Shown here: positions 1 to 64,000 of the stretch, one piece after another
Layout: every line of letters begins with the position of its first letter
How positions within the stretch are numbered: position 1 is the first letter of the stretch
Assembly (NCBI GenBank): GCA_031285965.1
Contig: JAITVD010000002.1
Span: 1-64,000, forward strand
DNA: 64,000 nucleotides
Reading direction: 5' to 3'
From: Azoarcus sp.
Lineage (GTDB): Bacteria > Pseudomonadota > Gammaproteobacteria > Burkholderiales > Rhodocyclaceae
The notes under the pieces: model-generated
What the model was told of the DNA's origin: nothing
The model's database searches: none
Seen by the model: the letters and a program-made list of their open reading frames with translations, nothing else
Translations under genes and position numbers: made by a program

Positions 1-136
1 CCAGGGTTCCGCAAAACCGCAGTCGGGCTTGCGCCCTTTGTGCGGTTTTACTCCACCCACAGTTTGGGCAGGGGTCGTTGCTTCGCAACGCCCTATAACC
101 TGCCCAAACCGTCGCATACAGCCGGAACGTTATATG
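1..136. repeat. Structured intergenic element (two strong hairpins plus terminal arm CGCATACAG...GTTATATG); possible attC-like 3' half
   Basis: Perfect inverted repeats AAAACCGCA(13-21)/TGCGGTTTT(41-49) and GTTTGGGCAGG(62-72)/CCTGCCCAAAC(99-109), with inner CGTTGC(76-81)/GCAACG(85-90). Arm 113-136 is inversely related to 841-861. Confidence 0.5.
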
Positions 137-214
137 ACATGTGGACTAAAATTGGTGGAAGATACTTGAAAAAATTATAAATATAAAATAAAATATAAAC
201 AGGAGAATAAAGGA

Positions 215-817
215 ATGGAAAGTTTTTTTGAAAAATACAAAGTAACATCTACTCTGGTTAATACTATAATTGACAAAGAAACTTTTATAAATGAATATGG
301 AAATAATAATTTTTTGTATAATGTTATAGTAAATTATGGTGGTAATATATATAATAATGGGTTATTAAAAATACATACATTTGATTATGTAAAAAAATGG
401 ACATCTTTATTGGCTGAATATTTTAAAGAAGAAGTTAAACCATTTAATATGTGTTGTTTTGCCTCTAACTGGCAAGGCAATATGTGTTGTATTGATAAAA
501 ACAATAAAAGAATATCATATTTTGATCCGGCAACTTGTGAAATTTTCAGTGCTGATATATCAATAGAACAATTTTTTAATAAAACATTGACGGATGGAGA
601 GTATGATATAATATTTGAAGAATATTTCAATGAAGCGTATAAATATATGAAAATAAAAACATTGAATTATGAAAACAGTGTAGGACATAAACAGTATTTG
701 CATTTGGGTGGAGAAGATGATGTAAGTAATTTTGAAATTACAAACACAGAAGTATTATGGGAATTGCAAATGCAAGTTTGTGAAAAAATAAATAAAATTG
801 GAGATAATGATGGATAA
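215..817 (+). CDS. Tdi1/DUF1851-like T6SS immunity protein (orphan)
   Basis: AT-rich ORF with upstream AGGAG. Layout 'GN.YNNGLLKIH...W...YFDPATCEIF..D.SIEQFF...H.QYLHLGGEDDVSNFEI' resembles DUF1851/Tdi1 proteins. Confidence 0.55.
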   Translation: MESFFEKYKVTSTLVNTIIDKETFINEYGNNNFLYNVIVNYGGNIYNNGLLKIHTFDYVKKWTSLLAEYFKEEVKPFNMCCFASNWQGNMCCIDKNNKRISYFDPATCEIFSADISIEQFFNKTLTDGEYDIIFEEYFNEAYKYMKIKTLNYENSVGHKQYLHLGGEDDVSNFEITNTEVLWELQMQVCEKINKIGDNDG

Positions 818-840
818 AATAATGAAGTACGCCCACACGT

Positions 841-945
841 CATATAACAGGACTGTATGCGTTCCGCCGCCATTCGGGCGCTCCAGGGTTTCGGTCGGCT
901 AGGTCATTTCATTTCCACGCTCCCCTCCACCCACATTTTGCGGTT
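841..945. repeat. Second, partial copy of the cassette-flank element (CATATAAC..CTGTATGCG..CCAGGGTT..CTCCACCCACA)
   Basis: Shares CCAGGGTT and CTCCACCCACA blocks in the same order and similar spacing with 1-61. Its 5' arm is complementary to 113-136. Confidence 0.45.
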
Positions 946-1106
946 GCTGGACTTTGCTCCCCTGTCGCCTCTGGTGGCATCCCCCTCAATTAAAACCCGA
1001 GAGTGGCGGCGCGAAGCGTCAGAGGGAGGACGCAGGAAGAAGCCAAATGCGCACGGGCGGCGCAGCGCCAAAAGAAGGGCGGCCTCAAACGAACCCGAAA
1101 AACGAA

Positions 1107-1739
1107 TCAGCGCGTTTCCAGCCCGAATGGCTCCAGGCGACCGCATCCCGCGCGCACCAGTTCCGGCACGCCTGTCGTCAGGTCGATTACCGTTGTCGCC
1201 TCGGGACGGCACGCGCCGGCCTCAATGACCAAATCCGCCTCTTTCTCCAGCCGCTCGCGGATTTCCCACGCATCCGTGAGCGGCGCGTCGGTTCCCGGCA
1301 GCAGCAAGGTGGAGGAGAGCAGCGGCTCGCCCAGTTCCGCCAGGAGCGCCCCGACCACCGGATGCTCCGGCACGCGGATGCCGATTGTTTTGCGCTTCGG
1401 ATGCAGCACACGGCGCGGCAGCTCGCGTGTGGCTTCCAGAATGAACGTGTAGGGGCCGGGCGTGACCGCCTTCAGCATCCGGTATTGCACATTGTCGACG
1501 CGGGCAAACGTTGCGATTTCCGACAAATCGCGGCACAGCAGGGTGAAATGATGCCGCGCATCCACCCCGCGCAAGCGGCGGATACGGTCGAGCAGCGCCG
1601 CGTCCCCCATGTGTCCGCCCAAGGCATAGGCGGAGTCCGTCGGGAACGCGGCCAGCCCGCCTTCCCGGATGATGTTCGCCGCCTGCCGGATCAGCCTTGG
1701 CTGGGGAGATTCAAGAAAAAGAGAGAAAAACTGCGCCAT
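1107..1739 (-). CDS. L-threonylcarbamoyladenylate synthase family protein (Sua5/YciO/YwlC)
   Basis: 'LIRQAANIIREGGLAAFPTDSAYALG' and overall YrdC-like fold pattern. Confidence 0.85.
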   Translation of the reverse strand: MAQFFSLFLESPQPRLIRQAANIIREGGLAAFPTDSAYALGGHMGDAALLDRIRRLRGVDARHHFTLLCRDLSEIATFARVDNVQYRMLKAVTPGPYTFILEATRELPRRVLHPKRKTIGIRVPEHPVVGALLAELGEPLLSSTLLLPGTDAPLTDAWEIRERLEKEADLVIEAGACRPEATTVIDLTTGVPELVRAGCGRLEPFGLETR

Positions 1740-1748
1740 GTCCTTCTC

Positions 1749-2585
1749 TCAGATCAGGCGATGCCAGACCGGCTCCAGATCGGGCGGCAGCGGATGGCAG
1801 CGCCCAACATCCACCGGGCTTTCGCCTTCTTCGTGGAAATCCGAGCCGACCGACGCCAGCAGGCCGCGCTGCCGAGCCATCGTGGCAAAGCGCCGCGCCT
1901 CTTCCGGGCCATGCGCCCCGGCCACCACTTCCACGCCTTCGCCGCCCGCCGCCATGAAATCATCGAACAGCCTTTCCAGCGCCGAGGCTGAAAGCCGCAG
2001 GCAGTAACGCGCCGGATGCGCCATCACCGCAATGCCGCCCGCGCCCCGTATCCAGCCCACCGCCTCTTCCAAGGCCGCCCAGCGGTGCGGGACGTAGCCG
2101 GGCTTGCCGTGCGCGAGATAATGGTCGAACACCGTGCGCACATTCGGCATCGCCCCGCTCGCTACCAGATGCCGGGCAAAGTGCGCCCGCCCAATCATCG
2201 CCGGATTGCGCGCAAAGCGCCGCGCCCCCGCGAGCGCACCGCCAAGCCCCGCCCGCGCCAGCGCGTCCGCCATGCGCCGCGCCCGCTCCTCGCGCCCCGC
2301 CCGCACCCGCGCAAGCCCTGCCAAAAGCGCCGGATTCTCCGGGTCAACGCCCAGCCCCACCACATGCACGGTCACATCCCGGTACGTCACCGAGGCTTCG
2401 ACCCCCGGCACGAAGCGCACGCCCAGCAAAGCCGCCTCACGCGCCGCTTCCGCCGCGCCGCCCAGTTCATCATGGTCGGTGAGAGCCAGCAGCGTAGCGC
2501 CATTGCCATGCGCCCGACGCACGACAGCCGCCGGTTCGAGGCAACCGTCCGAAACAGTGGAATGGCAATGCAGATCTGCGTTCAT
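1749..2585 (-). CDS. PHP-domain phosphoesterase (RnaAM/TrpH/YciV family)
   Basis: MNADLHCHSTVSDG...LTDHDELGG...HPARY...GSDFHEEG; internal ATG preferred over the ORF start at 2699. Confidence 0.85.
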   Translation of the reverse strand: MNADLHCHSTVSDGCLEPAAVVRRAHGNGATLLALTDHDELGGAAEAAREAALLGVRFVPGVEASVTYRDVTVHVVGLGVDPENPALLAGLARVRAGREERARRMADALARAGLGGALAGARRFARNPAMIGRAHFARHLVASGAMPNVRTVFDHYLAHGKPGYVPHRWAALEEAVGWIRGAGGIAVMAHPARYCLRLSASALERLFDDFMAAGGEGVEVVAGAHGPEEARRFATMARQRGLLASVGSDFHEEGESPVDVGRCHPLPPDLEPVWHRLI

Positions 2586-2713
2586 TGGGCAGATGATAGC
2601 AAAAGGCCTGCGGCGACCCGATGCGGACAGCACAGGCCATTCGCCAGACATTGCAGAATTTCTGTCTTGGTTCAAAATCCGCTCACCGAACCATTCCAAA
2701 AAGGGAGCCTCCC

Positions 2714-4246
2714 ATGACCATCATCCAAGAAGAAGACTTCGTCCTGTCCATCGCCGACGCTTTCCAGTTCATCAGCTATTACCATCCGCTGGACTTCGTT
2801 CAGGCGCTCGGCGAAGCGTGGGCGAACGAAGAAAGCCTCGCCGCCAAAGACGCCATCGCGCAAATTTTGACCAACTCCCGCATGTGCGCGGAAGGGCTGC
2901 GCCCCATCTGCCAAGACACTGGCATCGCCGTCGTCTTTCTCAAGGTGGGCATGGACGTTCAATGGAAAGCCAAGCGGAGCATTCAGGAAATGGTCGACGA
3001 AGGCGTGCGCCGCGCCTACACCGACCCCGACAACAAATTGCGCGCCTCCGTGCTGCGCGACCCGGCGGGCAAGCGCCAGAACAGCCGCGACAACACCCCG
3101 GCGGTTGTCCATTATGAGATTGTCCCCGGCAGCCAAGTGGAAGTCATCTGCGCGGCTAAGGGCGGCGGCTCCGAAAACAAGGCCAAGCTCGCCATGCTCA
3201 ATCCGTCCGACGACATCGTCGATTGGGTGCTCAAAACCGTCCCCACGATGGGCGCGGGCTGGTGTCCGCCAGGCATCCTCGGCATCGGCATCGGCGGCAC
3301 GCCGGAAAAGGCCGTGCTCCTTGCCAAAGAATCCCTGATGGCACCGGTCGACATCCATCTGCTGCGCGAAAAATCCGCAAAAGGCATCACGCTCACGCGC
3401 GCCGAAGAACTGCGGCTCGAACTCATGGAAAAAGTGAACGCGCTCGGCATCGGCGCGCAAGGGCTGGGCGGCCTCACCACCGTGGTCGACGTGAAAGTGC
3501 TCGATTACCCCACGCACGCCGCGTCCAAGCCCGTGGCGATGATTCCCAACTGCGCCGCCACCCGCCACGTCCATTTCCATCTCGACGGCACAGGCCCCGC
3601 CATCCTCGTCCCGCCCAAACTCGACGACTGGCCCAAAATCATCTGGCAGCCCAACGCCGAGTCCGCCGCCCGCGTCAATCTCGACACCCTGACCCAAGAA
3701 GAAGTCGCCGCGTGGAAACCCGGCCAGCCGCTCCTACTGAGCGGCAAGATGCTCACCGGGCGCGACGCGGCGCACAAGCGCATCCAGGACATGCTCGACA
3801 AAGGCGAAAAGCTGCCCGTCGACTTTGCGGGGCGCGTCATTTATTACGTCGGCCCGGTCGACCCCGTGCGCGATGAAGTCGTCGGCCCCGCAGGCCCCAC
3901 CACCGCCACGCGGATGGACAAATTCACCCGCATGATGCTGGAAAAAACCGGCCTCATCGCCATGATTGGCAAATCCGAGCGCGGCCAGGCCGCCATCGAC
4001 GCTATCCGCGACAACCGCTCCGCCTACCTCATGGCCACGGGCGGCGCGGCCTACCTCGTCTCCAAAGCCATCAAGGCCGCCAAAATCGTCGCCTTCGCCG
4101 ACCTCGGCATGGAAGCCATCTACGAATTCACCGTCGAGGACATGCCCGTCACCGTCGCGGTCGATGCCACAGGCATCAGCGTCCACCAAACCGGCCCGAA
4201 AGAATGGCAGGCGAGGATTGGGAAGATTCCTGTGGTCGCCGCCTGA
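2714..4246 (+). CDS. fumA: Fumarate hydratase class I
   Basis: MTIIQEEDFVLSIADAFQFISYYHP...; class I Fe-S fumarase features throughout; start preceded by AGGGAG. Confidence 0.92.
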   Translation: MTIIQEEDFVLSIADAFQFISYYHPLDFVQALGEAWANEESLAAKDAIAQILTNSRMCAEGLRPICQDTGIAVVFLKVGMDVQWKAKRSIQEMVDEGVRRAYTDPDNKLRASVLRDPAGKRQNSRDNTPAVVHYEIVPGSQVEVICAAKGGGSENKAKLAMLNPSDDIVDWVLKTVPTMGAGWCPPGILGIGIGGTPEKAVLLAKESLMAPVDIHLLREKSAKGITLTRAEELRLELMEKVNALGIGAQGLGGLTTVVDVKVLDYPTHAASKPVAMIPNCAATRHVHFHLDGTGPAILVPPKLDDWPKIIWQPNAESAARVNLDTLTQEEVAAWKPGQPLLLSGKMLTGRDAAHKRIQDMLDKGEKLPVDFAGRVIYYVGPVDPVRDEVVGPAGPTTATRMDKFTRMMLEKTGLIAMIGKSERGQAAIDAIRDNRSAYLMATGGAAYLVSKAIKAAKIVAFADLGMEAIYEFTVEDMPVTVAVDATGISVHQTGPKEWQARIGKIPVVAA

Positions 4247-4270
4247 AATCCGCCGAACGTCCCCGCAAAA

Positions 4271-4297
4271 CGCCCCTTCCGCCTGTCGGAAAGGGCG
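4271..4297 (+). terminator. Stem-loop downstream of fumarase
   Basis: CGCCCCTTCCG-CCTGT-CGGAAAGGGCG hairpin; no clear T-tract. Confidence 0.35.
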
Positions 4298-4417
4298 CGG
4301 CGGAGGCCGTTCCTCCAACTCGTCAAAAACAAATGGCTCCGTTCGTTCTCCGTCATGCGTTAGGCACAGATGAGAGCGGGAAGAATTTTGAACAAGCATT
4401 TGACATTGCTGCGCCAA

Positions 4418-5461
4418 TCAAGAAACCCTATCCTTAACAACCTTAGTAACTTCTGTTACAAATTTCTTTGTATCAAGAAAGTAGTTTGGATATATACGCT
4501 TTAGCGATTTAATAGACGAAACAGAAACCAGCACTATTTGACTTTGTTCTTCTTTTGACTTGTTTCTTTCTGCATCTATATATGCTGCGTTTGCAAGTTT
4601 GTACTCTTTTTTCTTAAATCTTCTTATGCCAACTCGTTTAGCCACCGGATCCAAAATAATAAGACAATAGTAATCACTTTTACCCACTTTATTCTCAGTA
4701 ATTTTAATTGCATTAGCATAGCCTATAAATAGGTTAACTATATTATATTTTTCACACAGATTTTTTATTTCTAAGCATAGATCATCATAGGAGTTAGGCG
4801 TTTCAGGGACAAGCGGACACTTCTCCCACAATGCAAATACAGACCCCATAAGAGCAAAAAATCTTTCCCATTCTGGCTTTCCGCGACTGGCTTTTATCTC
4901 TTGCTGCGTAAACACTTCAGCCGCTTCTACAGCGGTAGCCCATACATGCTGAAGCATAGTGCGTATTTGAATTTCAACCTTCAAACCATTATAACCGGAT
5001 TTACTTCCTTCCCCGCGATACCTATATCTAAGATGAATACCTCTGTAACCGCTATTCTTGGGATTTTTAATATAATTTTTTCCTTGCAGTTTTTCATGCT
5101 TCCATCTCGAAGATTCAATTTTCTCCTGTAAACGATAAACTTGTTGAATATCGTTAAGTATTACGCGACAACCGCCAATATCTTGCATTTGCGACAGTTT
5201 CATCTCTTTCTCTTTTTCTAACTTTTTAATTATAGAAGGTAGGCGTTTAATACGCTGCCCCACCTGAGCGCCCTTAAAAATACTTTCAGCACGGCGCTTT
5301 AGAGTTACAAAAATAACTTGTGTAGGATAGGCATGAGCAGCACGCCAGTTATCAACAATATCAATGACATGATTTGATTCTTCTAATTTATCCTGTGAAA
5401 GCAATAGCTTTCCAGAACGATTTACATCTTCTCTAGAATATTCAAGTTTTCCATAAGACAT
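4418..5461 (-). CDS. Stand-alone RelA/SpoT (ppGpp synthetase-like) domain protein
   Basis: RIKRLPSIIKKL, MQDIGGCRVI, GYRGIHLRYRYRG, VEIQIRTMLQHVWATAVE motifs; no HD, TGS or ACT domains; AT-rich. Confidence 0.8.
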   Translation of the reverse strand: MSYGKLEYSREDVNRSGKLLLSQDKLEESNHVIDIVDNWRAAHAYPTQVIFVTLKRRAESIFKGAQVGQRIKRLPSIIKKLEKEKEMKLSQMQDIGGCRVILNDIQQVYRLQEKIESSRWKHEKLQGKNYIKNPKNSGYRGIHLRYRYRGEGSKSGYNGLKVEIQIRTMLQHVWATAVEAAEVFTQQEIKASRGKPEWERFFALMGSVFALWEKCPLVPETPNSYDDLCLEIKNLCEKYNIVNLFIGYANAIKITENKVGKSDYYCLIILDPVAKRVGIRRFKKKEYKLANAAYIDAERNKSKEEQSQIVLVSVSSIKSLKRIYPNYFLDTKKFVTEVTKVVKDRVS

Positions 5462-5530
5462 AAAAACCCCTGTGGAAGAGATATGAACTGATGCTCATCT
5501 TACCCTCTCAAGTCTGCGGTGGGTACACAA

Positions 5531-5555
5531 AGCATAATATTGTTTTTATTATGCT
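5531..5555. promoter_or_regulatory. Perfect 9-bp inverted repeat upstream of the RelA/SpoT-domain gene
   Basis: AGCATAATA-ttgtttt-TATTATGCT. Confidence 0.35.
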
Positions 5556-5701
5556 AGGGAGTATTGTGAGGTCGTGCGCCATAATAGTTCCTCATCGTGT
5601 CCTGTCACATATAAAGGCATTCAGTCTAGCGGCAGGAAAAAACAAACATATTTGTTACACATAATTAAAGCGCAGCGACAAATTTTTCCAGTCAGGTTTT
5701 T

Positions 5702-6307
5702 CTACGTCTCCACCCCCAACCATTCCCCCACGACCCGCTCGCATTCCTCCGTGCCGGTTTTTGTCAGGCTGGAAAACAACTGCGCGGTCAGGCGCTCGCC
5801 GCCACGGTACTGCTTCAGCGCACCGCGCACCTGATTCAGGGCGGTGGCTGCCGCGCCTCGGGAGAGCTTGTCGCTCTTGGTGAGCAAGATGTGGATGGGC
5901 CGCCCGGAAGGCGCGAACCAGCCAATCATCTGCCAATCGAGCGGAGTCAGGGGATGACGGGCGTCCATCATCAGCACAAGCCCGGCCAGATTTTCCCGCG
6001 TGCAGAGATATTCCTCGATCAGCCCTTGCCACTCGCGGCGGATTTTTTCCGGCACGGCAGCGTAGCCGTAGCCGGGCAGATCGACGAGCCTCGCGCCGCA
6101 CTGGAGGCGGAAAAAATTGAGCAATTGGGTGCGCCCCGGCGTTTTGGAAACGTAGGCGAGCCGCGTGTGGTCGGCCAGCGTGTTGATGGCGCTCGACTTG
6201 CCCGCGTTCGAGCGTCCGGCAAAGGCAATCTCCGGGCCATCGGGGAGCGGCAGCGCCGAGGGCTTGGCAATGGAAGTCTCAAATTGGGCATGGCGAAAGA
6301 TAGGCAT
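5702..6307 (-). CDS. engB: Ribosome biogenesis GTP-binding protein YihA/YsxC
   Basis: GRSNAGKSSAINTLA...KTPGRTQLLNFF...DLPGYGYA...LTKSDKL. Confidence 0.93.
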   Translation of the reverse strand: MPIFRHAQFETSIAKPSALPLPDGPEIAFAGRSNAGKSSAINTLADHTRLAYVSKTPGRTQLLNFFRLQCGARLVDLPGYGYAAVPEKIRREWQGLIEEYLCTRENLAGLVLMMDARHPLTPLDWQMIGWFAPSGRPIHILLTKSDKLSRGAAATALNQVRGALKQYRGGERLTAQLFSSLTKTGTEECERVVGEWLGVET

Positions 6308-6405
6308 GGGCGGCAGCGGCGTGGCGGCTGGAAGGTCGTACAAAGGGATTTCGTGTTATAGAATAGCGTGGTTTGAAACATCTTCCATTGTTTTCTGGGG
6401 ACATC

Positions 6406-7086
6406 ATGATTAAGCGCACTTTGCTACTGTCGTTGTTGCTGGCCACTGGCATCGTCAAGGCTCAAGATCAGGCAGCCGCCACAGCCGAAGTTCAAAATCC
6501 AGCAGCCGTAGAAAAATGGGCGCCTCCGGCGCTTTGCGTGACCTGCCACGGAGACAATGGCAATAACTGGGTCAAGAAAGAGGATGGCACTTTCGGCAAA
6601 ACGGATGGCGGAGCCGACTCGCCCAAGCTGGCGGGGCAGCACAGCGACTATCTGATGAAACAGTTCAGCGAATTCAAAAACGGCACTCGCGCAAACGCCA
6701 TCATGGTCGGCATGATTCCTGCACTGCCCGAAAGCGATTACCAAAAGGCCGCCGAATTCTACGCGGCGCAGCCGATTGTGTCCGCTGCCGCCCAGAACAA
6801 GCCTGATTCCGATGCCTTCGCGCTTGGCCAAAAAATCTGGCGCGCCGGCCTTGCTTCCAAGGGTCTGCCCGCCTGCGCCGCCTGTCATGGCCCCGCCGGA
6901 AAGGGCATGTCTGCCCAATACCCGGCGCTTGCCGGACAGTTCCCGGAATATATTGAAGCCCAGCTCAAAACTTTCCGTGACGGCGCGCGCGCCAACGACC
7001 CTTCAAAGATGATGCGCGACATCGCGCTCAAGATGACCGACCCGGAAATCAAAGCCGTGTCGGATTACTCGGCTGGCCTGCGCTAA
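6406..7086 (+). CDS. Diheme cytochrome c4
   Basis: Signal peptide and two CxxCH motifs (CVTCH, CAACH); adjacent to engB and resB. Confidence 0.9.
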   Translation: MIKRTLLLSLLLATGIVKAQDQAAATAEVQNPAAVEKWAPPALCVTCHGDNGNNWVKKEDGTFGKTDGGADSPKLAGQHSDYLMKQFSEFKNGTRANAIMVGMIPALPESDYQKAAEFYAAQPIVSAAAQNKPDSDAFALGQKIWRAGLASKGLPACAACHGPAGKGMSAQYPALAGQFPEYIEAQLKTFRDGARANDPSKMMRDIALKMTDPEIKAVSDYSAGLR

Positions 7087-7111
7087 CACGCGATGCGCCC
7101 CGAATGAAAGC

Positions 7112-7140
7112 GGGGGGAGCTTCGTCTCCCCCCTTTTTTT
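7112..7140 (+). terminator. Rho-independent terminator
   Basis: GGGGGGAG-CTTCGT-CTCCCCCC followed by TTTTTTT. Confidence 0.85.
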
Positions 7141-7164
7141 GTGCGTCATCCCGTCGGAACCATG

Positions 7165-9189
7165 ATGCGACAATCCGCCAAGCGAGCCTCCTTTTTGGAT
7201 GACCTCATTGAACTGCTCAGTTCGATGCGCTTTGCCATCAGCCTGCTCACCCTTTTGGCGATTGCCTCGATTATCGGCACGGTCATCGAGCAGAACCTGC
7301 CGCCAAACGCCTACCTCAACCAGTTCGGTCAGTTCTGGGAACAAGTTTTTTCCCGGCTCTCCCTTTACACGGTCTATAACGCCGGCTGGTTCGTCGCCAT
7401 TCTCGCGTTTCTGGTTCTGTCGACGACGCTTTGCGTCATCCGGCAATTCACGCCGATGCTGCGCGACATCCGCAGTTTCCGCGAGCAGGCGCGCGAGGCG
7501 TCGCTGCGTGGCTTCTCCCACCGCGCAAGCCTTGCGCCCGCTTTGCCGCCGGAGGAGCAGTGCGCCGCCGCCAGCGCGTACCTGAAAAGAGCGGGCTTCC
7601 GTTTCCGTGTCAATGAGCGCGAGGGCGGCACGCTCATCGCCGCCAAACAGGGCGGCCTTGGGCGCGTCGGCTATTTCCTCGCCCACGGCGCCATCGTCCT
7701 GATTTGCCTCGGCGGGCTGCTCGACGGCAACTTGCCGCTCTCCATGCAGATTAGCTTGAGCGGTAAAAAACCCGTGTCCGGCAACATGAGCATTGGCGAC
7801 ATCCCCCCCTCCGGGCGGCTCGCGGCGGGCAACTGGAGCTTTCGCGGCAACATCTACATCCCGGAAGGGCAAGCCGCCAACAACGCCATCCTCAATGTCG
7901 ATGACGGCGTTCTGCTCCAGCCTTTGCCTTTTAGGGTTGAACTGAAGCGTTTCAACATCGAATACTACGAAACTGGAATGCCGAAACGCTACGCCAGCGA
8001 TGTGGTCGTCACTGATAACGAGACTGGTGAGGCATTCGAGCGCACGCTTGAAGTCAACAAGCCTTTTGAGCACCGGGGCATCACCCTCTATCAGGCCGGT
8101 TACGACGATGGCGGCTCCGTCCTGCGCTTCACCGCCCACGGCATGACTTCCGCCGCGCATCCGCCCTTTCCAATCAGCGGCGAAGTCGGCGCGCAAATCC
8201 CGCTCGGCAAAACCGGCCATAGCATCGAAATCACGGGCTTCCGCCCCTTCAACGTCGAAGATGTTTCCCCGCCGCCCGGCTCCGGCACGAACAGCCAGCC
8301 GGAAACCGCCATGCTTGGCAGCGGCGCGCGCGCGGCAAACGGCAAGAACCTGCGCAACCTCGGCCCGCTTTATACCTACAGGCTCCGCGACCCTGCCGGA
8401 CAGGCGCGTGAATATAACAATTACATGCAGCCCGTCCAGATTAGCGGCCATTGGTATCAAATCAGCGGCGTGCGATCCACTCCGGCGGGAGAGATTTCAT
8501 GGCTGCGCATCCCGCTCGATGAGGACAACAGCGTCAACACCTGGTTTGCCATCCACCAGTCCTTTTTCGACCCCGCGCGTCAGGCTGAGCTTGTCAAACG
8601 CTTTACGTCGAGCACTGCCGACAAGGACGAAAAAGCCAGCCTGAAAACCATCGCCGACCATCTTCTCGGCCTTTTTGCCCAAGGCGGAATGGCGCCTATC
8701 AACAAGTTCATTGAAACAAGCGTCCCGAAAGACAAGCACGAGGAAGCTGGCGAGGCGTTCATCCAGGTTCTTCAAAGGCTCATCTGGGACGCTTGGATGA
8801 TGGCGCGTGAGTCCGCCGGAAAAGCCGCGATGGAACCCGACGAAACCAATGCCCCGTTCGTCCGCGACGCTTTCTTCGCGCTTACGGCCAGCCAGCGTTA
8901 CGGCGCGCCGCTCTATCTCAAGCTCGACAGTTTCGAGCAGCGCCAAGCCACCATCCTGCAAGCCACGCGCTCGCCCGGCAAACCCTTGGTCTACCTCGGC
9001 TCGCTACTGCTGACGCTTGGTGTCTTTGCCATGCTCTATATCAGGGAACGCCGCCTGTTCGTGCTGCTCAAACAGGGCGAGGCGCTCGTGGCAATGTCCT
9101 CTGGCCGCAAGAGCGTCGGGCTGGAGGAAATTTTCGCCCGCCACCGCGAAGGCTTGGCAGCCGTCCTCGGCGCACCGCACACCACATAA
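7165..9189 (+). CDS. resB: Cytochrome c biogenesis protein ResB
   Basis: LLSSMRFAISLLTLLAIASIIGTVIEQN; multi-TM; followed by ccsB. Confidence 0.92.
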   Translation: MRQSAKRASFLDDLIELLSSMRFAISLLTLLAIASIIGTVIEQNLPPNAYLNQFGQFWEQVFSRLSLYTVYNAGWFVAILAFLVLSTTLCVIRQFTPMLRDIRSFREQAREASLRGFSHRASLAPALPPEEQCAAASAYLKRAGFRFRVNEREGGTLIAAKQGGLGRVGYFLAHGAIVLICLGGLLDGNLPLSMQISLSGKKPVSGNMSIGDIPPSGRLAAGNWSFRGNIYIPEGQAANNAILNVDDGVLLQPLPFRVELKRFNIEYYETGMPKRYASDVVVTDNETGEAFERTLEVNKPFEHRGITLYQAGYDDGGSVLRFTAHGMTSAAHPPFPISGEVGAQIPLGKTGHSIEITGFRPFNVEDVSPPPGSGTNSQPETAMLGSGARAANGKNLRNLGPLYTYRLRDPAGQAREYNNYMQPVQISGHWYQISGVRSTPAGEISWLRIPLDEDNSVNTWFAIHQSFFDPARQAELVKRFTSSTADKDEKASLKTIADHLLGLFAQGGMAPINKFIETSVPKDKHEEAGEAFIQVLQRLIWDAWMMARESAGKAAMEPDETNAPFVRDAFFALTASQRYGAPLYLKLDSFEQRQATILQATRSPGKPLVYLGSLLLTLGVFAMLYIRERRLFVLLKQGEALVAMSSGRKSVGLEEIFARHREGLAAVLGAPHTT

Positions 9190-9213
9190 TTAATTCCCCC
9201 GGAGACACCTTTC

Positions 9214-10380
9214 ATGGAAGCGGCCACCTCATCCCCTCCCCTTCCCCAGCCGCCCGCCGTCCACGCGAGCCGATTCAGGCAAATCCGCGCGACGGACTGG
9301 CTTTTTGCTATTGCCGTCATTGCTGGCGCAGGATTCGCTTGGTCGCGCTATGGGCATTCGATGGATGGCTACGACATCGCCATCTTCCTTTTCCATGTTC
9401 CGCTGCTCATCGCGCTTGGCTGGGCATGGCGGCCATTCCGCCCGTTCGCGGCGGTCGTGGCGGCGCTGGCACTGGCGGGCTTCTGGCTCTATCAGGGCGA
9501 CCTCACCCGCGCCGACCAAGTTTTCTTCCTCAAATACCTGCTCTCCAGCCAGACCGCGATTTCGTGGATGAGCGCCCTTTTCTTCACCGCGACCGGCGCG
9601 TACTGGCTGGGATTCATCGCCCGCGCCAGCTTCGCCGAGCGCACGGGCAACGCGATGACATGGTGCGCCGCCGTCATGGGCACAGCGGGCCTGTTCGTGC
9701 GCTGGTACGAGTCCTATCTGGTCGGGCCGGACATCGGCCATATTCCCATCAGCAACCTGTATGAAGTGTTCGTGTTTTTCAGCCTCATCACGGCGCTTCT
9801 CTACCTGTTTTACGAACGTCGCTACAACACCCGCAAGCTCGGCATCTTCGTGATGCCCGTGATTTCCGCCGCCGTCATTTTCCTGCTCTGGTACTCGTTT
9901 ACCCGCAACGCCTACCAGATACAGCCCCTCGTTCCGGCGCTCCAGTCGTACTGGATGAAGATTCATGTTCCCGCCAACTTCATCGGCTACGGCGGCTTTT
10001 CCATTGCTGCAATGGTCGGCGTGGCGTATCTGCTGGTCTCCAGAGGCATACTCGCGGCTCGCCTCCCCAAAGCGGAAGTGCTTGAAGATGTCATGTACCG
10101 TGCCATCGCCATCGGCTTTGCCTTTTTCACGATTGCCACCATTCTCGGCGCACTCTGGGCGGCAGAGGCATGGGGCAGCTATTGGTCATGGGACCCGAAA
10201 GAAACTTGGGCGCTGATTGTCTGGATTAACTACGCGGTCTGGCTGCACATGCGGCTGACCCGCAACCTGCGCGGCAACATGCTGGCATGGTGGGCCGTCG
10301 TGGGGCTTTTCGTCACCACGTTCGCCTTTGTCGGCGTCAATATGTTCCTCTCCGGGCTGCACTCCTACGGCTCCCTCTGA
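9214..10380 (+). CDS. ccsB: Cytochrome c biogenesis protein CcsB/CcsA-type
   Basis: WAAEAWGSYWSWDPKETWALIVWINYAVWLH WWD-like signature. Confidence 0.93.
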   Translation: MEAATSSPPLPQPPAVHASRFRQIRATDWLFAIAVIAGAGFAWSRYGHSMDGYDIAIFLFHVPLLIALGWAWRPFRPFAAVVAALALAGFWLYQGDLTRADQVFFLKYLLSSQTAISWMSALFFTATGAYWLGFIARASFAERTGNAMTWCAAVMGTAGLFVRWYESYLVGPDIGHIPISNLYEVFVFFSLITALLYLFYERRYNTRKLGIFVMPVISAAVIFLLWYSFTRNAYQIQPLVPALQSYWMKIHVPANFIGYGGFSIAAMVGVAYLLVSRGILAARLPKAEVLEDVMYRAIAIGFAFFTIATILGALWAAEAWGSYWSWDPKETWALIVWINYAVWLHMRLTRNLRGNMLAWWAVVGLFVTTFAFVGVNMFLSGLHSYGSL

Positions 10381-10395
10381 AACGGCGGGCGGCAC

Positions 10396-11073
10396 ATGAA
10401 CCAGGACGCGCTGAAAAAAGCGGCAGCCCTCGCGGCGCTGGAAGAAATCCGGGCGCTTGCTCAAGATGCCGTCATTGGCGTCGGCACGGGTTCCACCGTC
10501 AATCATTTCATCGATGCCTTGGCAAGCAGCGGCATATCTATTCGGGGCGCGGTCTCCAGTTCGGAAGCCAGCGCGCGGCGGCTGGCCGCGCACGGCATTC
10601 CGCTCCTCGGCCTAGATGCCATCGCGCCCGGAACGCTGCCCTTCTACATCGACGGCGCGGATGAAATCGACCCCGGTTTTTGCATGATTAAAGGCGGCGG
10701 CGCGGCGCTCACGCGGGAAAAAATCGTCGCGGCAGCGGCGCTGCGCTTCATCTGCATCTGCGACGCCAGCAAAAAAGTCGACGTGCTCGGGCGCTTTCCC
10801 CTGCCCGTCGAAGTCATCCCAATGGCGCGGGCGCAGGTTGCCCACGAAATCGCCCGCCTCACCGGTGGCAGCCCGCGCTGGCGCGAAGGTATCGTGACCG
10901 ACAACGGCAACCACATCCTCGACATTTCCGGCCTCGCCATCACCGACCCGCCCGCCCTTGAATCTGCCCTGAACCAAATCGCGGGTATCGTCACCAACGG
11001 TCTTTTTGCCCGCCGTGGCGCGAACGTGCTGCTGCTGGCAACCCCGGCGGGAATTGAGCGCAGCGAGAGATAA
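10396..11073 (+). CDS. rpiA: Ribose-5-phosphate isomerase A
   Basis: [47 protein letters not shown]. Confidence 0.93.
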
Positions 11074-11109
11074 AATTACGTTATTTTTAATAATGACATG
11101 GAGAAGAAA

Positions 11110-11937
11110 ATGACAGAAATAAAAGTAACGGATATTCTGCAACTCGAAGAACTCAAAAAATACAAATTACATCTAGGCAGTCATGATGGTAAATCGGAAC
11201 CTTTAGATTCGTATCTGAAAGATGAGAAAGAATGGAAACGCTGGAATGAATGGCGAAATCCAAAAACATACAAAAACGAATGGAACAGGGGCTATATTTT
11301 TTCTTTGATTGATTTTTATCCCAGAAAAAATACTTGGTTATTTGGCGGCATATTCAAAGTAAAGAACCGCCCTGATAACGCAAACTATATAATTGAAGAA
11401 ATCGAAGAATACAAAAAATATGTTGGAAAATTACTATTAAATTTTAAGCGCCCTAGTTCTATGCGTGGACGTTCATTTTTATTGGAAAATCAGATAGACA
11501 AGATGGCAATAAATCAATTACTGGAACATAAATATACAGGGGAAGTATTTCCTGGTTTTGATAGTATCAACCATGATTTTTATCATTTGGTAAATATATT
11601 CAAACTTGAAAAATTCGATTGGGAAACAGCTTTAGAAAGTGTCAAAGGAATATATTTATTAACTAACAAAGAAACTGGAAAATCATATATTGGGTCTGCA
11701 TATAGTGATGGCGGAATTTGGTCAAGATGGTCACAGTATATAAATACTTCTCACGGATGGAATGAACAAATTATTGCATTAGTAAAAGAAAAAGGAGAAG
11801 AATATATAAGGAAAAATTTCAAATTTTCTATATTAGAAATTCATGGAATGTATGTTTCGGAGGCGGAAATAAAAAAACGGGAATCATATTGGAAAGAAAA
11901 ACTAATGACTAGAGAGCATGGATATAACTCCAATTAA
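11110..11937 (+). CDS. GIY-YIG nuclease-domain protein with unknown N-terminal region
   Basis: C-terminal GIYLLTNKETGKSYIGSAYSDGGIWSRWSQY...REQYWKEKL-like pattern; AT-rich. Confidence 0.7.
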   Translation: MTEIKVTDILQLEELKKYKLHLGSHDGKSEPLDSYLKDEKEWKRWNEWRNPKTYKNEWNRGYIFSLIDFYPRKNTWLFGGIFKVKNRPDNANYIIEEIEEYKKYVGKLLLNFKRPSSMRGRSFLLENQIDKMAINQLLEHKYTGEVFPGFDSINHDFYHLVNIFKLEKFDWETALESVKGIYLLTNKETGKSYIGSAYSDGGIWSRWSQYINTSHGWNEQIIALVKEKGEEYIRKNFKFSILEIHGMYVSEAEIKKRESYWKEKLMTREHGYNSN

Positions 11938-12028
11938 AAATTACTTTCTTCATATAAAACCGGAACGTTACATGCAAATAAAAGTGCACAAAAGCCCCGC
12001 TCGCGCCTCTACATTCCCCCTTCCTGTT

Positions 12029-12061
12029 CTTCACCAGAATATTCGGAAATTTGTGCGACAT
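12029..12061 (-). pseudogene. Diverged duplicate of the apbC 3' end
   Basis: 30/33 nt identity to 13808-13840. Minus-strand reading MSHKFPNILVKN versus MSHKFPNIVVKN at the true apbC C-terminus. Confidence 0.75.
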
Positions 12062-12142
12062 ATTGAGCGACAATGTACCTGAGAAGGGAATGGCGCAATC
12101 GTCACAGCCTCTCTGCCTGCCGCCCAGACCAATTTTTTTGAT

Positions 12143-12493
12143 TTACTCCATTGGCAACTGCCAGCCTTCTTCTTCATCCCATTCCAATTCTGTATCGTCC
12201 ATATTTACAGACCAGTTTGCGTCTTTTACGATATTTCTTATTTCAGTCAAACAATCCACCCAGTACAAACAAGCCTTTACTGTATTCATTGGATTAAACG
12301 ACATTGGCAAACCCGTTGAGCCATTAAAAATAACTTCCGGCTCTTCTGAATCATATTCATAAACACAGAAATCTTCCCCTTTTTTGAATTTTTTACCTTC
12401 ATCGTATTTTTTGACAATAGCTTCGATAAGTTTATTTTCCTCGTCCGTTAACGGATAAGAGCGTTCAGCGGTGTAGTAAATCGAAATCCCCAT
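12143..12493 (-). CDS. Hypothetical protein
   Basis: AT-rich ORF; MGISIYYTAERSYPLTDEENKLIEAIVKKYDEG...; preceded by GGAGG on the minus strand. Confidence 0.55.
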   Translation of the reverse strand: MGISIYYTAERSYPLTDEENKLIEAIVKKYDEGKKFKKGEDFCVYEYDSEEPEVIFNGSTGLPMSFNPMNTVKACLYWVDCLTEIRNIVKDANWSVNMDDTELEWDEEEGWQLPME

Positions 12494-12630
12494 TTTGACC
12501 TCCATAAATTATGATTTATGATACTCCTCTAGCTTATTTTGTCAAGCCATTTTTAGTCATCATTTCCCTGTTTTTCGGTCATTTTAAGTGACGTTTCGCG
12601 TCGCTTTTTTCGATGCAGGAACGCACTGCA

Positions 12631-12652
12631 AAAAGCCCCGCGAGGGGCTTTT
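12631..12652 (-). terminator. Rho-independent terminator-like hairpin
   Basis: AAAAGCCCC-GCGA-GGGGCTTTT between 12143-12493 and 12688-13683; minus-strand T-tract CTTTTTG. Confidence 0.7.
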
Positions 12653-12687
12653 GTTGTTTAGGGTGGATATTATGAATGATGATTGAA

Positions 12688-13683
12688 TTACTCAAAATGC
12701 TCCAGATACGGGTCGCCGCCTACTTCGGGAACTTCTATGGTTACGTTCAAACCTTTATATGCCTCTTCCGGCAAACCGCCGGCAACGGCATCTTCAAACC
12801 AGTGCGAAAGTTCCTCTTCATATACCAAATAGAAGTCGTTCTCGATATATGAAATACACCATGAAAGCACTTCGCCGAGCTCAAATTCATAAAACGGATT
12901 AACGTCACCGGGGCAGTAAAACTGCATCGTTTCTTTTTCGCGGTCGATTTCGATATTGATTTCGGTTTCATCGGTTTCGCCGCTTTCCACTCTCCTGCGA
13001 AATGCCGCCAGCCCTTCCAGCAATCCCATGCGTACAGCCGGCGTGAGCTCACCGTTTGCCACATCCGAATAATCTTCGCCTTCATAACCACTATCTTCAA
13101 ATTCATAGTCGTCATGTATGGATATACAGCCTTCCGTATCCTCCTCTTCCTCCTCCACTGCCAAGTAGAGCGGCTCGCCCGAATGTTCGGTCGCCAGCGT
13201 ACGGAAGCAGGCGGAAACATCTTCAAGCATCCGGACAAACGCTGTTTCGCCTGTAGCCAGAAATGTTACCGTCATAAATTCTTTAGGTGTGATGATTTCA
13301 AATCCTGACTTTTCGCTGTACTCCATTTGTCGGTGCAGCCATTCGCCAAAACACCGGTTAGGTGGCGCTCCCTTCTCCACGTTTTGCTCTCCCCAGTCTA
13401 TAATAAACCGCAACAGTGGCGCGAAAGCGGAATTATCGGCATCGAACCGCAACAGATAATCCAAATTGTTATCTACATCATCTTTTTGAAAATCATGCTC
13501 CATTATCTGAACAGTAAACGGGTCAAAATCTTTCATCCACATATTGTAAAGCCTGTTGAACTCACCGCCGAAATAACCCTGTTCCATCATTTCGGGCGTA
13601 ATCTCACGCGGATTGGCAATCACTTCTCCGTAATTTTCGGGAAGGACAACCGTTTCCTCCAAATGCAGTGTCTTTAAATCCAT
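12688..13683 (-). CDS. Hypothetical acidic protein
   Basis: 331 aa, Glu/Asp-rich central segment; own terminator; no recognised family. Confidence 0.6.
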   Translation of the reverse strand: MDLKTLHLEETVVLPENYGEVIANPREITPEMMEQGYFGGEFNRLYNMWMKDFDPFTVQIMEHDFQKDDVDNNLDYLLRFDADNSAFAPLLRFIIDWGEQNVEKGAPPNRCFGEWLHRQMEYSEKSGFEIITPKEFMTVTFLATGETAFVRMLEDVSACFRTLATEHSGEPLYLAVEEEEEDTEGCISIHDDYEFEDSGYEGEDYSDVANGELTPAVRMGLLEGLAAFRRRVESGETDETEINIEIDREKETMQFYCPGDVNPFYEFELGEVLSWCISYIENDFYLVYEEELSHWFEDAVAGGLPEEAYKGLNVTIEVPEVGGDPYLEHFE

Positions 13684-13798
13684 ATTATTATATTTTGATG
13701 CCCCGCAGGGTGGTTTGTCATTTTAAAAGGTTTGAGGATGCAAAGGTAATGATTACTGCGGAAGCCGCATGGAGGGTTAAATGTCTGCAAACTCCCCT

Positions 13799-14905
13799 TC
13801 ACCCATTCTTCACCACAATATTCGGAAACTTATGCGACATGTCGCGGGGAATGGCGGTGAGGGCAACGGCGGTTTTGCGGGCGATGCTGCGGTAGATTTC
13901 GGCGACGCGGCTCTCTGGGCTGCTTGCCACGGTGGGCGCGCCGGAATCGGCTTCTTCGCGGATGCGGATGTCGAGCGGCAACGCGCCGAGGAAGGTGACG
14001 CCATAGTCGTCGCAAATCCGCTGACCGCCGCCCGCGCCAAAAATATGTTCCTCGCGCCCGCAGCCCGCGCAGATGTGCAGCCCCATGTTTTCGACCACGC
14101 CGAGAATAGGCACGTTGACCTTTTCGAACATCTTCAGCCCTTTGCGGGCGTCAAGGAGGGCGATGTCCTGCGGGGTGGTGACGATGACCGCGCCAGTCAG
14201 GGGGGCGCTCTGCGAGAGCGTCAACTGGATGTCGCCCGTACCCGGAGGCAGGTCGACCACCAGATAGTCGAGGTCGCGCCAGTTCGTTTCGGTCAGCAAT
14301 TGGGTCAGCGCCCGAACCGCCATCGGGCCGCGCCAGACCATTGGCGAATCGTCGTCGACGAGCAAGCCGACCGACATGACTTGCATGCCATGCGCTTCGA
14401 CAGGCTCCATCGTTTTGCCGTCCGCCGATACAGGGCGCTGCGCGGCAATGCCGAGCATCTGCGGCAGTGAGGGGCCGTAAATGTCCGCGTCGAGCATCCC
14501 GACGCGAGCGCCTTCAGCAGCCAGCGCGAGCGCGAGGTTGACCGCCGTCGTGCTCTTGCCGACCCCGCCTTTGCCCGAAGCCACCGCGATGACGTTTTTC
14601 ACGCCCGGCAGGAGCTTCACGCCGTTCTTGACCGCCCGCGCCTCGATTTTGTCGCCGACCTTGATTTCGACCCGCTCCACGCCCGGCAGGGCGCGTACCG
14701 CGTCGGCAAGCAGATTTTGGATGGATTCGCGCTGGCTACGCGCCGGATAGCCGGGCTCGACCTCGAAGCGCACCGTGCCGCCTTCAACCGTCAGCCCACG
14801 GATGCGACGGGTAGAAACAAAGTCTTTGCCGGTTTCGGGATCGGATACGCCCTGCAAGGCATCAATGACGCTTTGCGCGGAAAGGGAGGCTAAATTTGGG
14901 GACAT
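13799..14905 (-). CDS. apbC: Mrp/ApbC family iron-sulfur carrier ATPase
   Basis: AVASGKGGVGKSTTAVNLALALA, CxxC (ICAGC), DUF59-like N-terminus. Confidence 0.92.
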   Translation of the reverse strand: MSPNLASLSAQSVIDALQGVSDPETGKDFVSTRRIRGLTVEGGTVRFEVEPGYPARSQRESIQNLLADAVRALPGVERVEIKVGDKIEARAVKNGVKLLPGVKNVIAVASGKGGVGKSTTAVNLALALAAEGARVGMLDADIYGPSLPQMLGIAAQRPVSADGKTMEPVEAHGMQVMSVGLLVDDDSPMVWRGPMAVRALTQLLTETNWRDLDYLVVDLPPGTGDIQLTLSQSAPLTGAVIVTTPQDIALLDARKGLKMFEKVNVPILGVVENMGLHICAGCGREEHIFGAGGGQRICDDYGVTFLGALPLDIRIREEADSGAPTVASSPESRVAEIYRSIARKTAVALTAIPRDMSHKFPNIVVKNG

Positions 14906-15005
14906 GGATGTTTTTCCTTTTCTGAACGGAACGCGGGGACGCGCCGGACAGCATCAGCCGGAATCATACCGGACATGCCTGCCGCACGTCGTTCCCCCTT
15001 TCCGG

Positions 15006-15953
15006 CTAGCGGGCGGACACTCGGCGTTCAAGCCATAAGGCCAGCCCTTGCGCGTTGAGTTCCATATCAATGTTCAGCATCGGCCCGAGCGCCTTGCGGC
15101 TCGCCGTAGGCGCTTCCGCCAGCAGGTAACGTCCGATGGCGTCATGGATGGCGACCTTCCTGTCCGTCCCCGTTCCCGGCGCGGCCTCCGCCAGCGCGAC
15201 AAAATCATCGATTCTGCGCAGCAATTGTTCGCCCAGCCGCCCCACATCGTCCACCCGGCTGAAATGCGTGAGGTACATCGCCTCCGGTTCAAGCGCGAGC
15301 AGCCGACGGATGGAGGCTTTGAGCCGTTCCGGGTCGAATTGCGTCGGGGTCGTGGCGGGAATGAGGAAGGGAACGCCATCCTGATATAGCACGCGGTACG
15401 CGATGCCGAACGTGTCGCCAGTAAAACAGGCGCGGGCGCGTTCGTCCCACAGGCAAAGATGATGCCTAGCGTGACCGGGCGTGTGCAGGCATTGCAGGGG
15501 GCGTCCCGCGAGGCTGAAAACCTGCCCGTCCTCTGGCTTGATGAGCCTGTCGGCAGGAACCGGAATCAGCTTGCGACCATAAAGATAAACCGTCTTGAGC
15601 CAGCCATACACGGCTCGCGTGGAGGCGTAGAGCTTGCTGGGGTCGGTCATGTGGAACGCGCCCTCGGGATGCACGACCAGCTTCGCGTTCGGAAGGCGCG
15701 CCATGTAAGCCCCAGCGCCTCCGGCGTGGTCAAGGTGCACGTGCGTGAGAAAAATGTAATCCACCGCGTCCGGCTTGAGACCTAGTTCGGACAGCGCGGC
15801 GAGAAAGCGCGGCAAGGAACGGTTGTGGGCGGTATCGACAACCGCCACGCGCCCCGCTTCCACGATGAGATGCACGGCGGCAAGCCCCTTACGCGCATAG
15901 CCGGAATCCACGGCATAAATGTTGTCAGGCCATGCAATAAGTCTGTTTTTCAT
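15006..15953 (-). CDS. MBL-fold metallohydrolase
   Basis: FLTHVHLDHAGGAG, HTPGHARHH, FTGDTFG. Confidence 0.85.
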   Translation of the reverse strand: MKNRLIAWPDNIYAVDSGYARKGLAAVHLIVEAGRVAVVDTAHNRSLPRFLAALSELGLKPDAVDYIFLTHVHLDHAGGAGAYMARLPNAKLVVHPEGAFHMTDPSKLYASTRAVYGWLKTVYLYGRKLIPVPADRLIKPEDGQVFSLAGRPLQCLHTPGHARHHLCLWDERARACFTGDTFGIAYRVLYQDGVPFLIPATTPTQFDPERLKASIRRLLALEPEAMYLTHFSRVDDVGRLGEQLLRRIDDFVALAEAAPGTGTDRKVAIHDAIGRYLLAEAPTASRKALGPMLNIDMELNAQGLALWLERRVSAR

Positions 15954-16208
15954 GATGGTTGGGGGTGAAGAAGTTAAGGTATTATATTGAATTTAATAGA
16001 TAAAAAATATCTCATCTACACTGATACTCACAATTTTGTAGTGCCACCGCAGTCTATTCTGAACGATTTCGGTCATAGGGATAGTACCCGCAAAGGCACA
16101 GACGTTGATTGATGGGTATTCAAATTTCCATTAAGAGCGAATCTAGCCTTATCGTTGACGATAGCCATTTGAGAAGGTATCGTCCCTCAACTTCTTCAAG
16201 GAACAAAG

Positions 16209-17318
16209 ATGTCAAATCAATTGAAAATTAAAATCGAAGCGGCTGTCAACACCGACAACGATTTCAGCATGGTTCAACTTGTTAGTGAGGCATGGCCGAT
16301 TATCGAGACCTCCTCTCGTTTGCAAAAACTTATCCCAGGACTGCGGCAAATTTTTGGGGATAAAGGTTATAAAAAATTATCTCAGGCAATTTTACGAAAC
16401 GCCTTTCTTATCGAATTAGTGAAAGTTCCGAAAATCGAAACAACAAAATTCAGGCAACGGTGGTATCAACAGCTTGATGATGACCCTCGTGGATGTCCAT
16501 TTGAAGAATGTTTTGAAATAGCATTAGATTTATTAGAGCATTTACCAGAATGGATAAAAAATCCAAGTCATGCAGAAGCTCTTAAACTATCATTTGATTA
16601 TAGTATTCTTCCATATGAAGCTCCGATTGACTATTGTGAACGATTAACAGATAACGGACGAATCCATTCACGAGGAAATCTCATATGGTACTATGATGAA
16701 TTGATTCTTCGCACACTAAAACTAAGAAAATATCTTATAGGGTCTGAGCAGAGTCCAGATGTTAGTTTTTTTAGACAAGTTTTAACGGATAAAATAAAGG
16801 TTAAAACATATCTTACAGACCGTGTTTTAACCGGAGATTATAAAACAAACCGTGAGAAACGATGGGAAACACATCCGTTATCAGTCCATTTTGCCGAACG
16901 TAAAACATGTATGGCAATAGAATACGCTCTAGTAACAGAACTTTGCTGTTTTAAAGGATTCCCCGAAAGTTTTCGCCAACGGCTTCAAGAAGAAGGCATC
17001 TTAGCTCAACATCTCCCTATGGCTTTATGCCCGATTACAGGAGATGCGCTGTCCTATGAGGCATTTCGGAGCGAGCTTTTAAATCCCACTCATGGAAAAT
17101 CAGATTTTCAGGTTGGGCATCGCAATCCTCTTAAGCATGAAGCTATAAACGACCAAGGCTCTGGGCATACTGCGCAAAACATCAGTTGGATTTCTGCTGA
17201 CGGCAATCGCATACAAGGAAGTCTAAGCCTTGATGATGTGAGAATATTGATTCAGCGAATTTCAGATAACTATACTGTACATGGTTGGTGGCCGGAACAT
17301 CGGACGGGCAGAGCGTAG
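16209..17318 (+). CDS. HNH-type restriction endonuclease (putative)
   Basis: CPITGDALSY...SDFQVGHRNPLKHEAINDQGSGHTAQNISWISADGNRIQG HNH-like C-terminus; convergent with an adenine methylase gene. Confidence 0.65.
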   Translation: MSNQLKIKIEAAVNTDNDFSMVQLVSEAWPIIETSSRLQKLIPGLRQIFGDKGYKKLSQAILRNAFLIELVKVPKIETTKFRQRWYQQLDDDPRGCPFEECFEIALDLLEHLPEWIKNPSHAEALKLSFDYSILPYEAPIDYCERLTDNGRIHSRGNLIWYYDELILRTLKLRKYLIGSEQSPDVSFFRQVLTDKIKVKTYLTDRVLTGDYKTNREKRWETHPLSVHFAERKTCMAIEYALVTELCCFKGFPESFRQRLQEEGILAQHLPMALCPITGDALSYEAFRSELLNPTHGKSDFQVGHRNPLKHEAINDQGSGHTAQNISWISADGNRIQGSLSLDDVRILIQRISDNYTVHGWWPEHRTGRA

Positions 17319-17415
17319 CTCACCAAAAACTCAAATCTTTACTGACGTTCGCCGCTAATGCTGCTGCCCGCATCGTTTACAGCATGCACAAAGCCAAGGA
17401 GCTAATCAATCTCTC

Positions 17416-19413
17416 TTATGCACCAACCGCTCGTTTGGCCTCAAGCGATAACTCCTTTGCCTCCATACGGCGTTCAATTGCAGACCGCACAAGTTCAGTA
17501 ATTCTTTCTCTATCTTTCTTTTTTTTAGGGACTGGAATGACAAGTTCATTTATTCTCTCGCCAAGGCTATCAATGATGTCTTGTGTAAATTGCTTGGAGC
17601 GAATTTGTTTTTGTACTGTTGAGCTAGAGAGCAATGCCAAAAGAAGATATGGATTAATGTCAACATCATTCTTGTTAACTCTTATCTTGTATATGTGACT
17701 TTGATATAATATTTTTTTGTCCTGTTCAGTGACAAGCGCACATGTCCCAATAAGATATGTGCCATCCCGAACCATGAAGATGTCTTCCGCCTGAACATCT
17801 TGTTTAGAATTTAATGAATTGTAAATCTCTTCTGAAACACCATGCTTAGGGTCTGCTTTTAATTCCCAATTACTCATATCTGATGTTCTAATAAAAGGTA
17901 TTACCCCTGTACCATAAGCAAGTTTTCCTATTTCATTCCCGGTAGATATGCTCAAAATTCCATTTTTAACTAAATCACCAAACATATAGATATCATGCGT
18001 ACTGTATAACGCATCAATATCTTGTTCTTGTTGTGGGTCATAATACCGTGGGCAGAGAATGTTTGACGATAGTTTTATTTTTTGAATGATAAATCCTAAG
18101 CTAGAATTATGAATTGATTCACCAGCAGTGTATTTCTTAAAATTCACACAAATATCTGGAATGTCGTTATGAGGAATAGTTCGGGCCCTAGAATCCTGAC
18201 CACACCATTTTGCTTCTGCCATGAATATGGTAGAACTTTTAACTGAATCTTGGTTATGTTTTGTTGCCACGAAAAGGCAAGTTTTTGTGTGTGTTCCACC
18301 TTTTCCTGAAGTTTTAAAGAGAGCTTCCGGCATCCCAAGAACAGCATGGATATCTGTGTGAGTCATCAAATAATCAACAACATGCCGATAAGATTTGTTA
18401 GATAACAAACTTTCTGGAACAACCATCCCGAGTCTACCGCCCGGCTTAAGCAAAGAGAGGCAGCGTTCAACAAAGAGCACTTGGGGAGGGACATTTCTTT
18501 GTACTTCACATAAGGGCATAAATCTCCCAGATTTTTTTTCTTTTATCCATTTTTTTGCAAGATCAAAATTTTGTAAAATTTCAGAATTCGCAGCAACGAT
18601 ATGTGCACCAAATGGGGGATTTGTTAAGATTATATCTACTCCGCCTGACGGTAGATGCTTGAGAATACCCCCATTTCCGGTTGTCATGGCGAGACTATCG
18701 CCACAAATAACTTGAGGATGTCCTCCGGTTAACAGTGAAATATGTACTCTAGCTAATTTTGCAAGGTATGCGTCTTTATCGATGCCATAAAAATTTTGTG
18801 ATGATTCTTCTTTTATCTTTAATGGAGATATTTTATTTTTAATATAATACGCACAAACAGAAGTTAGGAATCCACCGGCACCACAAGCAGGGTCAAGAAT
18901 TGTTTCACCAGGTTTAGGATCTAGTGCTGCTACAAGAAGACTTGTTACAGACCTTGGCGTGAAAAATTGTCCAGAATTTCCTTTTGATTCACTTCCTGTA
19001 AATATTTCAAAAGCATCACCAATAGGATCGCTAAGAGCATCCATTATTGAAAAATCAAGTGACTTTATAACATAAGCAAGAGTATTTGGGTCTAAAAGTA
19101 TTTCAGTATTTTTATCATATATATCAGGAAACTCCAATCTGACATTTGTAAATATTGTTCGTATCTTCTTTGCAAGACTGAATTGGTCTGTGTCGATTAA
19201 AAATTCTTTTTCCTCTTCTTTTTCAATGAATAATTTGCAAAAAAAACATTTTAAAACTTCATCCAAGAGAAAGTCGTCCCGCGTAGCTCCCACGAATTGA
19301 CCTGCAAGAAAATTGCGGATGTCTCGGAACACTTCTTTGGGAGTGCGAGCGTTTTTGACCAAAGTAAGCTGCTCTATCAGCATGGCGGATTTCTTCCTCA
19401 CGGCTTGCTCCAA
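17416..19413 (-). CDS. N-6 DNA methylase fused to a specificity (TRD) region
   Basis: SGQFFTPRSVTSLLV, LDPACGAGGFLTSV, IILTNPPFGAHI (HsdM-like); C-terminal HsdS-like TRD (GTGVIPFIRTSDMSNWEL). Start may be TTG 19413 or ATG 19383. Confidence 0.8.
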   Translation of the reverse strand: MEQAVRKKSAMLIEQLTLVKNARTPKEVFRDIRNFLAGQFVGATRDDFLLDEVLKCFFCKLFIEKEEEKEFLIDTDQFSLAKKIRTIFTNVRLEFPDIYDKNTEILLDPNTLAYVIKSLDFSIMDALSDPIGDAFEIFTGSESKGNSGQFFTPRSVTSLLVAALDPKPGETILDPACGAGGFLTSVCAYYIKNKISPLKIKEESSQNFYGIDKDAYLAKLARVHISLLTGGHPQVICGDSLAMTTGNGGILKHLPSGGVDIILTNPPFGAHIVAANSEILQNFDLAKKWIKEKKSGRFMPLCEVQRNVPPQVLFVERCLSLLKPGGRLGMVVPESLLSNKSYRHVVDYLMTHTDIHAVLGMPEALFKTSGKGGTHTKTCLFVATKHNQDSVKSSTIFMAEAKWCGQDSRARTIPHNDIPDICVNFKKYTAGESIHNSSLGFIIQKIKLSSNILCPRYYDPQQEQDIDALYSTHDIYMFGDLVKNGILSISTGNEIGKLAYGTGVIPFIRTSDMSNWELKADPKHGVSEEIYNSLNSKQDVQAEDIFMVRDGTYLIGTCALVTEQDKKILYQSHIYKIRVNKNDVDINPYLLLALLSSSTVQKQIRSKQFTQDIIDSLGERINELVIPVPKKKKDRERITELVRSAIERRMEAKELSLEAKRAVGA

Positions 19414-19452
19414 CAGGATGTGTTTTTCATTTTTTTAAAAACATATCCTGTT
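19412..19452. promoter_or_regulatory. 16-bp inverted repeat (one mismatch) at the methylase 5' end
   Basis: AACAGGATGTGTTTTT(19412-19427) / AAAAACATATCCTGTT(19437-19452), 9-nt spacer. Confidence 0.45.
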
Positions 19453-19582
19453 TTTCCGTTTTTTGCAAGGGGAAACGCGCTCAGATCAAAGGCTCGTGAG
19501 AATAAATCGCAAAGGCTTGCTTGGGCAAATATCCGCCTAGGGCGACTTTGATAGAATGTCTGTTTTGCAGAAAAAATCCGCC

Positions 19583-21430
19583 ATGTCCCGCAAGATTCTC
19601 GTCACAAACGCCCTGCCCTACGCCAACGGCGACATCCATCTTGGCCATCTCGTCGGCTACATTCAGGCGGACATCTGGGTGCGTTTCCAGCGCATGCGCG
19701 GGCATACCGTGCATTACGTCTGCGCCGACGACACGCACGGAACCCCCATCATGCTGCGGGCGCAGGCGGAAGGCATCCGCCCGGAAACCCTCATTGGCCG
19801 CGCCCACGGCGAGCACCTGCGTGATTTCACCGATTTCTTCGTTGAATTTGACAACTACCATTCCACCCACAGCCCGGAAAACCGCGCCTACGCCGAGGAC
19901 ATTTACGCCCGCCTGAAAGCCGCAGGCTTGATTGACGCCCGCGCCATCGAACAGTTCTACGACCCGACCAAAGAAATGTTCCTGCCCGACCGCTTCATCA
20001 AGGGCGAATGCCCCAAATGCGGCGCGCAAGACCAATACGGCGACAACTGCGAAGCCTGCGGCGCGGCCTACGCGCCCACCGAACTGAAAAACCCCCGCTC
20101 CGCTGTTACAGGCGCAACGCCCGTGCTGCGCACTTCGGAGCACTACTTCTTCCGGCTCTCCGACGAACGCGCCGTCGCCTTCCTGCGCGAATGGACGGCG
20201 GGCGCTGAACGGCTCCAAAATGAGGCCGCCAACAAGATACGCGAATGGCTGGGCGTGAGCGGAGAAGCCAAGCTCACCGACTGGGACATCTCAAGGGACG
20301 CGCCTTACTTCGGCTTTGAAATCCCGGACGCGCCCGGCAAATACTTCTACGTCTGGCTCGATGCTCCCATCGGCTATCTGGCGAGCTTCAAAAACCTTGC
20401 CGACAAAGCGGACGGCATCCTTGTTGAGGACTACATCGACGCTGAACGGGCTGACGCGGCGCAAACCGAAATGGTGCACTTCATCGGCAAGGACATTCTT
20501 TATTTCCACGCCCTTTTCTGGCCCGCGATGCTGAAATTCGCGGGCTACCGCACGCCAAGCCAGCTTTTCGTCAATGGCTTCCTCACCGTGGACGGCGCAA
20601 AAATGAGCAAGAGCCGGGGAACCTTCATCACCGCCCGCTCATGGCTCGACCAGCAGCTTGACCCCGAGGCGTTGCGCTATTACTTCGCCGGAAAATCCAA
20701 CGGCAGCATGGAAGATGTCGACCTCAACCTCGACGACATGATTGCCCGCGTCAATGCCGACCTCATCGGCAAATTCGTGAACATCGCCAGCCGTTGCGCG
20801 GGCTTTATCACCAAGCGGTTCGAGGGCAAGCTGTGCCAAATTCCTGATGACCCCTCTATGGATCAAAGCATCCGCTACGGATTAAACGGCGGAAAGATCG
20901 TAGAACTTAGTCGATCACTGTATGACAAAGGTATTCATGAATTCGGCGATATCAGGATAGATGCCTCACCTTTCAACCTCACGCTCTTTGCATCGCTAGA
21001 TGTTATCGAAAAATTCCGCAACGAATGGAAGGATGGAACCATCAGTTATTTGTTCAATCACCGCGAGTACAGTTTAGCTCTGCGCGAAATCATGCGGCTC
21101 GCTGACATCGCCAACCAGTACATCAATGACCTGAAGCCGTGGGAACTCGCCAAGCAGGAAGGCATGGAAGATGCCTTGCACGTTGTATGCAGCACCGCGC
21201 TTACCCTGTTCCGCGACCTTGCCCGCTACCTCAAGCCCGTGCTGCCCGCGCTGGCGGAAAAAGTGGAACAGTTCCTCAATATCGAGCCGCTCGACTGGCT
21301 GGGCGAATGGCAGCCCTTGCCCGCCGGACATCTCATCAACCCATACAGCCACCTGATGTCCCGAATCGGACGCGAACGCATCGACGCGCTGATTGAAGCC
21401 AACCGCGACACGCTGTTGCCCGCGCCATGA
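19583..21430 (+). CDS. metG: Methionyl-tRNA synthetase
   Basis: [32 protein letters not shown], zinc CPKC...CEAC, KMSKSRG. Confidence 0.95.
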
Positions 21431-22701
21431 ACCCTACGGCGCTTCAGGCGGTTGGCGCGTTGCTGTTTGCTGTCGCCATCCTGCATACCTTTTCCGTCGG
21501 CTTCATTGCGCGGCTGGCGGAAAAATATCCTTCGCATGCGGGATTCTGGGAACTGTTCGCCGAGGTGGAATTCGTTTTTGGCTTTTGGGCGGGCGTGCTG
21601 ATTATTTTCATGGCCATCGCCGCCATCGGAACGGAACAGGGCGCTTTCCGCGCCGTCACGGGCTATCTGGAAAACCGCAGCTACACGGAACCCCTGTTCG
21701 TGCTGACCATCATGGTCGTGGCGGCCAGCAGGCCGGTGCTGCTCGCGGCGAAAGCCATTGTCGATGCCATTTCCAAAATACTGCCCATGCCGCGCGGCGT
21801 AGCGTTTTATTTCACCGTTCTAGTCGCTGTCCCGCTGCTTTCCTCCTTCATCACCGAACCCGCCGCCATGACGCTGGCGGCAATCATTCTGGGAGAAACG
21901 TATTTCCGCAAGGTCATGTCCTCGCGGCTGATGTACGCCACTCTCGGCGTATTGTTCGTCAACATTTCCGTCGGCGGCACGCTCACCAATTTTGCGGCCC
22001 CGCCGGTGCTGATGGTCGCCGCCACATGGCAATGGGATAGCTGGTTCATGCTCTCCCATATTGGCTGGCGCGGCGCGGCAGCAGTATTTGTCAACGCGCT
22101 GGTCGTCAGCCTGATTTTCAGGAAGGAACTGCTCCGGTTTGAAATCGAGGAAAACAGCAAAAACCTAGACGTGCCCGTTCCGGTTATCGCGCTGCATCTG
22201 GCGCTTCTGGGGCTAATCGTGCTCTTTGCCCACCACCCGCACGTATTCATCGGCGTCCTGCTGCTGTTTTTGGCGCTCGCCCACGCTTATCCCCGCTTTC
22301 AGGACCGTCTGATTCTGCGCGAGAGCCTGATGGTGAGCTGCTTTCTGGCGGGCTTGGTGACGCTCGGCGGGCAACAGGAATGGTGGCTCCAGCCGTTGCT
22401 CTCAAAAATGGATTCTTCCGCCGTGTATTACGGCGCGACGGCGCTCACGGCGTTCACGGACAACGCCGCCCTCACTTATTTGGGTTCGTTGGTGCATGGC
22501 CTGTCGGATGAATTCAAGTACGCGCTGCTGACGGGCGCGGTGACAGGCGGGGGTCTCACGATTATCGCCAACGCGCCCAACCCGGCGGGAATCTCCCTCC
22601 TGCAAGGGTATTTCAGCGACAGCAAAGTCAGTCCCCTCGGCTTGTTCGCGGCAGCCATCCTGCCAACGCTGGTCGCGGTGGCCGCGTTCCGGCTGCTCTG
22701 A
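21427..22701 (+). CDS. Putative Na+/H+ antiporter
   Basis: Multi-TM; resembles the Na_H_antiport_3 family ([42 protein letters not shown]). Confidence 0.75.
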
Positions 22702-22719
22702 AAAAAGCGTATCGGAAAA

Positions 22720-22743
22720 TGCCCCGTCCTTTTGGTCGGGGCA
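22720..22743. terminator. Stem-loop between convergent genes
   Basis: TGCCCCG...CGGGGCA hairpin. Confidence 0.4.
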
Positions 22744-22747
22744 GCCG

Positions 22748-24139
22748 TCAGAATTGCCAAGGAAGAACCAGAAGAATTTTCAGGTCGCGCTCGTCCTGAA
22801 AGAGATTTTTGTAGCCCGTCCAGCTTGGCTGCTGGGTTTTGTTGTCGTAGCAAGTGTAGTGGAGGCTGACGCGCGCGTTTTTCAGGAAACCGCTTGGCAC
22901 GGCATACGCCAAATCCGCCGACCACGCGCTTTCCCGCAAGCCTTCCTCCACATCATGGACGCGCCCTCCCCAGCCATACGCGCCCGAAATCCCGGCGGTG
23001 AAGCCGGAAACGCCCAAAAGGTCATCCAAACGGCGGGAGATGCCTAAAAACACGGCGCTCTCGCGGTGATGGTTCCAGTCGGAACGGTTATCCCACCAAG
23101 GCTCATACGCGCCGTTCGCGCCGCCATATCGGCCAATCAGCCGATAGGCGAAATAACCCGTGTGCTGGGGCTGGTTGTTTGGCGCGCGGGTATGGAGAAA
23201 TTCCGCCCTCAAAACCCAGAGCGCCGGACGCCAAGCCGCAGCCAGATAGTGCTGATGAGCCATATCGCCGCTGTACTGCTCGTTTGCCAAACCCGCGCCT
23301 TTGAGGTCGCCCATCCCATATAGCTGATAGCTGAGATAGATTTTTTCGTCCGATGAACTGTATTTCAGCTTGAGATGGGCGCTTCGCAAAAAATCCCGCG
23401 ATTCGCCATAGGCTGCCTCCAGCGAAAACCGGGACAAAAAACGGAGGCGCGCGCCAAGCGACCAGAGGTCATTGACGCGGGTCTGGCCGTCATTTTTGCG
23501 GAAATGGTAAAGGTCAGAATACCAAGGCGATTTGTACTGGTCTGCCCAGGCAAACGCTATGGCGAGTGCCCCATCCTCCAGCCCCATTTCCATCCCCCGG
23601 TAAGTACCGGGCATGAGCGACCAGTTAACGCCAATCACGCCGGGGCCGGATGGCTGGAAATACCCGAACTTGCCCCAGAACTGGCGGTTTCCCGCAACAT
23701 GCCGCAGTTTCAGGTGGGCGCGATAGAGCGATGTCCCGCTTTTCGCGTCGCGCCGCGACCAGTCCGGCTGCCACGGGTTGTCCCAAGGGAAAAAGCTCAT
23801 TTCGTGGTCGGGACTGGCGCTGCTAGAAAGGTCGCCCGTTGAAAAAAGCCCCAATTCAAAGCCAACAGCATCGCCATAAAAAGGCGTGCTGATGTCGAGG
23901 CTCCCTTGCAAAGTCTGGTGATGAAGGTTATCGACGAAAACGCCTTTTTCAACGTCATAGCGTTTCCGCTGGCGGCTGAAATAGAAAAGATTGCCGGAAA
24001 CCGTTGGCAGCCCGCCCTCTTTTGCCTGCGCGGCAGGCTCTTGCGCCACAGCGGGCGCGGTCTCGTTGGATGCCTGCGCCGCCTGGATATGGAAAAGAAA
24101 GGGCAGCAGGAAACAACAGCCCGATGCCGGAATTCTCAT
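22748..24139 (-). CDS. Outer-membrane porin, OprD/chitoporin-like
   Basis: Signal peptide, beta-barrel alternation, 'LQGSLDISTPFYGDAVGFELGLFS', terminal Phe (LVLPWQF). ATG overlaps the upstream stop as ATGA. Confidence 0.7.
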   Translation of the reverse strand: MRIPASGCCFLLPFLFHIQAAQASNETAPAVAQEPAAQAKEGGLPTVSGNLFYFSRQRKRYDVEKGVFVDNLHHQTLQGSLDISTPFYGDAVGFELGLFSTGDLSSSASPDHEMSFFPWDNPWQPDWSRRDAKSGTSLYRAHLKLRHVAGNRQFWGKFGYFQPSGPGVIGVNWSLMPGTYRGMEMGLEDGALAIAFAWADQYKSPWYSDLYHFRKNDGQTRVNDLWSLGARLRFLSRFSLEAAYGESRDFLRSAHLKLKYSSSDEKIYLSYQLYGMGDLKGAGLANEQYSGDMAHQHYLAAAWRPALWVLRAEFLHTRAPNNQPQHTGYFAYRLIGRYGGANGAYEPWWDNRSDWNHHRESAVFLGISRRLDDLLGVSGFTAGISGAYGWGGRVHDVEEGLRESAWSADLAYAVPSGFLKNARVSLHYTCYDNKTQQPSWTGYKNLFQDERDLKILLVLPWQF

Positions 24140-26364
24140 CCAGCCCATCCTTCCTCATTGCCGTTCATGCTAAACACGTATTTCAGAAGGTTTTCCCCCG
24201 ACACGGGCGGGCTATAGAAATAGCCTTGGAAAACGTGGCAGCCCAGCGAGCGGAGCATGTAGATCTGCTCCCTGTTTTCCACATACTCGACGACGATCTT
24301 CACGTCCAGCGAACGGCACAGATCGACGATGGTGCTGACGATTTCGACGCAGACTTTGTTTGAGGCAATGTCCTTGGAGAGCGCCTTGTCGATTTTCAGG
24401 ACATCGACCGGAAAATATTTGAGATAAACCAGCGAGCTATGCCCCATTCCAAAGTCATCCATCGAAATGACGAATTTCTTTTCGCTGAGTTCTTTCAGCA
24501 CGAGGTTATGCGGGCTGTCCGGGTCAAGGGCAATGGATTCGGTGACTTCAAGCCCAATCATGTGATGCGGCAAACCGTGGTTCGCCAAACAAGCCACTAC
24601 TTTATCCGCCAAGGTTTCGTCGCTGAGTTGCTGGATGGAGACGTTGACCGAAGTCTTGAAATGCTCGTCGATGCCCGCGTCCCGCCAGCGCACCCGCTCG
24701 GCGCATGCCTCGTCCAATACCCAGAGGCCAAGGGGGTGCATGAATCCGGCATCCTCGGCAATCGCCACCATGACCGGAGCGGGAATCAGCCCATAGAAAG
24801 GATGCCGCCAGCGCACCAGCGCCTCCGCGCCAATGACCGTATTGCTTTCGCAATCGAACTGCGGCTGGTATTCGAGATAAAGGCCGTTGCCGGTTTTCAG
24901 GGCGCGCTCCAGATCATGCGCGAGCGCAAGGGCGAGCGAGCTGACTTCATCGCCCCGGTCGAAGCATTTCTTGCCTGACGGCCCCACCGTGTTGGCGCAG
25001 GCAACTTCCACGAGCGCGCTCATGGTTCTTTTCTGCCTGTCCGCTTTTTCGCGGTCGGAAACGCGGACAAAAGGGATGTAGATCAGGGTTCCCAGCACGA
25101 GGTTCACGGCTTGCAGCAGAGCGCCCGAAAACGCGCCGGTGGAAAAATAGCCCCCAATAATCGGCGGCGTCGTCCAGCCCAGTTCCCGCACAGGCAGGGG
25201 AACAAGCCCGGAAGACACCGCCACATAGCTGGTTCCGGTCAGGACGAGCGGAACCAGCACGAAAGGCAGGAAAAAAATGGGATTCAGAATGACGGGCAGG
25301 CCAAAAACCAGAATTTCATTGATGTTGAACACGCCCGGCACGAGGGAAATTTTCGCCAGTCTCCGGCTGCCCCGGTTCCGGCTGGCGATAAACAGCGCGG
25401 CAAGCAAACAGATGGACGCGCCAGCGCCGCCCATGAACACGAAGGTATCCAAAAAATTCTTGGTAACGATATAGGGCGGCTGCAAATTCATCGCCATCGC
25501 CTGCTCGTTGGCAAGCTGCGCCGCCCCGAACAAATCCCGGGTCAGGGGATCGAGCGTGTTGGAGCCGTGGATGCCGAAGAACCAGAAAACATCAACGAAA
25601 AAGACATAGGGGATGCTCTTTTGCAACATCCCCCAATCTCCCTCGAACTGGAAAGGCCAGAGCAGCGCGTCATGCACGACCTGATGGATCGACGCGCCGA
25701 ACACCGTCAGAAAAAAGGCGTAAAAGGCGGCGAACAGGCAAACGGTGAGGATGCCCGGAATCAGCACGACGAAGGCTTGCTGGATCGAAGCATCCACGCC
25801 TTCCGAATAAACCAGCATGGACAGCCGCCGGATGCGCGCCAGACGGATGAAAATCCGGCTGGCGGCAATAGCCACGAGGATGCTGACGAACAGCCCCGGC
25901 ACGCCCATGTATTTCAGAATTCCGCCCTCTTCCCCTGAAGGCAAAATCACCATCAGGCAGACAAACGACATCAGGGCGGTCACGAGCGGGCTAACAGGCT
26001 TGTCCGCGTGCTGGCGATTCTCCAGAACGGCAAGGTGGTAGCTTGTGCCCACCAGCATCGGTATCGAGAGCACCCCGAACGTGCCTTGCCAGATAATCAG
26101 CCCAAGCTGGTTCCAGTTTTCCCCGAAGGCTTCCTTCATGAAGTCCTGATAACCGGGCAGGGGCAGATTATTGAAAAGAATGCTGAGCGCCCCTGCCGTG
26201 ACCAGCGGCAGACAAAACAGAAAACCGTTGCGGATGGCCTGTATCGTCGGGAACCAAGCCCAGTCAGGCACGGTCAGCGCGTTGAAACGGGCAAACATCC
26301 AAGCGCAAAAGGCGCTGCACGAGTCCCTGCCCGCCGTTGCCTCTGTCTGCTCGTCTCCGTTCAT
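24136..26364 (-). CDS. Fusion protein: PTS EIIC (lactose/cellobiose type) + EAL domain
   Basis: N-terminus: WFFGIHGSNTL, FNINEILVFGLPVILNP. C-terminus: GAEALVRWRHP, NVSIQQL, LEVTES, SMDDFGMGHSSL, KIDK, VEYVENREQ, QGYFYSPPV. Confidence 0.9.
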   Translation of the reverse strand: MNGDEQTEATAGRDSCSAFCAWMFARFNALTVPDWAWFPTIQAIRNGFLFCLPLVTAGALSILFNNLPLPGYQDFMKEAFGENWNQLGLIIWQGTFGVLSIPMLVGTSYHLAVLENRQHADKPVSPLVTALMSFVCLMVILPSGEEGGILKYMGVPGLFVSILVAIAASRIFIRLARIRRLSMLVYSEGVDASIQQAFVVLIPGILTVCLFAAFYAFFLTVFGASIHQVVHDALLWPFQFEGDWGMLQKSIPYVFFVDVFWFFGIHGSNTLDPLTRDLFGAAQLANEQAMAMNLQPPYIVTKNFLDTFVFMGGAGASICLLAALFIASRNRGSRRLAKISLVPGVFNINEILVFGLPVILNPIFFLPFVLVPLVLTGTSYVAVSSGLVPLPVRELGWTTPPIIGGYFSTGAFSGALLQAVNLVLGTLIYIPFVRVSDREKADRQKRTMSALVEVACANTVGPSGKKCFDRGDEVSSLALALAHDLERALKTGNGLYLEYQPQFDCESNTVIGAEALVRWRHPFYGLIPAPVMVAIAEDAGFMHPLGLWVLDEACAERVRWRDAGIDEHFKTSVNVSIQQLSDETLADKVVACLANHGLPHHMIGLEVTESIALDPDSPHNLVLKELSEKKFVISMDDFGMGHSSLVYLKYFPVDVLKIDKALSKDIASNKVCVEIVSTIVDLCRSLDVKIVVEYVENREQIYMLRSLGCHVFQGYFYSPPVSGENLLKYVFSMNGNEEGWAG

Positions 26365-26620
26365 GGGCGCTTCTTTACCAAAACGAATGTTTAATGGATG
26401 AATAAAACTTACTAAGAGTATCCTGTAAAAGAAATTTCCATAACGTCAAAAAAGTCCAGTTTCCGGCGATACCGCAATGGATAGAGCCTAAAAAAATCAC
26501 CTAAAAACCGCGAATCGGTTTCCGTCCTTATCCATCAGCGCAGGGAAATCGAAAGGGCATGGGCAGCCAGCCAATACACCCATATAAGATTTTTGCGGCG
26601 GGCGATACGAGTTTATCGCC

Positions 26621-27718
26621 CTACCCTTGCTGCCCCCGGTGGGTGGCCGCCAAGCGTTCTGGTTTTTCTTCCAGCCACAAGCGCACCCGCTGCGCATCGA
26701 CCGTGCGCATGCTGCGCCCGCTCGCGTCCATCAGCACAATCAGCAGCGGCTGGTCCTGCATCCACGCCTGCATCACGAGGCAGCGTCCCGCTTCGCTGAT
26801 ATAGCCCGTCTTGGAAACCGTGATGTTCCAGTCGGCGCTCCTGACCAGCCCATTGGTATTGCCGAAACGCTTCGCCCGACCGTTGATGTAGACGTAACGC
26901 TCATCGGTTGTCGAAAACTGGCGAATCAGCGGGTAATTGCTGGCGGCGGCGACCAGGCGGGACAAATCGCGCGGACTGGAAACATTGCGCGGGGTCAGCC
27001 CCGTGCTGTCATAGAAATGGGAGTCGTACATGGCAAGCAGCCGAGCCTTGGCGTTCATCGCTTCAATAAAGGCCGACCGACCGCCCGGATAGTGCCGCGC
27101 CAGAGCCGAAGCGGCACGGTTTTCCGACGACATCAGCGCCAGTTGCAGCATCTCCTCCCGCGTGAGCCGCGTCCCGACTCCCAAGCGGGAACCCGTGCCT
27201 TTCAGGTAATCAACGTCGTCTTCGCTGATGGTCAGCATCTCGTGCAGGCTGCTCCCCGATTCGAGCACCACGATGGCTGTCATGAGCTTGGTAATCGAGG
27301 CAATCGGGATAACGCCGCGCGCGTTTCTCTGGAGCAGGACTTCGCCCGTGTTCTGGTTGGTCACATAAAAAGCTGAGGAACTCAGGCGGGGCAAACCGTG
27401 CTCGTCCAGCCGCAGCGTGATGGGTTCATCCGTGCCCCGCCGCCGCGCTCTGGCGACCCGTTTTTTCGCCGCCGACAACCTTCCCGCAACCGCGCGCCGA
27501 ACGCCTGCACGCCTGCCCTTTCTCGCGTATTTCCTTTTGCTTGCCTGCCTTTTGCTTTTGCTCGCCTGCTTTTTGCTCGCTTGTTTTTTACTCGCTGCCG
27601 CCCTGCATGCTTTCGATTTTGAGGCACTCGTGCATTTAGGCGCGGCAAAAGCAGGTTCCCCCGTTGTCAGAGCAAAAGCCAGAGCCAACAGAACGGCTAG
27701 CAGCAAACGAAGTCTCAT
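26621..27718 (-). CDS. D-alanyl-D-alanine carboxypeptidase/endopeptidase (peptidase S11)
   Basis: ASITKLMTAIVVLES (SxxK), SSENRAASAL (SxN), SKTGYISEAGRC (KTG). Confidence 0.9.
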   Translation of the reverse strand: MRLRLLLAVLLALAFALTTGEPAFAAPKCTSASKSKACRAAASKKQASKKQASKSKRQASKRKYARKGRRAGVRRAVAGRLSAAKKRVARARRRGTDEPITLRLDEHGLPRLSSSAFYVTNQNTGEVLLQRNARGVIPIASITKLMTAIVVLESGSSLHEMLTISEDDVDYLKGTGSRLGVGTRLTREEMLQLALMSSENRAASALARHYPGGRSAFIEAMNAKARLLAMYDSHFYDSTGLTPRNVSSPRDLSRLVAAASNYPLIRQFSTTDERYVYINGRAKRFGNTNGLVRSADWNITVSKTGYISEAGRCLVMQAWMQDQPLLIVLMDASGRSMRTVDAQRVRLWLEEKPERLAATHRGQQG

Positions 27719-27951
27719 CAGGTCTCTCTTGCCCCTAGTTTAAGGGGCTATTTATAGTTAAAAACAATGGGATAACAGCATGTGACCCTTGTTGCCCCAA
27801 AAAGAACAGGTTCATATCCTAACATTTCCGCATCCCGCCAACAAACCGCGCATCGCTAAATAATGCACAGCATGGGCGGTTCTTTTTCTTGCAATGGCAC
27901 AGAAACAACATTGTCTTAAAGGCCAGCGGGGCGATTCGCCCGTTGATGCCT

Positions 27952-30228
27952 TTACTTCTCTAAACATCCCGCCTCGACGACGGTAAGCGCGGTGATGTTG
28001 ATAATCCTGCGCACCGTGGCGGAAGGCGTTAGCACATGCACGGGCTTGGCCGCGCCAAGCAAAATCGGCCCGACCGTCACCCCGCCGCTGGAGGCGATTT
28101 TCAGCAGGTTGAAAGCGATATTGGCCGCATCCAGCGTTGGAAAAACCAGCAGGTTGGCTTCTTCTTTCAGGCGCGAATTTGGAAAAACGTACTGCCGCAG
28201 ACGGGCATCGAGCGCCGCGTCGCCGTGCATTTCGCCTTCAACTTCCAGCTCGGGGGAACGTTCCCGCAGCAGGCGCAGCGCGGCACGCATTTTCACGGCG
28301 GTCGGCGTGTCGGCGGAGCCAAACGAAGAATGCGACAGCAGCGCCACTTTTGGCTCAACGCCGAAACGCTGCATCTCCTCTGCGGCCAGCAGGGTCATTT
28401 CGACGATTTGCTCGGGTGTCGGGTCGTAATTGACGTTGGTATCGGTCAGAAACAGCGTCCGCCCCGACGTGTTCAGCACATTGACCGTGTAGTAGTGGTT
28501 AACGCCGGGGCGGCGGCCCACTGCGGCCTCGATGCTCGCCATATGGGCGCGGTGCGCCCCCCTCGTCCCGCAGACAAGCCCGTCCCCATAGCCCAGCGCC
28601 AGCAGCAAAGCGCCCGCCAAGGTCGTGCTGCGGCGCACACGGTTCCGCGCCTCGTCCTCTGTGACGCCCTTGCGCTGCATCAGATCGTAGTAATGCTTCC
28701 ACATCTCCTCGAAATGCGGGTTATACGCAGGGTCGATTAGCTCGAAGTTCAGCCCCGCGTTCATGCGCAGCCCCAGCCTGTCGATAGTTCCGATGATGGA
28801 TTCCGTGCTACCAATGAGAATCGGCCAAGCCATGCCTTCGTCGATTACGCCGCGCACCGCCCTGAGCACCCGCTCCGATTCGCCCTCGGCGAAGATGATG
28901 CGCTGCGGCATGCTGCGCGCGGCGGCAAAAACGGGCTTCATCAGAAGCCCCGAATGCCAGACGAGATTGTTGAGCTGGGTGCGGTAAGCGTCCCAATCGC
29001 TGATATGGCGCGTCGCCACTCCCGAGGCAATGGCGGCCTCCGCCACCGCCGGAGCAATCTTGACGATGAGCCGAGGGTCGAAGGGGCGCGGAATGATGTA
29101 GTCCGCGCCAAAGTCGCTCACCTTCTCGCTATACGCCGCCGCGACGACTTCGCTTTGCTCGGCGCGCGCCAGATTGGCAATCGCCCGCACCGCCGCGAGC
29201 TTCATCTCGTCGGTGATGCTGGTCGCCCCCACATCGAGCGCCCCCCTAAAAATAAACGGGAAGCAGAGCACGTTATTGACCTGATTCGGAAAATCCGAGC
29301 GCCCCGTCGCGATGATGGCATCATCACGCACTTCGCGCACCTCGCCGGGCCAAATCTCCGGCGTGGGATTGGCAAGCGCCAGAATCAGCGGGCGAGCCGC
29401 CATTTTGGCGACCATCTCCGGTTTGAGCACGCCCCCTGCCGACAGCCCCAGAAAAACATCCGCGCCTTCGATGATTTCGCCAAGGCTGCGGGCATCGGTT
29501 TTCTTGGCGTAACGCGCCTTGACCGTGTCCATCAGCGCCGTGCGCCCTTCATAGACGACGCCCTCGATGTCCGTCACCCAGATGTTTTCCACAGGAATGC
29601 CGAGCATCACCAGCAAGTCAAGGCAAGCCAGCGCCGCCGCGCCCGCGCCCGAAGTCACGAGCTTGATTTCTTTCAGGTTCTTGCCCTGTATTTGCAGCCC
29701 GTTCAGGATGGCCGCGCCAACCACGATGGCCGTGCCGTGCTGGTCATCGTGAAAGACCGGAATTTTCATGCGGCGGCGCAGCTTCTGCTCGATATAGAAG
29801 CATTCGGGCGCTTTGATGTCTTCCAGATTGATGCCGCCGAACGTCGGCTCCAGCGCGGCAATCATGTCGACCAAGCGGTCGGGGTCAGTTTCGTTGATTT
29901 CAATATCGAACACGTCAATATCGGCGAATTTCTTGAACAGCACCCCTTTGCCTTCCATCACCGGCTTGGCGGCCAACGCGCCGATGTTGCCCAGCCCGAG
30001 CACCGCCGTGCCGTTGGTGATAACGCCAATCAGGTTGGCGCGCGCAGTCAGGTTCGCCGCCTCGCGCGGGTCGGCTACGATGGCATCGCACGCCGCTCCC
30101 ACGCCGGGCGAATAAGCGAGCGAAAGGTCCCGCTGGTTGGTCAGCGCCTTGATGGGCGTCACCGCAATTTTCCCGGGCCGGGGATGGCGGTGATAGTCGA
30201 GCGCCGCAGCGCGTATTAAGTTATCCAT
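27952..30228 (-). CDS. maeB: NADP-dependent malic enzyme with phosphotransacetylase-like C-terminal domain
   Basis: [26 protein letters not shown]-terminal PTA-like domain. Confidence 0.94.
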
Positions 30229-30236
30229 GATGTTCT

Positions 30237-30791
30237 CTAGCCCTCGTTTTTTGGAAATGATAGCCGCGCCCAGTCAAAAAACGGCCCCGGATCCGTTTTG
30301 CGCCCCGGCGCAATGTCCGAATGCCCAGCGATGTCGCACCCCGGATACAGCAGGCGCAAGCGCCGCAGCAAAGCATCCAGTGCAACATACTGGCGTTCAT
30401 CGAAAGGCAGCGTGTCGCAGCCTTCCAGTTCTATCCCGATGGAAAAATCGTTGCAGCATTCCCTGCCCCGCCATGCCGATGCCCCGGCATGCCAAGCGCG
30501 GCAGCCCGTCGGCACAAATTGAATCAGTTCGCCATCGCGGCGGATGAAAAAATGCGACGACACCCGCAGATGATGAATTTCCGCGTAGTAGGGATGCGCG
30601 GCGGAGTCAAGCCGATTCGTGAAAAGCTCGAACACCCCGGAGCCGCCGAACTCATCCGGCGGCAAGCTGATGGCATGTATCACAATCAGGCTGACGCTCG
30701 CGCCCTCTGGGCGAGCATCGAAATTGGGCGACTCGATTTGCCTCGCGCCCGCCAGCCAGCCGCACGTTTCGCTTTCCTGTTCGTCCATCTT
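30237..30791 (-). CDS. ampD: 1,6-anhydro-N-acetylmuramyl-L-alanine amidase
   Basis: LIVIHAISLPP, HLRVSSHFFIRRDGELIQFVP, GHSDIAPGRKTDPGPFFDW. Confidence 0.92.
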   Translation of the reverse strand, partial: KMDEQESETCGWLAGARQIESPNFDARPEGASVSLIVIHAISLPPDEFGGSGVFELFTNRLDSAAHPYYAEIHHLRVSSHFFIRRDGELIQFVPTGCRAWHAGASAWRGRECCNDFSIGIELEGCDTLPFDERQYVALDALLRRLRLLYPGCDIAGHSDIAPGRKTDPGPFFDWARLSFPKNEG

Positions 30792-30793
30792 CG

Positions 30794-33700
30794 TCACCCC
30801 ACCCATTCCCGCGCATTCCTGAACATCCGCATCCACGGCGAGGCATCCGGGCTTTGGTCGCGCAGCCATTGGGGCGACCATGACATTTGGAGCGTACGGG
30901 CGGTTCGTTCGGGGTGCGGCATCATGATGGTGAAACGCCCGTCCGCCGTCGTGAAGCCAGTCGCCCCATCGGGAGAGCCGTTGGGGTTGGCGGGGTAGCT
31001 CTGCGCGGGTTCGCCCCGATTGTCGATGTGGCGCAGGGCGACGAGGGCGGCGCTTTGCGCGGCCTCATCCCGAAAAACGGCGCGGCCTTCGCCGTGGCTC
31101 ACGACGATGGGCACTCGGCTACCCGCCATGCCCGCCATGAGGATGGAAGGGCTGTCCCGCACTTCCGCCATCGTGAAACGCGCCTCAAACTGTTCGCTGC
31201 GGTTACGGTGGAAACGCGGCCAGTCCTGCGCGCCGGGAATGATAGGCGCAAGGTGCGCCATCATCTGGCAACCGTTACAGACCCCCAGCGCAAAAGTGTC
31301 GGCACGGGCGAAAAAAGCCTCAAACCGCTCGCGCAGCATCGGGTTGAAGAGGATGGATTTTGCCCAGCCCTGCCCCGCGCCGAGCACATCGCCAAAAGAG
31401 AAGCCGCCGCAAGCGGCAAGCCCCTTGAATTGCGCAAGCTCGATGCGCCCCGATTGCAGGTCGGACATGTGCACATCGACGGTGTCAAATTCCGCATGCG
31501 TAAAAGCCGCTGCCATTTCAAGCTGCGAGTTCACGCCCTGTTCGCGCAGAATGGCGATTTTGGGGCGCATGCCCGTGGCGATGAAGGGGGCGGCAATATC
31601 TTCGCAAACGTCGAACGTGAGGCTCACGGAAAGGCCGGGGTCGTCCGCGTCCGCAAGCGAGTTGAACTCTTCTTGGACGCACTGTGGGTCATCGCGCAAG
31701 CGGGCAATCTGATAGCCCGTTTCCGACCAAACGCGCAGCCAGTCCGTTCGCGGCGCGGAAAGCACGAGGCGGGCGTTGCGGCGGAAACGGATTTCGTCCT
31801 TGTCGTTGGGTTCCCCGATGAAGTGATAGTCCAGCCCCGCCCCGTTCAGGACAGCGCCCACCGCAGCGCGGTCGCGCCGACGAATCTGCACGACAGCGCC
31901 CGCTTCTTCGGCAAAGAGCGCCCCAAACAGGCGGTCGTCGAAACGGCCTTTAAGCAGTTCCGGGTTTTTGTCCAGCCCGTCGGCATCGTTCATCTGGTTG
32001 TCGTAGCAAACGGTGTCGAGCACCAGCGACAAGCCGCAACGGCTGGCAAAAGCCATTTCGCAGAGGGTGGCAAAGAGGCCGCCGTCGCTGCGGTCGTGGT
32101 AGGCAAGGATGAGGCCGTCGCGGGAAAGCTGGCGAATCGCGCCGAAAAAGGCGGCAAGCTCTTCCGGGGCAACGTCGGGCGCGTGCTCGCCAACGGTGTC
32201 ATAGACCTGCGCGAGCACGGAGCCGCCCAAGCGGTGCGCCCCGCGCCCCAAGTCGATGAGGAGCAGTTCGGTCTCCTCGCCTTCCGGGAACTGAAGCTGC
32301 GGCGTCAGGGTGCGGCGGATGTCCGCCACGGGCGCAAAAGCGGTAACGATGAGGGAAACCGGGGCGATGACCTGTTTTTCTTCCTCCGCGTCGTTCCACG
32401 CGGTGCGCATCGAAAGCGAATCCTTACCGACGGGAATCGACAGTCCGGCGGCGATACAGAATTCGGATACGGCTCGAACGGTATCGAAAAGCCGGGCATC
32501 CTCGCCCCGATGTCCCGCTGCCGCCATCCAGTTGGCGGAGAGCTTGACCTTGCCCAGCGCGTCGATGTCGGCGGCGGCGATGTTGGTCATCGCCTCAGCA
32601 ACGGCCATGCGCCCGGAAGCAGGCGCACTGACGCAGGCCAGCGGGGTGCGCTCGCCCATGGCGAAGGCTTCGCCCTGCATTCCGGTAAATGAGGCGGCAG
32701 TCACAGCGGCATCCGCGACCGGAATTTGCCACGGCCCGACCATCTGGTCGCGCGCGGTCAGCCCGCCCACCGAGCGGTCGCCGATGGTGATGAGAAAACG
32801 CTTGCTTGCCACAGCGGGGTTGCGCAGCACACGAAGCGCCGCGTCGGCCAAGTCAAGCTCGGTCACTTCAAAGGGCGGCAGGTGCGTGGCGCGGCGCGAC
32901 ACGTTGCGGGTCATCTTCGGAGGCTTGCCGAGCAGGACGGTCATTTCCATATCGACGGGCGCGTCGCCAAAGTGGCGGTCATTGACCACCAGCCGCCCGT
33001 CATCGCTCGCCGTGCCAAGGACGGCAAACGGGCAGCGTTCGCGGGCGCAAATGGCGGAAAACGCGCCGAGGTCGTCGGGGGAAACCGCCAGAACGTAGCG
33101 TTCCTGCGATTCATTGCTCCAAATCTCCCGTGGGCTCATGCCGGGTTCTTCAATCTTGATTTCGCGCAGTTCAAAACGCGCCCCCAGCCCCGCGTGGTCG
33201 GCAAGTTCGGGCATGGCGTTGGACAGCCCGCCCGCGCCGACATCGTGGATGGCGATGATGGGATTGTCCGCGCCCCGCTGCCAGCAAGCGTCGATCACCT
33301 CTTGGCAGCGCCGCTGGATTTCGGGATTGCCGCGCTGCACGGAAGCAAAATCGAGGTCGGCGGCATTGGTTCCGGTCGCCATGCTCGACGCCGCGCCGCC
33401 GCCCAAACCAATCAGCATTCCGGGGCCGCCTAGCTGGATGAGCAAAGTCCCCGGCGGGAACGTGGGTTTTTGGGCTTGCCGCGCCTGAATGTTGCCGATG
33501 CCGCCCGCAATCATCACGGGCTTATGGTAGCCGCGCACTTCGCCCGAAACGTTCTGCTCAAAGGCGCGGAAATAGCCCGCCAGATTGGGTCGCCCAAATT
33601 CATTGTTGAACGCCGCCGCGCCCAGCGGGCCTTCAATCATGATGTCGAGCGCCGAGGCGATGCGCGCCGGCTTGCCGTAAGGTTTTTCCCACGGCTGGAC

Positions 33701-34726
33701 AAAGCCGGGGATGGCGAGGTTGGACACCGAGAACCCGGCCAGCCCCGCCTTGGGACGCGCCCCGCGCCCGGTTGCGCCTTCGTCGCGGATTTCCCCGCCC
33801 GCGCCGGTCGACGCGCCGGGGAACGGCGAGATGGCGGTCGGGTGGTTGTGCGTCTCCACCTTGGCGAGGATGTGCGCTGTCTCCCGATGAAAACGGAAAA
33901 CGCCTCCGGCATCCGGGTAAAGCCATTCGGCTTCAAAACCTTCGATGATCGAGGCATTGTCCGAGTACGCTACGACCGTGCCGCCGGGGTGCGCCTTGTG
34001 GGTATCGCGGATCATGGCAAAGAGCGATTTTTCCATCGGTCGCCCGTCGATGACCCAGTCGGCGTTGAAAATCTTGTGGCGGCAATGTTCGGAGTTGGCC
34101 TGCGCGAACATCGTCAGTTCCACATCCGTCGGATTGCGCCCTATGCGGATGAAATTTTCGACGAGGTAATCAATCTCATCGCCGGAAAGCGCCAGCCCCA
34201 GTTCCGCGTTGGCGGCATCGAGCGCCGCCCCGCCTCCGCCGATGACATCCACTGTGGTAAACGGCACGGGCGCGTAATGATGGAAAAGCGCCGCCGCGTC
34301 ATCGAACGTTGCCAGCACCGATTCGGTCATGCGGTCGTGCAGCGCGGCGGGCGCGGCATCAGGAGCGCGGGCGACATCAATGAAATACGCAGTGCCGCGC
34401 TCGATGCGCGTCACCTTGCCAAAACCGCACTGCCGCGCAATGTCCGTAGCTTTCGACGACCACGGCGAAATCGTGCCGAGCCGGGGAACAGCCAGCCGCA
34501 AAAAACCGGGGGGAAGTTCACCGTCCGGCACGCGGGCATCGAGCAATTCGCAGAGCCGCGCCAGTTCTTCGCCAGAAAGCGCATCGCTGGCTTCGATGAA
34601 ATACCAACTGTCCGCTGTCAGTCCGCAGGGTTCTTTTGCGTCCGGGGCGAGGCTGCGGGCAAGCCGTTCGAGCCGGGGGCGGGAAAACGCGGACGCGCCG
34701 CGAAGCTGGAGAATCGGTAGGGACAT
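30794..34726 (-). CDS. purL: Phosphoribosylformylglycinamidine synthase
   Basis: ~1310 aa; FGAM synthase motifs; GATase tail ([28 protein letters not shown]). Confidence 0.95.
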
Positions 34727-35060
34727 GGCAGAGACGGGCAAAGCGGCAAAAGATGGGCGGGACTTGGGTCGCCCCGGAAACGGCGGGAAATTTTCCGCCG
34801 GGAAGTTTTGAATTATACGTGCCTCGCCGCTTCGCCTCGCCTGCCCAAATTCCGTTCGCCGTGTTTATCCCTTTTTTCCATAAAGGATAGATTCTGAAAA
34901 AAACCCCTTTTTTTATCTCTGTTTTTGACTTAACAGAGAAAACAGCGTGTCACTATCCGTATTAAACTACGGGTATACCTTTACAGCGAGCCGCGCAGCC
35001 CTGATGGCTCACATGGCACTGCATCATGAACGGGCAATCGGAACATAAAAGGAGGATGGG

Positions 35061-36707
35061 ATGGAACGCGAATCAATGGAGTTTGATGTCCTGATCGTTG
35101 GTGGCGGTCCGTCAGGCTTGGCGGCGGCGATTCGTCTCAAGCAGCTTGCCGCTGAGCGCAACCACGACATTTCAGTCTGCCTCATCGAAAAAGGCGCGGA
35201 AATTGGCGCGCACACAATGGCCGGAACGGTGCTTGACGTTAAGCCCCTCACGGAACTCATCCCCGACTGGAAAGAGCGCGGCGCGCCCATCAAGACCGCC
35301 GCAAAAGAAGACAAAGTTCTGTTCCTGACCGAAACCAAAGCGTATGCCTTTCCGCCCGCTTTCACGCCGGACTGTTTCCACAACCACGGAAACTACATCG
35401 TCCGCTTGGGCGAAGTCGTCAAATGGCTGGGCGAACAGGCCGAGGCGCTGGGCGTGGAAGTCTATCCGGGGTTCGCCGGGGCGGACGTGCTCTATGACGA
35501 AAACGGCGCGGTGAAAGGCGTTGTGACCGGCGACATGGGCGTGCTGCGCGACGGCTCGCAAGGGCCAAATTTCCAGCCCGGCATGGAACTGCTCGCCAAG
35601 TACACGTTTTTTGCTGAAGGATGCCGCGGCCACCTCGGCAAGCGCCTCGAAGCCCGCTACAGCTTGCGCGAAGGCGTCGATCCGCAGACCTACGGCCTTG
35701 GCGTCAAGGAAATCTGGGAAGTTCCCGGCAATCCCCATCACAGCCCCGGTCTGATTATCCATACGGCGGGCTGGCCGCTGACCAACGATGTTTACGGCGG
35801 CTCGTTCATGTACCACCTGGACGACAACCTCATCCAGACGGGCTTTGTCGTCGGCCTGAATTACGCCAATCCGTTCCTGTCGCCGTTCGAGGAAATGCAG
35901 CGTTACAAGACCCATCCCGAAGTTCGCAAATATCTGGAAGGAGGCAAGCGCATCGCCTACGGCGCGCGCACTATTGCCACCGGCAACCTTCAGAGCTTGC
36001 CTCGGCTGGTGTTCCCCGGCGGGGCGCTCATCGGCGATGACGCGGGCTTTCTCAACGCCGCGCGCGTCAAAGGCGCGCATGCCGCCATCAAGTCCGGTTC
36101 GCTGGCGGCGGATGCCGTGTTTGACGCCCTTGTCGCGGGTCGCCAGCGCGACACCCTCACCGCTTTCCCCATTGCGTTCCGCGAGTCGTGGCTCTACGCC
36201 GAACTGCACAAAACGCGCAACTTCAAGCCGCTGATGAAAAAATCCTTCTGGATCGGCTCCACCCTCTTTGGCATGGATCAGAAAGTATTCTTCGGCAAAG
36301 CGCCGTGGACGTTGAGCAACCACTGCGACTACGACAAGCTCAAGCCCGCCGCCGAATGCCAGAAAATTGACTATCCCAAGCCCGACGGGGTGCTGACGTT
36401 CGACCGCCTGTCCTCGGTCTATCTCTCCAACGCCAACCACGCCGAGGACCAGCCCTGCCACTTGCGCCTCAATAATCCCGAAGTCGCCATCTCCGTCAAT
36501 CTGGAAGTCTACGATTCGCCCGAGCAGCGTTACTGTCCGGCAGGCGTATATGAAATCGTGAACGACGGCGAAAACGGCAAGCCCCGGCTCCAAATCAACG
36601 CCCAGAATTGCCTGCACTGCAAAACGTGCGACATCAAAGACCCAACGCAGAACATCGACTGGGTTACGCCGCAGGGCGGCGAAGGGCCGATCTATCAGGG
36701 ATTGTGA
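35061..36707 (+). CDS. Electron transfer flavoprotein-ubiquinone oxidoreductase
   Basis: FDVLIVGGGPSGLAAAIRL; C-terminal CLHCKTCDIKDPTQNIDWV Fe-S motif. Confidence 0.94.
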   Translation: MERESMEFDVLIVGGGPSGLAAAIRLKQLAAERNHDISVCLIEKGAEIGAHTMAGTVLDVKPLTELIPDWKERGAPIKTAAKEDKVLFLTETKAYAFPPAFTPDCFHNHGNYIVRLGEVVKWLGEQAEALGVEVYPGFAGADVLYDENGAVKGVVTGDMGVLRDGSQGPNFQPGMELLAKYTFFAEGCRGHLGKRLEARYSLREGVDPQTYGLGVKEIWEVPGNPHHSPGLIIHTAGWPLTNDVYGGSFMYHLDDNLIQTGFVVGLNYANPFLSPFEEMQRYKTHPEVRKYLEGGKRIAYGARTIATGNLQSLPRLVFPGGALIGDDAGFLNAARVKGAHAAIKSGSLAADAVFDALVAGRQRDTLTAFPIAFRESWLYAELHKTRNFKPLMKKSFWIGSTLFGMDQKVFFGKAPWTLSNHCDYDKLKPAAECQKIDYPKPDGVLTFDRLSSVYLSNANHAEDQPCHLRLNNPEVAISVNLEVYDSPEQRYCPAGVYEIVNDGENGKPRLQINAQNCLHCKTCDIKDPTQNIDWVTPQGGEGPIYQGL

Positions 36708-36726
36708 AAACGGCTTGTTTTGCCAT

Positions 36727-37014
36727 TCACGCGATGCCGCCTTCGGGCGGCATCTTTTTTTCTTTGGCAGGCGCGTAGCCAGAACGCAGCACCGCGATGG
36801 CGGCCTGAAAGGCTTCCTTGACCTGCGCTTCGTCGCAGCCCATCAATACCGCGTCTTCCAGCGCGTCCTGCGCGTATCGGCGCAGTTCTTCCATGTTCTC
36901 TTGCATGATTTTCAGTTTTTCGGTGCAGGAAATCACGCTGCCGTCCGGCGCGCGCCACGGATTTTGCGGCGTGCCGTAAGGGGCGGAAGAAGATGCGGGG
37001 CGCTTGGTGCTCAT
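36727..37014 (-). CDS. Small conserved hypothetical protein
   Basis: 95-aa ORF convergent with ETF-QO; 3' codons lie in the terminator hairpin. Confidence 0.5.
   Translation of the reverse strand: MSTKRPASSSAPYGTPQNPWRAPDGSVISCTEKLKIMQENMEELRRYAQDALEDAVLMGCDEAQVKEAFQAAIAVLRSGYAPAKEKKMPPEGGIA
36733..36761 (+). terminator. Rho-independent terminator of ETF-QO
   Basis: GATGCCGCC-TTCG-GGCGGCATC-TTTTTTT. Confidence 0.85.
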
Positions 37015-37160
37015 GGCGGCGGGATTCTAACGCGCTTCACGCGGCGTCGCCATGCGTGATTCGGGCACGCGCCGCCGCCCTGACGGCGAAATTTGCCGCT
37101 TTCCCTGCTGGCAAGGTTCTTGCAATGCTGAAGCAGGAACGTTTTTTTCGGGGAAACATC

Positions 37161-39143
37161 ATGGCCGGTTTGCTCAATATTGGATTGTCAGGCGTTAATG
37201 CCGCGCAGGGACACCTGATTACCACCAGCCACAACATCGCCAATGAAGATACGCCCGGCTATCACCGCCAGCGCGTCATCCAGGCCGCGCAAGCGCCGTA
37301 TTTTTCCGGCGTGGGCTTTTTCGGGACAGGCACGAAGATGGCGGCTGTAACCCGCGTCTACGACCAGTTTCTTGAAAATCAGGTCTTGAGCACGAATACG
37401 CGCCGGACGGAGTACTCGGCTTACGCCTCGCAAATCAGGCAAATCGACAACATGCTCGCCGATTCAAGCGCCGGGCTTTCCCCGGCAATGGACGCATTTT
37501 TTGCCGGACTGCGGGAAGTTGCCGCCGACCCGACGGGTTTGCCTGCGCGTCAGTCTTTGCTCTCTTCCGCGCAATCGCTGGTTGGGCGCTTTCATTCGCT
37601 GGACGAGCGCCTGACCGAAATCCGCGAAGGCGTGGAATACGACATCCGCGCCGCCGTCGACAAAATCAACACGCTGGCCAGCGGCATTGCCGAACTCAAC
37701 CAGCGCATCGTGGTGGCGCAAGCGGCAGGTTCCAACAAACCTGCCAATGACTTGCAGGACCAACGCTGGCAACTGGTGAGCGAACTCAACGAAATCATCC
37801 AGGTATCGACCAAAGAACAATCCGACGGCACGCTGTCCGTGTTCATCTGCTCCGGGCAAAGCCTGGTGCAAAGCAACCAAGCGTCGAAGCTGGGGGCGAT
37901 ACAGGGAAAGAACGACCCGCAACGCTACGACGTAGCCATCATCCCGCGCAATGGTTCGCCCATCCGAATTCCCGAGCGCCTGATTAACGGCGGCGAGCTT
38001 GCGGGGCTGATCGCCTTCCGCCGCGAATCGCTCGACAGCACGCAAAATCGCCTCGGTATGATTGCGGCGTCGGTAGCGTCCGCCATCAACAACCAGCAAA
38101 AACTCGGCATCGATCTGGGCGGGGCAATCGGGCTGGACATGTTCAGCTTGCCCGACATTCACGTCATGCCCAGCGGCGCGGCGGCGGTGAGCTTCGATTT
38201 CGATACCAACGATACCGCCGACGACATATCGAACCTCGGCCTTCTGACCGACGCGGATTACGAACTCACATATGACGGCACAGACTACATCATCACCAAC
38301 CTGAGCACGAAAGCCCAAAAAACGCTGACATCGCCGATAGATACGTTTGAAGGTTTGAGCATCGACCTGAGCGGCTCCGCGCTCGTAGCGGGAGAAAGCG
38401 CCCTTATACAGCCGACCCGCTTCATGGCACGCGATATTGCGATGGCCATCACCGACCCGCGCGAGATTGCCGCAGGCTGCCCGGTCATCAGCACTGTGCC
38501 GACGACCAACAGCGGAACGGGCAAAGTGTCGGGCATCGTGATGAACGACGTGGGCGGGCCGGGAACGCCGGGTGCGACGCTCCTCACCGGATGGAATCTG
38601 AAAGCGAGCTATAGCGGCGGAACCCTGACGCTGACCAGTTCCGGCGGCGCAGCGATTTCTCCCGCGACATTGACTTTCAACCCGGCGACCGATTCTTCCG
38701 GCAAGACATTTACCGTGACCGACGCAAGCGGATTCGAGTTCGAGTTTACTTTCTCCGGCACGCCCCAAGATGGCGACACTTTCGACCTGCATCGCACGGA
38801 AGCGGGCGTTGCCGACAACCGCAACACGAACTTGCTCGCCGCGCTGCAAACTTCCAAGTTGCTGTTCAGCAACAGCGCGGGCGAACCCACTGCCACGATG
38901 GACAGCGCGTATTCGCAACTGGTGAATAAGGTTGGCAACAAGACCCACGAAGCCCAGACCAACGAGGCAACCCAGGCCACGCTTTATGGGCAGGCATGTG
39001 AGGCGCGTGACGCGCTTTCCGCCGTCAATCTTGATGAAGAAGCCGCCAATCTCATCCGTTACCAACAAGCGTACCAAGCATCGGGCCGGGTAATGTCCGT
39101 CGCGCAACGCCTGTTCGATGAAATTATTTCTATCGTGCGCTAG
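37161..39143 (+). CDS. flgK: Flagellar hook-associated protein 1
   Basis: MAGLLNIGLSGVNAAQGHLITTSHNIANEDTPGYHRQ; C-terminal VNLDEEAANLIRYQQAYQASGRV. Confidence 0.95.
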   Translation: MAGLLNIGLSGVNAAQGHLITTSHNIANEDTPGYHRQRVIQAAQAPYFSGVGFFGTGTKMAAVTRVYDQFLENQVLSTNTRRTEYSAYASQIRQIDNMLADSSAGLSPAMDAFFAGLREVAADPTGLPARQSLLSSAQSLVGRFHSLDERLTEIREGVEYDIRAAVDKINTLASGIAELNQRIVVAQAAGSNKPANDLQDQRWQLVSELNEIIQVSTKEQSDGTLSVFICSGQSLVQSNQASKLGAIQGKNDPQRYDVAIIPRNGSPIRIPERLINGGELAGLIAFRRESLDSTQNRLGMIAASVASAINNQQKLGIDLGGAIGLDMFSLPDIHVMPSGAAAVSFDFDTNDTADDISNLGLLTDADYELTYDGTDYIITNLSTKAQKTLTSPIDTFEGLSIDLSGSALVAGESALIQPTRFMARDIAMAITDPREIAAGCPVISTVPTTNSGTGKVSGIVMNDVGGPGTPGATLLTGWNLKASYSGGTLTLTSSGGAAISPATLTFNPATDSSGKTFTVTDASGFEFEFTFSGTPQDGDTFDLHRTEAGVADNRNTNLLAALQTSKLLFSNSAGEPTATMDSAYSQLVNKVGNKTHEAQTNEATQATLYGQACEARDALSAVNLDEEAANLIRYQQAYQASGRVMSVAQRLFDEIISIVR

Positions 39144-39172
39144 TTAATTAGGTAAGAGAAAAGGAGACAGCC

Positions 39173-40366
39173 ATGCGCGTCAGCACCAGCATGATTTACG
39201 ACAAAGGGATTGGAAGCATCCAGCAAATCTGGTCGGACTTGCTCCATACCCAGCAGGAAGTCGAAACAGGCCGCCGCGTGCTCGTTCCGGCGGACGACCC
39301 CGTCGCCGCCTCGCGGGCGCTGGATGTCAATAAATCGCGCACCATCAACACGCAGTACAAAACGAACATCGGCACATCCACCGACAATCTCCGGCTGCTG
39401 GAAAACAAGCTCGCGTCAATGGGCGAAATCCTGCAATACGTGCGGCAAGGCGCGGTGGGCGCGGGCAACGGCATCCTTGAGCAAGAACAACTCGATTTCT
39501 TCGTGACCGACATGCGCGGCCAATTCGACGCGATGCTCGCGCTCTCCAATACGCAGGATGTCACCGGAAATTACCTGTTCTCCGGCTACAAAGCGAATGT
39601 CCAGCCGTTCCAAGGCGCTTACGGGAATGTCCATTACGAAGGCGACCAAGGCACGCGCACCATTCAGGTTTCTTCCTCGCGCCACATGCCGGTGAGCCTT
39701 CCGGGTTCCGACCTTTTCGACAACACGCGGACGATGGAGGGGGCGATCAGCACCTTTGCCGGAAAAAGCAACAGCGGCGGAGCCAGCGTGGCCGTCAGCT
39801 TCAACCCGAATCCTCCGTCGGAAGCCAATACCGGGCATCGGTATGAAGTCAGTTTTAACGGGGCAACTTACGATGTTTCCGAATACGTGCCGGGTAACCC
39901 CACGCCTGTGACGGTTGCCTCCGGCCTGAGCGGACCAACTTTGAGCTTCAACGGCATCGACCTAAACGTTAGCGGCACGCCGACAACCGGGGATTCTTTT
40001 GAAGTCTTCGTGGCTTCAAAGAATTTCTTCGACAATTTCGCCCTCTTCATCGACACGCTTGAAAAACCGGGTTCGAGCGGTGTCAGCAGCGGGGTCAGCT
40101 TCGCGCTCAACACCATCGACAACACGCTCGACACCGCGCTGAGGATTCGCGCGCAGATTGGCTCCGAACTGGTCGAGCTTGAACAGTTGGACAGCATCAA
40201 CGCCGACATGGACATCCAGTACGCCGGCACGCTCAGCCGCCTGCTGGACACCGACTACGCCGAAGCCTATTCAAGGCTGACCCGGCAGCAAACCAGCCTT
40301 GAAGCCGCGCAACTGGCGTTCATGCGGGTGAGCGGGCTGTCGCTCTTCAACTACCTGCAAGCATGA
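39173..40366 (+). CDS. flgL: Flagellar hook-associated protein 3
   Basis: MRVSTSMIYDKGIGSIQQ..; follows flgK. Confidence 0.94.
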   Translation: MRVSTSMIYDKGIGSIQQIWSDLLHTQQEVETGRRVLVPADDPVAASRALDVNKSRTINTQYKTNIGTSTDNLRLLENKLASMGEILQYVRQGAVGAGNGILEQEQLDFFVTDMRGQFDAMLALSNTQDVTGNYLFSGYKANVQPFQGAYGNVHYEGDQGTRTIQVSSSRHMPVSLPGSDLFDNTRTMEGAISTFAGKSNSGGASVAVSFNPNPPSEANTGHRYEVSFNGATYDVSEYVPGNPTPVTVASGLSGPTLSFNGIDLNVSGTPTTGDSFEVFVASKNFFDNFALFIDTLEKPGSSGVSSGVSFALNTIDNTLDTALRIRAQIGSELVELEQLDSINADMDIQYAGTLSRLLDTDYAEAYSRLTRQQTSLEAAQLAFMRVSGLSLFNYLQA

Positions 40367-40370
40367 GGCC

Positions 40371-40874
40371 ATGATGCGAGAGCCAAAAAGATACGCCGCG
40401 TTCCTGCTGCCCATGCTGATTGCCGCGTGCGGCGGGTTTGGCAATACCGTCAAGGAAACCGCCGCCACGGCGGCAAAAACGGCAAAAGAATCCCCTGGCC
40501 CCGTTGCGGGCGCGGTAGGCGGCATCTGGACGGCGCAGCAGCTTGGCTACCTCAAGCCGGAATTCATCGCGCCCGCCCTCATCGCCTACAGCATTTACGA
40601 CCCCTTCGCGCCCACGTGGGAAATCAAGGTCACGGAGCTTGATGCCGATTATCGCCGCATCGACCTCAACATGAAGCGCCTTGCCACTGGCGGCGACGGC
40701 GAAGCGCGACAGACATTCCTCCGCGCCGCCCGCTCGCTTACGGCAAAAGGAAGCTACGCCGGATTCGACGAACTGCGCTATGAAGAAGGCATCGATTCGA
40801 CTCGCCCCTTCGCCCGCCGCGTTGCCAGCGGGGAAATTCGGCTCTTGAAATCGCGGCAATTTCCGGGGATGTAA
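40371..40874 (+). CDS. Hypothetical lipoprotein
   Basis: Lipobox-like LIAAC near the N-terminus. Confidence 0.6.
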   Translation: MMREPKRYAAFLLPMLIAACGGFGNTVKETAATAAKTAKESPGPVAGAVGGIWTAQQLGYLKPEFIAPALIAYSIYDPFAPTWEIKVTELDADYRRIDLNMKRLATGGDGEARQTFLRAARSLTAKGSYAGFDELRYEEGIDSTRPFARRVASGEIRLLKSRQFPGM

Positions 40875-41130
40875 CGCCCGCCGAAATTGCGCTGCCGCAC
40901 ATCCTGAAATTCTGAGCAAAACAGGATAAGCGCGGCTTGCGCGGCGCGGCTTGAAAATCCGATTTGGTTTGATTTGATGCGCGGGAAAACCGACCGTTTT
41001 GCGGTTGGCAGCCTTATGGCTGTTGCGCGGCATGCTGGATTGCGTATCCAGCCCTGGCTAATAAATACCAAGCTGGATATAGGAGAATCACTGTAAAGAT
41101 GTTGTAATGCTTTGCTTCTATGCTATGCCT

Positions 41131-41216
41131 TGGTGCCCAGAAGAGGACTCGAACCTCCACGCCTCGCGGCACTAGTACCTGAAACTAGCGCGTCTACCAA
41201 TTCCGCCATCTGGGCA
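41131..41216 (-). tRNA. tRNA-Leu (anticodon CAG)
   Basis: Minus strand TGCCCAGATGGCGGAATTGGTAGACGCGCTAGTTTCAGGTACTAGTG...GGTTCGAGTCCTCTTCTGGGCACCA. Confidence 0.95.
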
Positions 41217-41253
41217 AGAGGGGCGCATTATACGGACAAGAAGAAGAAAGTCA

Positions 41254-43542
41254 ATGATTCAAAAACGGGCAAAAAACCCCATGAAAATGAGCAAGATACG
41301 GCGAGCGGACCCTTTTTTCGAGCGCGAAAAGCAGAACTACGATTCGCCGCTGCCAAGCCGCGAGTACATCGTTCAGATTCTGGAGCGCGAAGGTGCGCCG
41401 ATGGCGCTGGACGCGCTGGCGCAGACGCTCGACATCCGAGATGAGGAGCGCGAGTTTTTCATCCGCCGGCTGCACGCGATGCTGCGCGAAGGCCAAGTCA
41501 TGCGCAATCGGCGCGACGCTTGGCTGCTGCCGGACAAAGCGGATTTAATCTGCGGGCGTGTGCAAGGGCATCCCGATGGTTTCGGTTTTCTGATTAGGGA
41601 CGACAAGGGCGAAGATATTTTTCTCGAACCCAAGGCGATGCGCGAAGTGTTCCACGGCGACCGCGCCATCGTGCGCATCAGGGGGCTGGACAGACGGGGA
41701 CGCGCCGAAGGCAAAATTGTGGAAGTGCTGGAACGCGCCCACACGCGCATCGTCGGTCGCGTGCTTGATGAACATGGCGTTCGGGTAGTCGCGCCGGAAG
41801 ATAAACGGCTGGCGCAGGACATTCTCGTCGCCCCCGGCGGCAAGCGGGCCGCGCCCGGACAGGTGGTGACGGTGGAACTGGTCGTGCAGCCCTCGCGCAC
41901 CGCCCGTCCCGTAGGGCGCATCGTGGAGGTGCTGGGGCATTATGCCGACCCTGGCATGGAAATCGAAATCGCCCTGCGCAAGCATGAATTGCCGTTCGAG
42001 TTCTCGCCCGAAGCGCGGGCGATGGCGCGGAAACTGCCAGAGACCGTGCGCAAAAAAGACAAGGCCGAACGTGAGGACATTAGCGGCTTGCCGTTGGTAA
42101 CAATCGACAGCGAAACGGCGCGTGATTTCGATGACGCCGTTTTCTGCGAGCGCAACGCAAATGGCTGGCGGCTGGTGGTGGCGATTGCCGACGTTTCGCA
42201 TTACGTGGCATCCGGGGACGCGCTGGATGCCGATGCCCGCGAGCGCGGCAACTCGGTGTATTTCCCCCGCCGCGTCATTCCCATGCTACCGGAAAAGCTC
42301 TCCAACGGGCTGTGCTCGCTCAACCCGCAGGTGGAGCGCCTGTGCATGGTGGCCGACATCAGCGTTTCATCGAACGGGGAAATCAGGGCATACCGTTTCT
42401 ATCCGGCAACGATGCTCTCCCATGCGCGGCTGACCTACACGCTGGTCGCGGCGGCGCTTTACGAAAAAAACACCGATGCCATCGCCTCGCTGGGCAGCCA
42501 GTTTCCGCACCTCCAAGAACTCGATAGATTGTTCCGCGCCTTGCTGAAAGCCCGCGCACGGCGCGGAGCCATCGACTTCGAGACCACGGAAACGCGCATG
42601 GAGTTTGACGATGCGGGAAAAATCGCCCGCATCGTGCCAGAGACGCGCAACGACGCGCATCGGCTCATCGAGGAATGTATGCTCGCCGCCAATGTGTGCG
42701 CCTCGGATTTTCTGCGCGACAACGACCATCCCGCCCTGTACCGCATCCATGAAGGACCGTCGCCGGAAAAGCTCGAAAAGCTGCGCGGCTTCCTTGCCGA
42801 ATTCGGCCTAGGCTTAGGCGGGGGCGACAGCCCGACCGCCAAAGACTATGCCGCGCTGCTCGAAAAAACGCGCAGCCGCCCGGACGCGCAGTTGTTGCAG
42901 ATGGTCATGCTGCGCTCGCTGCGCCAAGCCGTCTATAGCCCGGACAACGTGGGGCATTTCGGCCTCGCGTATGAGTCCTACACCCATTTCACTTCGCCCA
43001 TCCGCCGCTATCCCGACCTGCTCGTGCATCGCGCCATCAAGGCCGCGCTAGCGGGCAAGCGGTATTTCCCCGGCAACTGGGAAGAAATCGGGCTGGCCTG
43101 TTCCCAGACCGAGCGCCGCGCCGACGAGGCCACGCGGGACGTGGTGGACTGGCTCAAGTGCTATTACATGCGCGACCGCGTTGGCGAGACGTTCTCCGGC
43201 AGCGTCTCGTCCGTCGTGCCTTTCGGCCTTTTTGTGGTGCTCGACGACGTGTTCATCGAAGGGCTGGTGCACATCTCCGATCTCGGCAGCGACTATTTCC
43301 ACTTCGACGATGCCCGCCATGAACTGCTGGGCGAGCGCACCCGCAAGCGTTACCGCCTCTCCGACCGTGTGCGGGTGCAGGTCATCCGCGCCGATTTGGA
43401 AACCAGCAAGATTGATTTCCGCTTGCTCGAAAGCGAGGCACGTCCCGCCGAACGCAAAGGCAAGACCGAGCGCGAGCGGAACCGGAGCGAAAAAAAGCCC
43501 GAAAAGGGCGCGAAGAAAAGCAGAGGAAAGCGCCGTGGCTGA
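41254..43542 (+). CDS. rnr: Ribonuclease R
   Basis: RNB domain (DSETARDFDDAVF), S1 domain (FVVLDDVFIEGLVHISDL), basic tail. Confidence 0.94.
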   Translation: MIQKRAKNPMKMSKIRRADPFFEREKQNYDSPLPSREYIVQILEREGAPMALDALAQTLDIRDEEREFFIRRLHAMLREGQVMRNRRDAWLLPDKADLICGRVQGHPDGFGFLIRDDKGEDIFLEPKAMREVFHGDRAIVRIRGLDRRGRAEGKIVEVLERAHTRIVGRVLDEHGVRVVAPEDKRLAQDILVAPGGKRAAPGQVVTVELVVQPSRTARPVGRIVEVLGHYADPGMEIEIALRKHELPFEFSPEARAMARKLPETVRKKDKAEREDISGLPLVTIDSETARDFDDAVFCERNANGWRLVVAIADVSHYVASGDALDADARERGNSVYFPRRVIPMLPEKLSNGLCSLNPQVERLCMVADISVSSNGEIRAYRFYPATMLSHARLTYTLVAAALYEKNTDAIASLGSQFPHLQELDRLFRALLKARARRGAIDFETTETRMEFDDAGKIARIVPETRNDAHRLIEECMLAANVCASDFLRDNDHPALYRIHEGPSPEKLEKLRGFLAEFGLGLGGGDSPTAKDYAALLEKTRSRPDAQLLQMVMLRSLRQAVYSPDNVGHFGLAYESYTHFTSPIRRYPDLLVHRAIKAALAGKRYFPGNWEEIGLACSQTERRADEATRDVVDWLKCYYMRDRVGETFSGSVSSVVPFGLFVVLDDVFIEGLVHISDLGSDYFHFDDARHELLGERTRKRYRLSDRVRVQVIRADLETSKIDFRLLESEARPAERKGKTERERNRSEKKPEKGAKKSRGKRRG

Positions 43543-44332
43543 AGCGAGCCGTCTCATTTACGGCTTCCATGCCGTGCTCGGGCGATTGCAGCGCGACCCG
43601 GAATCCGTGTTCGAGCTTTACGTCTCGGGGCTGCGCCACGACGCGCGGGCGCACGAGGCGCGCGAACTCGCCGAGGCGCTCGGCATAAAAATAAACCGCG
43701 CCAACAGCGAGCGCCTTGATGGCATGGTGGGTACTCGCCGCCACCAAGGCATCATTGCCCGCGTCGATGCCCGTCAACGCACGACCACCCTCGACGACGT
43801 GCTGGAATCGCTCCCGGCGCTCACTGAGCCGGCACTCTTGTTGGTGCTCGACGGTGTGCAGGATCCGCACAACCTCGGCGCTTGCCTACGGGTCGCGGAC
43901 GCGGCGGGCGCGCATGCGGTGATTGCGCCCAAAGACCGCGCCGCGAGCCTCAACGCCACGGCGGCCAAAGTCGCCAGCGGCGCGGCGGACAGCGTCCCTT
44001 ACGTCACCGTCACGAACCTTGCGCGGGCGCTGGAGCAAATTAAAAAAGCGGGCGTCTGGGTGGTGGGCGCGGCGGGCGAGGCCGAAAAAAGCCTGTTTGA
44101 AACTAACCTGAAAGGGTCTGTCGCGTGGGTGCTGGGCGCGGAAGCCGACGGCTTGAGGCACCTCACGCGCGCAACATGCGACGAACTGGCGCGCATCCCG
44201 ATGCAAGGCTGCGTGGAAAGCCTCAATGTTTCAGTGGCAAGCGGCATATGCCTATTTGAAACGCTTCGGCAACGTTCTATTCAAAATAAGAGTTTTGGGA
44301 AGAAAGTAGAAGTACAGGTCAATAAAGGGTAG
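43535..44332 (+). CDS. rlmB: 23S rRNA (guanosine-2'-O)-methyltransferase RlmB
   Basis: GTG start VAEASRLIYGFHAVLGRL; VLDGVQDPHNLGACLRVADAAG; LNVSVASGICLFET. Confidence 0.9.
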   Translation: MAEASRLIYGFHAVLGRLQRDPESVFELYVSGLRHDARAHEARELAEALGIKINRANSERLDGMVGTRRHQGIIARVDARQRTTTLDDVLESLPALTEPALLLVLDGVQDPHNLGACLRVADAAGAHAVIAPKDRAASLNATAAKVASGAADSVPYVTVTNLARALEQIKKAGVWVVGAAGEAEKSLFETNLKGSVAWVLGAEADGLRHLTRATCDELARIPMQGCVESLNVSVASGICLFETLRQRSIQNKSFGKKVEVQVNKG

Positions 44333-44413
44333 ATTCGTCTGTTGTGAGCAAAATACCGTTTGTCACGAAATGCCGTTTCTTCTTTCCCCATCACATCGGC
44401 TTGTGGGATTTTT

Positions 44414-45811
44414 ATGCTAAAGGCTTTTAGCCAGTATTTCTCGCGCCACGTATTGCAGCGGATCGGCCTCGATTCGCTCCTGCTGATAGTGGCTGTCATC
44501 GTATCCGCCATATTTTGGGCGGATAACCACGGAGTCGGGCTGAAAGGGCTTCTCCCGTCGGCGCTCGGGTTTGTCGTGGCGGTGATTGCCGCCAATTTTG
44601 CTTTTGGCCTGTACCGTCCGGTCGACGATGACAGTTCTTACGCCGCGTTCGCCCGGTTTGTGCTGTCCGCCCTGTTCTGCCTGCCCGTGGCCTACGGCAC
44701 GATGGTGTTCCTGCCTTGGCAGGGATTTGCCTCGCTGGCGCTGCGGCTTCAGGTGCTCGTTCTGGTATTGGTCGTGCTGCTGGTGCGGATGCTGATTAAC
44801 CGAGGCCAGGCGCATTCGATTTTTGCGCCCAAGATACTGATTGTCGGCACGGGCGAGGAAGCGCAGGAAGCGGAACGCATTCTGTTGCAGCCGGAACATG
44901 GAAAAACAGGCGTACAGGGATTTTTTCCCGTCAGCGACGACGCGAAACGTCTCGTCGACGCGGAAAAAGTCATTTCCGGCTCCAGCCTGACCGAAGCGGT
45001 CAAAAGGCTGAAAACCGACCTCATTATCGTAGCCATCCGCGAACTCCGGGGGCGGGCGCTGCCCTTGCGCGAACTGCTCGACTGCAAGCTCGCCGGCGTG
45101 CGGATCATCGACTGGCTCTCGTTCCACGAACGGATTAGCCGTCAGGTGCGGCTCGATTCCCTGCGGGCAAGCTGGCTGATTTTTGGGGAGGGTTTCCAGC
45201 AGCCCCTTGGCCAAATGTTTTTCAAGCGGGTGTTCGATTTGGCGATTTCTTCCTGCCTGCTCGTTTTGGCCTCTCCGGTAATGCTGCTGGCCGCGCTCAT
45301 GATCGTCTTTGAAGACCACGGGCCGATTTTCTACCGCAAAGAGCGGGTGGGCCTGGGCGGGCAGGTTTTCAATGTCATTCGCTTCCGCTGCAAACACATC
45401 GATAGCAACAGCATTGATGCGGGCGGCTCAAATAACGGCTACGCCGGAGAAGAATCGTTTTCGGGCGTAGGGCGCATCGTCTACAAGCTGCGCGTCGACA
45501 GGCTGCCGCAACTGTTCAATGTGTTCAGGGGCGAAATGAGCTTGGTCGGCCCGCGACCGGAGCGGCCTTCTTTCGTAGACCGTCTGGCGCGCGAAATACC
45601 GTTTTACGGTGTGCGCCACTGCGTCAAGCCAGGCATGACCGGCTGGGCAAGGGTGCAACTGAAATGCCGGAACGATGATAATTCGGTGTCTGGCGCAATA
45701 CGCAGATTGCAATACGACCTCTATTACGTCAAAAACTATTCGCTGATGCTCGACATGCTCGTGCTGCTCGAAACCGTGCATGTGGTGCTCATGGGGAAAC
45801 GCGCACAATGA
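44414..45811 (+). CDS. XrtA/PEP-CTERM-type sugar transferase (EpsB-like)
   Basis: C-terminal bacterial sugar transferase (KRVFDLAISSCLLVLASPVML; DRLPQLFNVFRGEMSLVGPRPERP). Confidence 0.85.
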   Translation: MLKAFSQYFSRHVLQRIGLDSLLLIVAVIVSAIFWADNHGVGLKGLLPSALGFVVAVIAANFAFGLYRPVDDDSSYAAFARFVLSALFCLPVAYGTMVFLPWQGFASLALRLQVLVLVLVVLLVRMLINRGQAHSIFAPKILIVGTGEEAQEAERILLQPEHGKTGVQGFFPVSDDAKRLVDAEKVISGSSLTEAVKRLKTDLIIVAIRELRGRALPLRELLDCKLAGVRIIDWLSFHERISRQVRLDSLRASWLIFGEGFQQPLGQMFFKRVFDLAISSCLLVLASPVMLLAALMIVFEDHGPIFYRKERVGLGGQVFNVIRFRCKHIDSNSIDAGGSNNGYAGEESFSGVGRIVYKLRVDRLPQLFNVFRGEMSLVGPRPERPSFVDRLAREIPFYGVRHCVKPGMTGWARVQLKCRNDDNSVSGAIRRLQYDLYYVKNYSLMLDMLVLLETVHVVLMGKRAQ

Positions 45812-45852
45812 ATCTGAACGATTTCGCGGTTCGGGGCTATGGGATTGAATGA
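45808..45852 (+). other. 14-codon mini-ORF: tandem duplicate of the prsK start
   Basis: ATG AAT CTG AAC GAT TTC GCG GTT CGG GGC TAT GGG ATT GAA TGA; overlaps the prsK start. Confidence 0.6.
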
Positions 45853-47950
45853 TTTTGCGGTTTGGGGCTACGGGCTGACCGCGCTCATCTATGGCGGGTT
45901 CGCGCTGTACCTGTACGCTGCGTGGCGCGGGGCGGCGGTCGGGGGCATCCTGCTGGCGGCAGTCATCCTCTCCTGTGTCTGGGCGCTGGGCTGCCTTTGG
46001 TACGCGGGACGCCCCTCGGAGATGAAGTATCTGCTGTCTTCCGTCCTGGACACGCTGCGCGGCGGGGGCTGGTTCGCGTTCCTGCTGATTTTGCTGCACC
46101 CGCTGCTTGGCCGCGCCTGGAAACGGTTTATGGCGATCATCATCCTGCTGATCGGGGCGCAGCTCGCGGGCGCGGTCTCCTTCGCCACGCAGACCTTGAT
46201 GCCGCTCGAATGGGCGCTCAAGCTGATTTACGGCAGCACGCTGGCGGGCGCGATATTGGGGCTGGTCATGATCGAGCAGCTTTACCGTGGGATACCAATG
46301 GATGTGCGCCGGACGTTCAAGCCCCTGTGCATCGGTTTGGGCGCGGCCTATATGTTCGAGCTTTACTTCTTCGCCGATTCCTTTCTCTTTGGGCGGCCAA
46401 CCGCCATCATCTGGGCGGTGCGCGGCCCCGTCCAGACGCTCATCCTCCCGCTGGTCGCCATTTCGGGGGCGCGCAACCCTTCATGGTCCCTGCACATGTC
46501 CCTGTCGCGGGAAGCGGCTTTCCATTCCACCGCGCTGGGGCTGTCCGGGCTTTACCTGCTTGCGGTCTCCCTCATCGGCTTTTATGTCAACAGCATCGGC
46601 GGGGAATGGGGGCAAGCCTTGCAGACGGTGCTGCTGTTCGCGGCGCTGCTGCTGCTGGCCGCGCTCATGGTGTCCTCGGCGCAACGCGCCAGATTGCGGG
46701 TGCTCATCAATAAGCACCTGTTCCCGTACCGCTACGACTACCGCGCCGAATGGCTGCGCTTTACCCGCTCGCTCTCTTCGGCGGCCAGCCTGTCGCATCT
46801 TGGGCAATCGGTCATCGCCGCGCTGGGCAATCTGGTGGAAAGCCCCGGCGGCGCGTTATGGCTGCGGGATAGCGCGGGAGAAAGCACCGATTACGTCATC
46901 CAGACAAAAATTGGATTGACCGCGCAGCCGAATGCGGCGGAGCCAGCAAACAGCTCGCTGATGAGTTTCATGTGGCAAAAAGGATGGATCGTCAATCTGG
47001 AGGAATACCGCCGCAGCCCGGAAAACTATCCCGGACTGGTTTTGCCGGACTGGCTCGCGGCGCACTTTCCAAACGCCTGGCTGCTCATCCCGCTCATCGG
47101 CAGCGCGGGGCTGATCGGGTTCGTTCTGCTGATAACGCCCCGGACGCGCTTCGACATCGACTGGGAAGTGCTCGACCTGCTCAAGACCGCGCAGCACCAG
47201 GCCGCCAACGATTTGGAAAGGATGCTCGCCGCCGAAGATTTGCTGGAGGCGCGAAAGTTCGAGTCCTTCAACAGAATGGCGGCTTTCGTCGTCCACGACC
47301 TGAAAAACCTCGTCGCCCAGCTATCGCTGCTGCTGCGCAACGCCGAGCGCCACAAGGACAATCCAGAATTTCAGGCCGACATGCTCGAAACCGTGGCGCA
47401 CGCCGAAACCAAGATGCGCGGGCTGATGAAGCAATTGCAGGAAAAGCGTTCCATCGACCCGCCCCGCATGCTCAATCTGGCAAGAAAACTGGAAAACATC
47501 CGCAGCGCCCGCCAAGGGCTGCACCCCGAAGTGGAACTCGACATCCCGCCAGACTGCGAGGCAATCACGGTGCAGGCGCATCCTGAGCGGCTGGAGCGCG
47601 TCATCGGGCACGTCGTGCAAAATGCAATCGAAGCCACGCCCGAGAATGGTAAGGTTCGTCTTTCGTTGCAGGCTCACGGCCCGGATCGGGTGCGCATCAT
47701 CATCACGGATACAGGCTGCGGCATGTCGGAAGAGTTCATCCGCGAGCATCTTGCCCGCCCGTTCCAGACAACCAAGTCGAGCGGCATGGGAATCGGGGTC
47801 TATGAGACCAGCAAATACATCCACGAACTGGGCGGAGAAATGTCTTACGAAAGCAGGAAAGGCGCGGGCACACGGGTGACGCTCGAATTGCCCCTGCACA
47901 CAAGGCTGGATTTAGAGCACAAATATGAATCAGGCGACGGACAAGCATGA
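45839..47950 (+). CDS. prsK: XrtA/PEP-CTERM system histidine kinase PrsK
   Basis: N-terminal TM region, GAF-like region, H-box FVVHDLKNLVAQLSLL, HATPase (NAIEATPENG, TDTGCGMS). Confidence 0.87.
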   Translation: MGLNDFAVWGYGLTALIYGGFALYLYAAWRGAAVGGILLAAVILSCVWALGCLWYAGRPSEMKYLLSSVLDTLRGGGWFAFLLILLHPLLGRAWKRFMAIIILLIGAQLAGAVSFATQTLMPLEWALKLIYGSTLAGAILGLVMIEQLYRGIPMDVRRTFKPLCIGLGAAYMFELYFFADSFLFGRPTAIIWAVRGPVQTLILPLVAISGARNPSWSLHMSLSREAAFHSTALGLSGLYLLAVSLIGFYVNSIGGEWGQALQTVLLFAALLLLAALMVSSAQRARLRVLINKHLFPYRYDYRAEWLRFTRSLSSAASLSHLGQSVIAALGNLVESPGGALWLRDSAGESTDYVIQTKIGLTAQPNAAEPANSSLMSFMWQKGWIVNLEEYRRSPENYPGLVLPDWLAAHFPNAWLLIPLIGSAGLIGFVLLITPRTRFDIDWEVLDLLKTAQHQAANDLERMLAAEDLLEARKFESFNRMAAFVVHDLKNLVAQLSLLLRNAERHKDNPEFQADMLETVAHAETKMRGLMKQLQEKRSIDPPRMLNLARKLENIRSARQGLHPEVELDIPPDCEAITVQAHPERLERVIGHVVQNAIEATPENGKVRLSLQAHGPDRVRIIITDTGCGMSEEFIREHLARPFQTTKSSGMGIGVYETSKYIHELGGEMSYESRKGAGTRVTLELPLHTRLDLEHKYESGDGQA

Positions 47951-49311
47951 CTGACAAGCAAAGAACCCTGTTGATCGTCGAGGACGATCTGGCCCTGCAA
48001 AAACAGATGCACTGGGCATTCGATGGCTTTGAGACCGTGGTGGCGGAAAACCGCGAAAGCGCCATCGCGCAGATGCGCCGCTTTGAGCCAGCGGTCGTGA
48101 CAATGGATTTGGGGCTGCCGCCCTGCCCCGATGACGTGAGCGAAGGCTTCGCCCTTTTGAGCGAGATTCTGGCGCTGGCGCCCGAGACCAAAATCGTCGT
48201 CCTGACTGGGCAGCATGACCGCGAAAACGCGGTACGCGCCGTCGGACTGGGGGCTTACGACTTTTTCAGCAAGCCTTTCGAGCCGGAACTGCTGACGCTC
48301 ACCATCGAGCGCGCTTTCCGCCTTTACGATTTGCAGGCCGAAAACAGGCGGCTCCAGCAGGCGCGGGCAGGTTCCGTGACGGGGCTGATCACCCGCGACG
48401 CGGCCATGCAGAAGGTCTGCCACACCATCGAGCGCGTCGCTCCGTCCGCCGTCACCGTGGCCCTGTTCGGTGACAGCGGAACCGGTAAGGAAGTGCTGGC
48501 GCGGGGGCTGCACCAACTCTCATCGCGCGCTGCGGAACGCTTCGTCGCCATCAACTGCGCGGCGATTCCCGAAAACCTGCTGGAAAGCGAACTGTTCGGC
48601 TACGAAAAGGGCGCTTTCACGGGCGCAGCCCGCCAGACACCCGGCAAGATTGAAACCGCGCATAAAGGAACGCTTTTTCTGGATGAAATCGGCGACCTGC
48701 CGATGGCGCTGCAAGCCAAGCTGCTGCGCTTTTTGCAGGAAAGAGTCATCGAGCACCTCGGCGGGCGGCAGGAAATTCCCGTCGATGTCCGCATCGTCTG
48801 CGCGACCCACCGCGACCTCAAAACCCAGATACAGGCGGGGCTGTTCCGCGAAGACCTCTATTACCGGCTGGCGGAAATCGTCATCACGATTCCGCCCCTG
48901 CGCGACCGGGACGGCGACGCAGTGCTGCTCGCCCATCACTTCATCCGCCAATTCGCGCAGGAAAACGGACGCGCCTCGATACAGCTCAGCGAGGATGCCA
49001 TTGCCGCTATCGAGCTTTACCAATGGCCAGGCAACGTGCGCGAACTGGAGAACTGCCTGAAACGCGCCGTCATCATGGCCGACGGCAGCCGCGTCACGGC
49101 TGAAGACCTCGGACTCGATACGGACAACGACGGCGAAGCACTGGAATATCTCACCCTGCGGCGGGTGCGCGAAGTCGCCGAGCGGCAAGCCGTCGTGCGG
49201 GTGCTGGCGCGTACCAACGGCAATATCGCCCGCGCGGCGGAAGTGCTCGGCATCAGCCGCCCGTCGCTCTACGACCTCATGAGCCGGTTCGGGCTGAAGA
49301 AAGATAGCTGA
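47947..49311 (+). CDS. prsR: PEP-CTERM-box sigma54 response regulator PrsR
   Basis: Receiver domain, FGDSGTGKEVLARGLH, ESELFGYEKGAFTGA, Fis-type HTH. Confidence 0.88.
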   Translation: MTDKQRTLLIVEDDLALQKQMHWAFDGFETVVAENRESAIAQMRRFEPAVVTMDLGLPPCPDDVSEGFALLSEILALAPETKIVVLTGQHDRENAVRAVGLGAYDFFSKPFEPELLTLTIERAFRLYDLQAENRRLQQARAGSVTGLITRDAAMQKVCHTIERVAPSAVTVALFGDSGTGKEVLARGLHQLSSRAAERFVAINCAAIPENLLESELFGYEKGAFTGAARQTPGKIETAHKGTLFLDEIGDLPMALQAKLLRFLQERVIEHLGGRQEIPVDVRIVCATHRDLKTQIQAGLFREDLYYRLAEIVITIPPLRDRDGDAVLLAHHFIRQFAQENGRASIQLSEDAIAAIELYQWPGNVRELENCLKRAVIMADGSRVTAEDLGLDTDNDGEALEYLTLRRVREVAERQAVVRVLARTNGNIARAAEVLGISRPSLYDLMSRFGLKKDS

Positions 49312-49411
49312 CGGGATTTCAGCGAAATTGGCCTGCGGGATACCCCTGCCCCGCGTGGTAGAATGCTCTGTTTCGTCTCACCACTAGCGGACGGGCCGCT
49401 ACAGCTTGCGC

Positions 49412-52033
49412 ATGACACAGTTTGCCAGGGAAGTCCTTCCCATCAGCCTTGAAGAAGAAATGCGCCACGCCTATCTCGATTACGCGATGAGCGTCATCGT
49501 TGGGCGCGCGTTGCCGGATGCGCGTGATGGTCTCAAGCCCGTGCATCGCCGCGTGCTGTTTGCGATGCACGAGCTTTCAAACGATTGGAACCGCGCTTAC
49601 AAAAAGTCCGCGCGTATCGTCGGCGATGTCATCGGTAAATACCATCCGCATGGCGACACGGCGGTCTACGACACCATCGTGCGCATGGCGCAGGACTTTT
49701 CCCTGCGCTACATGCTCGTCGACGGGCAAGGCAATTTTGGCTCGGTCGACGGCGACAGCCCGGCGGCGATGCGCTACACCGAAATCCGCATGGCGCGTGT
49801 CGGCCACGAAATGCTGGTCGACCTCGACAAAGAGACGGTGGATTTCGGCCCCAACTACGACGGCTCCGAAAAAGAGCCGCTGGTGCTGCCAGCGCGTATC
49901 CCTAACCTGCTCATCAACGGCGCGGCGGGCATCGCGGTGGGCATGGCGACCAACATCCCGCCGCACAACTTCGGCGAAGTCATCGACGCTTGCCTGAAGC
50001 TGCTTGCCGAACCCGAAACAGGCATCGACGAACTCATCGGCATCATCAAAGCCCCGGATTTCCCCACCGGGGCGCTCATCTACGGGCTGGCGGGCGCACA
50101 CGAGGGCTACCGCACCGGGCGTGGCAAAGTCATCATGCGCGCGCGTACCCATTTTGAGCCAATCGGCAGCACCGACCGGCAAGCCATCATCGTCGATGAA
50201 CTGCCTTATCAGGTCAATAAAAAGACCTTGCAGGAAAAAATCGCCGAACTGGTCAACGACAAGCGGATTGAGGGCATCGCCCATATTCAGGACGAATCCG
50301 ACAAATCCGGCATGCGCTTGGTCATCGAACTCAAGCGCGGGGAAATGCCCGAGGTGGTGCTGAACAAGCTCTTCAAGCACACGCAGTTGCAGGACACCTT
50401 CGGCATGAACATGGTGGCTCTGGTCGATGGCAGGCCAAAGCTCCTGAACCTCAAGGAAATGCTGGTGTGCTTCCTTGAGCACCGCCGCGAGGTCGTCACC
50501 CGCCGCACCGTGTTTGAACTGCGCAAAGCGCGCGAGCGCGGGCATGTGCTCGAAGGGCTGGCCGTGGCGCTCTCGAACGTCGATGAAATCATCGCGCTCA
50601 TCAAGGCCGCCCCAACGCCCGCCGACGCCAAACGCGAATTGATGCTGCGCACGTGGCGATCGGCGCTCGTCGAGGAAATGCTTGCCCGCGCGATGGCCGA
50701 CCGCTTCCGCCCGGAAAACCTGCCCGCCGAATTCGGGCTTTCCGCGCAAGGCTACCGCCTCTCGGAAGCCCAAGCGCAAGCCATCCTTGAACTGCGGCTG
50801 CAACGGCTCACCGGGCTGGAGCAGGACAAAATCCTTTCTGAATACCGTGATGTCATAGAACTCGTCACCGACCTGCTCGACATCCTCGCTCGCCCGGAGC
50901 GCATCACCCAAATCATCGTCGATGAACTGGCCGCCGCAAAAAACCAGTTCGCCGACCCGCGCCGCTCCGAGGTCGTGCTCAACACGTCCGAAATCAACCT
51001 CGAAGACCTCATCACCCCGGAAGACATGGTGGTGACGCTCTCGCACGCGGGCTACTTCAAGCGCCAGCCGTTGGCAGACTATCGCGCCCAGCGGCGCGGC
51101 GGGCGCGGCAAGCAGGCCACCGCGATGAAGGAAGAAGATTTCATCGACCGGCTGTTCGTCGCCAACACCCACGACACCATGCTCTGCTTCTCCAACCGGG
51201 GGCGCTGCTACTGGCTGCGGGTGTTCGACGTGCCCGAAGGCACGCGCAACGCGCGCGGCAAGCCCATCGTCAATCTCTTCCCGCTTCTTGAGGGCGAAAA
51301 AATTACCGCCGTGCTGCCCGTCAAAACCTTTGACGAGGAGCATTTCGTTTTCATGGCCACCAGCGCGGGCACGGTCAAGAAAACCGCGCTCACGGCCTTT
51401 GCCAACCCGCGCAAGGCCGGCATCATCGCCGTCAGCCTCGATGAGGACGATTACCTGATCGGCGTGGCGATTACCGACGGCAGCAGCGACGTGATGCTGT
51501 TCTCGGACGCGGGCAAGGCCGTGCGCTTTGCCGAAACCGACGTGCGCCCGATGGGGCGCGATGCCCGAGGCGTGCGCGGCATGGCGCTGGAGGACAGCCA
51601 GCGCGTCATTGCCATGCTGGTGGCCCGCGACGAAATCCATTCCGTCCTCACCGCCACCGAAAACGGCTACGGCAAGCGCACCCCGGTTGCCGAATACACC
51701 CGCCACGGTCGCGGAACCAAGGGCATGATTGCCATCCAGACTTCTGAGCGCAACGGTGCGCTCGTCGGCGCGGCGCTGGTCGAACCCAAAAATGAAGTCA
51801 TGCTGATTTCTACCACTGGCGTGTTGATTCGCACCCCAGTCGAAAGCATCCGCGAAATGGGGCGCTCCACCCAAGGCGTGACCCTCATCAACATCGACGA
51901 AGGCTCGGCGCTCGCCAGCATCGAAATCGTCGCCGAGTCGGATGTCGACATCGGCACGGATGCCGACAGCGGCGGCGTGGCGGAAAACGATGCCCCCCCG
52001 GCTGCGGACGCAGAAGGAACCGAACAGGAATGA
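49412..52033 (+). CDS. gyrA: DNA gyrase subunit A
   Basis: [53 protein letters not shown]. Confidence 0.96.
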
Positions 52034-53148
52034 CCCGGCTCTGGAACTTCAGCGCCGGCCCGGCAGCCATCCCGCTCGACGTGCTCCGGCAGGCGCAGGA
52101 AGAATTCCTCAATTGGCGCGGCATCGGCGCAAGCATCATGGAAGTGAGCCATCGCGGCAAGGCTTTCATGGAAGTCATCGAAACCGCCGAAGCCGACTTG
52201 CGCGGGTTGCTGGCAATTCCCGACGATTACCGGGTGCTTTTCCTGCAAGGCGGCGCGTCCCTGCAATTCGCGCAAGTGCCGCTCAACCTCTCCGCCGGAA
52301 AAAGCGCCGATTACCTCGTCACCGGGGCGTGGTCGCAAAAAGCGCACAGGGAAGCGTCAAAGATTGGCGCGGCAAGGCGCGTCACCACAGCGGAACACGG
52401 CGGATTCACGCGCCTGCCCCGCACCGAAAACCTCGAATTCGACAAAAACGCCGCTTACCTTCATTTCTGCGCCAACGAAACCATCAACGGCGTCGAAATT
52501 TTTGAGGAAGCCGAAACCCGCCTTGCGGAAACGCTCGCGCAAGCCGCGCCCAACGCGCCCCTAGTGGCGGACATGAGTTCAAATATCCTGTCCCGCCCGC
52601 TGGACGTTCGCCGCTACGGGCTAATTTACGCGGGCGCACAGAAAAACATCGGCCCGGCAGGTGTCACCCTCGTCATCATCCGCGCCGACCTGCTAGAGCG
52701 CACCGGAGAGAAAGTGCCGGGGCAGTTGAGCTACCGCAAACTGAACGACAACGGCTCCATGCTCAACACCCCGCCGACTTTCTCCATCTACATGGCGGGG
52801 CTTGTATTCAAATGGCTGAAAGCGCAGGGCGGACTAAACGCCATTGCCGCGACCAACCGCGAAAAAGCGCGGCGGCTTTATGAAACCATCGACCAAAGCA
52901 ATGGCTTCTACCGCAATGCCGTGGATGCCGATTGCCGCTCCGTCATGAACATCCCTTTCAGGCTGCCCACGCCGGAACTGGAAACGCAATTTGTCAAGGA
53001 ATCCGAAGCGGCGGGTTTCATTGGGCTGAAAGGCCACAAATCCGTCGGCGGGCTGCGCGCCTCGCTCTACAACGCCATTTCCTTAGAAGCCGCCGACGCG
53101 CTGGTGTCGTTCATGGAAGCATTCGCGGCGGCGCGAAACGGGCGGTAA
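52030..53148 (+). CDS. serC: Phosphoserine aminotransferase
   Basis: [38 protein letters not shown]. Confidence 0.95.
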
Positions 53149-53157
53149 AACTCAATA

Positions 53158-53907
53158 TTACGGATGAATGGCACGCTGGTTCCGCCTGCCGTGCTTCACA
53201 ATCCATTTTGCCGCATCGGAAAGCATCCCGGCTTTTTCCCATTCCTGGATGATTTCTTCCGCCTTGTCAGGCGCTTCCTTATATAAATCGTTGAGATTGT
53301 TTCCCACGCTCTTTTGCACGAAACGCGAAGGGTCATCCTTCAAATTGCCCAAAACAGTCTTGAAATCGTCGAAGCGTTCCAGCGCAACGGACAGTTTTTT
53401 CGCCCACGGCAGACGGATGCGCATGCCTTCGCTGGACAGCCGCCGAACATGGACGCTGCCGTCCACGCTCCAGCCCCGCATCACCGCCATCATCTCTTTT
53501 GGGAACGCCGCCAGCAGCGGACGGACGGCAAATTCGCCCGTATGGCGCTGGGTCAGTTCCCGAATGAAAGCCACCGATGCCGCAAAATCCTCCGTCGCGT
53601 GCCTTTCCACGTAACGCGCCACGGGAAACAGCCACCAGCCTTCTTTGAACATGCCGGTTTCCGTTTGCAGCGCGGGGCCAAGCAGCGGAACCAGCGCCCG
53701 AATGTGCTGCGCGTAAGCGCCGGGCAAACCACGCTCAAACGCCTGCGCGAAAAGCTCGATACACGCCGAAAACGCCTTGCCCTCAAGCTGCCCCACGAGC
53801 GTTTCCAGAAAACGGCTGCGCGAGAATCCGGGCAGAATCGCCTCAACCCGCCCCGCCAGCCCGACGGCAAACGCATTGTCATAAAGTGCGCTGAATTGCT
53901 GTGCCAT
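53158..53907 (-). CDS. DNA alkylation repair (AlkC/AlkD-like HEAT-repeat) protein
   Basis: VHVRRLSSEGMRIRLPWA; DDPSRFVQKSVGNNLNDLYKEAPDKA. Confidence 0.8.
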   Translation of the reverse strand: MAQQFSALYDNAFAVGLAGRVEAILPGFSRSRFLETLVGQLEGKAFSACIELFAQAFERGLPGAYAQHIRALVPLLGPALQTETGMFKEGWWLFPVARYVERHATEDFAASVAFIRELTQRHTGEFAVRPLLAAFPKEMMAVMRGWSVDGSVHVRRLSSEGMRIRLPWAKKLSVALERFDDFKTVLGNLKDDPSRFVQKSVGNNLNDLYKEAPDKAEEIIQEWEKAGMLSDAAKWIVKHGRRNQRAIHP

Positions 53908-53967
53908 TGCGATTCGCGGAAAGTTTCTGAATAGGGCAGTTTAGCTGAACGTCCGAATTCCAGCAGC

Positions 53968-54924
53968 CTATGCGGAAGGATACGGGCCAAGAAACCGCTC
54001 GCCGTTCAAATGAATCAGGTGCGACGGGGCATCCGCTATCCATACATCCGTTTCCCATGCGATTTCGCTGAGATAGCGTCCCATGACGGCTCGGTTTGGA
54101 AAGGCAGTCACATAAACCAGACCGGCCTTTGAACCGGCAAACAACTTGGCAAGCTCGGCATGCCGTTTCCCGTCAATCGGCCCGTGGCTGGTGACAGACT
54201 CAACCAGCAGCAACCAATTCTTCTCCGTAAAGTACAGGACTACATCAGGCATTTTTCCATGCGAATCTACGTTCACATTCAGCTTGGATAACAGCGCGGC
54301 ATCAAAGTAACCCCACTTTTCGCCCGTATCGCCAACATAGGCCAGTACGCTTCCCGGCGCGAATCGCGGGGCGAAGTTTTCGATGATGGCTCGAATCAGT
54401 TCGCTATGCGCACCGGGGCTGAGGATGATTTGCTGGTTCGGCGCAATCTGCACCGGAATGTGGTTCTGCTCGCGCTCCTTGGCATAGCGAGCCACCAGTG
54501 TTTCACGCTCGCCCAAGTAGGCGGTGAGGCTGTCATGCCATGCCGGAGTACCGAAGGTGCGCAGCAGAGCCAGCGCGGCGGGTTCAATCTGATAGACCGC
54601 CTTCGGGCTATTCACCGGACGGTCTGGTTTATCCGGGTTGTAGAGCGCCACGCCAGCATCGCAGAACTGGTGCATGGTTTGGCGGCGCACCGTTTCGCGG
54701 GTATTGGGCGCATACACCTTGCCATAGTGCGTTTGCGCCCAATCCATGATGGGTGTGATGCCAATCAGCGGATTTTCTGCCTCGCTCCATGCCTTGTCCG
54801 GCGTGAGATTCAGAAGCGCCAGCAAACATAAGGCGGAACGCTCGTTGTGCTGCGCTTTGGGTAGCCTCAGCGAAAAGATAACCTGCCGCGCTGCCTCAAT
54901 GTAGGCGTTCTTTTCGTCGCTCAT
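53968..54924 (-). CDS. PstI/BsuBI-family type II restriction endonuclease
   Basis: Overall PstI/BsuBI pattern (RETVRRQTMHQFCDAGVA, VESVTSHGPIDGKRHAELAKLF); paired with a methylase gene via ATGA overlap. Confidence 0.85.
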   Translation of the reverse strand: MSDEKNAYIEAARQVIFSLRLPKAQHNERSALCLLALLNLTPDKAWSEAENPLIGITPIMDWAQTHYGKVYAPNTRETVRRQTMHQFCDAGVALYNPDKPDRPVNSPKAVYQIEPAALALLRTFGTPAWHDSLTAYLGERETLVARYAKEREQNHIPVQIAPNQQIILSPGAHSELIRAIIENFAPRFAPGSVLAYVGDTGEKWGYFDAALLSKLNVNVDSHGKMPDVVLYFTEKNWLLLVESVTSHGPIDGKRHAELAKLFAGSKAGLVYVTAFPNRAVMGRYLSEIAWETDVWIADAPSHLIHLNGERFLGPYPSA

Positions 54925-56417
54925 GCCGCCAGTGTTCCCAGTTGCTCATCCAGCATTGCCTGCGTGATTTCGCTGTGCTGCTTGGCCCATCGACCCAGTT
55001 TGATGAGTACTTCTCGGCTCGGGTATTTCATCCGCCTGAGATCGGTTGCGTTGACCTGCGTATGGCCGCTGAAGCGCCGGAAATGCGCATCGACTGCTGC
55101 CGTGTTCAGGAACGCGGCCAATCCTCTTGCCAGCAATTCAGGCAAACCGCCCCGGTTCTCATGGAAAAGATTCAGGTGATTCTCGAAGCCCAGCATGGCA
55201 TGGCTGCCAAAAGCTGCCGGATCCACCACGCTTGCCGCCACGCGCCGTTTTTCTTCCTTGGCCGAGAAGCGGCGTACCGCACAATAAAAGCCATTGGGAT
55301 AGAGCCATTTTTCCGTCGCGCCGTTGCGCAGAATCGCGTTCGGCTTTTTCTGGCTCGATGCTGGCCAGACCGTTCCGGCAGCACGCAGATGGCATGGATA
55401 GATCAATGGCACTGTGTCCGCTTCGGGCATGTCCCGCAGGTGCTCTTTCAGCCGAAAATCCACGACAGGCCCAGTCGAGACCTGAATGCCCAAATCGGCC
55501 AGCGTACAGCGCACGGCGGGCGGCAGCCCGATAACCTCTTCTCCGTGCTGCGCAGGCACATGGATGAACCGCTCCGGGTCATCCGGGAAAACAATCTGCT
55601 CAAAAGGATATTTGTGGACGGACAAGTCGGAAAAGCTGCCATCGGTGGAGGTTGAAACCGTGACCGCCCCCTGCTGACCGCCGCGCTCCAAGCGGATGAT
55701 AATGTTCTCTTGAAGAACATCATCATCCTTGAAAGCCTTGCTGCGCGACCCGAACAGGTGCATATGGCGGAGCGCGGCTCGCGCAAGGATGAAGTCGCGG
55801 AACGCCCGGTAATACGGCCCGTTGCAGAAACTGCGCGGAACGATGGCGACAATCTGCCCGTCCGGCGCGGCCTGCATAACGGCCAGCGCGACAAACGCCG
55901 AATACAGGTTCACCGTTTCAATGCCCGTCCGCCGCAGCGCCCGCCGATGCACGGATTGGCTGCCAATCTTTCTGTAAGGCGGATTAAGAATGACGTGGGT
56001 ATAGTCTCTGTTTTGTTGGCTTTCAGCGCCCGCCAGCAGGATGAAATCTCCGCCAACGACCTCTGCCTTGACTTTATCGTAGCCCGCCAAGCGCCGCGTG
56101 AGATGCCCGCGCAGCGCATCATCAATTTCGTAGGCCGTAACCCTCACGTTTTTGAACCCGAAGCCGCCCACCGCCCAACGGTCGAGGAAAGCGCAGGACA
56201 GTGCGCCCATGCCCGCGCCCGCGTCCAGCAAGCGGCAGATCGACAAGGCGCTAGGCGGGAAAAGTTCCGCCATGAACCGGGCAATGTTTGCGGGCGTCAT
56301 GAATTGACCGAATTCAGCCCGCTGCGACCGCGCAACGCGGGGAGGCGTTTCGCTGTGCGCACAGCCTGCGATGTCAAATTGTTGATGCATTCCGAGCCAT
56401 TTTTTGAAAAGACGCAC
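54921..56417 (-). CDS. Adenine-N6 DNA methyltransferase (PstI/BsuBI type)
   Basis: FGQFMTPANIARFMAELF, LLDAGAGMGALS, VILNPPYRKI; overlaps the endonuclease start. Confidence 0.87.
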   Translation of the reverse strand: MRLFKKWLGMHQQFDIAGCAHSETPPRVARSQRAEFGQFMTPANIARFMAELFPPSALSICRLLDAGAGMGALSCAFLDRWAVGGFGFKNVRVTAYEIDDALRGHLTRRLAGYDKVKAEVVGGDFILLAGAESQQNRDYTHVILNPPYRKIGSQSVHRRALRRTGIETVNLYSAFVALAVMQAAPDGQIVAIVPRSFCNGPYYRAFRDFILARAALRHMHLFGSRSKAFKDDDVLQENIIIRLERGGQQGAVTVSTSTDGSFSDLSVHKYPFEQIVFPDDPERFIHVPAQHGEEVIGLPPAVRCTLADLGIQVSTGPVVDFRLKEHLRDMPEADTVPLIYPCHLRAAGTVWPASSQKKPNAILRNGATEKWLYPNGFYCAVRRFSAKEEKRRVAASVVDPAAFGSHAMLGFENHLNLFHENRGGLPELLARGLAAFLNTAAVDAHFRRFSGHTQVNATDLRRMKYPSREVLIKLGRWAKQHSEITQAMLDEQLGTLAA

Positions 56418-56541
56418 GACACCAAATCGTTATCTTATTTCATGGCGGCACGACGCGCCTCTTGCGTGACCCGCATTTCGTTTCGCGCCAACGGGAAAGG
56501 CACATGGCACAAAACGGAAAACTATCTCAATCCAGCCGACC

Positions 56542-58650
<2,109 letters not shown>

Positions 58651-58692
58651 GCCTGCTGATGCTCATATTCGTTTGGTCGAACCGTTCATCGT

Positions 58693-59853
58693 TCATTCCT
58701 GCGGGGAACCGGGGTCGAGCGCGGCGGGAACCGCCAAGTCAGACGGCGGCGGCGGCGCGGGCAGGTCTTTTTCCAGCGCGTCGCTCAACTGATAGACATA
58801 GGCCATCACCTCGGCCACCGCCGTGAACAGCGCGGCGGGAATCGCCTGTTCCAGTTCGCAGTGCGCGTAGAGCGCGCGGGCGAGCGGCGGCGCTTCCAGC
58901 AGGGCGACATGATGCTCGCGGGCAATCTCCCGTATTTTCAGCGCCAGCTCGCCGCGCCCCTTGGCGACGACGATGGGCGCGGCCATGCGGTCGGCGTCAT
59001 AGCGCAGCGCCACCGAGAAGTGCGCCGGGTTCGTCACCACCACATCGGCCTTCGGCACTTCGGCCATCATCCGCCGCCGCGCCATTTCGCGCTGCATGGC
59101 GCGGATGCGCCCCTTCACCTGCGGGTCGCCTTCCTGCTCTTTGTTTTCGCGCTTCACTTCCTCTTTCGACATGCGCAGGTTCTTGTGGTACTGCCACAAC
59201 TGGAACGGCACGTCGAAGAGCGCGAGCAGCCCGAGGCTGGAGACAATCAGCACCGAAATCCAAATCACCGACGAGGCAAAATCACCAATGGCCGGCACGA
59301 GCGGCGCTTTCAGAAAATCGAAAAAATGATCGCGGTAGCGCCACAGCACCGCCGCGCCAACGCCGCCAATCAGCCCCGCTTTCAGCACCGCCTTGAGCAT
59401 TTCGGCCAGCCCATGCAGCGAAAACATGCGCTGGAAGCCCTTCATGGGGTCGAGCCTGTCCAGCTTCAGGCCAAGCACCTTGGGCGCAAACAGCAGGCCG
59501 CCGAGCATCAGCGGGGATGCCAGCGATGCCACCATCAGCACCAAAAAGAGCGGCATCAGCGTGAGCAGCGCGTCGCCAAAAAAACCCTGCAACCAAGACA
59601 GGACGGCCACTTCGTCCGTTTCATACGCCAAGCCTCGGTCAAAGGAAAAGCCCCGCCGCAGCAGCGCCAGCAGCCGCTCCCCCATCCAGCCGCCGAGCAT
59701 CCAAAGGAAAAGCGCCCCCGTCACCGTCACCAGAAACGTTTGAAGTTCACGCGACTGCGGAACCTGCCCTTCTTCACGAGCCTGCTGTAATCGTCGGCCT
59801 GATGCAGGTTCTGTCTTGTCCTGGTCGCTGTCTTCCGCCACGGTCGGCTCCAT
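58693..59853 (-). CDS. flhB: Flagellar biosynthesis protein FlhB
   Basis: DKTEPASGRRLQQAREEGQVPQSREL; PKADVVVTNPAHFSVALRYD. Confidence 0.95.
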   Translation of the reverse strand: MEPTVAEDSDQDKTEPASGRRLQQAREEGQVPQSRELQTFLVTVTGALFLWMLGGWMGERLLALLRRGFSFDRGLAYETDEVAVLSWLQGFFGDALLTLMPLFLVLMVASLASPLMLGGLLFAPKVLGLKLDRLDPMKGFQRMFSLHGLAEMLKAVLKAGLIGGVGAAVLWRYRDHFFDFLKAPLVPAIGDFASSVIWISVLIVSSLGLLALFDVPFQLWQYHKNLRMSKEEVKRENKEQEGDPQVKGRIRAMQREMARRRMMAEVPKADVVVTNPAHFSVALRYDADRMAAPIVVAKGRGELALKIREIAREHHVALLEAPPLARALYAHCELEQAIPAALFTAVAEVMAYVYQLSDALEKDLPAPPPPSDLAVPAALDPGSPQE

Positions 59854-59960
59854 GCCTCACATGCCGCGCCGCGCCGGGAATGGCGGAGGCGCAAAATGGC
59901 ACGAGCCATTATCCCCACCGCCCCGCCAGACAATGCCCAGATGTGCGCGGGAAAGCCGCC

Positions 59961-60395
59961 TTAATTCGCGGACAGGTCTTTCACGCCTTCAATCCTGTCG
60001 CCCGGTTTTATCCCATGAGCGACGAACCAGCCCCGGTTCATCTCCAGCGCAAAGCGCACCGCCTTCGCCGCGCAATGGCTCTCCTCGCTCTGCGGCGACA
60101 TATCCTCGATATTGAGGATGCGCCCGTCCTCATCAAGAAACGCCACCGAGAGCGGAATCAGCGTGTTTTTCATCCACATGCAGAGGCGGATGGGCGACGA
60201 ATAGACGAACAGCATTCCCTGGTCGGGCGGAAGATGGCTCCGGTACATCAAGCCGAACTGCCGCGCCCTTTCAGTGCTGACGACTTCCGCCTTAATCTGA
60301 TGCCCGCCCGCCGCCAGCGTCATCTGCTGCGCCTGCGCCGCGCCCGCCGCCAAGCACAGCGCCGCCGCCAAAACACCTCTTTTCAACGCCCTCAT
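59961..60395 (-). CDS. DUF192 family secreted protein
   Basis: Signal peptide; EVVSTERARQFGLMYRSHLPPDQGMLFVY; FLDEDGRILNIEDM. Confidence 0.87.
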   Translation of the reverse strand: MRALKRGVLAAALCLAAGAAQAQQMTLAAGGHQIKAEVVSTERARQFGLMYRSHLPPDQGMLFVYSSPIRLCMWMKNTLIPLSVAFLDEDGRILNIEDMSPQSEESHCAAKAVRFALEMNRGWFVAHGIKPGDRIEGVKDLSAN

Positions 60396-60458
60396 CAATT
60401 TTCCCTCCCAGTAAACGCGCAATAATATGCGCCTCGCACTTTCGGTTCCAACACTGCC

Positions 60459-60989
60459 ATGCCCGCCACGCTACGCGCCATTTGCGCCGATATTACGGCA
60501 TTGCCCGTCGACGCCATCGTCAACGCCGCCAACAACACCCTTTTAGGCGGCGGCGGAGTGGATGGTGCCATTCACCGCGCCGCCGGGCCGGAACTGCTGG
60601 CTTGCTGCGCTCGCCTGAACGGCTGCGCCACGGGCGAAGCCAAAATCACGCCCGGCTTCCGCCTCCCCGCCCGGCATGTCATCCACACCGTCGGCCCCGT
60701 CTGGCGCGATGGCAAACAGGGCGAACCGGCGCTGCTTGCCGCCTGCTACGGCCATTCGCTGGAACTCGCCGCGCACTTCGGACTAAAAACCATCGCCTTC
60801 CCCTGCATCAGCATCGGTGTTTACGGCTACCCGCCCGACTTGGCCGCGCCGCAAGCCATCGCCTCCGTGCGCGGGGCGCTGGCGCGGCTGCCCGACATTC
60901 AGGAAGTCTTTTTTTGCTGTTTTTCAGAAAAAGAGCGTATGCGATATGAACGCGCATTGAGCGCCATTGCGCCATCAGCGGCGAAATAG
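60459..60989 (+). CDS. Macro domain protein (O-acetyl-ADP-ribose deacetylase-like)
   Basis: [46 protein letters not shown]. Confidence 0.92.
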
Positions 60990-61254
60990 GCTTTCAAGAA
61001 ACCGACGATTCTCTTTTTTTGATGCCCACAACATTCAATATCAGGAAAATTGCGGATTTTTCTGAACATCATTTTTCTTTTTTATGATAATATTTTTTAT
61101 TGTCCATTTGAATTTTTTCATATTAAGAAATTAAGTTACATATAATAAAAAATGGAAATTTATACTTAACTTTTAACATTTTTCAAACGATATACCGCTA
61201 ATCATAAAACTCAACATCAAGTCAAGCGATGCGTTGTTCGGATGTGAAACTGGA

Positions 61255-61644
61255 TTACTTTGGCTCAGGAATAATCTTCACAGCGATAATCTTGCCCGAA
61301 GTTTTCTCCGCGATAAATACCAATAGATACCCCTTGCCATATTCGCTTTCAACGGAACTCGGCCCAACGAAATATGCGGGGTTTTCTTCGTAGTCATAGT
61401 ATCCAGTAGGTATCCCGAGAAGTTCCTTGACACTATTAGACGTAAGAGACTTGAGGTCGTGCTGGGAAAGAAATGAAGAAACCATTTCTCCTCTCTTCTC
61501 TTGGCTTGCTGTGAGCCATGCCTCTTTGGAGAATTCTCTTGTTCCCAAAAGTTTTGCTTGCTCTGTGACAGGAGGCGGGGAGCATCCAAATAGACTTATC
61601 ATAGCGATTAGACTCCAGATTTTAGTGCGCATTTTCCGCCTCAT
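61255..61644 (-). CDS. Small hypothetical lipoprotein
   Basis: SLIAMISLFGCSPPP lipobox; ATGA overlap with the upstream DUF6973-like frame. Confidence 0.7.
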   Translation of the reverse strand: MRRKMRTKIWSLIAMISLFGCSPPPVTEQAKLLGTREFSKEAWLTASQEKRGEMVSSFLSQHDLKSLTSNSVKELLGIPTGYYDYEENPAYFVGPSSVESEYGKGYLLVFIAEKTSGKIIAVKIIPEPK

Positions 61645-62062
61645 TTGACTAAAACTTTGAGTTGCCCAGTTAACAACGCTGCCATGCAGCGTTGACTTAG
61701 GATTTGATCTGAACCCCCAGTTCTGCCTATTGCAAGACCCACTCCGTTGTTATGGATATCCATCTCCTTTTCGTCCTTTGGATTAGATAACGATGATTCA
61801 TGGGCTGTAGTGAACTGAAGCGCCCCCAGATAACCGATTTCGCGCACCAGTACGGCAGACCATAAACAATGGCGAAACGCATCTGACTTGTCATTTCGAC
61901 CATTGAATCCAAAACGTTTTTTCGTCTCTTCAAACGCCAATTCTTTTGATTTTTTAATTCTTTTGATTTTTTTATTGCAAGTGTGTGATGAGGATGTGTC
62001 TTGATGTACTGTTGCTCTTGGGGTGTAAGCTGCTTGAATTGGTCATAAATAGATAGCGACAT
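61641..62062 (-). pseudogene. DUF6973-like protein, frameshifted by a tandem duplication
   Basis: Start 62062 (GGAGG SD) MSLSIYDQFKQLTPQEQQ...KKSKEL / frame switch / AFEETKKRFGFNGRNDKSDAFRHCLWSAVLVREIG...AHES...DIHNNGVGLAIG. Confidence 0.7.
61939..61972. repeat. Perfect 17-bp tandem duplication (AATTCTTTTGATTTTTT x2)
   Basis: 61939-61955 and 61956-61972 are identical. Confidence 0.95.
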
Positions 62063-62346
62063 ATAACCTCCGTACGTGAAAAATGGAAAAATCCGAAATT
62101 GTCCCGTATAGTACAGACCAAGAAGCAAACAGTCAACCAGTAATCTTTCTCTTACCGGGATGAACTCCGTCATGCCTTGCCCAAGTTGGCGGATGGCGGG
62201 ATGAAGTTTTGCGAAGCGGCCTTGTTTCATGCGCGATACTCAAAAGATAAATCAGAAAATAAAAATAGCTCTTGCTATCAATTTATCATTATGCAGAGGT
62301 GTGGCGACTATGCTCGTCTCTTTATGTCTCCGTCAACATTTTTTAC

Positions 62347-62481
62347 ATGGATTATGCTACGGCGGAAATCAAGCGGCACTTTGCGATTTTCGCTCTGGGC
62401 ATTCTCTGTTTTTTTGGAGGAATCGCATTTGTTGCGGAATTAGAATCTAAGTATATAAGTCATATAAAAATAATGCTCTAA
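62347..62481 (+). CDS. Possible 44-aa single-TM small protein
   Basis: MDYATAEIKRHFAIFALGILCFFGGIAFVAELESKYISHIKIML; weak RBS. Confidence 0.25.
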   Translation: MDYATAEIKRHFAIFALGILCFFGGIAFVAELESKYISHIKIML

Positions 62482-62551
62482 ATGAAATAAGCATTCAGCA
62501 CAAACTTGGCAGCCCGCGTTTTGTCACGTAAAAGGGCAGCGCGAAAATCAT

Positions 62552-63469
62552 TTGCTCCCATCGCGTTTTTGCAAACGCCCAGAGCCAAAAAACCCGCCAG
62601 ATGGTAGAGTTTCGGTCTTAGCTCAAGCAATCGAGGCTCACAAAATTTCAAACTCCCGGCCATTTCTCAAAATCGCCGCGCTCCAGATGGTCTCCGGCGC
62701 GGACATGTCGGCGAATCTCGCGGCGGCGGATGAACTGATCGGCGAAGCTGCCGCAAGGGGTGCGCAGATGGTGGCGCTGCCCGAGCACTTCTCGCTGATG
62801 GCGGCGAGCGAGGCCGACAGGCTCCGCGCTTGCGAGCGCGAAGGCAGCGGGCCGGTTCAGGATTTTCTGGGCGAAGCCGCCGCTCGCCACGGCATATGGA
62901 TTGTCGGCGGCACGTTGCCGCTGGCGGCGGACAACCCGAAAAAAACGCGCAATGCCGTGCTGGTTTTCGATGACAGCGGCAACCAAGTGGCGCGTTACGA
63001 CAAAATCCATCTTTTCGGTTTCAGCCGCGACGAGGAACAGTACGACGAGGATGCCAGCATCGAGCCGGGTTCGCGTGTAGCGTGCTTCGATTCCCCCGCT
63101 GGCAAAATTGGGCTGGCGGTGTGCTATGACCTGCGTTTCCCGGAGCTTTTCCGCGCAATGGGCAAGGTCGACCTGATTGTCCTGCCCGCCGCTTTCACGC
63201 GCACGACCGGGCTGGCGCATTGGGAAACGTTGCTGCGGGCGCGAGCCATCGAAAACCAGTGCTATCTGGCGGCGGCGGCGCAAGGCGGGGCGCACCCGAA
63301 TGGTCGCAGCACTTGGGGACACAGCATGATTGTCGACCCTTGGGGCGACATTCTGGCTTGCCGACCGGAAGGGGCTGGCGTGGTCGTGGCCGACCTCGAT
63401 CCGGTCTGGCTCGTCACCGTCCGCAAATGCCTGCCCGCCCTGAGCCACCGCCGCCCGGAGCTTTTCTGA
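62552..63469 (+). CDS. Carbon-nitrogen hydrolase (nitrilase family)
   Basis: MVALPEHFSL, RYDKIHLFGF, GLAVCYDLRFPELFRAM; true start probably downstream of 62552. Confidence 0.9.
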   Translation: MLPSRFCKRPEPKNPPDGRVSVLAQAIEAHKISNSRPFLKIAALQMVSGADMSANLAAADELIGEAAARGAQMVALPEHFSLMAASEADRLRACEREGSGPVQDFLGEAAARHGIWIVGGTLPLAADNPKKTRNAVLVFDDSGNQVARYDKIHLFGFSRDEEQYDEDASIEPGSRVACFDSPAGKIGLAVCYDLRFPELFRAMGKVDLIVLPAAFTRTTGLAHWETLLRARAIENQCYLAAAAQGGAHPNGRSTWGHSMIVDPWGDILACRPEGAGVVVADLDPVWLVTVRKCLPALSHRRPELF

Positions 63470-63518
63470 CGGCAAATCCCTTACCCTTTCCCTCATCGAA
63501 TGACTGGAACAACGCACG

Positions 63519-64000
63519 ATGACAAAAAACGCGCTCAAAGCCGCTGACCGCGCCCTGCTCTCGCCCCACGGACTTGGCTTGGAAGAACTCGAAAAAGCTC
63601 TCCGCAAGCTAATGCGGCGCGACCTCGATTATGGCGACCTCTATTTCCAATACGCCCGCGCCGAGGGCTGGGGACTGGAGGAAGGCATCGTCAAATCGGG
63701 CAGTTTCAGCATCGAGGAAGGCGTCGGGGTTCGTGCGGTGAGCGGGGAAAAAACCGCTTTTGCCTATTCCGACGATATTTCGATGGACGCGCTGCTCGAT
63801 GCCGTGCGCGTCACGCGCGCCATTGGCGCGGCGGGCAAAAAGCAGACGGTCAAGCTCTCGCCGCGCAAGCCGCCCGTTAGGCTCTATCGTGCCGACGACC
63901 CGCTCGCTTCGCTCGACGACACCGCCAAGGTGCAATTGCTCGAACGGCTGGAAGCCTTTGCCCGCGCCGAGGATTCGCGTGTCACGCAGGTCATGGCGGG
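63519..64000 (+). CDS. tldD: Metalloprotease TldD, 5' portion (runs off window)
   Basis: MTKNALKAADRALLSPHGLGLEELEKALRKLMRRDLDYGDLYFQY...; open to the window end. Confidence 0.85.
   Translation, partial: MTKNALKAADRALLSPHGLGLEELEKALRKLMRRDLDYGDLYFQYARAEGWGLEEGIVKSGSFSIEEGVGVRAVSGEKTAFAYSDDISMDALLDAVRVTRAIGAAGKKQTVKLSPRKPPVRLYRADDPLASLDDTAKVQLLERLEAFARAEDSRVTQVMA

Follow-up and report, generated by a model that had tools for sequence, protein, structure and literature searches.

An Azoarcus sp. gene that fuses a PTS EIIC permease domain to an EAL phosphodiesterase domain is coupled to the gene of a chitoporin-like porin, and we consider it probable (about 0.58) that the pair specifies a device for sensing sugars that reaches across both membranes, in which the EIIC domain would be a sugar receptor controlling c-di-GMP hydrolysis. 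The pair lies on the reverse strand of a 64,000-nucleotide stretch of DNA, hereafter called the window (Table 1). The fusion architecture as such is already known; what is new is that an orphan EIIC is coupled to a porin.

Two complete domains in one protein

An earlier note, made from the sequence alone, had described the 742-residue product as a lactose/cellobiose-type permease joined to an EAL domain, and profile searches bear this out by showing both domains to be complete. Pfam matched PTS_EIIC at 2e-31 with all 319 model positions covered, and EAL at 3e-62 over model positions 3-236 of 236, i.e., the full fold. The EIIC part also passes the NCBIfam lacE subfamily model TIGR00410 (280.9 bits, cut-off 236), and it stays below the cut-off of every substrate-specific NCBIfam equivalog. 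Its sole solved sequence relative is bcChbC, the N,N'-diacetylchitobiose EIIC (PDB 3qnq, E 1.4e-62). Residues H266, E350, and W397 align with H250, E334, and W382 of bcChbC, presumably sugar contacts in that protein, and we assume the same role for them here; E350 and W397 are invariant in the homologue alignment, and H266 is conserved in at least 90%. With bcChbC, E. coli ChbC, and CelB, the window's EIIC shares the fold and the GIHG, FNINE, and WTTP motifs, but it differs from them in being fused to an EAL domain and in belonging to a genome that holds no EIIB or EIIA partner.

Table 1. Features of the EIIC-EAL/porin gene pair in the window.
Feature	Position	Strand	Description
Chitoporin-like OprD-family porin	22748..24148	-	466 aa from first ATG; signal-peptide-like N-terminus
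ATGA overlap of porin start (ATG) with EIIC-EAL stop (TGA)	24136..24139	-	Sequence
EIIC-EAL fusion gene	24136..26364	-	742 aa; ORF call, Pfam, and NCBIfam
EAL phosphodiesterase domain with DFGMGHSSL loop	24205..24915	-	Residues 484-720; ligand residues kept
Predicted continuous helix 412-456, from last membrane helix towards EAL domain	24997..25131	-	AlphaFold2 model
PTS EIIC domain	25249..26232	-	Residues 45-372 by Pfam; family homology to ~444

In the AlphaFold2 model of the fusion (mean pLDDT 85), the long helix leaving the membrane is followed by a loop and then by a helix that enters the EAL barrel. In Foldseek, the structures matched by the EAL half were BifA, MorA, and MucR (target TM 0.91-0.93). 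The EIIC half matched 3qnq at a target TM of 0.48-0.50 and an rmsd of 11, which means that its parts are placed otherwise than in that crystal. Against the viral structure library, no match reached E <= 0.001. A chance or degenerate fusion was ruled out because two full-length domains share one frame, the arrangement is conserved across phyla, and dN/dS of the fusion is ~0.14 between two close relatives.

The EAL domain is intact and the most constrained part

The earlier note had judged the key residues of the EAL domain to be retained. Aligned with 49 homologues, none of the ligands turned out to be lost: E514, N574, E606, E609 (the loop glutamate), D636, D637, K657, E693, and Q713 are invariant. 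With its catalytic residues all kept, the domain is predicted to hydrolyse c-di-GMP. Comparison of two relatives (L018 and L022) gave dN/dS values of 0.17 for the EIIC part, 0.10 for the EAL part, and 0.13 for the porin; purifying selection is acting on both halves of the fusion and on the porin, most strongly on the EAL part.

The same note had pointed to a change from the usual DFGTGYSSL to DFGMGHSSL. The change is present but not peculiar to the window's protein. Because the MDDFGMGH pattern had been used in part to gather the first locus set, in which all 75 near-full-length members, the window's included, carry the pattern, we took a search with the EIIC part only as the less biased check. 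Among its 11 readable proteins, including the window's, methionine occupies the respective place in nine and histidine in ten; five other EAL proteins of the window's genome carry DFG[TS]G[YL]. DFGMGH as a defect of this one protein is ruled out, since it is typical across the EIIC-EAL family. More broadly, DFG[MTA]G[HY] in place of DFGTGY appears to be a lineage mark of EIIC-EAL proteins (e.g., L099, L100, L102, L106, and L109).

The state of the EAL domain bears on the direction of coupling, which the anatomy of the protein leaves unfixed. EAL domains are able to serve as c-di-GMP receptors, as in LapD and FimX, and the domain might bind or hydrolyse c-di-GMP and thereby gate the EIIC channel, putting sugar entry under the control of c-di-GMP. 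We regard this reversal as decidedly unlikely, considering that, unlike a degenerate receptor-type EAL, the domain has kept its catalytic residues and is the segment under the strongest constraint (0.10), and that a search for GH18, GH20, and GH1 found no user of an imported sugar.

A chitoporin-like porin overlaps the fusion gene

The Pfam OprD match to the product of the second gene is weak (1.1e-7), and its sequence relatives in the PDB are chitoporins only, the best being 7vu2 (E 2.9e-69, residues 46-461). The homology to the chitoporin ChiP (PDB 7vtz, 7vu0-7vu3) extends over nearly the whole barrel, with the WWDNRSD and FQDE segments conserved. Since the protein reached 320.4 bits against the NCBIfam ChiP equivalog, for which the cut-off is 750, we call it chitoporin-like rather than ChiP. 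It differs from ChiP in this score as well as in its linkage to a signalling gene and in its occurrence in genomes without GH18 or GH20.

The ATGA overlap of the two genes described in the earlier note holds for an in-frame second ATG at 24139 and not for the first porin ATG, at 24148, which gives a 13-nt overlap with the EIIC-EAL gene. Judging from five relatives in which the porin starts at the same ATGA (L009, L010, L011, L014, and L015), the ATG at 24139 is the likely start, yielding a porin of 463 residues. In the window, Rfam found a single tRNA and nothing else, the promoter scan came out empty, and the terminator-like sites were about as many as chance would give.

The pair is conserved in its clade

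In the tree, the window's protein groups with records named Betaproteobacteria, Azoarcus, and Zoogloeaceae (SH-aLRT 100%), in a clade separate from the EIIC-EAL proteins of Azospira, Burkholderia, and Rubrivivax; tree row L109 is a different EAL protein and was excluded from this reading. To go by their names, the isolate codes of the clade look like termite-gut bins. A locus labelled Campylobacterota (L024:5374-9072) holds the pair inside this betaproteobacterial clade, with 61% identity to the window's protein, which suggests either that the genes were transferred or that the record is misassigned.

The porin gene comes next downstream, on the same strand, in 19 of the 20 usable clade loci (the window, L009-L019, L021-L024, L020, which a contig end cuts, L104, and L106); at L101, an NADH-dehydrogenase-type gene takes its place. 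Beyond the pair, the genes vary from one group of loci to another; the pair has therefore been kept in several neighbourhoods. Among 150 sampled family genomes, an EIIC homologue occurs in 12, in frames of at least 687 residues in 11 of them and cut at a contig end in one, and the porin occurs in six, every one of which has an EIIC homologue. If the two genes were independent, the chance of this would be ~6e-8 (12 choose 6 over 150 choose 6), a figure inflated by the relatedness of the genomes. In one genome (G177), the EIIC gene lies at the end of one contig and the porin gene at the end of another, as would be expected if the assembly had broken between them. The pair is thus conserved as a unit, so that neither of the two refuting conditions named in the earlier note, loss of the EAL ligands and lack of conservation of the pair, held. 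The porin was absent from the EIIC-EAL loci examined outside the clade; together with L101, this means that it is not essential to the EIIC-EAL architecture.

Several loci place further c-di-GMP genes beside the pair. Throughout one subclade (L015-L019, L022, and L023; seven of seven), the porin is followed on the same strand by a diguanylate cyclase gene (L015:9633-11570) whose product has one CLQCH c-type-heme motif and an intact RxxD-x5-GGEEF; in L015, a HAMP domain also passes the Pfam cut-off. Directly beyond the porin of L110, on the opposite strand, a CHASE8-GGDEF gene stands next to a YfiR-like (DUF4154) gene (L110:5689-7612, minus strand), resembling the YfiN/YfiR c-di-GMP system, and L024 has a PAS-GGDEF-EAL gene near the pair. 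No c-di-GMP gene adjoins the pair in the window. All five other EAL proteins of the window's genome that we scanned also have GGDEF domains.

At 16209-19413, the window also holds a gene for a 665-residue protein with an N6 DNA methylase and a type I specificity domain, beside a 369-residue ORF that by eye is a putative HNH-type nuclease; the region is possibly a restriction-modification system.

PTS partners and sugar catabolism

A lactose-type EIIC requires EIIB and EIIA for sugar phosphorylation. The earlier note had seen neither adjoining the fusion gene, and the absence extends to the whole genome (97.8% complete, 90 contigs, not closed), which encodes one EIIC together with EI and HPr and gave no match to PF02302 (EIIB) or PF02255 (lactose-type EIIA). 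PF02302 was likewise without a match in the 17 clade genomes reached via L009-L025, in the 11 EIIC-bearing family genomes other than the window's, and in the Smac51, Azospira, Duganella, Neptunomonas, and Formimonas genomes. The same search returned 31 matches in a C. difficile genome, and some EIIC-EAL carriers (C. difficile and other Clostridia) do carry many EIIBs. In the window's lineage, the EIIC is therefore not a lactose-type phosphorylating permease, and as judged from gene content, lactose-type phosphorylating transport is effectively ruled out for the EIIB-less genomes.

This absence weighs on two other explanations. The partners might be encoded in sequence missing from the assembly or come from another EII class, the protein then being an ordinary PTS permease with an added EAL domain; the assembly is incomplete as stated, and the partner search covered PF02302 and PF02255. 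That EIIB is missing from 17 clade and 11 family genomes alike, while the same model matched control genomes and other EIIC-EAL carriers, makes this hardly probable at all. A 2022 review counts PTS_EIIC among the c-di-GMP input domains, as a phosphoreceiver (PMC8846402), and following this classification, the fusion protein would sense the phosphorylation state of the PTS, of which EI and HPr are indeed encoded. An EIIC can be reached through EIIB only, however, and PF02302 EIIB is missing from the genome and its relatives, as is lactose-type EIIA from the genome. The EIIB-less genomes thus speak against such a role in the window's lineage; we consider it very improbable.

As the earlier note had stated, no sugar-catabolic gene adjoins the pair: by Pfam, its neighbours encode a Na+/H+ antiporter, a D-alanyl-D-alanine carboxypeptidase, and a malic enzyme-phosphotransacetylase fusion. 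GH18, GH20, and GH1 were found in none of 21 genomes, whereas control genomes gave matches, which argues against feeding; as the search covered these three families, the sugar might be catabolised by another route, e.g., via GH3, GH94, GH4, or sugar kinases. Uptake uncoupled from phosphorylation is the alternative that we call simply unlikely. The EIIC domain would then be a facilitator admitting the unphosphorylated disaccharide as food, with the EAL domain reporting on or adjusting to sugar flux. The EIIC fold and presumed sugar-contact residues are intact, and uptake pathways typically have a porin of their own, E. coli co-regulating its chitoporin with its chb uptake genes (PMC4098024). 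Neither the lack of GH18, GH20, and GH1 and of an adjoining catabolic gene nor the confinement of the EIIC homologues in the searched family genomes to fusion-length frames, except for the one cut by a contig end, fits this explanation.

A probable sugar receptor setting c-di-GMP

The earlier note had proposed the permease as a membrane sugar sensor. This role is now better supported than that of a transporter, given the lack of EIIB, lactose-type EIIA, and GH18, GH20, or GH1; the rest of the proposal, namely the ligand, phosphodiesterase activity, direction of the response, coupling of the domains, passage through the porin, and downstream behaviour, we infer as follows. The porin would admit short sugar chains through the outer membrane, most likely chitobiose or other chito-oligosaccharides and next cello-oligosaccharides; the co-regulation of chitoporin and chb genes in E. 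coli makes chitosugars the leading guess. In the inner membrane, the EIIC half would bind the disaccharide but, with lactose-type EIIB and EIIA missing from the genome, would leave it unphosphorylated. A conformational change on binding might then travel through the long exit helix and reach the cytoplasmic EAL domain, and the altered rate of c-di-GMP hydrolysis would shift the balance between attached and motile life. The strictest form of this sensor reading, in which the oligosaccharide is admitted solely to set c-di-GMP, the porin is dedicated to signalling, and the EIIC acts as a receptor without PTS phosphorylation, we put forward tentatively, as somewhat short of an even chance.

Relation to known systems

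EIIC-EAL fusions with the same domains in the same order occur in Clostridia (including Clostridioides difficile), Burkholderia, Rubrivivax, Azospira, Synergistaceae, and others. Those outside the clade are 29-42% identical to the window's protein and alignable with it end to end, but none of their loci that we examined carries the porin, and several carriers, such as C. difficile, have many EIIBs. A C. difficile c-di-GMP inventory by Bordeleau from 2011 reportedly lists EIIC-EAL proteins. That such fusions might already stand in databases, as the earlier note had supposed, is confirmed, and they also appear in the 2022 census (PMC8846402). A functional study of them was not found in the literature searched, from which subscription journals were mostly absent.

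In Vibrio cholerae, as reported by way of the review, EIIA-Glc controls the c-di-GMP phosphodiesterase PdeS in response to sugar (PMC6877527, via PMC8846402), a PTS-derived component thus controlling a phosphodiesterase, as we propose for the window's protein. As described there, a separate soluble EIIA acts via phosphorylation, whereas in the window, a membrane EIIC is fused to its output and lactose-type phosphorylation is impossible. UhpC and CbrA are transporter-derived sensors that likewise reuse a transporter fold as sensor input and differ in transporter family and output; we know of none of this type paired with a dedicated outer-membrane porin.

To our knowledge, the input signals of most c-di-GMP enzymes are not known. 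Where the EIIC-EAL protein is kept in EIIB-less genomes, lactose-type phosphorylation cannot be the signal, and the co-encoded chitoporin-like pore narrows the candidate ligands to a short list, which makes a sugar-to-c-di-GMP receptor testable. If the porin serves the sensor rather than nutrition, this would be a new role for porins.
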